Of a stretch of 64,000 nt of DNA, positions 1 to 64,000 are shown in pieces. The stretch comes from an uncultured Bacteroidota bacterium (GTDB lineage: Bacteria; Bacteroidota; Bacteroidia; UKL13-3), in the NCBI GenBank assembly GCA_903850915.1, contig CAINMV010000009.1, forward strand, positions 128,599 to 192,598. The letters run 5' to 3'. A model generated the notes under the pieces. It had not been told where the DNA came from. It was given only the letters and a program-made list of their open reading frames with translations, and did no database searches. The translations under genes and the position numbers were made by a program. Within the stretch, counting starts at the first letter, position 1; every line of letters starts with the position of its first letter.

Positions 1-2418
1 TTTTCCTTTGAAGATACTGCTAAGTAAGATACGAACCTCAGTTTCCATCCCGTAATTCTTAGCATGGTCTACGTTGCTGAAGTTAATCTCTGGGGTGGTA
101 TTGGCAATGGTTACTTGCTCTATGGCATCTTTAAACGATTTATAGAACAAGCTCACAGAAAATATTTGACCTTTTCCTGGGAAGATTTCGTAGCGTGCAT
201 CAAAATTATAAATCAACCCGCGTTTCAAAGAAGGGTTTCCTCGAACGGTATAGTTAGTAACGAAATCATAAAAACCGAAAGGTGCTATCTCTCTATATTC
301 TGGGCGAGATACGGTATTAGAATAGCTCAAACGAATATTTTGAAATTTTGTTATAGCATAAACCAAATTTATAGATGGAAGCACGTCCACATTTTTAAAA
401 CTAGTATCGATAGGTGCTCCATCATCTTCAAAGGTATGCAAAGCCATATTAAAGCTTTCCAAACGAGCACCATAGATAATTCTTGTTTTTTCTCTTATTC
501 GGGTATCCATCATTACAAAGCCATTAATTAAAGAAGATTTGGCTTTATATGAGTCGTTTAATTTGGTTTGTTCTTCTAATTTGAAGCCACCCATGCCATT
601 AGAAAGTATACCCATATTGGTTGTATTGAATATTTGGTCTTCAGGCAGTAATAGCAAACTTTCATCAAAACGTGTTCCTCCTCCAATAATCGCATATTTT
701 GTTAAACCTAATTGACGAACATTGAAATCACGATTACGATATTGATAACCACCTCCAACTTTGAAATCCGATTTTATTGTTTCTTTTTTGTTATTGATAG
801 GAAGAGTTAAATCACCATTAAAACTATAAAGATTCTCTTTATTATTGGAATAGAAGATGTTTCCACCAGTGGTGGGCGTACTTCCGGAAAGTGGTATAGA
901 CGCTTGGAATACTGGCGCAGGTTCACTAGGGTCAGTTGCTGCCGAAGGTTTTGTATACATCATACGACGTAAATTTGGAATAGATCGATTAATGTTGCTC
1001 ATCGATCCAATCCAATGAATTTTTACTTTCGATTTTGTCAAGAAATGGTCTCCGGTAAATTGTCCTGTGTAAAGTTTATTTTCTGTAAACCAACGTGCAT
1101 CACTTACTTCCAAAAGTTGAGGATTCGATTCATAGTCACGAATTCCATTTCGCCTTGTTACTTTATCTTCTGCATTAACATTGAATAAATTTTTAAATCC
1201 AAGGGTATTGTTTTCATTAATTCGCAATGAGAAATTGGCTAATACCCCAGCTAATATTTGTTTGCTGTAAATTTTGTCAGACAGTTCATATTGCTGTTGC
1301 GCCTTGCTTCCAACCGTGGTGGCATCATCGAATTCCCGACGTACAGAACTGTTGAATGAATTTGTATTGTTGTAAGTTGCTGCAATGATACTCCCAAAAT
1401 CCATTTTGCCAATTTTAGCAGTATGCGCATTCGTAAATTGAAAACTTAAGTTTGGTAGGGCATTAAAGGTTTTTAATCCCCAATCATTGGATAAATACGA
1501 GGCATATTTCCCCTTTTCTATGATGGAAGCTTTTCCCATCTCCTCTGAAGATGGCAAGTTAGAAGGCAATGCTCTTTTTCCATTGTCAAGTCCTATCCAA
1601 TCTGTTTTACCTCCATTGTAGGTATAACCTTCTTGAAATGTTGTTATTGAATTGTAGCCACTCGAAATAGAAAATGAATTGTAGTTTTTATCCGGAATAG
1701 ATTTGGTGGTAATATTAATGATACCTCCAGCAAAATCTGCAGGTAAGTCTGGGGTTGCTGTTTTTATAACAACAAGGTTATCCAACAGGTTAGCAGGGAA
1801 AATATCAAAGGAGAATGCCTTTCTATCGCTTTCAGAACTTGGTAAAGGTGCACCATTAACAAACGCAGCATTATATCGGTCATTTAAACCGCGTATTATA
1901 ACAAATTTATTATCTTGTATACTGGCTCCGCTAACACGTTTTAATACGTCACTTGTTGTTTTGTCTGGTGTTTTTTTAATGCTTTCAGCCGAAACGCCAT
2001 CACTAACCGTGGCACTGTTTTTTTGTGCTACAAGTAATGCCACGTTTTTCTCTTTATCCACTGTGGCGGTTATTACTACTTCTTTTACAGCTTCGCTTTT
2101 GGGCTCTTCCATGGTTATATTTAGTACCAATGGTTCTCTGGCCGTTATAACTACACCCTCTATTTTTTTGCTTTGATATCCTAGTGATTTACATAATAAT
2201 GTGTAAGTTCCAGCAGGAATATTTTTGATTAAATAATTGCCTTCTACATCTGCAGCGGCTCCTAAATTGGTGTTTTCTATTGTTATAACCGAACCCGTAA
2301 GTGGTTCTGAGGAGGCTAGGTCAATAACTTTACCTGATATAGTTCCTTTAGGAGTAATTGTTTGGGCCATCATTAAAATGTTGGCAAATAATAAAATCGC
2401 AATAAAAAATTTCTTCAT
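1..2418 (-). CDS. TonB-dependent receptor with CarboxypepD_reg-like N-terminal domain (C-terminus truncated by window edge)
   Basis: Reverse-strand open frame starting at ATG 2418 (MKKFFIAILLFANILMMAQTITPKGTISGKVIDLASSEPLTGSV...), with plug-like region (GVSAESIKKTPDKTTSDVLKRVSGASIQDNKFVIIRGLNDRY) and beta-barrel segments. Absent from the ORF track because no stop lies inside the window. Confidence 0.9.
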   Translation of the reverse strand, partial: MKKFFIAILLFANILMMAQTITPKGTISGKVIDLASSEPLTGSVITIENTNLGAAADVEGNYLIKNIPAGTYTLLCKSLGYQSKKIEGVVITAREPLVLNITMEEPKSEAVKEVVITATVDKEKNVALLVAQKNSATVSDGVSAESIKKTPDKTTSDVLKRVSGASIQDNKFVIIRGLNDRYNAAFVNGAPLPSSESDRKAFSFDIFPANLLDNLVVIKTATPDLPADFAGGIINITTKSIPDKNYNSFSISSGYNSITTFQEGYTYNGGKTDWIGLDNGKRALPSNLPSSEEMGKASIIEKGKYASYLSNDWGLKTFNALPNLSFQFTNAHTAKIGKMDFGSIIAATYNNTNSFNSSVRREFDDATTVGSKAQQQYELSDKIYSKQILAGVLANFSLRINENNTLGFKNLFNVNAEDKVTRRNGIRDYESNPQLLEVSDARWFTENKLYTGQFTGDHFLTKSKVKIHWIGSMSNINRSIPNLRRMMYTKPSAATDPSEPAPVFQASIPLSGSTPTTGGNIFYSNNKENLYSFNGDLTLPINNKKETIKSDFKVGGGYQYRNRDFNVRQLGLTKYAIIGGGTRFDESLLLLPEDQIFNTTNMGILSNGMGGFKLEEQTKLNDSYKAKSSLINGFVMMDTRIREKTRIIYGARLESFNMALHTFEDDGAPIDTSFKNVDVLPSINLVYAITKFQNIRLSYSNTVSRPEYREIAPFGFYDFVTNYTVRGNPSLKRGLIYNFDARYEIFPGKGQIFSVSLFYKSFKDAIEQVTIANTTPEINFSNVDHAKNYGMETEVRILLSSIFKGK

Positions 2419-2565
2419 TTGTATGGATTAAAAACATTTCGAATTTACCGGCCTGAGGTTAGTGAACCTTTAACTCAATGTTATCAAAATGTTACCAAAA
2501 GGTATTCGGATTGTTGCTTTCTTAAATTAGGTTTATAAATTCTGCATGTTATTTTTGCAACCGTC

Positions 2566-3636
2566 ATGAAAATTGCTCAGGAAGAACTTCGTTTTTTTAC
2601 CATTCAAATTTTTGAAGCCATGGGTTGTAATAGACAACACGCTGCTTTGGCTGCCGATGTTTTGCTAAAAGCAGATTTGCGCGGAATTGACTCTCATGGT
2701 GTGGCACGCTTGTCAGGGTATGTGCGACTATGGGAAAAGAACAGAATAAATACGAATCCTGTATTTTCTATTGAACATGAAACTTTTACAACTGCAACGC
2801 TGAATGCTGATCGCTCGTTAGGACTAATCTCTGCGCCGTTCGGGATGGATATCGCAATTGAAAAGGCAAAGGTTTATGGTTGTGGCTTTACAGCGATAAC
2901 GAATAGTAACCATTTTGGGATTGCGGCTTATCATGCCTTAAAGGCACTGCCACACAATATGATTGGTATTGCAATGACAAATGCTAGTCCGCTCGTGGCA
3001 CCTACGCATAGTACACAACGAATGTTGGGAACAAATCCGATGTGTTATGTTTTCCCTGCCGGGAAACACAAACCAATGGTGGTGGATATGGCGACCAGTG
3101 CTGCCGCCAATGGCAAGCTTGAAATTGCGCAGCGCAAAGGGAAGGATGTGCCATTAGGGTGGTTACAAACAAAGGAAGGACATGACACGAGTGATCCAAA
3201 TGGGCTGAAAAACGGAGGTTCTCTCTTGCCTTTAGGTAGCTCGCTCGACAATGGCTCGCATAAGGGATTCGGTTTAAGTGGCGTAGTCGATGTTTTTTGC
3301 GGAGTGCTTAGTGGTGCAAACTACGGACCATGGGTGCCTCCATTTGTTGCTTTTTTGGAGCCATTGGCCAATTTACCTGGCCAAGGTTTAGGTCATTTTG
3401 TTGGTGCTATTCGTGTTGATGCCTTTCGTAAAGCCGATGATTTTAAGCATAACATGGACCAATGGATTGATGCCTTTAAAAATGCAGAACGTAAAAGCGC
3501 AGATCAGCCTATAATAATACCTGGTGAGCCGGAGTTTGAAATGGAAGAGATAAGAGCTATAGAAGGCATACCTTTGCACGAAAGTGTAGTTCAGGATTTA
3601 CAACAACTCGCCCAAAAATTCAGTCTTAAATTTTAA
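2566..3636 (+). CDS. Ldh family oxidoreductase (malate/L-lactate dehydrogenase family)
   Basis: ORF 356 aa; characteristic DLRGIDSHGVARL, SNHFGIAAYH, GTNPM, KGFGLSGVVDVFCGVLSG motifs. Confidence 0.92.
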   Translation: MKIAQEELRFFTIQIFEAMGCNRQHAALAADVLLKADLRGIDSHGVARLSGYVRLWEKNRINTNPVFSIEHETFTTATLNADRSLGLISAPFGMDIAIEKAKVYGCGFTAITNSNHFGIAAYHALKALPHNMIGIAMTNASPLVAPTHSTQRMLGTNPMCYVFPAGKHKPMVVDMATSAAANGKLEIAQRKGKDVPLGWLQTKEGHDTSDPNGLKNGGSLLPLGSSLDNGSHKGFGLSGVVDVFCGVLSGANYGPWVPPFVAFLEPLANLPGQGLGHFVGAIRVDAFRKADDFKHNMDQWIDAFKNAERKSADQPIIIPGEPEFEMEEIRAIEGIPLHESVVQDLQQLAQKFSLKF

Positions 3637-3661
3637 TAGTTTATAAATTCCAATTTAGTAA

Positions 3662-4165
3662 ATGATTGTATCGAAATTTGAACGCCGTGGAGCGCAAAAG
3701 AAAAAAGAATTAAAAAAGTTTCTTAAGAAAATTGAAAAAAAAGCACCAAGAGGGTTAATAAAAACAAATGCCGAAGTGGCCAAAGAAACATGGTCGGAAG
3801 TGGATTGCCTAGCTTGTGCCAATTGTTGCCTTAAAATGACACCTACATTTAAAAAGGTGGAAATAAAAAGAATTGCAGCTCATGTAGGAATGACCACCAA
3901 GGAGTATTTTGATAAATATTTGGAGGTGGATGAAAGTAATGGCGATATCGTAAACAAAAATACACCATGTCAACACCTGAATCTAAAAGACAATAAATGT
4001 TCTATATATGAAATTCGTCCGGCCGATTGCCGACTATTCCCGCATTTTGAACGTAAGGACTTTAATGAGGTGTCGTATGTAATTGCCGAAAATGTGCCAC
4101 GTTGCCCCGCCACACTTGTTTTTGTAGAGAAACTTAAAGAACGCTTGGATTCCGTTCAGGTCTAA
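3662..4165 (+). CDS. YkgJ family cysteine cluster protein
   Basis: CLACANCCLKMTP...CQHLNLKDNKCSIYEIRPADCRLFPHF cysteine pattern. Confidence 0.88.
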   Translation: MIVSKFERRGAQKKKELKKFLKKIEKKAPRGLIKTNAEVAKETWSEVDCLACANCCLKMTPTFKKVEIKRIAAHVGMTTKEYFDKYLEVDESNGDIVNKNTPCQHLNLKDNKCSIYEIRPADCRLFPHFERKDFNEVSYVIAENVPRCPATLVFVEKLKERLDSVQV

Positions 4166-4192
4166 AAAACAATTTAAATCCCATTTAATCTC

Positions 4193-4786
4193 ATGCCCTT
4201 TGCTAAATTTTTAACCAGCGCAACTGTCGTTGAAAAGCTAACACCGCCCGACAAACCGGAATATGCGTTTATTGGAAGAAGTAATGTCGGAAAGTCTAGT
4301 TTGATAAATATGCTGATGGGGGATAAGAAATTGGCTAAAGTTTCATCCACACCAGGAAAGACACAAACAATAAATCATTTTGAAGTAGATGGAAAATGGT
4401 ATTTGGTGGATTTACCTGGTTATGGTTATGCCAAAATATCAAAATCTGACAGAGCGAACTGGAAGGTGATGATTGATAACTATTTGATGCAACGTGAAAA
4501 TTTGATGTGTGTTTTTGTTTTGCTCGATTTGCGACTGCCGTTGCAAAAAAATGATTTGGATTTTATGAATAATCTAGGCGAAAATGGTGTGCCATTTGTT
4601 ATCGTATACACCAAAGCCGACAAAGTGGGTAAGGTTTCCTATCAAAAAAACACTAAAGTAATTACAAATGCGCTCCTAGAATATTGGGAGGAATTACCCC
4701 AGCAATTTCTCACATCATCTGAATTGCCGTTTGTTGGGCAAGCAGAAATTTTAAAATTTATCAACGAAACAAATTTGCTTTTCTAA
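4193..4786 (+). CDS. engB: ribosome biogenesis GTP-binding protein EngB/YsxC/YihA
   Basis: GRSNVGKSSLINML Walker A, STPGKTQTINHF, DLPGYGYAK, YTKADK G-motifs. Confidence 0.95.
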   Translation: MPFAKFLTSATVVEKLTPPDKPEYAFIGRSNVGKSSLINMLMGDKKLAKVSSTPGKTQTINHFEVDGKWYLVDLPGYGYAKISKSDRANWKVMIDNYLMQRENLMCVFVLLDLRLPLQKNDLDFMNNLGENGVPFVIVYTKADKVGKVSYQKNTKVITNALLEYWEELPQQFLTSSELPFVGQAEILKFINETNLLF

Positions 4787-4829
4787 GCTGTTTTTAAGCG
4801 CAACTTTTGAAATTTACATAGGGTTCTGT

Positions 4830-4874
4830 CACCTTTAAAGGTGCCAAATCTGACAAAAACGCATATATTTGGCA
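4830..4874 (+). promoter_or_regulatory. lon promoter region: palindrome CACCTTTAAAGGTG (4830-4843) followed by -7 element TATATTTG (4864-4871)
   Basis: Perfect 14-bp palindrome about 20 nt upstream of a TAnnTTTG box; also TGCCAAAT (4842-4849) / ATTTGGCA (4867-4874) inverted repeat. Confidence 0.5.
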
Positions 4875-4923
4875 TGGCATGGCTATTGTTTTGTCGTGTT
4901 ATCTTATAAAAAATTAATTATTC

Positions 4924-7398
4924 ATGAGCAACGATAACAAGGAGCCGGTAATCATATCATCAAATATTATTGACGACGAAAATGAGAGTTTTGAGTTTAT
5001 TCCCATTTCTGGTGACGACTTAAGCAACACGAACATCAAGGTTCCTGAGGTTCTTCCAATATTAACTTTAAAAAATACAGTGTTATTTCCAGGGGTTATA
5101 ATACCCATCACTGTTGGGCGCGATAAGTCGATAAAGTTAATTAAAGACCATCACAAAACAACTAAAATTGTGGGTGTGGTTTCTCAAAAAGATGCCAATG
5201 TAGAGGAACCAACAGTGGAAGATTTGAACACCATTGGAACGGTGGCCGTTATTTTAAAAATGTTTCGATTGCCTGATGGAAACACCACGGTTATTATTCA
5301 AGGTAAGAAACGGTTTCAGATTAATGAAGTGGTAACCACCGAGCCATACATAACCGCCAAGGTAAGCGAGCTTAAAGAAAGTAAAATTGATAAAAAAGAT
5401 CGGGAAATCAGTGCCCTTTTGGATTCTATCAAAGAAATTGCAAATAAATTTATTGCACTTTCGCCGAATATCCCTTCCGAAGCTGTTGGAGCACTTCGTA
5501 ATATTAACGATCCCATTTTTCTGGTGCATTTCATTTCTTCCAACCTTGGTGTAAGTCTATTAGAAAAACAAAGTATCCTAGAAATAGCTGATTTTAAGGA
5601 GCGTGCCGAAAAAGTCTTGAACTTAGTTACGAAGGACCTGCAATTGCTGGAAATGAAAACCGAAATTCAAAATAAAGCGCGACAGGAAATCGACAAGCAA
5701 CAGCGGGAATACTTTATTCAACAGCAAATTAAGGCTTTTCAAGATGAACTGGGACACGAGACTCCGGATCGCGAAATTGCCAATATGAAGGAGCGTGCTG
5801 CTAAAAAACAATGGGCGGAATATGTTGCAAAACATTTCCAAAAAGAAATGGAGAAAATCCAACGGATTAACCCCATGAGCCCGGAATTTGGTACGCAGAT
5901 GAATTACTTGCAATTGCTTTTAGATTTACCTTGGAGCGAAAAGTCGAAAGATAATTTTGACTTAAAGCATGCTAAAAAAATCTTGGACGAAGATCATTAT
6001 GGATTAGAGAAAATCAAGGATCGTATACTTGAATATTTAGCTGTGCTGAAGTTAAAAGGCAATATGAAGAGTCCTATTCTTTGCCTTTATGGGCCTCCTG
6101 GAGTTGGGAAAACTTCCTTGGGCAAGTCCATTGCCAGAGCAATCGGTCGCAAATATGTGCGCATGAGCATCGGTGGCTTGCACGATGAAGCTGAAATTCG
6201 TGGACATCGTAAAACATATATCGGCGCCATGCCTGGTCGAATTGTTCAAAATATAAAAAAAGGTGGGACGAACAACCCCGTGATGGTGCTCGATGAAATT
6301 GATAAAATTGGTCGTGATCATCGTGGCGACCCATCATCTGCACTACTTGAGGTGCTAGATCCAGAGCAAAATTCAACTTTTTATGATAATTATTTGGAGT
6401 TGGATTACGATTTAAGTAATGTGCTTTTTATCGCTACGGCCAACTCCTTAGATACCATCCAGCCTGCATTGCTAGACCGTTTGGAGATAATCGAAATTAA
6501 TGGATATACACAGGAAGAAAAAGTGCAGATTGCTAAGAAATATTTAATTCCGAAACAAAGAACAGACCATGGTTTGAAGGTGAAGGATTTTGCTATAGGC
6601 GATAAAGTGCTCGAAACTATTATTAACGAATACACGCGTGAAAGTGGTGTTCGTGGTCTCGAAAAACGCATTGCAGCGCTTACTCGTGCCTTTGCTATGC
6701 GAATAGTAATGGATAAAAAAGCCAACAGGAGTGTAAGCGAAGAGGATGTGGTTAAGGTGCTTGGTGCGAAAAAAATAGAACACGATTCATACCATAATAA
6801 CGATACTGCTGGCGTTGTAACCGGATTGGCATGGACGCAAGTAGGTGGCGAAATTCTCTTTATCGAAAGCCGTTTAACACCAGGAAATGGCAAACTTACC
6901 TTAACAGGCCAACTTGGTGATGTGATGAAAGAAAGTGCCATAACCGCACTCACTTATCTGAAGTCGAAGTCGGAAGATTTGAATATCGATTACAAGATAT
7001 TTGAAAAATATGATATTCATATTCACGTTCCTGCTGGTGCTGTTCCAAAGGATGGTCCAAGTGCTGGAGTGACGATGCTTACTTCTTTGGCTTCGGTATT
7101 TACACAACGTAAAGTGAAAGATAAATTAGCGATGACAGGCGAAATTACACTTCGTGGAAAGGTGCTTCCTATTGGAGGTGTAAAAGAAAAAATATTGGCT
7201 GCAAAACGTGCCGGAATTACAGATATTCTTCTGTGTGAAGCCAACAGGAAGGATATCGATGAAATAGATGCGTCATACCTGAAAGGACTGAATTTTCATT
7301 TTGTCGACAATATGATGGATGTGCTTAAAATAGCTCTTCTTAAACAGAAGGTTACAAATCCAATGACTTTTAAACTCGATGTCGAGAAAAAGAAATAA
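4924..7398 (+). CDS. lon: ATP-dependent endopeptidase La (Lon)
   Basis: 824 aa; GPPGVGKTSLGKSIA Walker A, VMVLDEIDKIG Walker B, catalytic PKDGPSAGVTM and K in GGVKEKILAAKRAG. Confidence 0.98.
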   Translation: MSNDNKEPVIISSNIIDDENESFEFIPISGDDLSNTNIKVPEVLPILTLKNTVLFPGVIIPITVGRDKSIKLIKDHHKTTKIVGVVSQKDANVEEPTVEDLNTIGTVAVILKMFRLPDGNTTVIIQGKKRFQINEVVTTEPYITAKVSELKESKIDKKDREISALLDSIKEIANKFIALSPNIPSEAVGALRNINDPIFLVHFISSNLGVSLLEKQSILEIADFKERAEKVLNLVTKDLQLLEMKTEIQNKARQEIDKQQREYFIQQQIKAFQDELGHETPDREIANMKERAAKKQWAEYVAKHFQKEMEKIQRINPMSPEFGTQMNYLQLLLDLPWSEKSKDNFDLKHAKKILDEDHYGLEKIKDRILEYLAVLKLKGNMKSPILCLYGPPGVGKTSLGKSIARAIGRKYVRMSIGGLHDEAEIRGHRKTYIGAMPGRIVQNIKKGGTNNPVMVLDEIDKIGRDHRGDPSSALLEVLDPEQNSTFYDNYLELDYDLSNVLFIATANSLDTIQPALLDRLEIIEINGYTQEEKVQIAKKYLIPKQRTDHGLKVKDFAIGDKVLETIINEYTRESGVRGLEKRIAALTRAFAMRIVMDKKANRSVSEEDVVKVLGAKKIEHDSYHNNDTAGVVTGLAWTQVGGEILFIESRLTPGNGKLTLTGQLGDVMKESAITALTYLKSKSEDLNIDYKIFEKYDIHIHVPAGAVPKDGPSAGVTMLTSLASVFTQRKVKDKLAMTGEITLRGKVLPIGGVKEKILAAKRAGITDILLCEANRKDIDEIDASYLKGLNFHFVDNMMDVLKIALLKQKVTNPMTFKLDVEKKK

Positions 7399-7408
7399 TA
7401 AATTGAAG

Positions 7409-7439
7409 AGCCGTTGAATAATCATCAACGGCTTTTTTT
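7409..7439 (+). terminator. rho-independent terminator after lon
   Basis: AGCCGTTGA-ataatca-TCAACGGCT followed by T-run. Confidence 0.88.
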
Positions 7440-7528
7440 ACCTTCTTTTTTTAGTGTCAATGACGAGGCTCACTTTTTCTTGTTTTACTTTTAATTAAAT
7501 TTGTGAAGCTATTTAAAGCAAGGGAACC

Positions 7529-8644
7529 ATGCAAAAGCAACTCGAAGAACAAATTCAAACAGAAGTCGATACGGCTTTTTTTTATAAGAAATTGGCTGCG
7601 TTAACCAAAGACGAAACAACAAGTAAAATTTTCGAAAAACTTTCGGCAATCGAAGATTCACATGCACAGAATATGCTGGCTAAAATCCATTCAATGAGTC
7701 CTGAATTTCTAATGCCACCGCCAAGTAGGCGAGCTAATGTTCAAATAAAACTGGGCAAGGTTTTTGGGTACGATTTTATTCTAAGTAGCCTAACGGATAC
7801 GGAAAAGCAAATCGCTCATGCTACTATAAGAGGCAAGTTGAATGTTGGTGAAAAGCCGAATGGATTTGAAACAAATCATCTTCAAATAATGCAAGAGGTA
7901 ACGAAACGTCATTCATTGCCTATAACCGGGAGTATAATTTCGAAGTTCGAAGGTCGCCATAAATCTGTAGGTGGCAATGCACTTCGAGCGGCAGTTTTGG
8001 GCGCCAACGACGGATTGGTCTCGAATATGAGTTTGGTTATGGGTGTTGCTGGAGCCGCCGTTTCCAATGGTACCATCCTACTCACTGGTATTGCAGGGTT
8101 ATTGGCAGGAGCAATTTCAATGGCGCTGGGCGAATGGTTATCAGTGCAAAGCTCAATTGAATTGCATCAAAAACAAATTGCGTTGGAGGCGGAAGAAATG
8201 GAAAGCTCGCCAGAGCAAGAACGTCAAGAATTGGTTTTGCTATATCAAGCCAAAGGCATGGACTTTGCTGCTGCTGAGGCGCTCTCGCATAAAGTTTTTG
8301 AAAATAAAGAAACCGCCTTGGATGCCATCATTAAAGAAGAACTCAATATCGATAAGGATGAATTGAGTGGGTCGGCGTGGGAGGCCGCAATTGCCTCTTT
8401 TGTTCTTTTCGCTTTCGGTGCTGTTCTTCCGGTATTGCCTTTTATGTTCACTAGTGGTGAAACAGCCATACTCTTAAGCCTCTCTTTTAGTGTTGTCGGA
8501 CTCTTTGTTATCGGAGCATCAATTACGCTCTTCACAGGTAAAAGTGTCTGGTTCTCTGGGTTACGTCAGGTTTTTTTCGGCCTCACAGCAGCCCTAATTA
8601 CATACGGAATTGGAAGACTTATTGGCGTCTCCATTGCAGGATAG
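7529..8644 (+). CDS. VIT1/CCC1-family transporter with N-terminal ferritin/rubrerythrin-like domain
   Basis: N-terminal EEQIQTEVDTAFFYKKLA...IEDSHAQNM helices; C-terminal VLGANDGLVSNMSLVMGVAGA...GEWLSVQSS typical of the VIT family. Confidence 0.85.
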   Translation: MQKQLEEQIQTEVDTAFFYKKLAALTKDETTSKIFEKLSAIEDSHAQNMLAKIHSMSPEFLMPPPSRRANVQIKLGKVFGYDFILSSLTDTEKQIAHATIRGKLNVGEKPNGFETNHLQIMQEVTKRHSLPITGSIISKFEGRHKSVGGNALRAAVLGANDGLVSNMSLVMGVAGAAVSNGTILLTGIAGLLAGAISMALGEWLSVQSSIELHQKQIALEAEEMESSPEQERQELVLLYQAKGMDFAAAEALSHKVFENKETALDAIIKEELNIDKDELSGSAWEAAIASFVLFAFGAVLPVLPFMFTSGETAILLSLSFSVVGLFVIGASITLFTGKSVWFSGLRQVFFGLTAALITYGIGRLIGVSIAG

Positions 8645-8739
8645 CCTTATCGGACCACATGTGCTCAAACATAATTGACCATTATCTCACATATTTTGAC
8701 GATTTTTGCAGGATTAATTTAATCAGTAAAAAATCATAA

Positions 8740-10152
8740 ATGAAGTTTATATCATACGGTGCTGCGCGTCAAGTGACAGGAAGCATGCACTTGTTAGAAT
8801 TGGAAAATGGGTTCAGGGTTTTAATAGATTGTGGACTGGATTACGAAACCAAGAAGAAATCACTCACAGACAATAATCGTTTTTTTGATTTCGATGTAAA
8901 AAGCATCGATGTCGTTATTCTTACACACGCTCATATTGATCATAGTGGCAACTTGCCTAATTTGGTGAAACAAGGTTATGCAGGCCAAATTTTATGCACG
9001 GCTCCTACCTACGACTTTTGCTCACATCTTTTAATGGATAGTGTTAATGTGCAGTTAAGTGAACTAAATAAAAACAATACGAAAGGAAAGCGTCGGAAGC
9101 CAAAAGCAACCAATGCATCCGACTTATTATATACACCAAAAGATGTTATGGAAACATTGCGCCGAATGGTGACATTTAATTTCAATAAAGAAATAGAAAT
9201 TGCAGATGGAATGCACTTTACCTTTGTGCCTGCCGGCCATATACTAGGTGCAGCGAGCGTTTTGTTTCGTGTTGAAGAAAAAGATAAGGAAATAAAAATA
9301 GGGTTTACTGGTGACTTGGGAAGGGTAAATGCGAATCTTGTGGTTGACCCATCTCCAATGCTAAATTTGGATTATCTGGTTTGTGAAAGCACTTATGGTG
9401 GCAAGCTTCATCACGATACGGAAAGTCCAGAGGATATTTTAATGCGCCACATCCAGGCTACATGTATCGATAAAAGCGGCCGCCTTATTATTCCGGCTTT
9501 TAGTGTAGGACGCACCCAAGCAATTTTATACTCACTTCATAAGCTATACAAACAAGGGCGGTTTAATAATATTAAGGTTTTTGTGGATAGCCCATTAGCG
9601 ATAGAAAGTACGTCCATCTACACTAAATATCATGAGCTTCTCAACGATGATGCACGTGATTTTTTGCGAACAAATGGAAGTCTCTTCGATTTTCCACTTA
9701 TGTTGGAAGTCGAAAACATGCGAGAAAGTGAAGCCATAATGAGTCATTATGAACCTTGCATCATTGTCTCCGCTGCTGGTATGGTTGAAGGTGGTCGCAT
9801 CGTGGAACACGTTTATAATAATTTACAAAACCCACAGAGCGAAATCCTAATTGCTGGATACTGCGCAGAGGGTACTCTGGGATGGCAGTTAAAACAACCA
9901 GACCCATACGTGACAATACGCGGCAAACAAATACCGAAATATTGTACCATCGCAAGTACAGATATTTTTAGTTCCCATCCTGGCCATCAAATGTTAATGG
10001 ATTACGCGAAATTATACGATGCGAAATCACTAAAAAAGCTATTTCTAGTGCATGGCGACGAGAAATCTTTAGAGGCATTTCAATTGGCGCTTAAGAAGGA
10101 TGGTTTTAACGCTGAGGTTACTGAAAAAGACTTTACCTATAGGATAAACTAA
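8740..10152 (+). CDS. MBL-fold metallo-hydrolase with beta-CASP/RNA specificity domain (CPSF73-like)
   Basis: THAHIDHSG, PAGHILGAAS, FTGDLGR, ESTYGG, SAAGMVEGGRIVEH, VHGDEKS motifs. Confidence 0.92.
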   Translation: MKFISYGAARQVTGSMHLLELENGFRVLIDCGLDYETKKKSLTDNNRFFDFDVKSIDVVILTHAHIDHSGNLPNLVKQGYAGQILCTAPTYDFCSHLLMDSVNVQLSELNKNNTKGKRRKPKATNASDLLYTPKDVMETLRRMVTFNFNKEIEIADGMHFTFVPAGHILGAASVLFRVEEKDKEIKIGFTGDLGRVNANLVVDPSPMLNLDYLVCESTYGGKLHHDTESPEDILMRHIQATCIDKSGRLIIPAFSVGRTQAILYSLHKLYKQGRFNNIKVFVDSPLAIESTSIYTKYHELLNDDARDFLRTNGSLFDFPLMLEVENMRESEAIMSHYEPCIIVSAAGMVEGGRIVEHVYNNLQNPQSEILIAGYCAEGTLGWQLKQPDPYVTIRGKQIPKYCTIASTDIFSSHPGHQMLMDYAKLYDAKSLKKLFLVHGDEKSLEAFQLALKKDGFNAEVTEKDFTYRIN

Positions 10153-10262
10153 ACTTTAACAATAAAGAAAAGTTAGCTATAGATAAAACGTCGTGTGGAT
10201 GCCTAAATTTATTATTTGTTAATTACTGCTTTTCTTGCTTTTCAATTCTTATTTTTGAAACA

Positions 10263-11525
10263 ATGAAAAAGTTATTTTTATTTTTTCTCGGTTTTTGCTT
10301 AATACTTAAAGTTGATGCGGCTTCAATCTTGGTTCCTATGGACGAGGCGCAGAAAGATCATTTAAAATCGTATGGTGTTACGTTTTGGATTCTTCAAAAG
10401 GATTTAGAAGCGGAATGGTTGCTGAATTATCGTGGAGGTAGTTTTTTGCTGCCCTTTAGTGACGAGATCGAAAAAGAATGCTTGATTCGCGGTATCACCT
10501 TCGAAAAAATATCCGACAGCAAAGTGCTTGATATTCACACTCAGATTGCGCAGCCTGAAGTAAATATGGAGACTGTGAAATTGCAAAAAGCACCACGAAT
10601 TGCGGTGTATTCCCCTAAAACAAAACAGCCTTGGGATGATGCCGTCACTCTTGTACTATCCTATGCTGAAATACCCTATACCGTGGTGTTCGACGACGAA
10701 ATATTAAACTCGGATTTAGCAAAATACGATTGGTTGCATCTTCATCATGAGGACTTTACCGGTCAATATGGAAAATTTTATGGGGCATATCGAAACGCCT
10801 CTTGGTATCAAGCTGAAGTAAGGGAGGCCGAAGCCATGGCTTCAAAACATGGATTTAAAAAGGTGTCCGAATTAAAGCTAGCAGTTGCAAAAAAAATCCG
10901 TGAGTTTGTAAGTGGTGGCGGGTTTTTGTTTGCCATGTGTAGTGCCACAGACACCTATGATATTGCTCTTGCTGCTGATGGTGTCGATATTTGTGAGGGT
11001 GTTTTTGATGGTGACGGCAGTGATCCGAATTCAGAAAATAAACTAAATTTCAATAACTGCTTTGCCTTCCACGACTTTAAACTTATTAAAGATCCAATGG
11101 TATATGAATATAGTACTATTGATGTGCCAATGGAAAGAGCCGGGCAGGTGCGCGAAGAAAATGATGTGTTTGGTTTGTTTGATTATAGTGCCAAATATGA
11201 TGTAGTTCCGGCTATGCTTTGTCAAGATCATACCAAAGTAATAAAAGCTTTCTATGGCCAAACAACAGCGTTTAGGAGTAATGAAATAAAAACGGATGTG
11301 CTCGTAATGGGAGAAAATAAAGCTTTGGGTGAAGCACGCTATATTCATGGTGAATTTGAAAAAGGCACTTGGACATTTTATAGCGGCCACGATCCGGAAG
11401 ATTACCAGCATCAAGTGGGGGAGCCACCCACAGACTTGAAGTTGTTCCCCAATTCTCCAGGCTATCGACTTATCTTGAATAATGTACTTTTTCCTGCAGC
11501 GAAAAAGAAAAAGCAAAAAACATAG
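10263..11525 (+). CDS. conserved Bacteroidota secreted/periplasmic protein of the family often labelled 'asparagine synthetase B'; possibly GATase1-like fold
   Basis: Signal peptide MKKLFLFFLGFCLILKVDA; resembles from memory a conserved Bacteroidota family; no N-terminal Cys nucleophile or ATP-PPase motif of true AsnB seen. Confidence 0.6.
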   Translation: MKKLFLFFLGFCLILKVDAASILVPMDEAQKDHLKSYGVTFWILQKDLEAEWLLNYRGGSFLLPFSDEIEKECLIRGITFEKISDSKVLDIHTQIAQPEVNMETVKLQKAPRIAVYSPKTKQPWDDAVTLVLSYAEIPYTVVFDDEILNSDLAKYDWLHLHHEDFTGQYGKFYGAYRNASWYQAEVREAEAMASKHGFKKVSELKLAVAKKIREFVSGGGFLFAMCSATDTYDIALAADGVDICEGVFDGDGSDPNSENKLNFNNCFAFHDFKLIKDPMVYEYSTIDVPMERAGQVREENDVFGLFDYSAKYDVVPAMLCQDHTKVIKAFYGQTTAFRSNEIKTDVLVMGENKALGEARYIHGEFEKGTWTFYSGHDPEDYQHQVGEPPTDLKLFPNSPGYRLILNNVLFPAAKKKKQKT

Positions 11526-11602
11526 AGATTTAATTTGGTGATTTTTTATTCCCAATGAGCTCTTTATTCTATTCCATGATTTAATGTATTTTTGACTCCT
11601 TC

Positions 11603-12925
11603 ATGCAGCGATCTCAAAAAATTTTCGTTTTTAATGTCGTACTAATTCATCTGGCATACTTTATTGGCAGCTTGTTTTTTAAAACGTACTTAAATAATGA
11701 TAGCTATGAATATATCAATCAAGCGAATAATCTTATTCATCATGGTAGTTTTTATGCGGCTCAATGGAGTCAGCTCCCTCATTTGCCAGAGTACTACTCT
11801 CTTCGCCCACCGCTTTATAGCATATTTATATTAATCACAATGTATGTCACCAATAGTGCTTATGTACTATTGTTTTTTCAATCGTTGTTGAGTGTATTCA
11901 GTTGGTTGTTGCTCCGTCGCTACATCTTAAAGTTTATTCCGCATACAAGCGAGGGGAGGCTTTCGGTTTATTTAATTCTGGCCTTAGTTTTAAACCCAGT
12001 GCAACTTGTTTTATGTAATAGTGTTTTTAGCGATATCTTGTTTCAAAGCTTGTTAACCTTGGCTTTCTTTTCTTTTTTAGAAGGTGTTGCTGGTCATCGT
12101 TCAAAATTCTTTTTTTATTATACCTTGTTCTTAACATTAGCGCTTCTTACCAAGCCGGCTTTAATGTATTTTGCTTATTTAAATATTTTGGTGGCTATTT
12201 TTGTTTTTTTTAGAATTAGCAGAAAAGGAGGCATACTGGCATGTGCACTTATTATGCCGCTCGTTCTTTTTTGTGTAAGTGCTAACAATTATAAAAATAC
12301 AGGTTATTATCATTATAATTCGAGCAAGGTTTTTAATGTTTGGGCATATAACACTACCAATTTTTTAAACATGAAATATGGAAATGATAGTGGTTATGTT
12401 TATAAGAATGAAATTTACAGATTGAGTTTAAGTCAGCCCGATTTCAAACGCCAGTATGAATTCGTTGACAGTGCGTGTACACATGTTTTAATTTCCAATA
12501 TCACAAGTTATTCCATGTTTCATGCGCAAGGTGTGGTTAACTTTTTTCTTGCTCCGGGCCGAGAGTTTGTTAATGGATATATGGGCATTCCCGACTCTCA
12601 ACCAAAAAGCTTTATAAAAGAATTAAATGTAAATGGTTTAAATGGCATAAAAAGCTACGTCTCCGGCCAACCCCTGGCTCTTTTTGCTATTAATGTTTTA
12701 ACTACACTATGGAATGCCATGCTGTTTGTAGGCTTGGTTGTTTTTGCTTTTTCAAAGCGAGTGCCATTGAATATTAAATTACTTGCCTTGATAATAGTGT
12801 TCTACATTGCAGGTGTTTCATCATTGGCTATCGGCACTGCCCGTTATAAAACGGCTATTTATCCGATATTGTTGTTTTGTAATGCTTGGATAATTCATAA
12901 AAAGCCAGCAAAGCTGAACAAGTAA
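11603..12925 (+). CDS. polytopic membrane protein, probable GT-C fold glycosyltransferase (GT39-like)
   Basis: Multiple hydrophobic helices; N-terminal loop YLNNDSYEYINQANNLI and RPPLYSIF typical of GT-C enzymes. Confidence 0.6.
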   Translation: MQRSQKIFVFNVVLIHLAYFIGSLFFKTYLNNDSYEYINQANNLIHHGSFYAAQWSQLPHLPEYYSLRPPLYSIFILITMYVTNSAYVLLFFQSLLSVFSWLLLRRYILKFIPHTSEGRLSVYLILALVLNPVQLVLCNSVFSDILFQSLLTLAFFSFLEGVAGHRSKFFFYYTLFLTLALLTKPALMYFAYLNILVAIFVFFRISRKGGILACALIMPLVLFCVSANNYKNTGYYHYNSSKVFNVWAYNTTNFLNMKYGNDSGYVYKNEIYRLSLSQPDFKRQYEFVDSACTHVLISNITSYSMFHAQGVVNFFLAPGREFVNGYMGIPDSQPKSFIKELNVNGLNGIKSYVSGQPLALFAINVLTTLWNAMLFVGLVVFAFSKRVPLNIKLLALIIVFYIAGVSSLAIGTARYKTAIYPILLFCNAWIIHKKPAKLNK

Positions 12926-12975
12926 ACGGCTCCAACGTCATTCGCAATTACAACCTCTTTCACTACCTTCGCATC

Positions 12976-14220
12976 ATGGAATTTCAAAACACACCGGAAT
13001 TTGCAAGGGGCCTCGATGCTCAGGATAAGTTAGCCTCCTTTAGAGATGAATTTCATACCTTAAAAGATAAAGTATATCTCTGTGGAAACTCTTTGGGTTT
13101 GCTGCCAAAAGCGGCTCGCGCAGCTGTAGAGCAGGAATTTGCTGATTGGCAGGAACTTGGTGTTGAAGGGCATTTCGAAGGTAAAAACCCTTGGTTTCAT
13201 TATCATAAATTTTTAACAAATGGAACTGCCCATGTTGTAGGTGCTTTGCCTCATGAAGTGGTGGTGATGAATAATTTAACCACGAACTTGCATTTGATGA
13301 TGGTGACTTTTTATAGACCTACACAAACGCGTTATAAAATAATTATGGAGTGCAGCGCCTTTCCATCGGATCAATATGCTATGGAAACGCAAGTCCGCCA
13401 CCATGGTTTTAATCCTGACGATGCTATTGTAGAAGTCTTTCCACGTGAAGGAGAGTACACACTTCGCACAGAAGATATCATTAATGTAATTCATTCGCAT
13501 GGCGATAGCGTTGCCCTCGTAATGTTTGGCGGTGTTAATTACTATACAGGTCAAGCCTTTGATATGCCCGCAATTGTTGTCGCAGCACATGAAAACGGAG
13601 CCTATGCAGGTTTCGATCTTGCTCATGCCGCCGGAAATATTTATTTAAAATTGCACGATTGGAATGCAGATTTTGCATGCTGGTGTACGTATAAATATTT
13701 AAACTCCGGACCAGGAGGAACCTCTGGAGTTTTTATTCATGAGCGAAATGCAACTGATGTAACGTTACCTCGTTTTGGTGGTTGGTGGGGATATGAAGAG
13801 TCGACTCGTTTTCAGATGAAAAAGGGATTTAAGCCTTCGGCAACAGCGCAAGGATGGCAACTAAGCAATGCACAGGTGTTTCCAATGGCAATACATAAAG
13901 CCTCTTTAGAGATTATGGAACGCGCCGGAATGCAAAACCTAAGAGCTAAAAGCGAGCTCCTCACCGCCTATCTGGAATATGTTTTAGAGGATGCCAATAC
14001 GCAAAATGAATTCGTGATTATAACTCCTACGAATGCCCCGGAACGTGGTTGTCAGTTAAGCTTGTTGTTTAAAGCAAATGGTAAAGGCATGTTTAATAGG
14101 TTGCTCGAAAATAATATTATTGCCGATTGGCGCGAGCCGAATGTAATTCGTTTGAGCCCTGTTCCGCTTTATAATGCTTTTGAGGAAATTTGGAAGGTGG
14201 GGCAAGCATTTAAAGTATAA
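12976..14220 (+). CDS. kynU: kynureninase
   Basis: VYLCGNSLGLLPKAA, FDLAHAAGNI, CWCTYKYLNSGPGG motifs of kynureninase. Confidence 0.95.
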   Translation: MEFQNTPEFARGLDAQDKLASFRDEFHTLKDKVYLCGNSLGLLPKAARAAVEQEFADWQELGVEGHFEGKNPWFHYHKFLTNGTAHVVGALPHEVVVMNNLTTNLHLMMVTFYRPTQTRYKIIMECSAFPSDQYAMETQVRHHGFNPDDAIVEVFPREGEYTLRTEDIINVIHSHGDSVALVMFGGVNYYTGQAFDMPAIVVAAHENGAYAGFDLAHAAGNIYLKLHDWNADFACWCTYKYLNSGPGGTSGVFIHERNATDVTLPRFGGWWGYEESTRFQMKKGFKPSATAQGWQLSNAQVFPMAIHKASLEIMERAGMQNLRAKSELLTAYLEYVLEDANTQNEFVIITPTNAPERGCQLSLLFKANGKGMFNRLLENNIIADWREPNVIRLSPVPLYNAFEEIWKVGQAFKV

Positions 14221-14233
14221 GCTACTATAATCT

Positions 14234-15751
14234 TTAGTTCTCCGAACTTTTTACTTTTTGCCAATCTCCAATTAATCCTGCTTTTGCTATAAATATAGTG
14301 TCAGGAGCTTCGCAATAAATATGCAAACGCTGCTGGTAGAGCATAAAATACGGCGTTTTCATAAATGTCGTAACATCAGGAACTTCTTCTTTATTATAGC
14401 TTGCAAGTATCATACGTGGTGGTATAAATGCATTGTCAAGAGCATTTAACCAAATGATATCTTGGCGACAAAAAGCACCAAAAACTCGATACATCGGAGC
14501 TACAGGATAATGATCAGGTAGCTGCTTAGCAATGGCAGCGGCATCTTTAAATTCTGGATTTAAGGTAAATTCAATGTTGGGCTGAAAAGCCTCTTTAATA
14601 TTTTCAACTAAATCCAGCCTAGTCACAAAACAGTTTCGAAAGAAAAATATTTGGTATGCAAAGACGAAAATTCCATATCCTGAACACACCAATGTTCTCA
14701 GCATCTTTGGGTAAATGTAAACTGCAGGTTTTAAGGTAAGTGCAATGCATAAAATACTTAACCAATAGGCCCAATATTGACTTAAGCGAGGGGTCCAGAG
14801 TATCGAGAAAAAGTTCTTTATCATGAAGTCTCGGCCATCGAAATAAAGTGTGCCCGACAAAAAATTTAATATAAGAATTGGAACAGAGATAATGATGGCA
14901 CCTAATGTGAACTTCCAGCCGGCATAAAAATAAATTACTAATATAACGAGTGCCGTAAGTTGTATTCGAAGTTTCACTAAATAGTTGAAGGAAAGAAGAA
15001 GTGTCTCTCGAGGCTGTTCTTGCAAGGATTGCATTACCCAGCCCATACGTGTTTCACCGCCATTGTTCATGTGTTTGAGCCAGGCGAAACCAAATATAAA
15101 TAGCAAAGCGCAAGCAACTGACATTAAAAAGAATTCACGAAGGTAAACACCCCAAGAGATAGCATGGCACTGCTTTTTTATTAATAATATTGCGGCCCAA
15201 CAGCTCCATAAAATGGCTGCTCCATCTTCTTTAACAAGTAAAATAAAAATCGCCCAAAGCAAATACCAAAGTTTATTTTGAAGCAAGGCAGAGGTAAAGA
15301 GTAATCCTAAAGGAAGGAGTAACATCTCCACATGAAAGCCATAATGTTCATTATGTAAAATAAAATAGGTGAGTGGCGATGTGTAAAAAACAATAAACAA
15401 GAGTTTCGTCTGAATGCTTGTGCCAATTCTTTCCAACATAACTAGGATGTTATACAATGCCCCTATGATGAGCGCAAAAAAAGCCACAAAAAGCCCGTAA
15501 ACACCCATTAAGTATGTGAATGGAGCGAGTAATATGTCAATAAAATAATTGTGAAACTTATTATGATAGCCATAGCTATTTTCGTAAAACAATGGCTTTC
15601 CGAGGAGCCAATCTCTGCTTAGTTGGAAATGAGTGAAGATATCGCCAGTATAGTCGGAACGATAAAAATGAAGGCATTTTACAATAAAAAAAAACAGAAA
15701 GGCCGCGAGCGATGCTAGAAATAGAAAAAAGGTGTTTGATTTAAATCGCAC
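14234..15751 (-). CDS. DUF2079-like polytopic membrane protein
   Basis: 505 aa, many TM segments; YTGDIFTHFQLSRDWLLGKPLFYENSYGYHNKFHNYFIDILLAPF and NEHYGFHVEMLLLPL patterns; GTG start at 15751. Confidence 0.65.
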   Translation of the reverse strand: MRFKSNTFFLFLASLAAFLFFFIVKCLHFYRSDYTGDIFTHFQLSRDWLLGKPLFYENSYGYHNKFHNYFIDILLAPFTYLMGVYGLFVAFFALIIGALYNILVMLERIGTSIQTKLLFIVFYTSPLTYFILHNEHYGFHVEMLLLPLGLLFTSALLQNKLWYLLWAIFILLVKEDGAAILWSCWAAILLIKKQCHAISWGVYLREFFLMSVACALLFIFGFAWLKHMNNGGETRMGWVMQSLQEQPRETLLLSFNYLVKLRIQLTALVILVIYFYAGWKFTLGAIIISVPILILNFLSGTLYFDGRDFMIKNFFSILWTPRLSQYWAYWLSILCIALTLKPAVYIYPKMLRTLVCSGYGIFVFAYQIFFFRNCFVTRLDLVENIKEAFQPNIEFTLNPEFKDAAAIAKQLPDHYPVAPMYRVFGAFCRQDIIWLNALDNAFIPPRMILASYNKEEVPDVTTFMKTPYFMLYQQRLHIYCEAPDTIFIAKAGLIGDWQKVKSSEN

Positions 15752-15801
15752 GAGGTAAATTAATTTAATTTACAAAATTACATTTTCTATTTTTGCCTTT
15801 C

Positions 15802-16566
15802 ATGAGTATTTTAGATTTAAAACATTCTACCCATTTTGATATCGATGATCCGCGTCGCACTTTGCAGCATAGAGAAGTTATCTTGTCGAAACCTTTTCTA
15901 AAAAAAATATATACGGAATGGTATAGTATTTTTCAAAAGCATATACCGTTGGTACCTTTGGGTAAATGGGTGGAACTAGGCTCTGGTGGTGGATTCTTGA
16001 AACAAGTCATACCGCAGGTTATTACCTCTGATATTCTCAATATTTCCGAAATTGTTGATCAAGTCTTTCTTGCACAAAACATGCCATTTGAAGATAATAG
16101 TGTTGCCGCCATTTTCATGACTAACGTTTTTCATCACATCCCAGATAGTACAGCTTTTTTAAAGGAGGCCAATAGGGTATTGGTTCCTGGAGGGCGCATA
16201 GTAATGATTGAGCCTGCGAATACCTGGTGGGGTAAATTTATTTATACAAAGATGCATCACGAACCTTTTGATGTTAATGGAGATTGGCGGATCGCTGAAA
16301 GTGGCCCGATGAGTGGTTCAAATCAGGCATTGCCATATATTGTATTCGAACGCGATCGCAAACGATTTGAACAAGAGTTTCCACATTTAGTCATTAATAA
16401 GATAGAATATCAAATGCCTATTCGATATATTTTAAGCGGAGGGGTTTCGAAAATTCAAATGGTGCCTTCGTTTAGTTTCGGGTTTTTTAGGGTACTAGAA
16501 AAACTGGCATTACGAATAACTAAACAATTTGCGATGTTTGTAACCATAGTTATTGAAAAGAAGTAA
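15802..16566 (+). CDS. class I SAM-dependent methyltransferase
   Basis: VELGSGGGFLKQ motif I, MTNVFHHIPD, EANRVLVPGGRIVMIEP. ATG 15802 preferred over track TTG 15793, which lies inside a TATTTTTG box. Confidence 0.85.
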   Translation: MSILDLKHSTHFDIDDPRRTLQHREVILSKPFLKKIYTEWYSIFQKHIPLVPLGKWVELGSGGGFLKQVIPQVITSDILNISEIVDQVFLAQNMPFEDNSVAAIFMTNVFHHIPDSTAFLKEANRVLVPGGRIVMIEPANTWWGKFIYTKMHHEPFDVNGDWRIAESGPMSGSNQALPYIVFERDRKRFEQEFPHLVINKIEYQMPIRYILSGGVSKIQMVPSFSFGFFRVLEKLALRITKQFAMFVTIVIEKK

Positions 16567-17981
16567 TGAAGGATCAAATTTTAAAGTATTTTAATTCCAT
16601 TGCGAACCAGCGATTACTGATACGCAAGAAGAATAGATATTATTGGGATAATATTACGGAGTATTGCAATTATTTCATTCATCCTGAATCTAGTGTTATT
16701 GAAATTGGTTGCGGTAACGGTGAAATGCTCAACGATATGAATGGTTTGCGTAAGTTAGGACTGGATTTTAGTCAGGCCATGATTTCAAATGCGCAAAATA
16801 TCTATCCTCATTTAGAATTTCAATTGATGGATGCTGAAAATTTCATTTTAGAAGAAAAGTTTGATGTCATTATTATATCGAATCTCACCGGTTATCTCGA
16901 TGATATTCAAAAGTGTTTTCAAAATTTACATCAATTGTGTCATCGCGACACAAAAATTATTGTAACATACTATAGCTACCTTTGGGAGCCACTTTTAAAA
17001 CTTTCTGAGAAATTAGGCCTTAAATTAAAAACACCCGACCAAAATTGGCTCACGCAGGCCGACCTATCGAATCTATTGTTTGTTGCTGGTTTCGATGTTT
17101 ATAAAACGGCGAAGCGCCAAATTTCACCGGTCAATATCCCACTTATTGCGTGGATTTCAAATAAAGTACTTGCGCAACTTCCGCTGTTTAATCTATTATG
17201 CATCAATAGGTTTCTTTTTGCTCGTCAAAACACTGAAAGTTTAACCACTTCCGAAAAAGAATTCACGGTTAGCGTGGTTGTCCCAGCTCGCAATGAAGCC
17301 GGTAATATTGAGAATGCCATTACTCGACTTCCAAAAATGGGAAAGGGAGTGGAGCTTATATTTATAGAAGGAAACAGTACTGACAACACTTGGGCTACTA
17401 TCCAAGAAATGGCGGACAAGTATAAAAACACCCATACAATTAAAATTGGCAGACAGCAGGGAAAAGGCAAGGGTGATGCCGTTAGGATGGGCTTTGGTAT
17501 GGCCACAGGTGATATTCTGATGATTTTAGATGCCGACCTTACGGTGCCTCCTGAGGACCTAACGAAGTTTTATGACGCCATTGCCTCTGGCAAGGGCGAT
17601 TTCATTAACGGATCTCGCCTGGTGTATCAAATGGAGAATAATGCAATGCGTTTTCTAAATATTCTGGGGAATAAATTTTTTAGCTTGGCATTCACATGGC
17701 TTCTATCGCAACCATTCAAGGACACCCTTTGCGGTACCAAGGTGATTTTTAGAAAAGATTATGAGAAATTAATCTCAAATCGGAAGTTTTTTGGTGATTT
17801 CGACCCTTTTGGCGATTTCGACCTCATTTTTGGCGCCTATAAGCTAAATTTGAAGATAATAGAGATTCCAATACGTTACAAGGAAAGAACCTACGGAAGC
17901 ACCAATATCAGTCGTTTCAAGCACGGATTGATTCTACTTCGCATGTGTATCTTTGCGGCTCGTAAAATAAAATTCTACTAA
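16566..17981 (+). CDS. bifunctional protein: N-terminal SAM methyltransferase + C-terminal GT2 glycosyltransferase
   Basis: VIEIGCGNGEMLNDM (SAM site), then VSVVVPARNEAGNIENAI...MILDADLTVPPEDL (GT2 DxD). Stop/start overlap TAATG with the upstream gene. Confidence 0.88.
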   Translation: MKDQILKYFNSIANQRLLIRKKNRYYWDNITEYCNYFIHPESSVIEIGCGNGEMLNDMNGLRKLGLDFSQAMISNAQNIYPHLEFQLMDAENFILEEKFDVIIISNLTGYLDDIQKCFQNLHQLCHRDTKIIVTYYSYLWEPLLKLSEKLGLKLKTPDQNWLTQADLSNLLFVAGFDVYKTAKRQISPVNIPLIAWISNKVLAQLPLFNLLCINRFLFARQNTESLTTSEKEFTVSVVVPARNEAGNIENAITRLPKMGKGVELIFIEGNSTDNTWATIQEMADKYKNTHTIKIGRQQGKGKGDAVRMGFGMATGDILMILDADLTVPPEDLTKFYDAIASGKGDFINGSRLVYQMENNAMRFLNILGNKFFSLAFTWLLSQPFKDTLCGTKVIFRKDYEKLISNRKFFGDFDPFGDFDLIFGAYKLNLKIIEIPIRYKERTYGSTNISRFKHGLILLRMCIFAARKIKFY

Positions 17982-18007
17982 GATTTCATTATTTCGTTAA
18001 TTTTTCT

Positions 18008-18015
18008 ACCTTTGC
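18008..18015 (+). promoter_or_regulatory. -7 element TACCTTTG upstream of rpmH
   Basis: Exact match to Bacteroidota TAnnTTTG 42 nt upstream of rpmH ATG. Confidence 0.7.
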
Positions 18016-18057
18016 ACTCCCATTTTTAAATAGGCAACAAATTAAAGTATATCGAAT

Positions 18058-18216
18058 ATGTCAATTACATTCCAACCATCAAACCGTAAGCGCAGAAATA
18101 AACACGGATTCCGTGAACGTATGAGTACTAAAAATGGCAGAAAGATATTGGCAGCCCGTCGTGCACGTGGCAGAAAACGCCTTACCGTTTCTGATGAAGG
18201 AACTCATAAAAGATAA
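18058..18216 (+). CDS. rpmH: 50S ribosomal protein L34
   Basis: [52 protein letters not shown]; 52 aa, below the ORF track cut-off. Confidence 0.97.
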
Positions 18217-18238
18217 TTTGTAAATAACTACACTTAAA

Positions 18239-18272
18239 GGGCAGTTAGCAGGAAATGTTAACTGCCTTTTTT
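18239..18272 (+). terminator. rho-independent terminator between rpmH and rnpA
   Basis: GGCAGTTA-gcaggaaatgt-TAACTGCC followed by TTTTTT. Confidence 0.8.
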
Positions 18273-18286
18273 ATTTTTGAAAAATC

Positions 18287-18670
18287 GTGCGACACACTTT
18301 CGCTAAAAATGAGCGGCTCTGTAGCCAAATCCTTATCGATGCCTTGATGCAACGGGGCAATCCCTCATTTTTAACTTTTCCTATTATCTTTGCTTGGCGC
18401 GAAGCACCCTTGCCGCCAAAATTACATTCCCAAGTTTTAATTTCAGTAGCGAAGAAAAGGTACAAGCGCGCCGTAGATCGTAATCACGTTAAACGGCTTT
18501 TGCGCGAGGCATACCGATTAAACAAGCATGTGTTGTATGACGGAATGAAAGAAAAACAATTGTTGCTTCATATTAATTATATTGCTCCAGAAATACTCTC
18601 TTTTCAAGCCATCAACGATGCCATGGTTAATTCTATAAATAAGCTCATTAAAGAAATTAACAAGTCATGA
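18287..18670 (+). CDS. rnpA: ribonuclease P protein component
   Basis: (V/M)[23 protein letters not shown]...[30 protein letters not shown] start; located after rpmH. Confidence 0.93.
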
Positions 18671-18876
18671 AATGGACATTAATAAAGCTTTTCAGGCTAT
18701 ACCAACTCTTACTATCTCCATTGCTTCCCAATGCTTGCCGTTATGCGCCTTCGTGCTCACAATATGGAATTGAGGCCGTGAAAAAACATGGTGCTATTAA
18801 AGGGGGGTACCTTACAATAAAACGAATTTTGCGCTGTCATCCTTGGGGTGGTCATGGCTACGATCCTGTTCCATAA
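18667..18876 (+). CDS. yidD: membrane protein insertion efficiency factor YidD
   Basis: [59 protein letters not shown] overlap with rnpA. Confidence 0.96.
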
Positions 18877-18900
18877 TAACGAGTAATAATATTGCAAAGT

Positions 18901-18937
18901 AAAAAAAAGGCCAGTTAATCAAAACCAGCCTTTTTTT
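18901..18937 (+). terminator. probable terminator between convergent yidD and the NHL gene
   Basis: AAAAAAGGC-CA-GTT-aatcaa-AAC-CA-GCCTTTTTT hairpin with 2x2 internal loop; A-run and T-run could serve both strands. Confidence 0.6.
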
Positions 18938-18957
18938 ATCTTAGATTTAGCGAAAGG

Positions 18958-20916
18958 TTATTCAATTACAATTCTTTGTGTTGAAATCTTATCATCTGCC
19001 TTAACCTTTAGAATATAAATTCCCGAGGTTAATCCTTTGCAATTAATTTGTTGCTCCATGGTGTTCTCTAAATTCATGGTTGCTAAGCTTCTCCCTTGCA
19101 GGTCAATTACTTCGGCAGTAGCGCCTTTAAGGCTTTCATTAGTGCGTATGGTGAAGTTGCCACTGTTGGGATTTGGAAACACCTCAAACGAGAATGAATT
19201 TCCTGAATTGTTAATACCCACCCCAGTAATATAAATATAGTTGGTTTTCACTTTAGGTGCTACTGTGAATGTAGGATGTGACACATTTAGAGTTACACTG
19301 TAATATCCTCCTGTCGTAAAACGCACTTGAGGGTTAGCGCTGTTTTGGGTGGTAGAGTTAATATATGCAATAGTGGCTGGATTAAAGGCCCATGAATAAG
19401 TGCAACTAGCTGTGTTTGTAGTTTGATTTGTAAAAGTAAAGATAGTGCTGGCAGGCCCCCATAATTTATCGGCAATAAAATCAGCTGTTGGCTGCCCCGT
19501 GCCATTGCTTACAACAATGTAAGCTGGTTTTATTTTTACAGCAGCACCATATGGGTTATTTACGGAGTCTTTGATGGTATAGGTTCCAGCGGTTAGAAAC
19601 TTTATTTGTGGATTTTGACTCGTTGCGGATGTTGAATTCGCAAATTGATAGTCTGTATTTAATGTGCCAGGAGTAATGGTCCATTTCCAACTGTTTACCA
19701 TACTTAAGCTGGTGTCGGTAATGGTAGCAATCGCTCCTGTTGATAACGAGGTGTAGTTAGAGCGGAAGTCAGCAACAGGACGCAAGTCTATCGAGCGAAT
19801 TAGTCCATTGGTGTTGTCGCATAATATCATGGTTGTTTTATCAGGCGTTAAATACATGCCCATCGGCAAGTTAAAACGAGAGTTGGTATAAAAACCATCA
19901 TTATCAGCGGCAACCTGATGAGAGCCAGCTAAAGTTAATACATTGCCGGTCGTTTTTTCAATTCTACGGATTGTGTTGGCGTTGTTGCTCGAACTAAAGA
20001 AAATATTTCCTTGATAGTCGATGGCAATACCTTCAGTGCTGCGAGAGTTGGCGGTTGTTAAGCGATTTCCATCGTTACCCATAAAGCCATTTCTTGATCC
20101 TGTTGTACTACCTAAATATACCGAAACGGTTTGTGCTGTTAAATCGATTTTTCTGATTCTGCCATTGCCATAATCGCAAACGTAAAGTGCATTTTCGGAG
20201 GCTGAAAAGGCAATGCCACGTGGCCATTTAAATTTAGCTGTAGCAAAACTACCATCAACAAGACCGCCTACAGTGCCACTGGCGCTTCCGCAAAGGGTAG
20301 TAACTGCACCTGTTGAAATTACAATTTTACGAATACTACTGTTGTTTTCATCGGTAACATAAAGGTTGCCTGAGTTGTCCTTACAGATGCCATTAGGGCC
20401 ATCAAAACGCGCTGCTGTACCAACACCATCGGTAGTGCCTTTGACTGCAATTCCAGTTGTTTCTGGGGCACCGCATAAAGTAGTAACGCCTTGCGAATTT
20501 CCAATGGTTGTAAATGCATCAATCCTGCGAATAGCGTTATTATTATAGTCGCATACATAAATTACGTTGTTAGCATCACAAACAATGCCTTTCGGGGCAT
20601 TAAATTTTGCCGATGAGCTATAGGCATTCGCATAGCCGTATGCACCAGGTGTTCCTGGAATAAATTGAGACCCAGCACGATTATAAACGGTGGTGCCTTG
20701 AATCATTTTTACACAATGATTGCCATCGTCGGTTACCCAAAGGTTGCCATTGCCATCTGCACATATACTGTTAGGTTGCGACCATAAGGCGGCTGATAAA
20801 GATACGTTGTTGCTGTTTCCTGCTGACCCTCTAGTTCCCGAAAAGGTAGTTACCGTTTGGGCAGTTATTTGAAGCGCCAAAAGGCTTAATAGCATAAGTT
20901 GTAAGATTCGTTTCAT
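18958..20916 (-). CDS. secreted NHL-repeat/PKD-like protein with T9SS type A sorting domain
   Basis: Signal peptide MKRILQLMLLSLLALQITAQ; repeated GNLYVTDENNSSIRKI / NVIYVCDYNNNAIRRI; C-terminus FEVFPNPNSGNFTIRTNE...GIYILKVKADDKISTQRIVIE. Confidence 0.9.
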   Translation of the reverse strand: MKRILQLMLLSLLALQITAQTVTTFSGTRGSAGNSNNVSLSAALWSQPNSICADGNGNLWVTDDGNHCVKMIQGTTVYNRAGSQFIPGTPGAYGYANAYSSSAKFNAPKGIVCDANNVIYVCDYNNNAIRRIDAFTTIGNSQGVTTLCGAPETTGIAVKGTTDGVGTAARFDGPNGICKDNSGNLYVTDENNSSIRKIVISTGAVTTLCGSASGTVGGLVDGSFATAKFKWPRGIAFSASENALYVCDYGNGRIRKIDLTAQTVSVYLGSTTGSRNGFMGNDGNRLTTANSRSTEGIAIDYQGNIFFSSSNNANTIRRIEKTTGNVLTLAGSHQVAADNDGFYTNSRFNLPMGMYLTPDKTTMILCDNTNGLIRSIDLRPVADFRSNYTSLSTGAIATITDTSLSMVNSWKWTITPGTLNTDYQFANSTSATSQNPQIKFLTAGTYTIKDSVNNPYGAAVKIKPAYIVVSNGTGQPTADFIADKLWGPASTIFTFTNQTTNTASCTYSWAFNPATIAYINSTTQNSANPQVRFTTGGYYSVTLNVSHPTFTVAPKVKTNYIYITGVGINNSGNSFSFEVFPNPNSGNFTIRTNESLKGATAEVIDLQGRSLATMNLENTMEQQINCKGLTSGIYILKVKADDKISTQRIVIE

Positions 20917-20958
20917 TGGGTTGTATTTGATGTTTGATTGATTTGCAAATATAGTTTT

Positions 20959-21918
20959 TTAAAATTTATAGCCAATATCTTGTAGGCAGGCCAATATATT
21001 GTTTTCAATACGTTCAGTGGCATTTGTGTAATCCGTTTTTTCAAATGCCTTGCCCACAATCTTCTCAAATAATTCAATATAACGATTGGTAATCGACGAT
21101 ACAACGTCATCAGTCATGGTTGGTATTGTTTGACCATCCAAGCCTTGAAAGCCTTTTTCTATTAACCATTGACGGACAAACTCTTTTGATAGTTGCTTTT
21201 GAGGCTCATTATTTTTTTGACGTTCTTCGTAGCCTTCTAAATAAAAATAACGCGAGGAATCAGGGGTGTGAATTTCATCCAATAAATAAATCTCGCCTTG
21301 TTTGGTTCCAAACTCATATTTGGTATCAACTAAAATGAGTCCTTTTCGATTCGCTTCTTTATTGCCATAATCATAAAGTTGCAAAGCGATGTTCATTACT
21401 TTCTGCAATTGCGCTTCCGTCATTAAGGCTTTGTCAATTATTTCCTGTGGCGTCATATCAATATCATGACCTGTTTCAGCTTTAGACGATGGCGTTATTA
21501 ATGGTGTTGGAAATCGATCGCTTTCCTTCATGCCATCGGGCATAAGCGAGCCACAAATCAAGCGCTTGCCACTTTGATATTCTCTCCAAGCATGGCCACT
21601 TAAATAACCACGCACTACCATCTCTACTTTAAATGGAATACACTTAACACCAATAGAAACGTTTGGGTCGGGCGTGTGGGTTAGCCAAGTCGGGACAATA
21701 TGGGTTACATCTTGCAAAAATCGCGATGCAATCTGATTTAATACTTGACCTTTATATGGAATGGCTTTTGGGAGCACATGGTCGAAGGCAGAGATTCTGT
21801 CGCTAGTAATAACGACCAAATGCTCTTCTCCAATCTCGTATATATCTCTCACTTTCCCGCGTATGAAGTTTTTTTGATGAGGGAAGAAAAAGTTAGTTGA
21901 CATTAATGCTTCTGACAT
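20959..21918 (-). CDS. purC: phosphoribosylaminoimidazolesuccinocarboxamide synthase
   Basis: GKVRDIYEIGEEHLVVITSDRISAFDHVLP, VVRGYLSGHAWREYQSG, LILVDTKYEFG, LLDEIHTPDSSRY. Confidence 0.96.
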   Translation of the reverse strand: MSEALMSTNFFFPHQKNFIRGKVRDIYEIGEEHLVVITSDRISAFDHVLPKAIPYKGQVLNQIASRFLQDVTHIVPTWLTHTPDPNVSIGVKCIPFKVEMVVRGYLSGHAWREYQSGKRLICGSLMPDGMKESDRFPTPLITPSSKAETGHDIDMTPQEIIDKALMTEAQLQKVMNIALQLYDYGNKEANRKGLILVDTKYEFGTKQGEIYLLDEIHTPDSSRYFYLEGYEERQKNNEPQKQLSKEFVRQWLIEKGFQGLDGQTIPTMTDDVVSSITNRYIELFEKIVGKAFEKTDYTNATERIENNILACLQDIGYKF

Positions 21919-21971
21919 AATAAATGGGTGGTTTTAGGTGAATAATAATATTCTATTTCTCAGTTCGGCTT

Positions 21972-22922
21972 TTAAATTTCTTTCTCCGGATTGGTAAAGT
22001 TGTATGCTTCAATTATTTGTTTTACAAGTCGATGTCGCACAACATCTGTAACATCTAGATGCTGTATTTTTATGCCTTTAATATTACTAAGAATTTGTAT
22101 GGCGGTAGACAAGCCACTCATGCTTTTGCGAGGAAGGTCTATCTGCGTAAGGTCGCCCGTGATGATGACTTTGGCATTGGGCCCCATCCGGGTTAAAAAC
22201 ATTTTAAGCTGGAGTTGCGTGGCATTTTGTGCTTCATCTAAAATAATAAAGGCATTGTCGAGGGTACGACCGCGCATAAAAGCCATTGGCGCTACTTCGA
22301 TGGTGCGATTTTCGAGGTACATTTTTAATTTATCCATCGCAATCATATCCTCCAATGCATCGTAGAGTGGTCGCAAATAAGGGTCAATTTTTTCTTTTAA
22401 GTCACCGGGTAAGAAGCCTAAATTTTCGCCTGCCTCCACTGCTGGCCTAGCGAGTATAATGCGTTTTACCTCTTTGTTTTTTAAAGCTCTAACAGCTAAG
22501 GCTACAGCAGTATAAGTTTTGCCAGTACCTGCCGGGCCAATAGCGAATACAATATCATTCTGGGACACATGCTCTACCAAGCGTCGTTGGTTGGCAGTTC
22601 TCACTTTTATTACCTTGCCCGCCTGACCATATAGCAAAACATCACCATCAGCCTGGACAATATCAGAATCTGACTTTTCAAGAATCTCATTTACCTTAAT
22701 TTCGGAAAGTGTACCGTTGTTTTGTAAGGAGTTCATTAGTTGTGTGATTTTATGTTGAAGTTGCTCAATTTCAAGAGTTTCGCCCATTACTTTTAAGTCG
22801 TGCCCTCGTGCTACTAGCTTCAATTTCGGAAATTGATTCTGAAGATGCCTTAAGTTTACGTTGTTGGGGCCGAAAAATGCCGCAGGCTCGATTTCTTCTA
22901 GAGAAATGGTTTTTTCTATCAA
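21972..22922 (-). CDS. phoH: PhoH family protein
   Basis: FAIGPAGTGKTYTAVALAV Walker A, ARPAVEAGENLGFLPGDL, FIILDEAQNAT, VIITGDLTQIDLPR. Confidence 0.95.
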   Translation of the reverse strand: MIEKTISLEEIEPAAFFGPNNVNLRHLQNQFPKLKLVARGHDLKVMGETLEIEQLQHKITQLMNSLQNNGTLSEIKVNEILEKSDSDIVQADGDVLLYGQAGKVIKVRTANQRRLVEHVSQNDIVFAIGPAGTGKTYTAVALAVRALKNKEVKRIILARPAVEAGENLGFLPGDLKEKIDPYLRPLYDALEDMIAMDKLKMYLENRTIEVAPMAFMRGRTLDNAFIILDEAQNATQLQLKMFLTRMGPNAKVIITGDLTQIDLPRKSMSGLSTAIQILSNIKGIKIQHLDVTDVVRHRLVKQIIEAYNFTNPEKEI

Positions 22923-23037
22923 TGTTAAATTTTATAAATTAAAAATGAATAAATATAATTTATTTTTGCCACAAAGATAGAAGAGAAAAATTATTGTGAT
23001 AGTTTTACCGTCACAGTTTACCCACACTGTTTAAACA

Positions 23038-23808
23038 ATGCACCACCATATTACCATTACCACCGATGCCGGACGTGAATCCGTTTATGTTTCAGCATTC
23101 AAAGGCATATTATACCGTGCGTTTAGTGAGGTTGTAATCACGGAGATAAACACAAATATCGCTTCTAGAAATATTCAGCAGGCCGCCTTTTCTTTGCAAC
23201 ATTCATTTACTTATTTTCCTGCGGAAACGCTACATATCATTGATGTTGATAGTAGCTTCGTGCTGTATAAAAGACTGTTATATACAAAGCATGAGAATCA
23301 GCATTTTATAGCACTCGATAATGGCGTACTCTCGTTAGTTCTCCCCGATGTCCAAACACAAGTTTTTGAAGTTGTCACTTCGTCGATTGAAAATCAAAGT
23401 CGATATGAGAAGTTTGCTTTTGCGGCGAAACATATTCTGAATGGCACAAAAACAATTGAAATGTTTAAACCGATAGCAAACGTTGTTACCTTTAAACATC
23501 AACTACCGGGTATCATTGGAAATCGAATAACAGCCCAGATAATTGCTATTGATAATTATGGTAATTGCATAACAAACCTTCATTTTGACGAACTTAATCG
23601 CCATCTCCGGGGTAGAAAAGTTGTAATTCGTTTGCCAATGGATATTGTTTTTAAAGGTGTAATGAATAGTTACTATGATGTAGAAGATGGAGAATGCGTA
23701 TGTATTAAAAATAATATGGGATTATTGGAAATCGCTATTCATAATGCCAATGCTAGTCAGCTTCTTGGACTTCACGAAAAGTCGTCCATTATTTTTGAAA
23801 TGGAATAA
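23038..23808 (+). CDS. SAM hydrolase / SAM hydroxide adenosyltransferase family (DUF62) protein
   Basis: N-terminal ITITTDAG, NIQQAAFSL, TLHIIDVDSS, HFIALDNGVLSLVL; C-terminal IAIDNYGNCITNL. Confidence 0.88.
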   Translation: MHHHITITTDAGRESVYVSAFKGILYRAFSEVVITEINTNIASRNIQQAAFSLQHSFTYFPAETLHIIDVDSSFVLYKRLLYTKHENQHFIALDNGVLSLVLPDVQTQVFEVVTSSIENQSRYEKFAFAAKHILNGTKTIEMFKPIANVVTFKHQLPGIIGNRITAQIIAIDNYGNCITNLHFDELNRHLRGRKVVIRLPMDIVFKGVMNSYYDVEDGECVCIKNNMGLLEIAIHNANASQLLGLHEKSSIIFEME

Positions 23809-23868
23809 TCCCCTAAGCAGGATTAAAAAAACATTATCAACGCTTTAAATATTAAATAGTAAACTAGG

Positions 23869-24168
23869 ATGATTATACGTATCGTGAAAATGCACTTTAG
23901 AACGGAGGAAACCAATGCGTTTATTAAGCTTTTTGAATCGGTAAAATCAAAAATTGCAGCACAGGAAGGTTGTGAAGGCGTTAAGTTAATTCAAGATGTT
24001 TCCTGTTCTGATGTCTTTTTTACCTTAAGCCATTGGAAAACGCCTGAGCATTTAGAGATGTATCGTAATTCCGAATTATTTGCAACAACCTGGAGCACAA
24101 CAAAAGCCATGTTTAAAGAAAAAGCAAAAGCATGGAGTACAAGTGAACTAAGTGCTGCTGGATTTTAG
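23869..24168 (+). CDS. antibiotic biosynthesis monooxygenase (ABM) domain protein
   Basis: Short ABM-like fold sequence: MIIRIVKMHFRTEETNAFIKLFESVKSKIAAQEGCEGVKL...HWKTPEHLEMYRNSELF. Confidence 0.8.
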   Translation: MIIRIVKMHFRTEETNAFIKLFESVKSKIAAQEGCEGVKLIQDVSCSDVFFTLSHWKTPEHLEMYRNSELFATTWSTTKAMFKEKAKAWSTSELSAAGF

Positions 24169-24273
24169 AGACGTTAACTTCGGATGCGAAAGTTGCTGTA
24201 ATTTTTGTTAAAAGCTTTGCTGCGCTTGTTCGGTGATCATTAGATGCTATTTTTGAACTTTAATTTTATTTCA

Positions 24274-26970
24274 ATGAAGAAATTCTACACTCCAAGATCA
24301 ATCGTGTTTTTTTTATCCCTTATAGGATTTTGTTTTATAGTTAACAGCTCGATTTCCAATGCAGGTGGTCCGCCTGTAGGCTACACAGGCGCTCCAGGTG
24401 AAAGCAATTGTACGGCTTGTCATTCAGGAATCAGCCTCAATGGCGGCGCATATAATAGTAGTGTTCAAATAGTATCTAATATGCCAAATGGTCGATATGC
24501 GCTAAACACCACATATCAAATTACAGTAAAGCTAGCCACTCGAAACTGTGTTCGTTATGGTTTCGAAACGATTGCCTTGAATAGCTCAAACACAATGGCA
24601 GGTTCGTTTACCGTTACAAATGCCACGCGAACCAAACGGGTGCTATCTGGAACCAAACAGTATATGGAGCAAACAAACAGTGGAACAACTTCATCGTACA
24701 CAGATAGCACTGATTGGAGCTTCAATTGGACTTCTCCGACAACCAATGTAGGGAATGTTACTTTTTATTTAAATGGCAATGTTGCAAACAATAATAACAG
24801 TGACACTTACGATACCATTTATAGTAAATCTTTTACATTTCAACCCTATACACCTCCAGCGGCAACTATTGTTACCACTGCTAGTAATATTTGTGAAGGT
24901 GACTCGGTGAAATTTACGGCAAATGGCACCAATTCACCTACCGGATATGATTGGACTTTCCCTGGTGGAATTCCAGCTACATCAACTTCACAGGTGCAAT
25001 GGGTTAAATTTAATTCGGCAGGAGCAGCTGTTTGTTCATTATATATTACCAACACTTCAGGAACATCACCGCAGGCTGTAAAAACAATAAATATTAGTGC
25101 CTATCCATCAGCCTCTATTAATGCTACTGGCGCTAACACATTTTGCCAGGGCGACTCTGTGCTTCTATCAGGGAATACAGGCGCTGGATATACTTATACT
25201 TGGTTTTTAGATGGCATATCAATAGGTCAAACTAATAGCTCTTTTTATGCCAAAACCGCAGGTAACTACACACTAAAAGTAACCAATGGAGGTGGTTGTA
25301 GTGCTCTTTCATCGGCCATCGCAATTATCGTAAACCCAAAACCTACATTAAATTTATTGAGTGCGGGAGCAACCTCGATTTGTTCAGGTGATTCAGTCTT
25401 GCTTACTGTTTCTGGAGCAAATGCTAACAATCGGATTTGGTATAATGGTACTTCCATATTAAATGGAGTTAATGATACGTTTTATTATGCTAAAACACCA
25501 GGACTTTATACTGTAAACGCAACAAATAGTTCAACGTGCCAAACTACGTCCAATGGTGTTAATGTAAGCGTTAATAGTTACCCTACAGCATCAGTGGCTA
25601 GCACACCGGTTGGCTGTATTTATACCTTAACAGCAAATAGTGGAGTAGGTTATACCTATCAATGGTACAAAAACGATACAGCCATGGCGAATGATACTGC
25701 TATTAATCATACGGTGAATGCTAGTGGTGTTTATAAAGTTAAAGTTACCAATGCTAATGGATGTTCTGTGATTTCACAACCCCAAACGTTTAATGTAGCC
25801 AACTTGCCAGATGTAACATTAACTCGGTTAGGTAATCCTACGTTTTGCATCGGCGATTCCTGCGTTATTTCCGTGCCACAAGGACCATCATATGCCTATC
25901 AATGGTATAAAAATGGCATCTTAATAACAGGAGCAACATTGCGAAGTATCACAATTAAAGATTCTGGCAGTTATTTGGTTAAAATAAATAATGGAACTTG
26001 TGAAAATATCTCATTAGCTGCAATAATAAAAGTACTTGCCATACCAGATGCTACAATAACTAAGAGCAATTTGGCTTTTTGTGTAGGCGACTCCTGCGTT
26101 ATTTCTGTGCCACAAGGACCATCATATGCATATCAATGGTATAAAAATGGCATCTTAATAACAGGAGCAACATTGCGAAGTATCACAATTAAAGATTCGG
26201 GTAGTTATTTTGTTAGAATAAACAACGGCGCTTGTGAAAATATCTCATTAGCAACAATAATAAAAGTACTTGCCATTCCAGATGCTACAATCATTTCGAG
26301 TAATTTGGCTTTTTGTGCTGGCGATTCTGCAAATTTACAAGCAAAAGCAATTTCAGGTTTTATATACGCATGGTTTCGAAATGATTCGATTATCCCAAAT
26401 GCATCTTTACCTTCGCTAAAAATATTTAATGCTGGACGGTACCACGTAAATATTTCAAATGGAGTTTGCAATCAATCGGGGAACGATATCGTGATTAAAG
26501 TAAATCCACTACCTTCGGTTCCTTTTATTACACGTGATAAACAAACGCTAGCAGCATCAACAGCATTCCAGTATCAGTGGTTTAAAGATGGGTTAATCAT
26601 TCCTGCAGCGCAGTCGCAATCGTTCACGCCCATTTCGGATGGCAAGTATTATGTTAAAATAACAGATGCGAATGGATGCTCGAACGTTTCTTTAGAATAT
26701 AATTATACGTTGACCGCAGTAAAACATTTAAGCAATGCCTTTGATGTAAAGATTTATCCTACCCCAACAGATAAATACTTGAATGTTGAATTTAATGGCT
26801 CGGAAAGATATGTTATTGAAATTATTGATATGTGCGGTAAGTCGATATATAAAAACACTAATATGTCCAATTCGATGGTTCTAGATGTTAGAGTTTGGGA
26901 AAAAGGCATGTATATTGTTATAATAAAATCAGCAGAAAAAGAGTATTATGCTAGGTTTTTAGTTAATTAA
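24274..26970 (+). CDS. secreted choice-of-anchor V/Reeler-like protein with Ig-like repeats and T9SS C-terminal sorting domain
   Basis: Signal peptide begins at ATG 24274 (MKKFYTPRSIVFFLSLIGFCFIVNSSISNA); GAPGESNCTACHSG; repeated FC.GDS..... YQWYKNG units; C-terminal DVKIYPTPTDKYLNVEF...GMYIVIIKS. Track ATG 24244 overlaps a TATTTTTG box. Confidence 0.85.
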   Translation: MKKFYTPRSIVFFLSLIGFCFIVNSSISNAGGPPVGYTGAPGESNCTACHSGISLNGGAYNSSVQIVSNMPNGRYALNTTYQITVKLATRNCVRYGFETIALNSSNTMAGSFTVTNATRTKRVLSGTKQYMEQTNSGTTSSYTDSTDWSFNWTSPTTNVGNVTFYLNGNVANNNNSDTYDTIYSKSFTFQPYTPPAATIVTTASNICEGDSVKFTANGTNSPTGYDWTFPGGIPATSTSQVQWVKFNSAGAAVCSLYITNTSGTSPQAVKTINISAYPSASINATGANTFCQGDSVLLSGNTGAGYTYTWFLDGISIGQTNSSFYAKTAGNYTLKVTNGGGCSALSSAIAIIVNPKPTLNLLSAGATSICSGDSVLLTVSGANANNRIWYNGTSILNGVNDTFYYAKTPGLYTVNATNSSTCQTTSNGVNVSVNSYPTASVASTPVGCIYTLTANSGVGYTYQWYKNDTAMANDTAINHTVNASGVYKVKVTNANGCSVISQPQTFNVANLPDVTLTRLGNPTFCIGDSCVISVPQGPSYAYQWYKNGILITGATLRSITIKDSGSYLVKINNGTCENISLAAIIKVLAIPDATITKSNLAFCVGDSCVISVPQGPSYAYQWYKNGILITGATLRSITIKDSGSYFVRINNGACENISLATIIKVLAIPDATIISSNLAFCAGDSANLQAKAISGFIYAWFRNDSIIPNASLPSLKIFNAGRYHVNISNGVCNQSGNDIVIKVNPLPSVPFITRDKQTLAASTAFQYQWFKDGLIIPAAQSQSFTPISDGKYYVKITDANGCSNVSLEYNYTLTAVKHLSNAFDVKIYPTPTDKYLNVEFNGSERYVIEIIDMCGKSIYKNTNMSNSMVLDVRVWEKGMYIVIIKSAEKEYYARFLVN
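25843..26310 (+). repeat. two near-identical tandem 234-bp units (78 aa) within the Ig-like region
   Basis: tgcgttattt(c/t)cgtgccacaaggaccatcatatgc at 25861 and again at 26095; the tail agtacttgccat(a/t)ccagatgctacaat recurs at the same 234-nt offset. Confidence 0.95.
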
Positions 26971-27013
26971 GTTTTAAATGAAAAAGTCGTTAAGCATCTC
27001 TGTTAATTAAACA

Positions 27014-27050
27014 TAAAAAAAGGGCGATTCTTCTGAATCGCCCTTTTTTT
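27014..27050. terminator. bidirectional-type terminator between convergent genes
   Basis: AAAAAAAGGGCGATTC-ttct-GAATCGCCCTTTTTTT perfect hairpin. Confidence 0.92.
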
Positions 27051-27080
27051 ATATCTTAAAGTTGCTTTTGCCGGGATGGT

Positions 27081-28292
27081 TTAAGCAAGTACTTGGCTTA
27101 CCAACTCGGCAGCTTCTTTCAATTGAATAGCAGAATGAACTTTTAGTCCACTTTCGTCGATAAGCTTCTTGGCTTCAGAAGCATTAGTGCCTTGCAATCG
27201 AACTATAATAGGCACATGGATATTCCCAATATTCTTGTATGCATCAACAACACCTTGAGCAACACGATCGCAACGAACGATGCCACCAAAAATATTGATA
27301 AGAATGGCTTTTACATTCGGGTCTGAAAGGATAATACGAAATCCAGCTTCAACAGTGGTTGCATTTGCTGTTCCACCCACATCAAGGAAATTCGCAGGTT
27401 CACCCCCGCTTAGTTTAATAATATCCATCGTGGCCATGGCCAATCCAGCACCATTTACCATACATCCCACATTTCCATCTAGTTTTACGTAATTTAGATT
27501 GGATTTCTTTGCTTCTACTTCAGTTGGGTCTTCTTCGCTTTCATCGCGCAAAGCCATCAAATCAGGGTGTCTTTCAATGCCGTTATCATCAAAGCTTAAT
27601 TTTGCGTCAACAGCAATAATTTTATCATCACTGGTTTTAAACAATGGATTTATTTCAATCATTGCGCAATCATTAGCTAGGTATGCTTTGTAAAGGTTGG
27701 TTACAAATTTCACCATTTGCTTGTTGGCTTCACCGCTCAAGCCTAAATTAAATGAAATTTTGCGGGCTTGGAACCCTTGAAGTCCAACACGTGGATCTAC
27801 ATGTTCTTTGAAAAGCTTTTCAGGAGTGTTATGAGCGACGTCCTCAATATCCATACCGCCTTCGGTGGTATAAATAATTACATTGGTTCCAGTCGCTCGA
27901 TCAAGAAGCATACTTAAGTAAAACTCTTTAGTTGGGTTAGGTCCTGGATAATAAACGTCCTGTGCAATTAATACTTTGTTTACCATTTTCCCTTTTTCAC
28001 CGGTTTGAATGGTAATTAGGTTTCCTCCGATTATTCCTGCTGCTTTTTGTTTTAGGTCATCGATACTCTTTGCTACCATTACTCCACGAAAATCAGTGCC
28101 TTCAATTTTACCTTTACCTCGTCCTCCGGCGTGAATTTGTGCTTTTATTACAAAAAACTGAGTTCCCGTTTGGGCTTGCAAAGCGGTTGCAGCGGCAACA
28201 GCCTCTTCTGTGCTAGAAGCTACAATACCTTCCTGTACGGCAACACCGTATTTTTTAAGTAAATCTTTAGCCTGGTATTCGTGAATATTCAT
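27081..28292 (-). CDS. sucC: succinate-CoA ligase (ADP-forming) subunit beta
   Basis: [70 protein letters not shown]. Confidence 0.97.
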
Positions 28293-28387
28293 GGGTAAGG
28301 TTAAATAATGAATTAATAATTATAATTTTGCGCAAAAATAAGGTTTGAAACGGTATTGGCCGTAATTTTTTTTCTAATCAGGCTATC

Positions 28388-28780
28388 ATGAAAAAGTTTG
28401 TAATTAAAATTTCGCTATTTAGCCTCTTTTTGGCGTTCTCTCTTTTCGGGATAAACTATATTATTCCAAAATTCACGATTGTTCCGTTCTATTTTTTTAG
28501 TATTTTGTTTTTCACCGCATTAACAACGCTGGTCTATTCTATGCTGGTTCGTGGGATAAATAAAAACAATAAACAGTTTATAAATGCCTTCTATTTTACC
28601 ACGATAATCCGGTTATTTGGGAGTTTGGTGGTGGTTTTAATTTACTTTCTTGCCAACAAAAAAAGTAGTCTTTATGAGGCTGTAGTTTTTATTGTTTTAT
28701 ACTTTTTATACACAGGGTTTGAAATTGTTAATCTTTTTCCTACCTTGCGCCCCGAAATAGAAGAAAATCCAAACAAGTAA
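28388..28780 (+). CDS. small membrane protein upstream of atpB (AtpI-like position)
   Basis: 130 aa with about four hydrophobic helices, 6 nt upstream of atpB in the same direction. Confidence 0.6.
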   Translation: MKKFVIKISLFSLFLAFSLFGINYIIPKFTIVPFYFFSILFFTALTTLVYSMLVRGINKNNKQFINAFYFTTIIRLFGSLVVVLIYFLANKKSSLYEAVVFIVLYFLYTGFEIVNLFPTLRPEIEENPNK

Positions 28781-28786
28781 AATTCA

Positions 28787-29866
28787 ATGGCAGTAAAGGT
28801 TTCATATTTTTCAAAAGCAAAAGTTTTTACACTTTTAGTGCTGTTCCTGACGTTTTTCAGCGTAAATGTTCGTGCTCAGGAGCATGAAGTAGGTGCTGTT
28901 GAGCCAATAGAACACCCAGTGAAAGAAGCGAAGTTTAATGCTGGAAAAATGATCCTCGAGCATATTGCCGATGCACATGAATGGCATGTTGCTGGAAATT
29001 TCACGATTCCATTACCCTGTATCATTTATTCTCAAGAAAAGGGATTGGATGTTTTTATGTCATCTCAGTTTCTGCCGCATCACGAAGAAAAACGTGCTTA
29101 TGGCGATTATTTAATGGAAGAAGGGAAAGTGAAACTAGAGAATGGAGGGAAATTATATGATTTTTCAATAACTAAAAATGTACTCTCTTTATTAGTAAGT
29201 GGTGCGATGTTATTATTGGTTTTCCTTACTGTAGCTAGAAGTTATAAAACACGATCTGGTAAAGCACCAAAAGGATTGCAATCGATGTTGGAGCCTATTA
29301 TATTGTTTGTTCGTGATGACATTGCTAAGCCAACAATAGGACCTAAATACAATCGCTTTATGCCCTTGCTGCTTACGATTTTCTTTTTTATCTTCTTTGG
29401 TAACTTGTTGGGTTTAATACCTGTATTTCCAGGAGGGGCAAATTTAACGGGTAATGTTGCAATTACAGGTTTCTTAGCAGTTATAGTTCTAGGTGTTGTT
29501 ACGTTTATAGCAAACAAACACTATTGGGGACATATTATTGCAATGCCAGGGGTACCGAAGTGGGTATTGATAATTTTAACACCTATTGAAATACTCGGAT
29601 TTGTATTACGTCCATTTGTATTAATGGTGCGATTGTTTGCGAACATAACAGCGGGTCATATTATCAGTTTAGCCTTTTATAGCTTAATATTTATTTTTGG
29701 TGCTAAAAGTGCGGTTGCTGGATATGGAGTGTCTATCGTTTCAATTATGTTCACTGTTTTCATGTTTGCTATGGAGTTGCTGGTAGCATTTTTACAAGCG
29801 TTTGTTTTTACATTATTAACAGCTATTTATTTCGGATCTGCAATAGAAGAGCCGGCACATCATTAA
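28787..29866 (+). CDS. atpB: F0F1 ATP synthase subunit a
   Basis: NLLGLIPVFPGGANLTGN, FVLRPFVLMVRLFANITAGH (essential Arg); Bacteroidota-type long N-terminus with signal peptide. Confidence 0.96.
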   Translation: MAVKVSYFSKAKVFTLLVLFLTFFSVNVRAQEHEVGAVEPIEHPVKEAKFNAGKMILEHIADAHEWHVAGNFTIPLPCIIYSQEKGLDVFMSSQFLPHHEEKRAYGDYLMEEGKVKLENGGKLYDFSITKNVLSLLVSGAMLLLVFLTVARSYKTRSGKAPKGLQSMLEPIILFVRDDIAKPTIGPKYNRFMPLLLTIFFFIFFGNLLGLIPVFPGGANLTGNVAITGFLAVIVLGVVTFIANKHYWGHIIAMPGVPKWVLIILTPIEILGFVLRPFVLMVRLFANITAGHIISLAFYSLIFIFGAKSAVAGYGVSIVSIMFTVFMFAMELLVAFLQAFVFTLLTAIYFGSAIEEPAHH

Positions 29867-29908
29867 TTTCAAATCGAATTTCAAAATCAATTATAACAAC
29901 CATTTTAA

Positions 29909-30178
<270 letters not shown>

Positions 30179-30267
30179 TTCTATCACTTTTTATTTCAAT
30201 TGTTTCTTTTGGATTATAGTTAGGCTATAATTCGTAATAGGCAATTTACAATTAACAATTATACAAC

Positions 30268-30762
30268 ATGGGTTTAATTACACCTGAAATTGGTTTATTG
30301 TTCTGGATGTTTGTAACATTCGGTATAGTATTTTTCATTCTAGCAAAATTTGCTTGGAAGCCAATTATGAAGTCGCTAAGCGAAAGAGAAGACTCTATTG
30401 CAGAAGCGTTGGATAAGGCGGAAGAAGCAAAGAAGCAAATGGCAAACCTAAAGGCAGATAACGAAAAGTTATTAGCACAGGCTCGCAGTGAGCGTGAAGC
30501 AATATTGCGTGAAGCTAAGGAAATGAAAGAAAGCATCATTGCTCAAGCCAAAAGTTCTGCTGATACAGAAGGCAAAAAAATGATTGCGAGTGCAAAAGAA
30601 AATATTGAACGCGAGAAATCCGCGGCGATTGCTGACTTGAAAAATCAGGTGGCAGCCTATAGTATCGAAATTGCAGAGAAATTGATTCGCAAGAAATTGG
30701 AGTCTAACAAAGAGCAAGACGAACTGGTGAATAAAGCTATCAACGATTTTCATTTAAACTAA
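30268..30762 (+). CDS. atpF: F0F1 ATP synthase subunit b
   Basis: N-terminal TM then coiled coil KFAWKPIMKSLSEREDSIAEALDKAEEAK. Confidence 0.95.
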   Translation: MGLITPEIGLLFWMFVTFGIVFFILAKFAWKPIMKSLSEREDSIAEALDKAEEAKKQMANLKADNEKLLAQARSEREAILREAKEMKESIIAQAKSSADTEGKKMIASAKENIEREKSAAIADLKNQVAAYSIEIAEKLIRKKLESNKEQDELVNKAINDFHLN

Positions 30763-30777
30763 GAAGGGTTTCAAAAC

Positions 30778-31314
30778 ATGTCTGAAGTAAGAATTTCCGC
30801 TCGCTACGCTTTATCGCTTTTCGATTTAGCAGTTGAACAAGGTAATCTGGAGTTGGTTTGTGCCGACATGAAATTGTTTGCCTCGGTTTGTCATGAAAAT
30901 CACACCATGGCTAATATTTTGAAAAGTCCAGTTATCGATGGCGACAAGAAGATGGCGGTAATCGATGGTATTTTTTCCAAACATTTCAATAAATTAAGTT
31001 TGGTATTTATGAAGACGGTAATAAAAAAACGTCGTGAGAAATACCTTATTGCCATTGCTAATGACTTTATTGAACTTTACAAGGAAAATAAAAATATAGT
31101 TACAGCTCACATCAGTACTGCAGCGCCATTAAACGATGAGGCGAAAAAGCAAATTGTGAACAACCTTCAGCAGCAAACAGGAAAATCAGTTGAATTGGAT
31201 TTTATTACAGATCCAGCTTTAATTGGAGGTATAAAAATTAAAGTAGGCGATAAACTCTTCGATGATAGCATCGCCAGGCAGTTGAATAACTTAAAACTGC
31301 ATTTATTAAATTAG
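30778..31314 (+). CDS. atpH: F0F1 ATP synthase subunit delta
   Basis: RISARYALSLFDLAVEQGNLE...DPALIGGIKIKVGDKLFDDSIARQLNNL. Confidence 0.95.
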   Translation: MSEVRISARYALSLFDLAVEQGNLELVCADMKLFASVCHENHTMANILKSPVIDGDKKMAVIDGIFSKHFNKLSLVFMKTVIKKRREKYLIAIANDFIELYKENKNIVTAHISTAAPLNDEAKKQIVNNLQQQTGKSVELDFITDPALIGGIKIKVGDKLFDDSIARQLNNLKLHLLN

Positions 31315-31345
31315 AATTTCAAATCAAATTAAATTATAACGTACA

Positions 31346-32926
31346 ATGGCTGACGTAAGACCAGATGAAGTATCGGCGATAATTCGCCAACAGTTATCGA
31401 ACTTCAAATCAGAAGCTGAATTGGAAGAAACCGGAACCGTACTGCAAGTAGGGGATGGAATCGCCCGTATTTATGGCTTAACGCAGGTGCAAAGCGGGGA
31501 GCTCATCGAGTTTGGAAACAAAATCAAAGGTATCGTATTAAACCTCGAAGAGGATAATATTGGTGCTGTATTACTCGGATCAAGCCAAGGGGTGAGAGAA
31601 GGGGATACCGTTACTCGTACCCGTCGTATCGCCTCCATTAATGTGAGCGAGAAGATGTTGGGTCGCGTAATCGATACACTTGGTAATCCAATCGACGGAA
31701 AGGGTCCTATCGAAGGCCCTTTTTATGAGATGCCTCTCGAGCGTAAAGCTCCTGGCGTAATTTATCGCGAACCGGTAAAAGAACCATTGCAAACTGGTAT
31801 TAAAGCAATCGATGCGATGATTCCGATTGGTCGTGGACAACGTGAGTTGATTATCGGTGATCGTCAAACAGGAAAAACAGCGGTAGCTATAGATACGATT
31901 ATCAATCAAAAAGAATTTTTTGAAGCGGGTAATCCTGTATTTTGTATCTATGTTGCAATTGGCCAAAAGGCATCTACCGTTGCACAGGTGGTTAAAGCAC
32001 TCGAGGAAAAAGGAGCGATGCCATATACCGTAGTCGTTTCCGCAGCGGCATCTAGCCCTGCTCCAATGCAGTTTTTTGCACCATTCGCAGGAGCTGCCAT
32101 TGGTGAATTTTTCCGCGATACCGGTAGAGCAGCGCTTATTGTTTATGATGACTTGTCTAAACAAGCTGTAGCTTATCGTGAAGTTTCATTGTTACTTAAG
32201 CGCCCTCCTGGACGTGAAGCATATCCTGGTGACGTATTTTACTTGCACTCTCGTTTACTTGAACGTGCAGCTAAAGTAAATGCCAATGACTCTATTGCTC
32301 AAAAAATGAACGACTTGCCTGATTCTTTAAAAGGAATGGTAAAAGGTGGAGGTTCTTTAACAGCACTGCCAATTATTGAAACTCAAGCAGGTGACGTGTC
32401 TGCATATATCCCTACAAACGTAATCTCCATTACGGATGGACAAATTTTCTTAGAATCTAATTTATTTAACGCAGGTGTTCGTCCCGCTATCAACGTTGGT
32501 ATTTCGGTATCTCGTGTGGGTGGTAATGCTCAAATTAAATCGATGAAGAAGGTTGCAGGTACACTTAAATTAGATCAAGCGCAATTCCGTGAATTGGAAG
32601 CATTCTCTAAATTTGGTTCTGACTTAGATGCTGCTACAAAAGCAGTATTGAGTAAGGGGGTGCGTAATGTGGAAGTTTTAAAGCAAGGTCAATATAGTCC
32701 TGTAACTGTTGAAAAACAAGTGGCCATAATATACCTAGGTACTAAAGGGTTAATGAACGATATCCCGGTATCAAGAGTGCGCGAATTTGAAGCAGAATAT
32801 CTTCAAGTGCTAGAATTAAAACATAAAGATGTATTATCTGAGTTGAAAAAAGGAAACTATAACGACGATATTACTAATAAACTTGAAGCAGTAGCGAAAG
32901 ACTTAATGCCAAGTTTTAAAAATTAA
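31346..32926 (+). CDS. atpA: F0F1 ATP synthase subunit alpha
   Basis: [67 protein letters not shown]. Confidence 0.99.
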
Positions 32927-32972
32927 TTCCAGCGCGCCTGTCAAGTATCAATTATCCATTAACAATTAAAAC

Positions 32973-33872
32973 GTGGCCAATTTAAAAGAAGTCAGAATCC
33001 GAATCGCAAGTACAAGTAGTACACAGCAAATCACGAAAGCGATGAAGCTGGTAAGTGCTACAAAGTTGCGTAAGGCGCAGGGTGAGATTGTTCAGATGCG
33101 CCCTTACGCTAAGAAAATTAATGCCATTTTAGGTAGCTTAGGAGAAAATGTAAGCAGTGATGTATTAACACCTTACATGGAAAAACGTGCACTTAATCAT
33201 ATTACTTTTGTTGTTGTTACTAGCGATCGTGGTCTTTGCGGCGGATTCAATGCTAATGTGGTAAAACTTACAGTCAGCATCATTAAAGAGAAATATCAGG
33301 AACATGCCAAGGCCGGTAAAATAAAATTCATCTGCTTCGGTAAAAAAGGTTACGATTTCTTTTCTAAATCAAGTTATAACACTGGTAATAATAATGTAAC
33401 CTTGTTTCAGAAGTTTAATGCTGAAACAGCCTTTGAAATAGGAACAGACGTTATTAATACTTTTTTAGCTAAATCAACCGATGAGGTATTAGTGGTGTAT
33501 AACCAATTTAAAAATGCGGCAACGCAAATTTTAACTGCGGAGAATTTGTTGCCTGTTGATGTTAAAAGCCTACAAATTCATGAAAGCAAGGCCGAACATA
33601 AGTCAAAGGTAAAGAAGGATTATATATTCGAACCTGGAATGGACGGAATTCTATCAACGCTTATTCCAATGACACTTAAAACACAACTTTACAAAGCTAT
33701 TCTTGATAGTCAGGCTGCTGAACATGGAGCCCGAATGGTGGCGATGGATAAGGCAACCGACAATGCTGGTGAACTTTTAAAATCATTGCGTCTACAATAC
33801 AACCAAGCGCGCCAAGCAGCAATTACTCGCGAAATTAGTGAGATTGTGGGCGGAGCGGCAGCGTTGGCATAA
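32973..33872 (+). CDS. atpG: F0F1 ATP synthase subunit gamma
   Basis: RIASTSSTQQITKAMKLVSATKLRKAQ, TSDRGLCGGFNAN, RQAAITREISEIVGGAAAL; GTG start. Confidence 0.97.
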   Translation: MANLKEVRIRIASTSSTQQITKAMKLVSATKLRKAQGEIVQMRPYAKKINAILGSLGENVSSDVLTPYMEKRALNHITFVVVTSDRGLCGGFNANVVKLTVSIIKEKYQEHAKAGKIKFICFGKKGYDFFSKSSYNTGNNNVTLFQKFNAETAFEIGTDVINTFLAKSTDEVLVVYNQFKNAATQILTAENLLPVDVKSLQIHESKAEHKSKVKKDYIFEPGMDGILSTLIPMTLKTQLYKAILDSQAAEHGARMVAMDKATDNAGELLKSLRLQYNQARQAAITREISEIVGGAAALA

Positions 33873-33913
33873 GTAGAAAAATTCTTGGTTATTTTAACCT
33901 TAAAGAAAAATTT

Positions 33914-33948
33914 AATAAAGCCATTCTCAAAAAGAGAATGGCTTTATT
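33914..33948 (+). terminator. terminator after atpG
   Basis: AATAAAGCCATTCTC-aaaaa-GAGAATGGCTTTATT long perfect hairpin. Confidence 0.85.
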
Positions 33949-34147
33949 ATTTGGTGCTAAATTAATTTCGCGATTAACAGTTTCAGTAATTTGAAACACG
34001 TTAAAAGTTAAATTCGATGTATATTACTTATTAAAATAATTATTGTAATTCATTTATCAAAGCACAGCAGTTATTCAATGTATTTAACCTATAGAAATAA
34101 TTCAACTGAACAGAACATACGATTAAAATTTAACTTTGCAGCCTCAA

Positions 34148-35899
34148 GTGAAATCATTATTAGCAACAAATAAATATTTCTGGAAATACAAATGGCTTGT
34201 ATTCGGAGGTGGTTTATTTATCTTTTTTTCAAATTACTTTTCTGTTTATCCTGCGCAGTCGTTGCGCGATGCCATTGACGCTGTCGTTGAATATGTTAGC
34301 AATGAACAAACAGACAATTTAATTTATATTAAGTTATTGTGGTTTACTGGAATGATAATTGGCTTCTCATTATTGCGAGGCATCTTTATGTTTCTCATGC
34401 GCCAAACATTGATTGTAATGTCCAGGCGAATAGAAAATGACATGAAGAATGAAATTTTCCATCACTATCAAAGGCTCTCGGCTTCCTTCTATAAAAAAAA
34501 CAACACCGGCGATTTAATGAATCGTATTAGCGAAGATGTTAGTCGCGTGCGCATGTATACAGGGCCAGCACTTATGTATGCGTTAAATACATTGTTTACG
34601 TTTATTCTTATTATCGGCGCCATGTTTAAAGTGAATGCCACGCTCACATGGTATGTGATAATTCCGTTGCCTCTCTTGTCCGTTCTTATGTATTTTGTTA
34701 ATGATATCATTAATAGAAAAAGCGAAGCCATTCAAGAGCAACTTTCAAATCTCACCTCATTTGTTCAAGAAAGTATTTCGGGAATTCGACTTGTTAAATC
34801 GTTTGCTCGCGAACCAGCGATGCGCTCAAAAATGGAGGATCAGATTATGGATTATCGTAAAAAGCAACTTTCGTTGGCGAAAACGGATGCGCTCTATTTC
34901 CCAGTTAATTTGTTTTTAATTGGTATGAGTACATTAATCACAATATACATCGGAGGTGTTCAATATATTAGTGGCAAAGGATCTCTAGGTAATATTGCGG
35001 AGTTCGTATTTTATGTTAATATGCTAACATGGCCTGTAAGTTCTTTGGGGTGGGTAACCGCAATTATTCAAAGGGCTTCTGCTTCTCAAAAAAGAATTAA
35101 TGAATTCTTAGATACTTCATCCGAAATTGAATACAAACCCGGAAATGACTTTATATTTAAAAAAGAAATTCTGCTTGAAGACGTTTCATTTATATACCCT
35201 GATAGTGGAATTATTGCATTGAAAAATATTAATTTGAAGTTGCAAAAGGGGAAAGTTATCGGAGTTACAGGAGCTACTGGTAGTGGTAAAACAAGTTTAG
35301 CGCAGTTGCTTTTACGTATTTACAACACTACTTCAGGAAGTATTATGGCTGATGGTGTAGGAATAGAAAAATATAACCTTCAACAATACCGAAGGCAATT
35401 TGGTTATGTGTCTCAAGATGTTTTTCTTTTTAGTGAACAGATAAAAAACAATATTGCTTTTGCTGATGAGGCGCATATTGGTATCGAAAGAATTGAAGAG
35501 AGCGCAAAGAAGGCTGCGGTTTATGAAAATATAATGGAGTTTGAAGAGCAATTTGAAACCATGATTGGAGAACGTGGTATTACCTTATCAGGGGGGCAAA
35601 AACAACGTATTAGTATTGCTAGGGCTTTGGCAAAAGACCCATCCATACTAGTCTTTGACGACTGCCTTAGTGCCGTCGATGCCATTACGGAAAAGGAAAT
35701 ATTAGGCGAATTAAAAAAGGTAATTCACGATAAAACAGCATTAATAATTAGCCATCGTGTTTCTTCGGTGCAGTTGGCCGATGAGATTATTGTTTTACAT
35801 CATGGCGAAATTGTAGAACGCGGAACTCACGAAGAGCTTCTGAACAATGGAGGCTATTATGCCGATATAAGCCAGCGGCAACAGCAGGAAGATTTTTAG
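34148..35899 (+). CDS. ABC transporter, fused permease and ATP-binding protein (exporter type)
   Basis: GATGSGKTSLAQLLLRIY Walker A, ITLSGGQKQRISIARAL signature, ILVFDDCLSAVDA Walker B. GTG 34148 preferred over track TTG 34136, which lies within TAACTTTG. Confidence 0.93.
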   Translation: MKSLLATNKYFWKYKWLVFGGGLFIFFSNYFSVYPAQSLRDAIDAVVEYVSNEQTDNLIYIKLLWFTGMIIGFSLLRGIFMFLMRQTLIVMSRRIENDMKNEIFHHYQRLSASFYKKNNTGDLMNRISEDVSRVRMYTGPALMYALNTLFTFILIIGAMFKVNATLTWYVIIPLPLLSVLMYFVNDIINRKSEAIQEQLSNLTSFVQESISGIRLVKSFAREPAMRSKMEDQIMDYRKKQLSLAKTDALYFPVNLFLIGMSTLITIYIGGVQYISGKGSLGNIAEFVFYVNMLTWPVSSLGWVTAIIQRASASQKRINEFLDTSSEIEYKPGNDFIFKKEILLEDVSFIYPDSGIIALKNINLKLQKGKVIGVTGATGSGKTSLAQLLLRIYNTTSGSIMADGVGIEKYNLQQYRRQFGYVSQDVFLFSEQIKNNIAFADEAHIGIERIEESAKKAAVYENIMEFEEQFETMIGERGITLSGGQKQRISIARALAKDPSILVFDDCLSAVDAITEKEILGELKKVIHDKTALIISHRVSSVQLADEIIVLHHGEIVERGTHEELLNNGGYYADISQRQQQEDF

Positions 35900-36017
35900 G
35901 TTTTTTTAATGTTTTTTGGCATTAACAGAGACAAACTAAATCTAGCTTTCTGCTAAACAATAGCTAAATTGTTGTCTAATTTGGAGATTATCTCACATTA
36001 TCGTAGGTTTTCTAAAT

Positions 36018-36047
36018 GATTACTTTTTTACAAAAAATTTGGTAATC
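36018..36047 (+). other. imperfect hairpin upstream of the DUF3276 gene
   Basis: GATTAC/GTAATC and TTTTTT/AAAAAA arms with an asymmetric bulge; no following T-run. Confidence 0.3.
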
Positions 36048-36099
36048 TGAATTTCATTCCGTTATATTAGCAACTTAATTAACTACCTAATTACCCGGA

Positions 36100-36468
36100 A
36101 TGGAAAACGACTACAACAAACAAGACAGAGAAGCTGTGTTCTCTAAACGCGTCAGAGCAGGAAAACGTACCTATTTCTTTGATGTGAGAACAACAAGAGC
36201 AAACGACTTTTACCTTACAATTACAGAAAGCACCAAACGACCGGGCGAGGAGCGATTTGTAAAACACAAAATCTTTTTATACAAAGAAGATTTCAAAAAG
36301 TTCATGGACGGACTTAACGATTCTACCTCTTACATTAAGGAGCAATTGCCGGATTACGATTTTGATAATCCGCCACAACGCGAATATATTGATCATGGAG
36401 CCAACCAAGAAGGGCATGACGGTGCAGAGAACACCCAAACTGGAACCGATGATATCACTTTAGGGTAA
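36100..36468 (+). CDS. DUF3276 / PUR-family (PUR-alpha-like) DNA/RNA-binding protein
   Basis: VFSKRVRAGKRTYFFDVRTTRANDFYLTITESTKRPGEERFVKHKIFLYKEDFKKFMDGL. Confidence 0.88.
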   Translation: MENDYNKQDREAVFSKRVRAGKRTYFFDVRTTRANDFYLTITESTKRPGEERFVKHKIFLYKEDFKKFMDGLNDSTSYIKEQLPDYDFDNPPQREYIDHGANQEGHDGAENTQTGTDDITLG

Positions 36469-36483
36469 TCTAAAGCATAATTG

Positions 36484-36512
36484 AAAGCCTGCGATAATGC
36501 AGGCTTTTTTTT
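36484..36512 (+). terminator. terminator after the DUF3276 gene
   Basis: AAAGCCTGC-gataat-GCAGGCTTTTTTTT. Confidence 0.9.
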
Positions 36513-36552
36513 GCGCTAAAATTGGGTTGTTACTTCTTGTGGAGTTTTGACA

Positions 36553-37293
36553 CTACAAAACTATTAGTATATATCTTAAGGTTATCGATATATCGTTTTT
36601 TGAATAATACTTGAAAATCAATGATTGACCGTTGTTCGATGCATATTTAACGATTGGATTCACGGTGAAAGTGAAATTCAAATTTAATTTTTTGGTGACT
36701 CCCAAGTCCAAGCTGCTAATAAAAGAGGTGTTCCAGCGCTTTGCCGTAACTTCAAAACTTGCAGGGTTGAAAATATTTAGCGACCCACTCTCACTGGTGA
36801 AGGCGGTTGCTCCGGCGATGGTGGTTTGCGTTTTCTCAGAATACCTCCCGATAAGAATATAACTTACATTGATTCCACCATTTACACTGAATTTTACTTT
36901 GCGTTTTAAAAGTTTATAGCCAATTGTCAATGGCAAAGATAATTTGTAAAAGTGTTGCGTTTCTTCTACGTCATCCGTAAATGCGAGATTGTTTTTTATG
37001 TTTACTCCTTCTTCATGAAAGTTAAATTTCACCCCTGATTTACTGTATTGTAATCCCGTATTGAGCGCGATTTTTTTTGCAAAGTCGCTTTGAAGTATAA
37101 CTCCTATTAATACCGCGTTATTGGGAACGCTTTTGCTCTTCATTTGGTAGCCTAGTGTTTCATAAGCGGTATAATGGATGTTGCCTGAACGGCTGAGGCC
37201 TATTTCTGGACTCAGGGTTAAAACATGATGAGAATAGAGAGATTGCAGTGTGCAAAAAGTAAAAATAATTGTAATAAAGAATTGTTTTTTCAT
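36553..37293 (-). CDS. outer membrane beta-barrel protein
   Basis: Signal peptide MKKQFFITIIFTFCTLQSLYS; alternating amphipathic strands; terminal NDISITLRYILIVL. Confidence 0.65.
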   Translation of the reverse strand: MKKQFFITIIFTFCTLQSLYSHHVLTLSPEIGLSRSGNIHYTAYETLGYQMKSKSVPNNAVLIGVILQSDFAKKIALNTGLQYSKSGVKFNFHEEGVNIKNNLAFTDDVEETQHFYKLSLPLTIGYKLLKRKVKFSVNGGINVSYILIGRYSEKTQTTIAGATAFTSESGSLNIFNPASFEVTAKRWNTSFISSLDLGVTKKLNLNFTFTVNPIVKYASNNGQSLIFKYYSKNDISITLRYILIVL

Positions 37294-37558
37294 TAGTGTA
37301 TTCGAAATAAATTTTATTACAGCAAACGTAATTAAAAGATACTGATTTGCAAATAACTAAAGGTTGTGTTTTTCTTCTTGTTTTATATTCTTTTTTATTA
37401 AAGGGATATAGAGGATTTATGCTTGTTGGTTTTATTATCCTACAAAAGGGCATTTTATAGCCTTTCGTGTTTTACGATTAAGAGGTGTTACAGTCGGATT
37501 TACAATCAAGAAAAAACTTTATATTGCAACTTTAATTAGATTGGCTCGTCCTTATTGC

Positions 37559-39634
37559 ATGAAGAAACATTCCAAGTATTTTATTTTGTCACTACTGTTG
37601 ATTCTCGTGGCATGTAACAGGAAACAACTGTCAGGCTTTGAAACAGATGTTTTAGTGCCCTTGGCAAGTGCATCGATTGGCTTTGATAAACTTATCGCAG
37701 ATAGCACTGCCAAAGTAAACGCGGATAAAAGTATTGATATTGTTTACCGTTATCCTTTTTATGATTATGCAATAAAAGATATCTTATCCATTCCCGACAC
37801 CTCGGTAACGGTCTCCGCTAAATTAGGAACGGCGAACCTTTCAAATAATTTTTTAGAACAGAAAATTACTCTTGGACGAATAGCGCAGGGACTTGGAACT
37901 ACGGGTCAATTAATAACACTTCTTCACGGTCAAACTGCAGTAATACCTGCAATCCCAGCAAATACATCCAATCAGGTTACGGACATCGATGCGAATACTT
38001 TTTTTCAAGAAGCAGATTTGACCAATGGATTTCTAGATCTTTCTATTTATAACGACCTTCCAATTCCTGTATCAGATCTCGACTTTAATGTGAAAAATAA
38101 AATAGGCGGACAGCTCGTGTTTTCTGATACATTTTCTTTGATTCCTGCTGGAGCTACAGTAACGCGAACCTATAACTTAACAGGAAAGCATATCGAGGGT
38201 TTTATGGTCGGTAATATCGTAAAAATCGGATCTCCAGGCAGTTATGGATCGCCTGTTCTTATCGATACATCCAAAGCTATTATTATGCAACTCAAGGTTC
38301 GGAATTTGACGGCGAATCATGCCATCGCGCGCTTCCCCAAACAAGATTTAATTGTGGTGGACGACTCCGTGATTTATGAATTGGGTAAAGCCAAAATTCG
38401 GCGTATGCTCATTCGTAGTGGTAAGGTGCGTATGAATATGTATAGTACGTTGCAAGACACGTTGTATATAGATTATAAAATTCCAGGGACAACAAAAAAT
38501 AACGATACTGTGCACATGTTTTTAAAGGTTCCTCCGGCAAAAACAGGTGGTGTGCAAAATGTGTCGCAAGAAGTGGATCTGCAAGGGTTCACCATCGACT
38601 TACAAGGTAAAAGTGGAAAGGCGTATAATTCGTTTTGGAATATCTTTAGGGCTAGTATTGATAGCTCTGGAAGGCTAATCGCATTATCTACCTCCGATAG
38701 CGTTTGGATAAAATATGGGCTATATGATATTGTTCCTCAATTCGCCGAAGGTTACTTAGGTCAGGATATCATGGATATTGGTCCCACTAAAACAACGATT
38801 GAGGCATTTACTAAAATTATCGGTGGTACATTAGATCTTAAAGATATTAATGTTTCGGTGAATGTGGAAAATGGAATTGGCGCCGATGCTTCTCTCGATT
38901 TTGACTACCTAACCTCGAAGAATACCAAAAGTGGAACAACAATAGCATTAAATTCGCCGCTGATAAGCAGCCCATTTGTAATTTCTCGGGCAATTCGTTC
39001 TGGATTCACCTCCAAATCTGTGAATAGTGCGCTTAATTTTACTATAACCAATTCTAATATAAAAGCATTTGCAGAAAATCTTCCAGATGAAATGAATTAC
39101 AAATTTACGGCTAAATTAAACCCAAATGGTAATCAAGCATTTTCGGATTTTATAAATTATGATAGTAAATTGTCTGCAAGTCTTGATGTGAAAATGCCAT
39201 TAGCATTCAAAGCAAGTCAATTGATGCTATGCGACACCATTCCTTTCTCATTAGGAAATACGCAAAATGATAACACCATAGACAATGGTATATTGAATTT
39301 TATTTTCGAAAATAATTATCCTATCACGTTGCAAGTGAAACTATTTTTCCTTAATAGCCAAGGTCAGGTTGTTGATTCTGTTTTTGAAGGCAATGGCGCC
39401 ACCGTTATCGCTGGACCATTAGATCCGGTTACATTGCGCACCACCGGTGCAGGTAAGTCTATTTTAAAGGTGGCGATTGATGCAGCAAGATTCGACCGAT
39501 TAATACAAAGTTCAAAAATCGTATTAAAAGCAGTGATGAACACAAGCGGTAGCTCGCCTATAAAGCTTTATAGTGACTATAAATTAAATCTAAAACTAAC
39601 AGGAGAATTTAAGTATCATGCGGGCAAACGTTAA
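37559..39634 (+). CDS. Bacteroidota-specific lipoprotein of unknown function
   Basis: ATG 37559 gives MKKHSKYFILSLLLILVAC lipobox; beta-rich 690-aa protein; track start 37541 is a TTG upstream of the signal peptide. Confidence 0.7.
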   Translation: MKKHSKYFILSLLLILVACNRKQLSGFETDVLVPLASASIGFDKLIADSTAKVNADKSIDIVYRYPFYDYAIKDILSIPDTSVTVSAKLGTANLSNNFLEQKITLGRIAQGLGTTGQLITLLHGQTAVIPAIPANTSNQVTDIDANTFFQEADLTNGFLDLSIYNDLPIPVSDLDFNVKNKIGGQLVFSDTFSLIPAGATVTRTYNLTGKHIEGFMVGNIVKIGSPGSYGSPVLIDTSKAIIMQLKVRNLTANHAIARFPKQDLIVVDDSVIYELGKAKIRRMLIRSGKVRMNMYSTLQDTLYIDYKIPGTTKNNDTVHMFLKVPPAKTGGVQNVSQEVDLQGFTIDLQGKSGKAYNSFWNIFRASIDSSGRLIALSTSDSVWIKYGLYDIVPQFAEGYLGQDIMDIGPTKTTIEAFTKIIGGTLDLKDINVSVNVENGIGADASLDFDYLTSKNTKSGTTIALNSPLISSPFVISRAIRSGFTSKSVNSALNFTITNSNIKAFAENLPDEMNYKFTAKLNPNGNQAFSDFINYDSKLSASLDVKMPLAFKASQLMLCDTIPFSLGNTQNDNTIDNGILNFIFENNYPITLQVKLFFLNSQGQVVDSVFEGNGATVIAGPLDPVTLRTTGAGKSILKVAIDAARFDRLIQSSKIVLKAVMNTSGSSPIKLYSDYKLNLKLTGEFKYHAGKR

Positions 39635-40850
39635 ACCTATTTTCATTGCATTTTTTGTATTTTTATTTCGCATTTTTGCCATTGGAAATACGCTAGATTC
39701 AATTCCAAAGCAATTACATTTGCCTAATGTCGGGTTTGTTTTTAATTGGCAAACTAACGCTTCTGCATTCACCAATACTTTCATGCTTCAAGCAGTTCAA
39801 GGGGGAATTGATGTAAATTCAAAAGATAATACGTTGAAGAGACTTGGCAAGCATAATTTTTTTGTGAACCAGATTGAAGCAACAGCTTATGATGTAATTC
39901 CGTTGAAATCAAATTCTTCATCAGGTATAATCGTTGAGTTTGGTGCGGCCTCTTTTATGGATGCCGCTTACAGTAGCAGTTCATTAGAGTTAATAATGAA
40001 TGGCAACGCGCATTACAAAAACTCAAAAAAAGAGATAGGGACGTTGTCATATCGTAGTATTTCGTATCAAAAACTTGGTGTTGGACTTCGTAAATATTCC
40101 AAAAATAAGTCGCACTGTTTTAATGCAACTATTGATTTTATTTCCGGAAATCAGGCACGTGATCTCAACGTAAATCGAGGAAGTATTTTTACAGAAGAAA
40201 ATGGGGAGTTTGTCGATGTGGATCTTGCCTTTAATTATAAAGCATCACCAGAAGGCTCCAAATTAATAAGTCCTAAAGGTTTTGGCGCAGCGCTGAATTT
40301 AAATTGGATGACATTGTTTAATAAAAACAAAGGCACGTTAAGTATCTCTATTAGTAATATAGGCGTTGTAAATTATAAATATACCAACTCAATTCGTTTA
40401 GATACTTCCGTACATTTCACAGGTTTTAATTTGGGCACCTTGAATTCGCAATCAGTATTGCATGGTTTTAATTTACAGGACTCTATTTCTAAGAACTTCC
40501 ATTTAGATAGCTTTACTTCAGTATATAATTTTACATTGCCGACATTACTCGAGTTTAATTTTGAACGTGTCTTAAACACAAACGATATCATTCAATTGCA
40601 AGGTACAGCTTACCTTTACAACGCATTGCCAATGGCTAAATTCGCGTATCTGCATAAAATAAAAAAGCAATGGTATTTCGGTGCTGACACTAGAGTCGGT
40701 GGTTATGGCAAAGTTGACTTCGATATTCTTTCTCGATATAAATTCAAAAAGCTATTTATTGATGCTACACTAAGAAGTATAGAAGGAATAATACTGCCGC
40801 AACATTCTTCGGGCTTAGGCCTTTTATTTCATGTGGGTCTCTTTTTGTAA
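39618..40850 (+). CDS. DUF5723-like outer membrane beta-barrel protein
   Basis: Signal-like N-terminus, beta-strand pattern; overlaps the upstream lipoprotein by 17 nt. Confidence 0.6.
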   Translation: MRANVKPIFIAFFVFLFRIFAIGNTLDSIPKQLHLPNVGFVFNWQTNASAFTNTFMLQAVQGGIDVNSKDNTLKRLGKHNFFVNQIEATAYDVIPLKSNSSSGIIVEFGAASFMDAAYSSSSLELIMNGNAHYKNSKKEIGTLSYRSISYQKLGVGLRKYSKNKSHCFNATIDFISGNQARDLNVNRGSIFTEENGEFVDVDLAFNYKASPEGSKLISPKGFGAALNLNWMTLFNKNKGTLSISISNIGVVNYKYTNSIRLDTSVHFTGFNLGTLNSQSVLHGFNLQDSISKNFHLDSFTSVYNFTLPTLLEFNFERVLNTNDIIQLQGTAYLYNALPMAKFAYLHKIKKQWYFGADTRVGGYGKVDFDILSRYKFKKLFIDATLRSIEGIILPQHSSGLGLLFHVGLFL

Positions 40851-40883
40851 AGCATTTCTAATGTCACGTATTAACCACAATGG

Positions 40884-42386
40884 TTAGAATTTGAAACCTA
40901 GCGATACCGTGAAGTTGGTTGTTTTGTTTTGTGTTTCCGAGGTGTAGTATTTTGCTACCCCACCAGCGTTGAGAGAATACGGGGCGTAAAAGCTAGTCGC
41001 GTAATGTCTCGAAATAGCAACGTCAAAGAAGTAGTCCCCAGTGCGAATTCCGAAGCCACAAGAAAAGAAAGGTGTAGTTGTTTTAAAATTGTTCGGTGAA
41101 TTTGCCGTGCTCTTGTATGGTGATCCCATAAAGCCTGCTCCGGCTCTTATGCTGTAAACGTCTTCAATAATATATTCAGCACCAACACGTAAATTGTTTC
41201 CTGCTTGGTATTGTGTTTGAACGTTGTTGTTTACACCCAAGGTAAAGGTGTCTAAAGAGGTGGCGTTTTGGTTTCCAGTCATTAACTTACCATTTCGGTA
41301 GTCTATATGTTCAAAATCTACGCTAATAAAGCCTCTCTTATGATACATAAAAGCGCCACTAATAACTAACTTTCCTGGCGTGGTGATAGAATAATTGTAG
41401 GTGCCGTCAGGAGTTATTTTTTCACTCGCTTTTCCACCAAGGGTGCAGCCTAAGCTACTATTGTAGCTGTCTTCTAAATAAATTCGAGACGGGGTATGGT
41501 ATGCTATGCCAACACGGCTGGTTTTGGTTGGTAAAAATATTGCACCAAATTTAGCACCAACACCGGTACCCTTGGTTTTTATATTGTTGGTGTACGTTAA
41601 ACTTTGATAATAATCAACAGAATTGTTAAGTACATTTTCAAGGAAGATGTTTTGTTCCGAAAACTTTACTTTGTAAAAGTTAATAGAGCCACCAATATAT
41701 ACCTTGTCATCATAGTTGCCACTCATTGCAATGCAGATGTCGTTCATGCCACCACTTTGCTCAATGGAATTGCGTTGGCGCAAGCTGTAAGCACTATCGT
41801 AAGTAAAATCGCTAAAATATTGGCTTCCTGATGTCGATTTATTATCAATTAAGTATTGGCTCCAAGCTAATTTTGAGCCCGACATTGGGCTTAAATCAGA
41901 GGTGTCAGTCCCATTGGCACTTTGTTCAAAATGCTGTACAATACTACTTTTGTTATTTACACCTTCCATATAAATGGATCTGTTGAAATTTGCAATTCGG
42001 TTGACACCAAAACCAATGTTCACATAGCGCCATCCACTCGTATTTTCAGTAGGCAAAGCAACAGCTAGTCCTAGGTTGTTTATGTTTATATTAAATGAAT
42101 TGTCAGTACGTTTATTGTCGATATAAAAAGTATTCGCTTGGGTGTTGAAAAAGTTAGTTGTTATACCGAGTTCTGAATTACGATATCGTGCAAGTCCCGC
42201 TGGGTTGGAAACTAAACTGCTGTAGTCGGCACCTAGTGCACCAAAGGCATTTCCACATGCCATACTGCGTGCGCTTCCAACTACATTTGTGAAAGAATAT
42301 CGCAACACGTCTTGTTCGCTTTGTGCTTGGGCGCCCAAGGTGATTAGTATAATCGCAAAGATGGTAGTAACGCTTATTTTATTCAT
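40884..42386 (-). CDS. OmpP1/FadL-type outer membrane transport protein
   Basis: Signal peptide; SARSMACGNAFGALGADYSSLVSNPAGLARYRNSELGI; terminal TNFTVSLGFKF. Confidence 0.82.
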   Translation of the reverse strand: MNKISVTTIFAIILITLGAQAQSEQDVLRYSFTNVVGSARSMACGNAFGALGADYSSLVSNPAGLARYRNSELGITTNFFNTQANTFYIDNKRTDNSFNININNLGLAVALPTENTSGWRYVNIGFGVNRIANFNRSIYMEGVNNKSSIVQHFEQSANGTDTSDLSPMSGSKLAWSQYLIDNKSTSGSQYFSDFTYDSAYSLRQRNSIEQSGGMNDICIAMSGNYDDKVYIGGSINFYKVKFSEQNIFLENVLNNSVDYYQSLTYTNNIKTKGTGVGAKFGAIFLPTKTSRVGIAYHTPSRIYLEDSYNSSLGCTLGGKASEKITPDGTYNYSITTPGKLVISGAFMYHKRGFISVDFEHIDYRNGKLMTGNQNATSLDTFTLGVNNNVQTQYQAGNNLRVGAEYIIEDVYSIRAGAGFMGSPYKSTANSPNNFKTTTPFFSCGFGIRTGDYFFDVAISRHYATSFYAPYSLNAGGVAKYYTSETQNKTTNFTVSLGFKF

Positions 42387-42568
42387 CGGTAGTCTTGTTG
42401 GTTTTTGTGTTGTGATATCTCCAACTAGGATATGTTTTTCTTGGAATTATTAATTGTCTTTTGTGTGTACTATTGTCAATTTTTTTTTGGGTTTTGCTGA
42501 AACTAGTCTAATGTCATGGACTAAAAACACGCTATAATCGCAATAATAAAGTGTCGGATTGCATTTGG

Positions 42569-44086
42569 TTAACGCGTTCTTCTGCTTGAATTGTTGCTCG
42601 TATTTCCTACACTACGGTTGCCTTCCACATGCGATGCTTGGCTGTTTGCTCTTGGACTCTCTGTTCGGGTAGTATTGGCTCTTGGTGTTTCACTTGGAGC
42701 CTTGGCTCGTGGTGTTTCATAACGTGGCGACTCAACCCTGGTGAGGGTGCTTCTAGTCTCTTGACGTACGTTTTCATTTCTAGAAGGAACACTTCGTGAA
42801 GGTTGTGTTTCATTATAATTTCTAGAATCCGAATTGCCAGCTTCGTATCGTGGACGTGCATTTCGTTGCTCTTGTCTTGGACTTTCAGTTCTAGGAGAGC
42901 TTCTTGGTTCTTCTCGTGGAGTCGTTGTTCTTGGTTCCTCGCGTGGGGCTGTGTATCTTGGTTCTTCGCGCGGAGTGCTAATTCTTGGTTCTTCGCGAGG
43001 TGCAGTATATCTTGGCTCTTCTTGAGGTGTGGTTGTTCTTTGCTCTTCTTGTGGTGCTGTATATCTTGGTTCTTCACGTGGCGTTGTGTTTCTTGGTTCT
43101 AACTTTGGAGTTGTAGTTTGTGGTGTTGCGTTTCGTGGAGTCGCATTGGGAGTTGATGCAGGAGCTTGATTTCTTGGGGTATTATTACGATCTCCAGTCC
43201 CAATAGGTGTTGCATTGGTCGGCTTTGAACCTCCCGATCCCGGCGTTGTCGGCGCTGTTGTTCCACTTGGTCGATTATTTCGGGTTGGGTCAGCAGGACT
43301 TCTTACCGGTAAGTTATTGGAGCCAGCGGAATGCGGACCATAATATGTTCCATTCGGATGGCTTACCCCCGAACCTCCCGAGCCAGAAGCACCTCCTTGA
43401 TTATTGGCTTGAAAATGATGGTCGTAGTAGTTGCTGCCGTAATATCCATTGCCATAAGAACCATAGCCGTAGCTGTTATAACGATAAGGATTAGAGTGAC
43501 ATCCATATCCATAATTATAAGGATTGTAGGAATATTGATAAGGATTATAATAGCCAAAATTACCCCAACATAAATTGGGTTGGTAATAGTAATTGTTGTA
43601 ATAAAACTGCGGATAATAAGAAGAATAACTCCAACTTCTATAATATGGATCGTAACCCCAGCCGTTGCTGTAAATGCTGCTACCCCAGAAATTAGGATTG
43701 TTGTTGTAATAATAATAATTGGTATAAGGCGAGCTGTAAAAACCAAAGCCAGAGTATGGGCTATAAAAACGTCGAATACGCGATGAGTACATGTAGTCAT
43801 CGTAATAATCGTATTCATCATAACTAGATGTTAGACTCGAATTGGTGTAAGTACTCTTTTTCTCAATATAGTCGCCATCTTCTTCCGTAGTTGTTGGATT
43901 CTTGTTTTCTAGAACAGGATCTGAATCATTTCTTTGTTTGTACTGTGTATTCATCGTCGGCGCTTTCGTGCTGATATCACTGTAAACGTCGTCGGTTACT
44001 CCTAATCTTGTGGTAGAGCAGGATTGAATTGCAAAGGCAAAAAAGGCCGTGCAAACAATGGATTGGATTTTGATGAGATTTTTCAT
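42569..44086 (-). CDS. low-complexity putative lipoprotein: Tyr/Asn/Gly-rich domain followed by Pro/Arg/Glu repeats
   Basis: IQSCSTT lipobox; ...NYYYYNNNPNFWGSSIYSNGWGYDPYYRSWSYSSYYPQFYYNNYYYQ...; PREEPRYTAPREEPRTTTPREEPR. Confidence 0.75.
   Translation of the reverse strand: MKNLIKIQSIVCTAFFAFAIQSCSTTRLGVTDDVYSDISTKAPTMNTQYKQRNDSDPVLENKNPTTTEEDGDYIEKKSTYTNSSLTSSYDEYDYYDDYMYSSRIRRFYSPYSGFGFYSSPYTNYYYYNNNPNFWGSSIYSNGWGYDPYYRSWSYSSYYPQFYYNNYYYQPNLCWGNFGYYNPYQYSYNPYNYGYGCHSNPYRYNSYGYGSYGNGYYGSNYYDHHFQANNQGGASGSGGSGVSHPNGTYYGPHSAGSNNLPVRSPADPTRNNRPSGTTAPTTPGSGGSKPTNATPIGTGDRNNTPRNQAPASTPNATPRNATPQTTTPKLEPRNTTPREEPRYTAPQEEQRTTTPQEEPRYTAPREEPRISTPREEPRYTAPREEPRTTTPREEPRSSPRTESPRQEQRNARPRYEAGNSDSRNYNETQPSRSVPSRNENVRQETRSTLTRVESPRYETPRAKAPSETPRANTTRTESPRANSQASHVEGNRSVGNTSNNSSRRTR
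42890..43103 (-). repeat. 27-bp tandem repeats (9-aa unit PREEPR-xTx, roughly seven to eight copies, alternating YTA/TTT)
   Basis: Recurring cttggttcttcgcg... every 27 nt; several alternative frames stay open through it. Confidence 0.88.
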
Positions 44087-44128
44087 TACAATGATCGATG
44101 AATTATTTTCAAAGTTAAAGACTTAAAT

Positions 44129-44136
44129 TAACTTTG
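44129..44136 (+). promoter_or_regulatory. -7 element TAACTTTG upstream of proS
   Basis: Exact TAnnTTTG; an oppositely oriented copy (CAAAGTTA, 44110-44117) faces the Tyr-rich gene. Confidence 0.55.
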
Positions 44137-44233
44137 CAGTGTTGGTTTGATAATAATTTTTTAGTTCAATAAATTATAGTTTGCACTTCGATTGTTTCAA
44201 AACACATACCAACATCAATTTTTATTTGTTAAT

Positions 44234-45712
44234 ATGAGTGAATTTAAAAAAGTTAGTCGGTCAGAGAACTATTCAGAATGGTACAACTATATTGTTGATG
44301 CTGCCGAACTCGCACAGCATTCCGCAGTGAAAGGGTGCATGGTAATTAAGCCTTATGGTTATGCTATTTGGGAGAAAATGCAAGCCGACCTCGATAAGCG
44401 TTTTAAGGCAACAGGGCATAGCAATGCTTATTTTCCCTTGTTTATCCCTAAAAGCCTGTTCGAAGCAGAAGAAAAAAATGCTGAAGGCTTCGCCAAAGAA
44501 TGTGCGGTGGTAACGCATTATCGACTGAAAGCAGATCCTAATAATAAAGGCAAACTAATTGTTGATCCAGAAGCAAAGCTAACCGAGGAATTGGTTGTTC
44601 GACCAACTAGCGAAGCTATAATTTGGAATACTTATCGTGGATGGATTCAAAGTTATCGCGATCTCCCAATTTTAATCAATCAATGGGCAAATGTTGTGCG
44701 TTGGGAAATGCGAACACGTTTGTTTTTAAGAACTGCTGAGTTTTTATGGCAAGAAGGCCATACTGCGCATGCCACTAAAGATGAGGCGTTAGCGGAGACA
44801 AAGCAAATGCTAGAGGTCTATGCCTCTTTTGCTGAAGATATTATGGCAATGCCAGTTATTAAAGGGGTGAAAACAGCCAATGAACGTTTTGCAGGAGCCG
44901 ACGAAACCTTTTGTATCGAGGCTATGATGCAGGATGGAAAGGCCCTACAGGCTGGTACCTCCCATTTTTTAGGGCAAAATTTTGCCAAAGCCTTTGATGT
45001 TAAGTTTACTGGAAAAGATGGAAAGCAGGATTTTGTGTGGGCTACAAGTTGGGGCGTTAGTACGCGATTAATGGGTGCACTAATTATGACGCATAGCGAT
45101 GACGAAGGTTTGGTGTTGCCTCCAAAATTAGCACCAATTCAGGTGGTTATTGTTCCTATCTTTAGAAGCGAAGAAGACCTTGCCGCCATTGCTGCAAAGG
45201 TAGAAGTCATCAAATTTCAGTTAGAAGAAAAGGGAATAAGTGTAAAATTCGATCAACGTGACACTTTAAAGCCTGGATTTAAGTTTTCTGAATGGGAGCT
45301 AAAAGGTGTACCTGTGCGTTTGGCTATCGGTATGCGCGATCTTCAAAATAATACTATTGAAATTGCTCGTCGCGATACAAAGGAAAAAAAGTCGCTGAGC
45401 ATGGACAATCTAACACATGAAGTGCTTACCTTGTTGGATGATATTCAAAATAATTTATATCAACGTGCACTAAATTTTAGAAGTGAGCGCACTAAGGTGG
45501 TAAACTCCAAAGAAGAGTTTGTAAAGGTTTTGGATGAAGGCGGCTTTGCTCTTGCCCATTGGGATGGATTGAGCGAAACAGAAGACAAAATAAAGGAAGA
45601 GTTTAAGGCAACTATACGTTGTATTCCTTTGGATAATATCAGAGAGGTTGGGGTGTGTTTTTTTACAGGAAATCCAAGCCAGGAACGTGTTGTATTTGCT
45701 CGAGCATATTAA
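44234..45712 (+). CDS. proS: prolyl-tRNA synthetase (type 3)
   Basis: [81 protein letters not shown] 44234 preferred over track TTG 44192. Confidence 0.96.
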
Positions 45713-45736
45713 ACAATATATTTAATGTAACATTAC

Positions 45737-45772
45737 AAACCCGGATTATTCATTAGATAATCGGGGTTTTTA
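45737..45772 (+). terminator. terminator after proS
   Basis: AACCCGGATTAT-tcattag-ATAATCGGGGTTTTT, one mismatch. Confidence 0.75.
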
Positions 45773-45857
45773 TTTTAAAGTTATATTATTTTCGTATCAG
45801 CGGTTTTTTATTTCCATATTTGTCTCCAAATTTTTTTATTTAAAATCGAATCTTACT

Positions 45858-47201
45858 GTGGTTAATCTCGAGCGTAAAATATCTTTCTATGGTTTAACTA
45901 TGATTGCCGCAGGGTCTTGTATCGGATCCGGAATTTTTCGTGCACCAGCAGAAACAGCAACGTACTTGCCTAATGATGCTTGGCTATTAACGGCTTGGGT
46001 TGTAGGTGGGTTAATTGCCATGGCAGGGGCGTTATCGCTGGCAGAGTTGGGTGCAATGTTTCCGCAAGCTGGTGGTGTATATGTATATGTGCGCAAGGTT
46101 TACGGCGATGTTGCTGCATTCCTATATGGTTGGGCGAGTCTCACCGTTATTATTTCAGGTTCTTTGGCTGCGCTTGCTTTGGTATTTTCATCATATGTTG
46201 GAGCGCTGTTTAACCTAGTCGAAAACGAGAAGTTTGTTTTGTCGATAACTACCTTAATTGTTCTCTCTGTTGGAAATGTTTTTGGAGTAGGTATCGGAAA
46301 TGCGTTTTCAAGTGTTATCACTACCGTTAAACTTGTAGGGATTGTTGTGGTTATTCTGATTGGTATTACTTTAGGAAAAGAAAATGTTGACTTGAATTTT
46401 GAATTTGCCGGTTTTCAAAGCATAAGGCATCCGACTATGAATTTCTTCAGCGCTTTTGGGTTGTCTTGCGTAAGCATTTTCTTTTCTTATGGAGGGTTTC
46501 AGCATGCTTCGTTTTTAGCAGGCGAAGTAAAAGAGGCCAATAAAACATTGCCAAGGTCAATGATTTTGGGAACGCTGATTGTGATTATTATTTATATTAC
46601 TATTAATGTTGCGTACTTAAAGTTATTGCCCATCAAATTAATGGCAAGCTCGGATAAAGTGGCTAGTACGGCGGTATCAACTGTGTTAAGCTATGGTGGT
46701 ATTATGGTGACTATATTAATTGCCATTTCTATATTGGGTACAATCAGTATTTATTGTATGAGTGCTCCCCGGATTTATTTTGCATTGGCCCAAGATGGTT
46801 TGTTCTTTAAACAACTTGCTAAGGTACACTCAACATATAAAACACCGGCCAATGCTATTTTATTGCAATGTTTTATTGCTTGTGTTATTCTATTCTTTTG
46901 GAGGTCCTTTGAAGACGTTATTAATTATATCATCTTCATCGATTTTCTGTTTCTCGCTTTAGCTGTTTTTGGAGTAATTATACTTCGAAGAAGATTACCA
47001 CAACAACAACGTCCTTATCGAACTCTTGGATATCCAATTGTGCCTCTCGTATTTGTTTTTTTTACTGCATTTGTATTGGTTGTGACGTTTATCGAAAAAC
47101 CACTTACAGCATGGGTTGGCATTGGTTTTATGGCACTTGGATTTCTCGTGTATCTGTTTTTTAAGCGTTATTTTGCCAATGATGTGCATCACAAATTATA
47201 A
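45858..47201 (+). CDS. APC family amino acid permease
   Basis: MIAAGSCIGSGIFRAPAETA, GGLIAMAGALSLAELGAMFPQAGGVYVYVRKVYGDVAAFLYGW; GTG start. Confidence 0.9.
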   Translation: MVNLERKISFYGLTMIAAGSCIGSGIFRAPAETATYLPNDAWLLTAWVVGGLIAMAGALSLAELGAMFPQAGGVYVYVRKVYGDVAAFLYGWASLTVIISGSLAALALVFSSYVGALFNLVENEKFVLSITTLIVLSVGNVFGVGIGNAFSSVITTVKLVGIVVVILIGITLGKENVDLNFEFAGFQSIRHPTMNFFSAFGLSCVSIFFSYGGFQHASFLAGEVKEANKTLPRSMILGTLIVIIIYITINVAYLKLLPIKLMASSDKVASTAVSTVLSYGGIMVTILIAISILGTISIYCMSAPRIYFALAQDGLFFKQLAKVHSTYKTPANAILLQCFIACVILFFWRSFEDVINYIIFIDFLFLALAVFGVIILRRRLPQQQRPYRTLGYPIVPLVFVFFTAFVLVVTFIEKPLTAWVGIGFMALGFLVYLFFKRYFANDVHHKL

Positions 47202-47216
47202 TTGTATTTTTAATTT

Positions 47217-48362
47217 ATGGACTTAAGTTATATTTTAAATCAGCTTGGAGAGGACCGCCATCAATATTATAATGCAGTGAGTCCACCGTTAATACAAACA
47301 AGTAATTTTGCTTTCGATACCGTTGCCGCTATGAAAGAGGCATTTACTGACGAGCAAAAGCATAGCATTTATACTCGAGGTAATAATCCAACGACTACCA
47401 TGTTGAGTCAAAAGATTGCGGCACTCGAAGGCACCGAAGATTGCCTTGTTTTGGCCAGTGGTGCTGCCGCTATTTCAATAGCTGTGATTTCACAATTAAA
47501 AGCAGGTGATCATGTGGTTTGTGTAAAGCATCCATACAGTTGGGCTTTTCATCTTTTCACTGAAATTCTGCCACGGTTTGGCATCTCCACCACTTTTGTT
47601 GATGGGTGCGAAACTGAAAATTTTAAGTTAGCGATATTGCCGAACACACGTTTGTTTTATCTCGAAAGTCCAACAACAATGTATTTGGAGTTGCAAGATT
47701 TAACTGCTGTTTGCCTGCTGGCAAAGTCGAATCAAATAAAAACCATTATTGATAATAGTTATTGTTCGCCATTGGGGCAGCAACCTGCCAAGTTTGGGGT
47801 CGACCTAGTAATACACTCGGCTACAAAATATATTAATGGACATAGCGATGTTGTCGCTGGGGTAATTTGCGGTTCATCGGTACTGATTCGAAAAATTTAT
47901 CTAAGTGAATATTTGAATTTTGGTGCTATTTGTTCTCCTTGGAATTCGTGGTTGATGTTACGATCGCTGCGAACCTTGCCATTACGAATTCGTCAGTCAT
48001 CAGAAAGTGGTCAAAAGGTAGTAAGTTATTTAGCCTCACATCCTAAAGTAGCGAGGGTTTACTATCCGCATCATCCGTCGCATCCACAATCTTTGTTAGC
48101 ACAAAAACAAATGAGTATTCCGATGGGGATGTTCTCTATAGAATTAAATACAAAAGACGAGGCTTCGATTGTGCGTTTTTGTGAGGGTTTAAATTACTTT
48201 CTAATGGCAGTAAGTTGGGGTGGGCATGAGTCGTTAATTATGCCAGCGTGTGCTTTTGGTTCTAAGAGTGAGTTGCCTATCAATTTCATTCGCTTTTATA
48301 TCGGCTTGGAAGAGGCTGATATACTAATTCAAGATCTCGAAGCTGCATTGGTCTTGATTTAA
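47217..48362 (+). CDS. PLP-dependent trans-sulfuration family enzyme (cystathionine gamma-synthase/beta-lyase-like)
   Basis: YTRGNNPTTTMLSQKIAALEGTEDCLVLASGAAAI, VIHSATKYINGHSDVVAG (PLP Lys). Confidence 0.92.
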   Translation: MDLSYILNQLGEDRHQYYNAVSPPLIQTSNFAFDTVAAMKEAFTDEQKHSIYTRGNNPTTTMLSQKIAALEGTEDCLVLASGAAAISIAVISQLKAGDHVVCVKHPYSWAFHLFTEILPRFGISTTFVDGCETENFKLAILPNTRLFYLESPTTMYLELQDLTAVCLLAKSNQIKTIIDNSYCSPLGQQPAKFGVDLVIHSATKYINGHSDVVAGVICGSSVLIRKIYLSEYLNFGAICSPWNSWLMLRSLRTLPLRIRQSSESGQKVVSYLASHPKVARVYYPHHPSHPQSLLAQKQMSIPMGMFSIELNTKDEASIVRFCEGLNYFLMAVSWGGHESLIMPACAFGSKSELPINFIRFYIGLEEADILIQDLEAALVLI

Positions 48363-48426
48363 AAACGGCAATGTCAATTGCTATTCTAATTAGATTACCT
48401 TTGTAGTCTCTATTTTTATTGTAATC

Positions 48427-49614
48427 ATGCATTCTATTCACGACAATACTGAAATCTTTATTACTTGTCCCAATCGTTGTCAAATTTATCTCCAAAAAGA
48501 GCTTGAAGATCTCGGATATGAGCCGCTCGATTCATCTCGATCTGGCATTACCATCAAAGGATCTTGGAATGATTGTATTCGTTTAAATTTTCACCTCCGC
48601 ACGGCAGGGAAAGTTCTTTATAAAGTATCCACCTTTCGTGCTGTAAATAAAGATGAGTTTTATGCAGGAAGTAAAGCTATTGCTTGGGAAGAATTTTTGG
48701 ATATCGACAAGGAAATTACTGTTCAGTCGGTTACCAACAACGAAGAGATAGATAATACTATGTTTACTAATTTGCTTACCAAAGACGCCATTAACGATCG
48801 CTTTAGGAGTAAGGGGATGGAGCGATTAATTAGCAGTAAGGAGGGAAAGGAAGCAGTTGTATTTGTATTCTGGAGTAGTGGTGAAGCCTCAATTTATTTG
48901 GATACAAGTGGTGAAACTATTGCCAAGCATGGATATCGTAAAATAAGTTTCGTGGCGCCACTTTCGGAAGCCCTTGCAGCATCCATTATTTATAGTACCC
49001 AATGGAAGCACGATCAGCATTTTATTAACCCGATGTGTGGCGCTGGTACGTTAGCTATTGAAGCTGCATTAATGGCCACCAACAGGGCCAATGGCTTAAT
49101 GCGCAGCAATTATAGCTTCATGCATTTTAAAGGATATGATGAGAAGTTTTACGCACAAGTGCGAGAGGAGGCAAAACGAAATGCACTGCGCAGTATTAAA
49201 GGAAAAATTATTGCTACCGACTTCAGTAACGAAGCTATATATAATGCCAAAAGGAACGCACAAACTGCTGGTGTAGATCATTTAATTGAATTCGAATTGT
49301 GTAATTTCGAGGATACCCCAATACCAGAAGGGCAGGGTGTGGTTGTTCTTAATCCTCCTTACGGATTACGTGTGGGTGAGGAAACAGAGCTAATTGCTTT
49401 GTATAAAGGTATTGGCGACTTCTTTAAACAAAAATGTAAAGGCAAGTATGGTTATATTTTTACAGGTAATATGGACTTAGCCAAGAAAATTGGTCTGAAA
49501 GCGAAACGTAGGATTGAGTTTTTGAATGCAACTATTGAATGCCGCAATCTGGAATACGAGTTATACGACGGGACAAGGGCTGTTGAGAAAGTGAAGCCAG
49601 AATTAGAAAGCTAA
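48427..49614 (+). CDS. THUMP domain class I SAM-dependent RNA methyltransferase (RlmL N-terminal-like)
   Basis: FINPMCGAGTLAIEAALMATNRA, VVLNPPYGLRVGEE. Confidence 0.92.
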   Translation: MHSIHDNTEIFITCPNRCQIYLQKELEDLGYEPLDSSRSGITIKGSWNDCIRLNFHLRTAGKVLYKVSTFRAVNKDEFYAGSKAIAWEEFLDIDKEITVQSVTNNEEIDNTMFTNLLTKDAINDRFRSKGMERLISSKEGKEAVVFVFWSSGEASIYLDTSGETIAKHGYRKISFVAPLSEALAASIIYSTQWKHDQHFINPMCGAGTLAIEAALMATNRANGLMRSNYSFMHFKGYDEKFYAQVREEAKRNALRSIKGKIIATDFSNEAIYNAKRNAQTAGVDHLIEFELCNFEDTPIPEGQGVVVLNPPYGLRVGEETELIALYKGIGDFFKQKCKGKYGYIFTGNMDLAKKIGLKAKRRIEFLNATIECRNLEYELYDGTRAVEKVKPELES

Positions 49615-50516
49615 TTTTGATCGCTAGCAGCAAATAATATTTCCTTCTCCGCTTTGTTAAGGCTATCGTAGCCACTTTTCGAAATTTTATCTAAAATCTC
49701 ATCTATCTCTTGCTGGTTGGGTTTGACTCCTTTTCTGTGGTATGGAGCCTCATTTCTTGGTGTAAAATTGCTTCTGCGGTGCACCACTTTTAATTTTGTT
49801 TTTGGTTTAAAAATGGTGGAAATTAGATCAATGAAATTGTCGATGTAGGCATGTTTGTAAATATCTTTGATATAGAAATATCCAAATATAGCACCTGCCA
49901 AATGGGTGACGTGACCGCCCCAATTGTCGCCATTGGCCAAGCTTAAAAGGTCGATTAAAAAGTAAAAAATAAATATATATTTTAATCGAATGTTAAAAAC
50001 AAATACCCTCAAGCTATAATCTGGAAGTAGGGTGGCAGCAGCTGCGAGAACTGCCATTACAGCGCCAGAGGCTCCAACAGTGTAGCCAATCGGATATTCA
50101 TTAACGGCAAAACGCAGTATTTGATATGCCGCGATTTCTGCAATTCCACTTATTACAATACCTGCAAAAAAAACGGTAAGTAGCTTTTTATTACCCAAGT
50201 ACTCTTGTAAAATATTGCCGAAATAATACAAGAATAGCATGTTGTAAATAATATGCCAAAAGTCGTTATGCAAAAAACCATAGGTTAGTAAGGTCCAAGG
50301 TCTCCAAACGAGCTCTTCAATATGAATGGGAAGTGCGAAAAAACGATACACCACATTGAAGTCAAAGCGAAAGAGTTTACTAAAAAGAAAGGTGAAATTG
50401 AATGGGCCACCATTAAGCAATAAAAATGCAATAATATTGGCAACTATTAGTTTAGGCACCAAATTTTTTTGCTTTTCGAAGGTGTTTTTCACATCGCCCC
50501 AAATGCTATCAAACAT
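49611..50516 (-). CDS. rhomboid family intramembrane serine protease with C-terminal cytosolic extension
   Basis: HNDFWHIIYNMLFLYYFG, VGASGAVMAVLA (catalytic Ser), HVTHLAGAIFGYFYI (His); DUF6576-like tail. Confidence 0.9.
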   Translation of the reverse strand: MFDSIWGDVKNTFEKQKNLVPKLIVANIIAFLLLNGGPFNFTFLFSKLFRFDFNVVYRFFALPIHIEELVWRPWTLLTYGFLHNDFWHIIYNMLFLYYFGNILQEYLGNKKLLTVFFAGIVISGIAEIAAYQILRFAVNEYPIGYTVGASGAVMAVLAAAATLLPDYSLRVFVFNIRLKYIFIFYFLIDLLSLANGDNWGGHVTHLAGAIFGYFYIKDIYKHAYIDNFIDLISTIFKPKTKLKVVHRRSNFTPRNEAPYHRKGVKPNQQEIDEILDKISKSGYDSLNKAEKEILFAASDQN

Positions 50517-50681
50517 ATTTTTTATCGTTATTTATTTTAATACAAATTTAAGAAAGAAAAGTTACGGAGTAGAGGAATGTTTTCTTAATATTTTATATGA
50601 AATTTGTCTTTAAAGAAAATCATAGGTAATTTATTTCGAGCCCATCTAAGTTTAAGAGCACTTTTCTAAGGCCATCTTTTA

Positions 50682-51323
50682 TTAATAGAGCGTCCTTCTG
50701 TTACTCTTCCTCCAATATAAAAGAGTTAATAGGCCAGCTGCCATACCACCTAAATGTGCAAAATGTCCCACATTGTCAAGATTAAGCAATCCGAAAATAA
50801 GGTCGTAGCCTGCAAAAATTAACGCTAGATTTTTTATTTTGATAGGAATAGGAATAGGTATAATCATAAACTCAGTGCTTGGGAAAAGGAAGCTGTAACC
50901 CACCAATAGACCAGAAACAGCACCGGAGGCTCCAATGGAATAGGAGTAAAGATCAACAAGGCCTGCATATCCAGCAGTCCAACTTAAGACTACCGAACCT
51001 AAGCCACATATAAAATAAAAGAGGATGAAACGCTTCGTATCCCAAACATTTTCGAGCTTGGTGCCAAAAAGCCAAAGTCCGTACATGTTCACTGCTATAT
51101 GCATAAAACCTTCATGCATAAACATGTGGGTGAATATTTGATACCACTTAAATTCAGGTGTAGTAGGGAAATACAAACCTAGCATTTGACGCAAGTCTAC
51201 AGGGGATTCCTGATGTGCGGTTTGTTTGGCAAAGGCCCATGTAGCAAGGAATAAAATGCCGTTGATGAGTATTAAATTTAACACTCCTTTAGTTATCCTT
51301 GCCGGTCGAAACTGTTGATACAT
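50682..51323 (-). CDS. rhomboid family intramembrane serine protease
   Basis: FTHMFMHEGFMHIAVNMYGLWLFG, IGASGAVSGLLVG, NVGHFAHLGGMAAGLL. Confidence 0.92.
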   Translation of the reverse strand: MYQQFRPARITKGVLNLILINGILFLATWAFAKQTAHQESPVDLRQMLGLYFPTTPEFKWYQIFTHMFMHEGFMHIAVNMYGLWLFGTKLENVWDTKRFILFYFICGLGSVVLSWTAGYAGLVDLYSYSIGASGAVSGLLVGYSFLFPSTEFMIIPIPIPIKIKNLALIFAGYDLIFGLLNLDNVGHFAHLGGMAAGLLTLLYWRKSNRRTLY

Positions 51324-51524
51324 TGTGGTGCAAAGTTAGAATAATTGCAAGGTATTGCTTAAAAAAACTATTTTTTATTGTTAAATGAGTCGCATTTTAG
51401 TTTCGCTATCTCCGAGTTCAGCCAAGTAGGGCAGGAAATTAGCAAGGTAGATTGTTCGTGTTTTTAACGTTAAACACACAATGTATTGTATCTAAAGAAG
51501 GAGAATTTACTATCTTTGTATCCT

Positions 51525-52376
51525 ATGTTAAATATTAAAGCCACCATCGATAACAACTCAGGATTTTGTTTCGGAGTGACCTATGCGATTGATATGGCAG
51601 AAGAAATATTGAATGAAGAAGGGCAACTATATTGCTTAGGCGATATTGTGCATAATGATGAAGAGGTGCAGCGTTTGACCCAAAAAGGATTGAAGATAAT
51701 TAGTGTTGAAGATTTGATTGACATCAAAGATGCAAAGGTTTTGATACGTGCCCATGGAGAGCCACCAGAGACGTATATGTTGGCTTTAAAAAACAACATT
51801 GAGCTTGTTGATGCGAGTTGTCCGGTGGTGCTTAAGCTTCAAAATAGGGTGAAAGAGTCGTTTGATGACGATGAAGCTCCAATTCTAATTTATGGAAAAC
51901 ATGGCCATGCAGAGGTAAAGGGTCTCTTGGGGCAAACCAATGGTGAAGCTAAGGTATTTACAAATCAAGCGGAACTCGATGAAATTCAGCTTCCAAAAAA
52001 GGTGAAGTTATTTAGTCAAACCACCAAAAGCACGAAGTCACTCTATGCATTTCGAGATTATCTCGTGTCGAAGGGGCATGAGGTGGAATTTAACGATACC
52101 ATTTGCCGTCAGGTGAGCAACCGCGACCTTCAATTACGTGAATTCGTTACACAATTCGATTTGGTTGTTTTTGTTGCTGGAGTTAAATCATCCAACGGGA
52201 AAATCCTATATGATGTATGTAAAGAATTTAACCCAAATTCATACTTTGTTTCCGATACATCAGAAATAAGTTCAGTATGGTTTAAAGAAAACAATACCGT
52301 TGGTATTTGTGGCGCCACATCAACACCGCTTTGGCAAATGCAAGCAGTGAAGGAGTTTGTGGAGAATTTACAATGA
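51525..52376 (+). CDS. ispH: 4-hydroxy-3-methylbut-2-enyl diphosphate reductase
   Basis: NSGFCFGVTYAIDMAEE, LGDIVHNDEEVQRL, RAHGEPPETY, DASCPVVLKLQ. ATG 51525, immediately after TATCTTTG. Confidence 0.95.
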   Translation: MLNIKATIDNNSGFCFGVTYAIDMAEEILNEEGQLYCLGDIVHNDEEVQRLTQKGLKIISVEDLIDIKDAKVLIRAHGEPPETYMLALKNNIELVDASCPVVLKLQNRVKESFDDDEAPILIYGKHGHAEVKGLLGQTNGEAKVFTNQAELDEIQLPKKVKLFSQTTKSTKSLYAFRDYLVSKGHEVEFNDTICRQVSNRDLQLREFVTQFDLVVFVAGVKSSNGKILYDVCKEFNPNSYFVSDTSEISSVWFKENNTVGICGATSTPLWQMQAVKEFVENLQ

Positions 52377-52447
52377 TAATTGTCAGTAAAAAAACATGAT
52401 TTTACCCGCTTAGGATTAACTAGATATAGTTAAATTTGCAACTCATT

Positions 52448-53125
52448 ATGTGGATACGAAAATATTGGTGGAAGTTACTCGGTGCGGGCTTTTTAATGTA
52501 TGCTCTGACTTATGGTTTATTATGCCCGGTTCCAGCGCTCGATATTACCAATGAAACTATCAGAAATTTATTTTATCATGTGCCGATGTGGTTTACCATG
52601 TATGCGCTTTTCACCTACTCGGTTTACCATTCCATTCAATATCTTCGAAGGGCTGTTGACGATCACGATATTCAGGCGCGTACGTCTGCCGAAATAGGGT
52701 TCTTATTTGGCGTAATGGGTATTGCAACGGGTAGTATTTGGGCTAAATATACCTGGGGTACTTACTGGGAACCGAAAGATCCCAAACTCAATGGTGCTGC
52801 AATAGCGTTGTTAATTTATTTAGCTTATTTTGTTTTACGAAGTGCCGTAGAAGACGAAACTAAACGTGCGCGTTTGGCCGCAGTTTACAATATATTTGCC
52901 TTCCCAATGCAACTCGCAGTTACGTATATAATGCCGAAATTTATGCTGTCGCTGCACCCTTCGAGTGCCGACACGGTTAGCTTTAAGCAATACGACTTAG
53001 ACTCCAAACTTCGTCTTGTTTTCTATCCTGCAGTAGCAGGCTGGGTTATACTCGGTTTTTGGATATTTACGCTTGTATATCGTTATCAACTTTTAAAAAT
53101 CAAATCTGAAAATGAAGAGAATTAA
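52448..53125 (+). CDS. ccmC: cytochrome c biogenesis protein CcmC/CcsA
   Basis: FYHVPMWFTMYALF, WAKYTWGTYWEPKDPKLNGAAIALLIYLAYFVLR (WWD-like). ATG 52448 preferred over track TTG 52436 inside TAAATTTG. Confidence 0.92.
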   Translation: MWIRKYWWKLLGAGFLMYALTYGLLCPVPALDITNETIRNLFYHVPMWFTMYALFTYSVYHSIQYLRRAVDDHDIQARTSAEIGFLFGVMGIATGSIWAKYTWGTYWEPKDPKLNGAAIALLIYLAYFVLRSAVEDETKRARLAAVYNIFAFPMQLAVTYIMPKFMLSLHPSSADTVSFKQYDLDSKLRLVFYPAVAGWVILGFWIFTLVYRYQLLKIKSENEEN

Positions 53126-53312
53126 ACTCTTGGTCTTAGCCATGTTTGCGTTTCTACTTGGCAATGCTCAAGATGCAGTGCCGGAAATGTCCGATGCCTT
53201 GCGTCAAAACGGCAAAATTTATGTAGTGGTAACAGTTATTGCTATTATCTTTACCGGTATTATATCCTACCTTATTTCCCTCGAACGTAAAATCTCTAAA
53301 CTAGAAAAATAA
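53112..53312 (+). CDS. CcmD-like small membrane protein
   Basis: 66 aa, signal/TM segments, between ccmC and ccmE, overlapping ccmC by 14 nt. Confidence 0.7.
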   Translation: MKRIKLLVLAMFAFLLGNAQDAVPEMSDALRQNGKIYVVVTVIAIIFTGIISYLISLERKISKLEK

Positions 53313-53316
53313 TAAT

Positions 53317-53694
53317 ATGAAACCACGTTATATCATTGCCCTTGTTTTTATTGCAGCTTCCATGGTTGCCGTTTTCAGCATTTATGGTAAAACAAGCACC
53401 TATTCTAACTTCACCGACTGTAAATCACATCCTGGCAAGGAGGTTCATATTGTAGGCATGCAAGTGAAAGAGAAAGGTACGGTTTACAATCCTCAAGAAA
53501 ATCCAAACTATTTTGCTTTTTATATCAAAGATGAGAAAGGCGATGAGTGCAAAGTAGAATTGGGAGACGCAAAGCCACAAGATTTTGATAAAGCGGAGCG
53601 TGTAGTGGTTATTGGCAATATGAGTGGTGATGTTTTTAAAGCATCTCAAATACTGATGAAGTGTCCAAGCAAATACAACAAAGAAAAAATATAA
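53317..53694 (+). CDS. ccmE: cytochrome c maturation protein CcmE (Cys variant)
   Basis: Position in the ccm cluster, OB-fold-like sequence, terminal ILMKCPSKYNKE where classical CcmE has HxxxY. Confidence 0.82.
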   Translation: MKPRYIIALVFIAASMVAVFSIYGKTSTYSNFTDCKSHPGKEVHIVGMQVKEKGTVYNPQENPNYFAFYIKDEKGDECKVELGDAKPQDFDKAERVVVIGNMSGDVFKASQILMKCPSKYNKEKI

Positions 53695-53802
53695 TTTATT
53701 TAATTCCATACCTTGTCGATTCTAGCTCTATTATTCAAACTGTAATTTAAAGTAGGCGTAGTCTTTCATATTTTAAGTTTTAGCTAAGAATCCCCTTCAT
53801 TC

Positions 53803-56235
53803 ATGCAAAATCAAGTTAATTTTATAGGCGAACATCTTACTATAGGCAACATCGGACACCTTGCTGTTGTTCTTTCCTTTACGCTTTCGCTATTGTCGTC
53901 GATAAGTTATTTTTTCGCTACTAGCGAGAAAGAGGAGAATACCACTTGGCTTAAGTTAGGGCGTTATGCCTTTTGGATTCAGTGTTTGACGGTGGCTACC
54001 GTTTTTTTTAGTTTATTTAAAATAATTTATAGCCATTATTACGAGTATCATTATGCCTGGTCGCATTCTTCAAATTTGTTGCCTGTAAAATACATGATTT
54101 CATGTTTTTGGGGTGGCCAAGAGGGTAGCTTTCTTTTATGGATAATTTGGCAGGCATTTTTAGGAGCCATGGTTATTTGGAAAGCCCCGAAAAGTTGGGA
54201 GCGACCAGTGATGACGATCGTAGCTTTAGCTCAGGTGATGCTAACCTCTATGATTCTAGGATCGTTGATAGGAGGTCTAAAAATTGGAAGTAGTCCTTTT
54301 ACTTTGTTGCGCGAAGCAATGACTGACGCGCCAATTTTCCATCAAGCCAACTATCTTGAATCGGTAAAAGATGGCAGCGGATTAAATCCCTTGTTACAAA
54401 ACAATTGGATGGTTATACATCCACCAACCTTGTTTTTTGGCTTTGCTTCTACTTTAGTGCCATTCGCCTTTGCCTTGGCGGGTTTATGGCAAAAGCGCTT
54501 TACCGAATGGATTAAACCTGCTTTACCTTGGGCATTAATAAGTTTAAGTGTTTTGGGAACAGGTATTATTATGGGTGCGATGTGGGCCTACGAAAGCCTC
54601 ACCTTTGGTGGCTATTGGAATTGGGATCCTGTTGAGAACGCATCTATTTTGCCTTGGTTGATTTTGGCTGCAGGTATTCATGGGATGGTAATTTATAATA
54701 GCACACAGAAAACAGCGCATACTACGATATTGTTGATTGTGATGTCCTTTCTTTCCGTACTATATGCTACGTTCTTAACTCGTAGTGGTATCCTTGGTGA
54801 TTCTTCAGTTCATTCCTTCACCGATCTTGGTTTGTCGGGTCAATTGCTACTTTGGCTTTTTGTTTTCATTGGCATCACAGGATATCTTGTGATAAAAACA
54901 TGGAAATTGTATGCTTCCAATAAAGAGGAAGACCAATTGAGTTCTCGTGAATTTTGGATGTTTATAGGCTCATTAGTACTGCTTTTGTCGGCTATTCATA
55001 TTGTGGCTGTTACTTCTATACCGGTTTATAATAAGATTGCAGCGCTGTTTAATATTGATTTAAAGATGGCTCCACCAACAGATCGCAATGAAGCGTATCA
55101 TTTTGTTCAGATACCAGTTTCGATTTTGATTGCTCTTGGATCTGCCTTTGCGCAATTTTTCAAGTACAGAAAAACCAACTCTTTGAAATCCTTTGGCATA
55201 AAAATGGGGATTTATTTTGGAGTTGCACTTATTGCTGGAGGTTTATTGTTTTATTACGCACAACTCGAAAAGTTGATTTATGGCATTTTGCTTGTTACAT
55301 CTCTATTTGCTGTTATTGCAAATACAGCCTTTATTTTTGATGTGCTAAAGCGAAACCTAAAGGCAGCAGGTGCTGCTATTTCGCATATTGGCTTTGCTTT
55401 AATACTCATTGGAGTTATATTCTCTTCAGTTAAGAAGAATGTTATCTCACAAAACAATTCAACTTTTTCTTTAGGGGATGAAAAGGCAAATCAGGAGAAT
55501 GTATTGTTGGAGAAAAACATGCCTATTCGGATGAAGAATTTTAAGGTAACGTATCTTGGGGATAGTAATGTGCCGCCGAATATTTTCTATAAAGTAAACT
55601 ACAAGAAAATGGATATCCATGATAGCGTTTTGGAAGAGTTTACTTTGTCGCCAAATGCTCAAATTAATCCTCAAATGGGGTTGATTGCCAACCCAGATAC
55701 CAAACACTATTTAAGCTATGATGTTTTTACACATGTAACAACTGTTCCTAAAAGCGAAATTGAAGGTAATGATACCGCGGGCCTAAAGAATGTAAAGACA
55801 CTTTGGGTTTCACCAGGCGATACATTATTTACGAGCTTGGCTTATGTTGTTTTCGACTCAGCAGAAATATTAACCAACACAGCAAAGAATAGATATGGTG
55901 CCGATCATCTTTTAGGTGCCAAATGTAGAATCTTCACCAAAAGAGGAGAGGAGTTTTTTATAGAGCCTTTGTTTGGTGTCAAAGGCGATGAAGGGGTGTA
56001 TATTGATGATAAATGCAAGGAAGCAGGTGTTTTGATGGGTTTTTTAAGTGTAAATCCATCCAATCAGCAAGTTCAACTTGCTATAGGAGAGAAGACTCCA
56101 GAACGTGATTTCATAATCATGAAAGCCATTGTTTTTCCATACATTAATATTCTTTGGCTAGGCTGTTTGCTTTTAGGTATCGGAACCTTTATTGCCTTTC
56201 TGCGCAGAGCTAAATTGGCGAAGAGTGAACTTTAA
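53803..56235 (+). CDS. ccmF: cytochrome c biogenesis protein CcmF/CcsA
   Basis: SCFWGGQEGSFLLWIIWQ, NWMVIHPPTLFFGFAS, WAYESLTFGGYWNWDPVENASILPWL (WWD), LTRSGILGDSSVHSF. Confidence 0.95.
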   Translation: MQNQVNFIGEHLTIGNIGHLAVVLSFTLSLLSSISYFFATSEKEENTTWLKLGRYAFWIQCLTVATVFFSLFKIIYSHYYEYHYAWSHSSNLLPVKYMISCFWGGQEGSFLLWIIWQAFLGAMVIWKAPKSWERPVMTIVALAQVMLTSMILGSLIGGLKIGSSPFTLLREAMTDAPIFHQANYLESVKDGSGLNPLLQNNWMVIHPPTLFFGFASTLVPFAFALAGLWQKRFTEWIKPALPWALISLSVLGTGIIMGAMWAYESLTFGGYWNWDPVENASILPWLILAAGIHGMVIYNSTQKTAHTTILLIVMSFLSVLYATFLTRSGILGDSSVHSFTDLGLSGQLLLWLFVFIGITGYLVIKTWKLYASNKEEDQLSSREFWMFIGSLVLLLSAIHIVAVTSIPVYNKIAALFNIDLKMAPPTDRNEAYHFVQIPVSILIALGSAFAQFFKYRKTNSLKSFGIKMGIYFGVALIAGGLLFYYAQLEKLIYGILLVTSLFAVIANTAFIFDVLKRNLKAAGAAISHIGFALILIGVIFSSVKKNVISQNNSTFSLGDEKANQENVLLEKNMPIRMKNFKVTYLGDSNVPPNIFYKVNYKKMDIHDSVLEEFTLSPNAQINPQMGLIANPDTKHYLSYDVFTHVTTVPKSEIEGNDTAGLKNVKTLWVSPGDTLFTSLAYVVFDSAEILTNTAKNRYGADHLLGAKCRIFTKRGEEFFIEPLFGVKGDEGVYIDDKCKEAGVLMGFLSVNPSNQQVQLAIGEKTPERDFIIMKAIVFPYINILWLGCLLLGIGTFIAFLRRAKLAKSEL

Positions 56236-56259
56236 TCTGTTTTCTTCAATCACAATAAT

Positions 56260-56267
56260 TATTTTTG
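56260..56267 (+). promoter_or_regulatory. -7 element TATTTTTG upstream of pheT
   Basis: Exact TAnnTTTG 28 nt before pheT ATG. Confidence 0.55.
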
Positions 56268-56295
56268 CCACATTACGTTTTTTGTTTCATTCACG

Positions 56296-58746
56296 ATGAA
56301 AATAGCATACAATTGGTTAAAACAACATTTAACATTCACTCCGGAAGTTAATGCCTTAGATTCCATGCTTACCCAGCTTGGACTTGAGGTGGAAGATATT
56401 TGTAGTGTGGGTATAACTCCAGACCAGCTTAAAGGACTTGTTGTAGGCGAAGTGATGTCGTGTGAAACCCATCCTAATGCAGATAAACTAAAACTTACGC
56501 AGGTAGATATCGGTACTGGTGAATTGTTGAAAATAGTATGTGGTGCCCCCAATGTAACTAAAGGTATGAAGGTGGTTGTTGCTACCATCGGCACAACATT
56601 ATATCCGAAAGGTGGCGAATCTTTTAAAATAAAGAAATCGAAGATTAGAGGTGAAGAGAGTAATGGAATGCTTTGTGCAGAAGATGAAATTGGTTTAGGA
56701 ACTAGTCATGCCGGACTTCTTGTGTTGCCGTCTCAATCAATAGTTGGTGCCGATATCGCATCTGTTTTAACTTTTGATACAGACGCTGTAATTGAAATTG
56801 GAATTACACCCAACCATGCCGACGCTTGTTCACACTTAGGTGTCGCTCGGGAGCTTCGCGCTGCTATGCTCAATCAAGGGCTTGAAACAAATCTTATATA
56901 CGACTTTACGAACTTGCCTACATTAGCTTTGGCAAGTATTCCCAACCCAATAAAAGTAACTGTGGCCGATGCTTCGCATTGTCCGCGCTATGCTGGTTTG
57001 TATATTGAAGGTATCACCGTTCAAGAGTCGCCGGAATGGTTGCAAGCTAAATTAAAAAGCATAGGATTAAAGCCCATCAATACTATTGTAGATATCACAA
57101 ATTATGTGTTGCATGATATCGGACAGCCTATTCATGCCTTCGACGCCGCTAAGATTCAAGGCCATCAAATAAATGTTCGTTTAAGCAATTCTAGTGAAAA
57201 GTTTGTTACACTCGATGGGGTGAATAGAACATTGGAAGCCACCGAGCTTATGATTTGCGATGAAAAAAATCCGATCGCTATTGCAGGTGTATTTGGCGGC
57301 CTGCAAAGTGGCGTGAGTGCCACAACCACGGCTGTCTTCTTAGAAAGTGCTTATTTTAATCCTGGAACGGTGCGTAAGTCGGCCAAAACTCATGCATTAA
57401 ATACAGATGCTAGTTTCCGTTTTGAGCGTGGCACCGACCCGGAAATCGTGCGATGGGCATTGTATTACACAGCTAAGCTAATTTTAGAAACAGCAGGAGG
57501 GAATGCATCGCAGGAAATAGTTGATATCTATCCCATGCCAATTCCGCCATTTGAAATAAAACTGCGATATTCGTTTTTAAAGCAAATAATAGGCAAAGTC
57601 ATTTCCGCCCATAGCGTAAAACAGATTCTTATTGGATTAAATTGCACTATTAAGGCTGAGGATGAAGAAGGCTTAATCGTTGTGGTTCCATCATATAAAA
57701 ATGATGTTACCACCGAGACTGATTTATGTGAGGAGATACTTCGTGTTCATGGGTTAAACAATATCGAGCTGCCCGGAAAAATTACAACTGCAATTGTTCT
57801 TGAAAGCAAAAATCAACTGCCAACTTTCCGTGAGAAGCTATCTCAAAACCTATGCAATAAAGGGTTTAATGAGATAATGACAAATTCCTTAACTAAGGTT
57901 ACTTACAATACAGCGCAGGCCACTCAGCGTGTTGCGGTGTTAAATCCATTGAGTAGTGATTTGGGTGTGCTACGAGGTACCATGATTTTTAGTGGATTGG
58001 AAGCGGTGGCATATAACTTAAATCGCAATCAATTTCATCTACAGTTATTCGAAATTGGCAAGACGTATAGTGTTGAATTAAAAGGGGACCCTTCATTAGA
58101 AAAAAACCAAAAGAAATATAAAGAGGAAGAGCATTGTGCGATTTTTTTAACTGGAAAAGAAGAGAAATTAAGTGCTATTAAGCCTGTTACGGCCCCTAAT
58201 TTTTACACGTTAAAAACTATTGTGGAGCAACTGCTAAATGAGTCTGGCTTATTCCAATTTACCACGCAGCCCTCTGCCAATGAATACTTTAAATATGGGA
58301 TAGCATATTATTATAATAATAAAATGATTGCCGAGATAGGCGCAATTGAAAATGCCTGCCTGAAACAGCTAGACATTCAGCAGGAGGTTTTTTACGCTGA
58401 TCTCCTCATGAAAAATATTTATAAATATTCAGCGAAAGGCTTTACACAAATTAAAGCTGTTTCTAAGTTTCCATCGGTGCGTCGCGATTTAAGCTTGTTG
58501 ATTGACGACAATATTCAATTTCAACAGTTAGAATTAGTTGCAAAAAAGGCGGAAAATAATTTATTGAAGGAGGTTGGTGTTTTTGATATTTACAAGGGCG
58601 AGAATTTGGGTGCAGGAAAAAAGTCATATGCGTTGTATTTTATACTTCAAGATGAAGAGAAAACACTTGATGATAAATCCATAAACCATGCCATGCAGCG
58701 AATACAGGTGGCCTTAGAGAAAGAATTGGGGGCTTTGATTCGCTAA
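56296..58746 (+). CDS. pheT: phenylalanyl-tRNA synthetase subunit beta
   Basis: MKIAYNWLKQHLTFTPE, CETHPNADKLKLTQVDIG, ITPNHADACSHLGVARELRA, NTDASFRFERGTDPE, FPSVRRDLSLLID. Confidence 0.98.
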   Translation: MKIAYNWLKQHLTFTPEVNALDSMLTQLGLEVEDICSVGITPDQLKGLVVGEVMSCETHPNADKLKLTQVDIGTGELLKIVCGAPNVTKGMKVVVATIGTTLYPKGGESFKIKKSKIRGEESNGMLCAEDEIGLGTSHAGLLVLPSQSIVGADIASVLTFDTDAVIEIGITPNHADACSHLGVARELRAAMLNQGLETNLIYDFTNLPTLALASIPNPIKVTVADASHCPRYAGLYIEGITVQESPEWLQAKLKSIGLKPINTIVDITNYVLHDIGQPIHAFDAAKIQGHQINVRLSNSSEKFVTLDGVNRTLEATELMICDEKNPIAIAGVFGGLQSGVSATTTAVFLESAYFNPGTVRKSAKTHALNTDASFRFERGTDPEIVRWALYYTAKLILETAGGNASQEIVDIYPMPIPPFEIKLRYSFLKQIIGKVISAHSVKQILIGLNCTIKAEDEEGLIVVVPSYKNDVTTETDLCEEILRVHGLNNIELPGKITTAIVLESKNQLPTFREKLSQNLCNKGFNEIMTNSLTKVTYNTAQATQRVAVLNPLSSDLGVLRGTMIFSGLEAVAYNLNRNQFHLQLFEIGKTYSVELKGDPSLEKNQKKYKEEEHCAIFLTGKEEKLSAIKPVTAPNFYTLKTIVEQLLNESGLFQFTTQPSANEYFKYGIAYYYNNKMIAEIGAIENACLKQLDIQQEVFYADLLMKNIYKYSAKGFTQIKAVSKFPSVRRDLSLLIDDNIQFQQLELVAKKAENNLLKEVGVFDIYKGENLGAGKKSYALYFILQDEEKTLDDKSINHAMQRIQVALEKELGALIR

Positions 58747-58765
58747 GTATCAATTATTTCGCACG

Positions 58766-59416
58766 TTGAACTATCTCACACATTATTATTTCTTTGAAAA
58801 AAAGGACAGACCTTATTATAACTGCGGATTGATTTTCCCGGATTGGCTTTCCGCCTATGGGCGCATCAAGTTTAATGTTGAAATTGTCACGCAAAATGGC
58901 TATGAGTTAGATTTGAAGGAAGGTGTTTTAAGTCATTATCTTGGCGATAAAATTTTTCATAGCTCTGTCTATTTTAAAACGTATGCTCATGGAATCAAAG
59001 AGCTACTCGAGACAACATCTCTCAACAAAGACAAGCTAAGATTCACCTTCTTAGCGCATGTGCTGCTTGAGATGACGATAGATCGGATTCTATTGAAAAT
59101 CAATTCGGACCTTGGTCTTAGCTTTTACCAATCCTTAGCACAATGCGACACGTCTTATTTATTGCGTTTTGCTAAAAATAATAGTGCGGCAGATGATAAT
59201 TTCCTTGCACTAATTCAACAATTTCAAAAGCATCAATTCGTTTTAAAGTACAATCGAACGGATGTTTTTATTAAGTCGTTAGTTCGTATAGCACAGCGCG
59301 TGGGTATTGACATAAATGATAGTCAGGCCTTGGAATTGATGGGGAAGGTGGATGAAATTGAGAGCTATGTTAAAGGCGGTTTTACTCAACTTCATTTACT
59401 CTTCATCAAAAACTAA
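58766..59416 (+). CDS. conserved hypothetical protein, possibly distantly ACP-phosphodiesterase (AcpH)-like
   Basis: MNYLTHYYFF...GLIFPDWLSAYGRI...HYLGDKIFHSS...HVLLEMTIDRILL; TTG start 20 nt after pheT. Confidence 0.5.
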   Translation: MNYLTHYYFFEKKDRPYYNCGLIFPDWLSAYGRIKFNVEIVTQNGYELDLKEGVLSHYLGDKIFHSSVYFKTYAHGIKELLETTSLNKDKLRFTFLAHVLLEMTIDRILLKINSDLGLSFYQSLAQCDTSYLLRFAKNNSAADDNFLALIQQFQKHQFVLKYNRTDVFIKSLVRIAQRVGIDINDSQALELMGKVDEIESYVKGGFTQLHLLFIKN

Positions 59417-59489
59417 TTCTAAAGCTATGGTTATTGTGCTTAATAACAAAGGCTGTTCGCGAATGGCCTATAGGCATTGGTGAAATGCT

Positions 59490-59531
59490 AAAAAAAGAGG
59501 CCTGATACATTTGTACCAGACCTCTTTTTTT
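59490..59531. terminator. bidirectional-type terminator between convergent genes
   Basis: AAAAAAGAGG-c-CTG-a-TAC...GTA-c-CAG-a-CCTCTTTTTTT. Confidence 0.85.
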
Positions 59532-59546
59532 AATAAATAAAGTAAT

Positions 59547-61766
59547 TTACTTCACATCATTATAGTTAATTGTATTTGGCGCTGCAACCGCTTTCGGCGC
59601 TGCAATAGGTGCGCTTATCGTTTTTGTTTCTACGGCAGCAGGTGTCATATTGCCACCATGCATTTTGTAAATGCTCGGAGCAATAACCAAGGAAACGATA
59701 CTCATTAATTTAATTAAAATATTCATCGATGGGCCAGATGTATCTTTAAAAGGATCACCTACAGTATCACCAACCACCGCAGCTTTGTGTGGTTCTGATT
59801 TCTTGTAAAACATTTCTCCGTTGATGTTAACCCCTTTTTCGAATGATTTCTTGGCGTTATCCCAAGCACCACCTGCGTTTGATTGAAAAATAGCCATTAA
59901 AACACCACATACAGTAACACCTGCCAATACACCACCTAATACTTCGGCACCGAAAGCGAAACCAACAATTACTGGAACTGTTAATGCCATTAAACCCGGG
60001 AGTATCATTTCGCGGATAGCTGCTTTAGTAGATATGGCAACACACTTTTCGTATTCAGGACGTGCTTTATATTCCATAATTCCAGGAATTTCACGGAATT
60101 GACGACGAACCTCTTGCACCATATCCATGGCAGCTTTTCCTACGGCACTCATAGCCAAGGCTGAGAACACAAATGGAATCATACCACCAACGAATAAACC
60201 GGCAAGCACACGAGCATTAGAAATGTCAATTTTATCAATTTTAGCAGCGCCCATAAAGGCAGCGAACAAGGCAAGTGAAGTTAATGCAGCTGAGGCAATG
60301 GCAAAACCTTTTCCAGTTGCGGCAGTGGTATTTCCAACAGCATCTAAGATATCGGTTTTTTCACGAACTTCTTTTGGAAGGTTACACATTTCAGCGATAC
60401 CTCCTGCATTGTCGGCGATAGGGCCAAAGGCATCGATTGCTAATTGCATCGCGGTGGTTGCCATCATACCGGCAGCAGCGATTGCTACGCCATATAATCC
60501 AGCCAATTCATAACTGGCAACGATACCCATTGCCAATACAAGTATTGGAAACATGGTACTCATCATTCCTACAGATAAACCTGCGATAATATTTGTGGCT
60601 GCACCCGTTGATGATTGGTTGATGATTTTATTTACAGGGCCTCTTCCCATTGAGGTATAGTATTCCGTGATTAAGCTAATCAATGCACCTACTACCAACC
60701 CAACAAGGATGGCATAAAACACATGAATTGCATAGAAATGTGTTCCACCACGTATACTCATTTCACCTACAGGTAACATCCACGTGATGACAAAATAAGA
60801 CGCGATTCCAGTTAAAACAATTGATGACCAGTTGCCTAAATTTAAAGCTCCTTGAACATTACCACCCTCTTTTACTCGAACAAAAAAGGTTCCAATAATT
60901 GAGAAAAGTATTCCCAATCCACCAATTAATAACGGAGCTAAAATCATGCTCATACCACCAAAATTATCAGTTACACTAAACTCTCTTCCAATTACCATCG
61001 TGGCTAGGATTGTAGCGACATAACTACCAAAAAGGTCAGCACCCATTCCTGCAACATCACCTACGTTATCACCTACGTTATCAGCTATTGTAGCTGGGTT
61101 GCGAGGATCGTCTTCTGGAATTCCTGCTTCCACTTTACCTACTAAGTCGGCACCTACATCGGCAGCTTTGGTATAAATACCACCACCAACACGAGCAAAC
61201 AACGCGATACTTTCTGCCCCTAAAGAGAAGCCAGTAAGTACCTCTAATGCACGTTCCATATCAAGGCCATTGGCTGTACCACTTTTTGCCTCTACAAATA
61301 TTTTATAAAACACTAAAAATAGGCTACCTAAGCCCAAAACGGCCAATCCGGCAACACCCATACCCATTACACTTCCACCAGAAAAGGATACTTGCAAAGC
61401 TTTAGATAAGCTTGTTTTTGCAGCTTGCGCGGTTCTAACATTTGCTTTTGTTGCAATTTTCATTCCGATGAAACCAGCCATTGCAGAAAAGAACGCACCA
61501 ATAATAAAGGATAAAGCAATTAATGGAGAAGAGTTTTCGTTTGAAGAACCCATGTATGCCAATAATAAGGCGATAATAACCACAAAGCCTCCAAGTACCT
61601 TGTACTCTTGCTTTAAAAATGCCATGGCACCATCAGCAATTGCTTTGCTGATTTCTTCCATTTTCGCATCGCCAGCATCTTGGCGAATTACCCATTGAGA
61701 TCGGAAATACGTGAATAGAAGGCTAACCACACCACATCCGAGAATTACATAAATAAGATTGTCCAT
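59547..61766 (-). CDS. hppA: membrane-bound ion-translocating pyrophosphatase
   Basis: [94 protein letters not shown]. Confidence 0.97.
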
Positions 61767-62000
61767 AAATGATTTGAAAAAATAAATAATTAACGTTATT
61801 TTTTAGGAGCGCGAAAATAAGGAAAACAATTGAAAAATGGCGAAAATTGACAATATAGTGAGGCCAATACATTGAAATTCTTCTATTTTAATCGAAATAG
61901 TGCTTCATTTTACGCCCAACTGCTTTTTTATTTGGCACTAATTCGACACTATCTTAGCACGATTTATTGTTTCTAAACAATAGCTATATTTGCCCAACCG

Positions 62001-62663
62001 ATGAGACGATTTTTAGGTGCATTATGCACAGTAGTATTTGTTTTTCCTTTATTGTCGTTAACACCAGCCTCTTTTCAGTTGGCTCGCTTAAAATACAATG
62101 GTGGTGGAGATTGGTATGCCAACAAAACATCCTTGCCGAATTTAATTAAATTTTGCAACCAAAATTTGAATGCCAATATTAACGCAGATGAGGCAGTGGT
62201 GGATGTTGGGAGTAATGAGCTATTTAATTATCCATTTATTCACATGACGGGGCATGGCAACGTGGTGTTCTCGCTGCAAGAAGCGGAGAATTTACGAAAA
62301 TATCTCATTGGTGGAGGCTTTCTGCATATCGACGATAATTATGGGATGGATAAATTCATTCGTCCTGAGCTGAAAAAGATATTCCCTGAGCTAAAATTAG
62401 TTGAGGTGCCGTTTAATCACCCGATTTATCATCAAAAATATACATTCAATAATGGATTGCCCAAAGTGCATGAACATGAAGGTAAGGCTGCTCAAGGGTT
62501 CGGACTTGTTTATGAAGGACGACTAGTGCTTTTTTATAGCTACGAATGTGATTTAGGCAATGGATGGGAAGATCAAGGTGTTTATCCTGAAGATTCGCCT
62601 GAACTTCATCAAAAGGCATTACAAATGGGCGCCAATTTGGTGCAATATGCACTAACACATTAG
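62001..62663 (+). CDS. DUF4159 domain-containing protein
   Basis: FQLARLKYNGGGDWYANKTSLPNLIKF, LRKYLIGGGFLHIDDNYGMDKFIRPELKKIFPE. Confidence 0.88.
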   Translation: MRRFLGALCTVVFVFPLLSLTPASFQLARLKYNGGGDWYANKTSLPNLIKFCNQNLNANINADEAVVDVGSNELFNYPFIHMTGHGNVVFSLQEAENLRKYLIGGGFLHIDDNYGMDKFIRPELKKIFPELKLVEVPFNHPIYHQKYTFNNGLPKVHEHEGKAAQGFGLVYEGRLVLFYSYECDLGNGWEDQGVYPEDSPELHQKALQMGANLVQYALTH

Positions 62664-62696
62664 TTAGCATCTCAAATTAATTTATCGTTGTGAACG

Positions 62697-63128
62697 CTAT
62701 TGTATGCGCTTTCCTTGTTCGTTAAAAAGCAATTCAACAATAACACCTTGATGCTTTATCTCTACTTCAAATTTGCGAAACCCCGTGTAGTCAATAATTT
62801 GTGATGTTTCTTGAATTCGGCATCCTTTATAATTAGCCTTGACAAAGGGTAGAATTGAGCTCGGTAACTTCTCTTTTTTTATCGACCACTCTGTTTCCCA
62901 CAAGGTACCATCGAGCTTGAAAGTAGCCGATGTCTCAATCCCGTTTTGAATAAATTCGGCTTCATAGTCGCCATCCGATTCTAAATCCCAATTCGTTTTT
63001 TTTACATCTTTAAAATTAGTATGAAAAGAGGTTTTAATTATTTCAGGAACTTTGTTTTCTGGAATGGCTTGAGAAATCCCAATCCGTGAGATGAATAAGA
63101 AAAGCAATAAAATTATAGGTGTTTTCAT
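62697..63128 (-). CDS. PepSY-like/BLIP-like secreted small protein
   Basis: Signal peptide MKTPIILLLFLFISRIGISQA at ATG 63128; FHTNFKDVKKTNWDLESDGDYEAEFIQNGIETSATFKLDGTLWETE. Confidence 0.72.
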   Translation of the reverse strand: MKTPIILLLFLFISRIGISQAIPENKVPEIIKTSFHTNFKDVKKTNWDLESDGDYEAEFIQNGIETSATFKLDGTLWETEWSIKKEKLPSSILPFVKANYKGCRIQETSQIIDYTGFRKFEVEIKHQGVIVELLFNEQGKRIQ

Positions 63129-63160
63129 AGTTGAATAAAGATAAAAGTGCAAGTTAATTT

Positions 63161-64000
63161 TTATTTTACAAACGAGAATTTATAGCTTAAGTTAATTACT
63201 CTTCCTTCAGTTGTTGCCCAAAGGGGTTTAAAGGATGGGCTGGAACGAGAGCCGGTAACAATACTTTCAAAACGAGATTGACGCTGATCTAAAACGTTTT
63301 CGCAGTTTAAAACTAAGCTACTTTTTTTAAATTTCCGTTCTGCCATCATCGCCACAAACCAAATAGAATGTACTTTTTGATTGTTGTATATGAATTGATT
63401 GCCACTATAACTTGATTCGAGTCCAAAGCGCCAAGTACCTTCTATTTCATAAGCTAGCGTAGCCGAAAATTTATCTTTTGGATTAAAGGGCGCATTTAAT
63501 CGTTGTCCTGCTAATTGCTGAAAAGCCTCTGTATGATTATAGCCGAGATAGAGTTCTAATTTGTCATACTTTACTCTGATATACGTATCTGTTCCCACAC
63601 TTTTTTGTGCATTTGAACTGTTGTTTAGGGTGTCCTTCATCCATTGAATTGGATTTGAAATTTCACTATAATAAAGGGCTTCGTCAATTTGCAATTTAAT
63701 TTTATCGAAGATTATCGCTTTGTAACTAATGTCACCATTTAATCCTCTCGCTTTTTCGGCTTTAACATCCGAGGCAAACTTCAATGCTGTTTCGGTAGGC
63801 AATACGTAATCGAATAGGTTTGGGGTTTTGTAGCCGCTTCCAGCAGCCAATCGAACTCCCCATGCTTGATTTGGTTGCATGAAAATAGAAATTCGCGGCA
63901 AGAGAAATTCGCCATACATGTTGTGATGATCTGCACGAAGTCCAAGCTGTGCTGATATTTTTTTTGTGAACTGCCAGTTGTCTTGTAAAAAAGCACCAAG
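63161..64000 (-). CDS. TonB-dependent receptor C-terminal barrel (N-terminus beyond window)
   Basis: Frame stays open from 63919 to the window edge (LGAFLQDNWQFTKKISAQLGLRADHHNMYGEFLLPRISIFMQPNQAWGVRLAAGSGYKTPNLFDY); terminal NLSYKFSFVK. Confidence 0.85.
   Translation of the reverse strand, partial: LGAFLQDNWQFTKKISAQLGLRADHHNMYGEFLLPRISIFMQPNQAWGVRLAAGSGYKTPNLFDYVLPTETALKFASDVKAEKARGLNGDISYKAIIFDKIKLQIDEALYYSEISNPIQWMKDTLNNSSNAQKSVGTDTYIRVKYDKLELYLGYNHTEAFQQLAGQRLNAPFNPKDKFSATLAYEIEGTWRFGLESSYSGNQFIYNNQKVHSIWFVAMMAERKFKKSSLVLNCENVLDQRQSRFESIVTGSRSSPSFKPLWATTEGRVINLSYKFSFVK

Follow-up and report, generated by a model that had tools for sequence, protein, structure and literature searches.

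The window, a 64,000-nucleotide stretch of Bacteroidota DNA, carries a gene for what is very probably an ordinary CcmE of cytochrome c maturation System I, in its Cys-type variant. The first-pass annotation had claimed CxxxY in place of HxxxY, and this is borne out. The open reading frame lies exactly at 53317–53694 on the + strand, its translation has the C-terminal end ASQILMKCPSKYNKEKI (the tail of the 125-residue product is also given as ILMKCPSKYNKEKI), and the haem-binding motif at residues 116–120 reads CPSKY, compared to HxxxY in classical CcmE. The gene is part of a cluster with the order ccmC–ccmD_alt–ccmE–ccmF:

52436–53125, + strand: ccmC, membrane protein that handles haem in the CcmABCD release complex (PF01578, 72.9 bits)
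53112–53312, + strand: ccmD_alt, small protein of 66 residues with a single transmembrane segment (PF20077 CcmD_alt, 73.6 bits, cut-off 23.5)
53317–53694, + strand: ccmE, ATG start, 125 residues; predicted periplasmic haem chaperone with an N-terminal membrane anchor, an OB fold and C116-P-S-K-Y120
53803–56235, + strand: ccmF, putative cytochrome c haem lyase of 810 residues with the haem motif WNWDPVENAS (PF01578, 91.4 bits)

The start of ccmD_alt overlaps the end of ccmC, and its reading frame stops 4 bases 5′ of ccmE. Annotation by eye from the open reading frames places an ispH/LytB-like gene upstream of the cluster and a PheT-like gene downstream. The window CcmC scores 75.9 bits against TIGR01191 (ccmC), under the cut-off of 186, and aligns with E. 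coli CcmC (7f02); the window CcmF scores 198.8 bits against TIGR03145, likewise under its cut-off, and aligns with Thermus CcmF (6zmq) at 1.6e-32. In relatives the order is ccmB-ccmC-ccmD-ccmE-ccmF, and there too ccmA, ccmG and ccmH are not beside the cluster. In 43 of 88 flanked loci a simple motif scan detected both CcmC ahead of CcmE and CcmF behind it; the patterns are narrow and the remaining loci should not be counted as negatives. The WWD motif of the window CcmC reads WGTYWEPKDPKL, with one residue more and a changed canonical W-D spacing. In most Bacteroidia CcmC loci the last Trp is replaced by N, A, S or D, for example WGAWWTNDVKL as compared to WGTWWVWDARL in E. coli.

The Pfam CcmE profile PF03100 matches the 53317–53694 product with 48.9 bits (8.9e-13), well over the cut-off of 24.6. 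The AlphaFold model, built on 61 sequences from the phylum, has a pLDDT of 86 and displays a helix at residues 3–23 followed by the strands of an OB barrel. Along with various other OB folds, a Foldseek search with this model retrieved the CcmE structures 1lm0, 1j6q, 8ce8 and 2kct; the superposition on 2KCT gives 1.9 Å over 81 columns with about 25% identity in the aligned part. The profile score above the curated cut-off, together with the modelled layout of membrane anchor and OB fold, supports membership of the CcmE family. A profile made from the window protein and seven relatives was also compared with PDB sequences. Its top match was the Cys-type CcmE of D. vulgaris (2KCT), the cysteine of which aligns with Cys116. 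In the same comparison Cys116 aligns with the region of the haem-binding histidine of E. coli CcmE (1sr3, 8ce8).

The usual picture assigns Cys-type CcmE to archaea and to a handful of bacteria, Desulfovibrio among them. In the GTDB phylum to which the host belongs CcmE was found in 264 of 393 genomes (168 of the 197 genomes of the class). A comparison of CcmE across Bacteroidota had been proposed as a check, and 210 loci drawn from many families, low-scoring ones included, were read here. The cysteine is present in all 210, and in 207 of these it stands in the sequence KCPSKY. Because of this invariance the cysteine of the window CcmE is neither a chance substitution nor a sequencing error; it is the norm for the phylum and no peculiarity of this genome. 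We found no statement of the phylum-wide Cys pattern in Bacteroidota CcmE in the open literature, in a partial coverage that left Allen 2006 and Goddard 2010 outside.

The second hallmark to consider is CcmH. The host genome (2.94 Mb, 99.65% complete) gave no PF03918 match and nothing similar at E 0.001, and the same search did detect its positive controls in E. coli, Caulobacter, Thermus and Deinobacterium. Among the 393 phylum genomes CcmH-family matches reached E 0.001 in 12 and passed the cut-off in 5. The five over the cut-off were considered as CcmH and rejected, being membrane proteins with multiple cysteines (zinc ribbons occur in several) and not classical CcmH. Most of the matches under the cut-off are of the same multi-Cys membrane type; in both groups one or two CcmH-like domains are present, and zinc ribbons are frequent. 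Two weak matches resemble sensor-kinase false matches. As judged from sequence, the Cys-type motif of the CcmE loci read thus goes hand in hand with the absence of a classical CcmH across the phylum sample.

In families f16, f18 and f36 of the phylum there are membrane proteins, many of them with N-terminal zinc ribbons, that carry one or two distant CcmH-like domains of the CxCGxC type (loci L048, L049, L050, L051, L052, L053, L054, L055, L056, L058 and L060). Such proteins give some substance to the view that a CcmH-like partner exists that is either too diverged for PF03918 or non-homologous, in which case the system would not be truly CcmH-free. We consider this rather unlikely, as nothing alike reaches E 0.001 in the host genome, and archaeal and D. 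desulfuricans systems function in the absence of CcmH.

The inventory of the whole genome bears on a further alternative, namely that a complete classical System I (His-type CcmE, CcmA-H) is encoded elsewhere and that the window CcmE is a spare, diverged paralogue. The dispersal of the ccm genes would be compatible with this, the only CcmB of the genome being encoded on contig 24, apart from the ccmC–ccmF cluster. However, the search of this nearly complete genome returned a single CcmE, no CcmH, and one CcmC and one CcmF, both of the window cluster, which are the only two PF01578 proteins; no further CcmC, CcmF or CcsA-type protein was found with this profile in the entire genome. Together with the invariance of the cysteine in the phylum loci this makes a spare paralogue very improbable. 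A second, classical CcmE and a full ccmA-H set elsewhere, which the first-pass annotation had named as the result that would overturn its proposal, were sought and are absent. Classical System I, recognized by an HxxxY CcmE and CcmH, was not found in the genome, nor was System II (CcsA/ResB), the latter judged on PF01578 alone. Finally, that the cysteine is a lineage quirk or a sign of decay, with loss of haem carriage, has in its favor the departure from the textbook HxxxY, but is refuted by the census; the conserved ccmB-C-D-E-F cluster in which relatives keep ccmE also speaks against it.

The preferred reading, a Cys-type CcmE in a variant System I, is consistent with the gene content deduced from sequence: a CxxxY CcmE that is the sole one in the genome, no CcmH-family match, and the presence of CcmB, CcmC and CcmF. 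The earlier suggestion of a variant pathway in Bacteroidota was broadly right. In the genome six cytochrome c domains score over the PF13442 cut-off, and CXXCH frames are found at all eight matched loci; therefore the pathway has substrates in the organism.

The identity of CcmA is less obvious. In the host genome 33 ABC ATPase places match TIGR01189, the CcmA equivalog, and none passes the cut-off; the same holds for all 197 Bacteroidia genomes, for each of which the best 15 candidates were scored. The strongest TIGR01189 matches were considered as CcmA and rejected. Genomes that lack CcmE (families f5, f12 and f13) score equally well, so that a TIGR01189 score alone cannot identify CcmA. Inspection of 30 Bacteroidia loci revealed no ATPase adjoining ccmB, except for one unrelated exporter half. 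A different candidate emerged from gene context. Family f72 has a stand-alone ATPase of 204 residues directly after lpxA, for which CcmA models give the highest scores (116.9 and 108.2 bits, the next model reaching 88.3). The same lpxA–ATPase pair is present on contig 15 of the host genome. Stand-alone ABC ATPases of about 205 residues, each directly behind lpxA, are encoded at:

L305, 3146–3763: the host ATPase on contig 15
L286, 1396–2010
L290, 1459–2073

The host protein has 205 residues and shares 36% identity with its f72 counterpart, far more than the other ATPases in the comparison do. Its score with the CcmA model is 93.7 bits, second to a bacteriocin-export model with 99.9 bits. The lpxA-linked ATPase, with its best CcmA score in f72, could be the CcmA that Bacteroidota seem to lack, a candidate that is plausible rather than identified. 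The first-pass annotation had noted that no CcmH, CcmA or CcmB is seen near ccmE. This stands for the cluster itself, and for CcmH it extends to the whole genome; for the other two it does not extend that far, and the argument from missing CcmA and CcmB fails, as ccmB is on contig 24 and the candidate ccmA on contig 15.

In one Bacteroidia family, f68, CcmB has an unusual architecture. These proteins are 303–312 residues long and have a CcmE-like OB domain inserted before the last transmembrane helix. The loci are:

L248, 1150–2085, − strand: long CcmB
L252, 1156–2073, − strand: long CcmB
L255, 633–1550, + strand: long CcmB
L258, 1459–2391, + strand: long CcmB

The inserted domain ends at the place of KCPSKY, and the motif itself is lost. 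At least one genome (G403) has a separate Cys-type CcmE (L116) besides the CcmB that bears the domain. The domain may represent a copy of CcmE that is built into CcmB for docking. A structure model of a CcmB with the insert had low confidence (pLDDT 52) and was left out of the fold search.

A System I variant with a CxxxY CcmE and no CcmH has been published (Allen et al. 2006 FEBS Lett 580:4827, as relayed by PMC4429474) and is also treated by Goddard et al. (2010 JBC 285:22882, as relayed by PMC3884852). The gene described here is ordinary for its phylum and belongs to this variant, known from archaea and Desulfovibrio. The systems agree in that cysteine replaces the haem-binding histidine, in the presence of CcmC, CcmE and CcmF, and in that CcmH was not found. 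They differ in that the host belongs to another phylum, that its ccmB and probably its ccmA are unlinked, that its CcmD is of the CcmD_alt family, and that the WWD motif of its CcmC is altered. The closest Cys-type relative of solved structure is D. vulgaris CcmE (2KCT), which shares the OB fold and the KCP motif; it binds haem non-covalently through the cysteine, unlike the D. desulfuricans protein (review PMC3884852). The CcmE of M. acetivorans also has a CXXXY motif in a system lacking CcmH, and its cysteine (Cys120) is needed for haem attachment and for protein stability (PMC9084895). However, CcmD is absent in archaea and present in the genome studied here. E. coli CcmE (1sr3, 8ce8) is of the same family and fold, but its motif is HxxxY, and CcmG and CcmH are its partners.

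In view of the above, the following pathway can be considered, which we infer from homology of the encoded proteins. With a CcmA-type ATPase as the source of power, CcmB, CcmC and CcmD would load haem onto CcmE in the periplasm. CcmE would hold the haem via Cys116, either covalently or as axial ligand, with Tyr120 as the second ligand. The haem would then be passed on to CcmF, and its attachment to CXXCH apocytochromes by CcmF would involve no CcmH subunit. It is possible, if somewhat doubtful, that the phylum as a whole uses such a CcmH-free System I, with a remodelled release site that combines a Cys-type chaperone with loss or shift of the last Trp in the WWD motif of CcmC, and with the ATPase gene located apart, beside lpxA. 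The phylum-wide rule and the oddities of CcmC and CcmB are of modest interest, and the single window gene adds little to them. As the census indicates that Cys-type CcmE is the rule in a large, common and genetically workable phylum, ordinary aerobic laboratory bacteria could serve for studies of the CcmH-free pathway.
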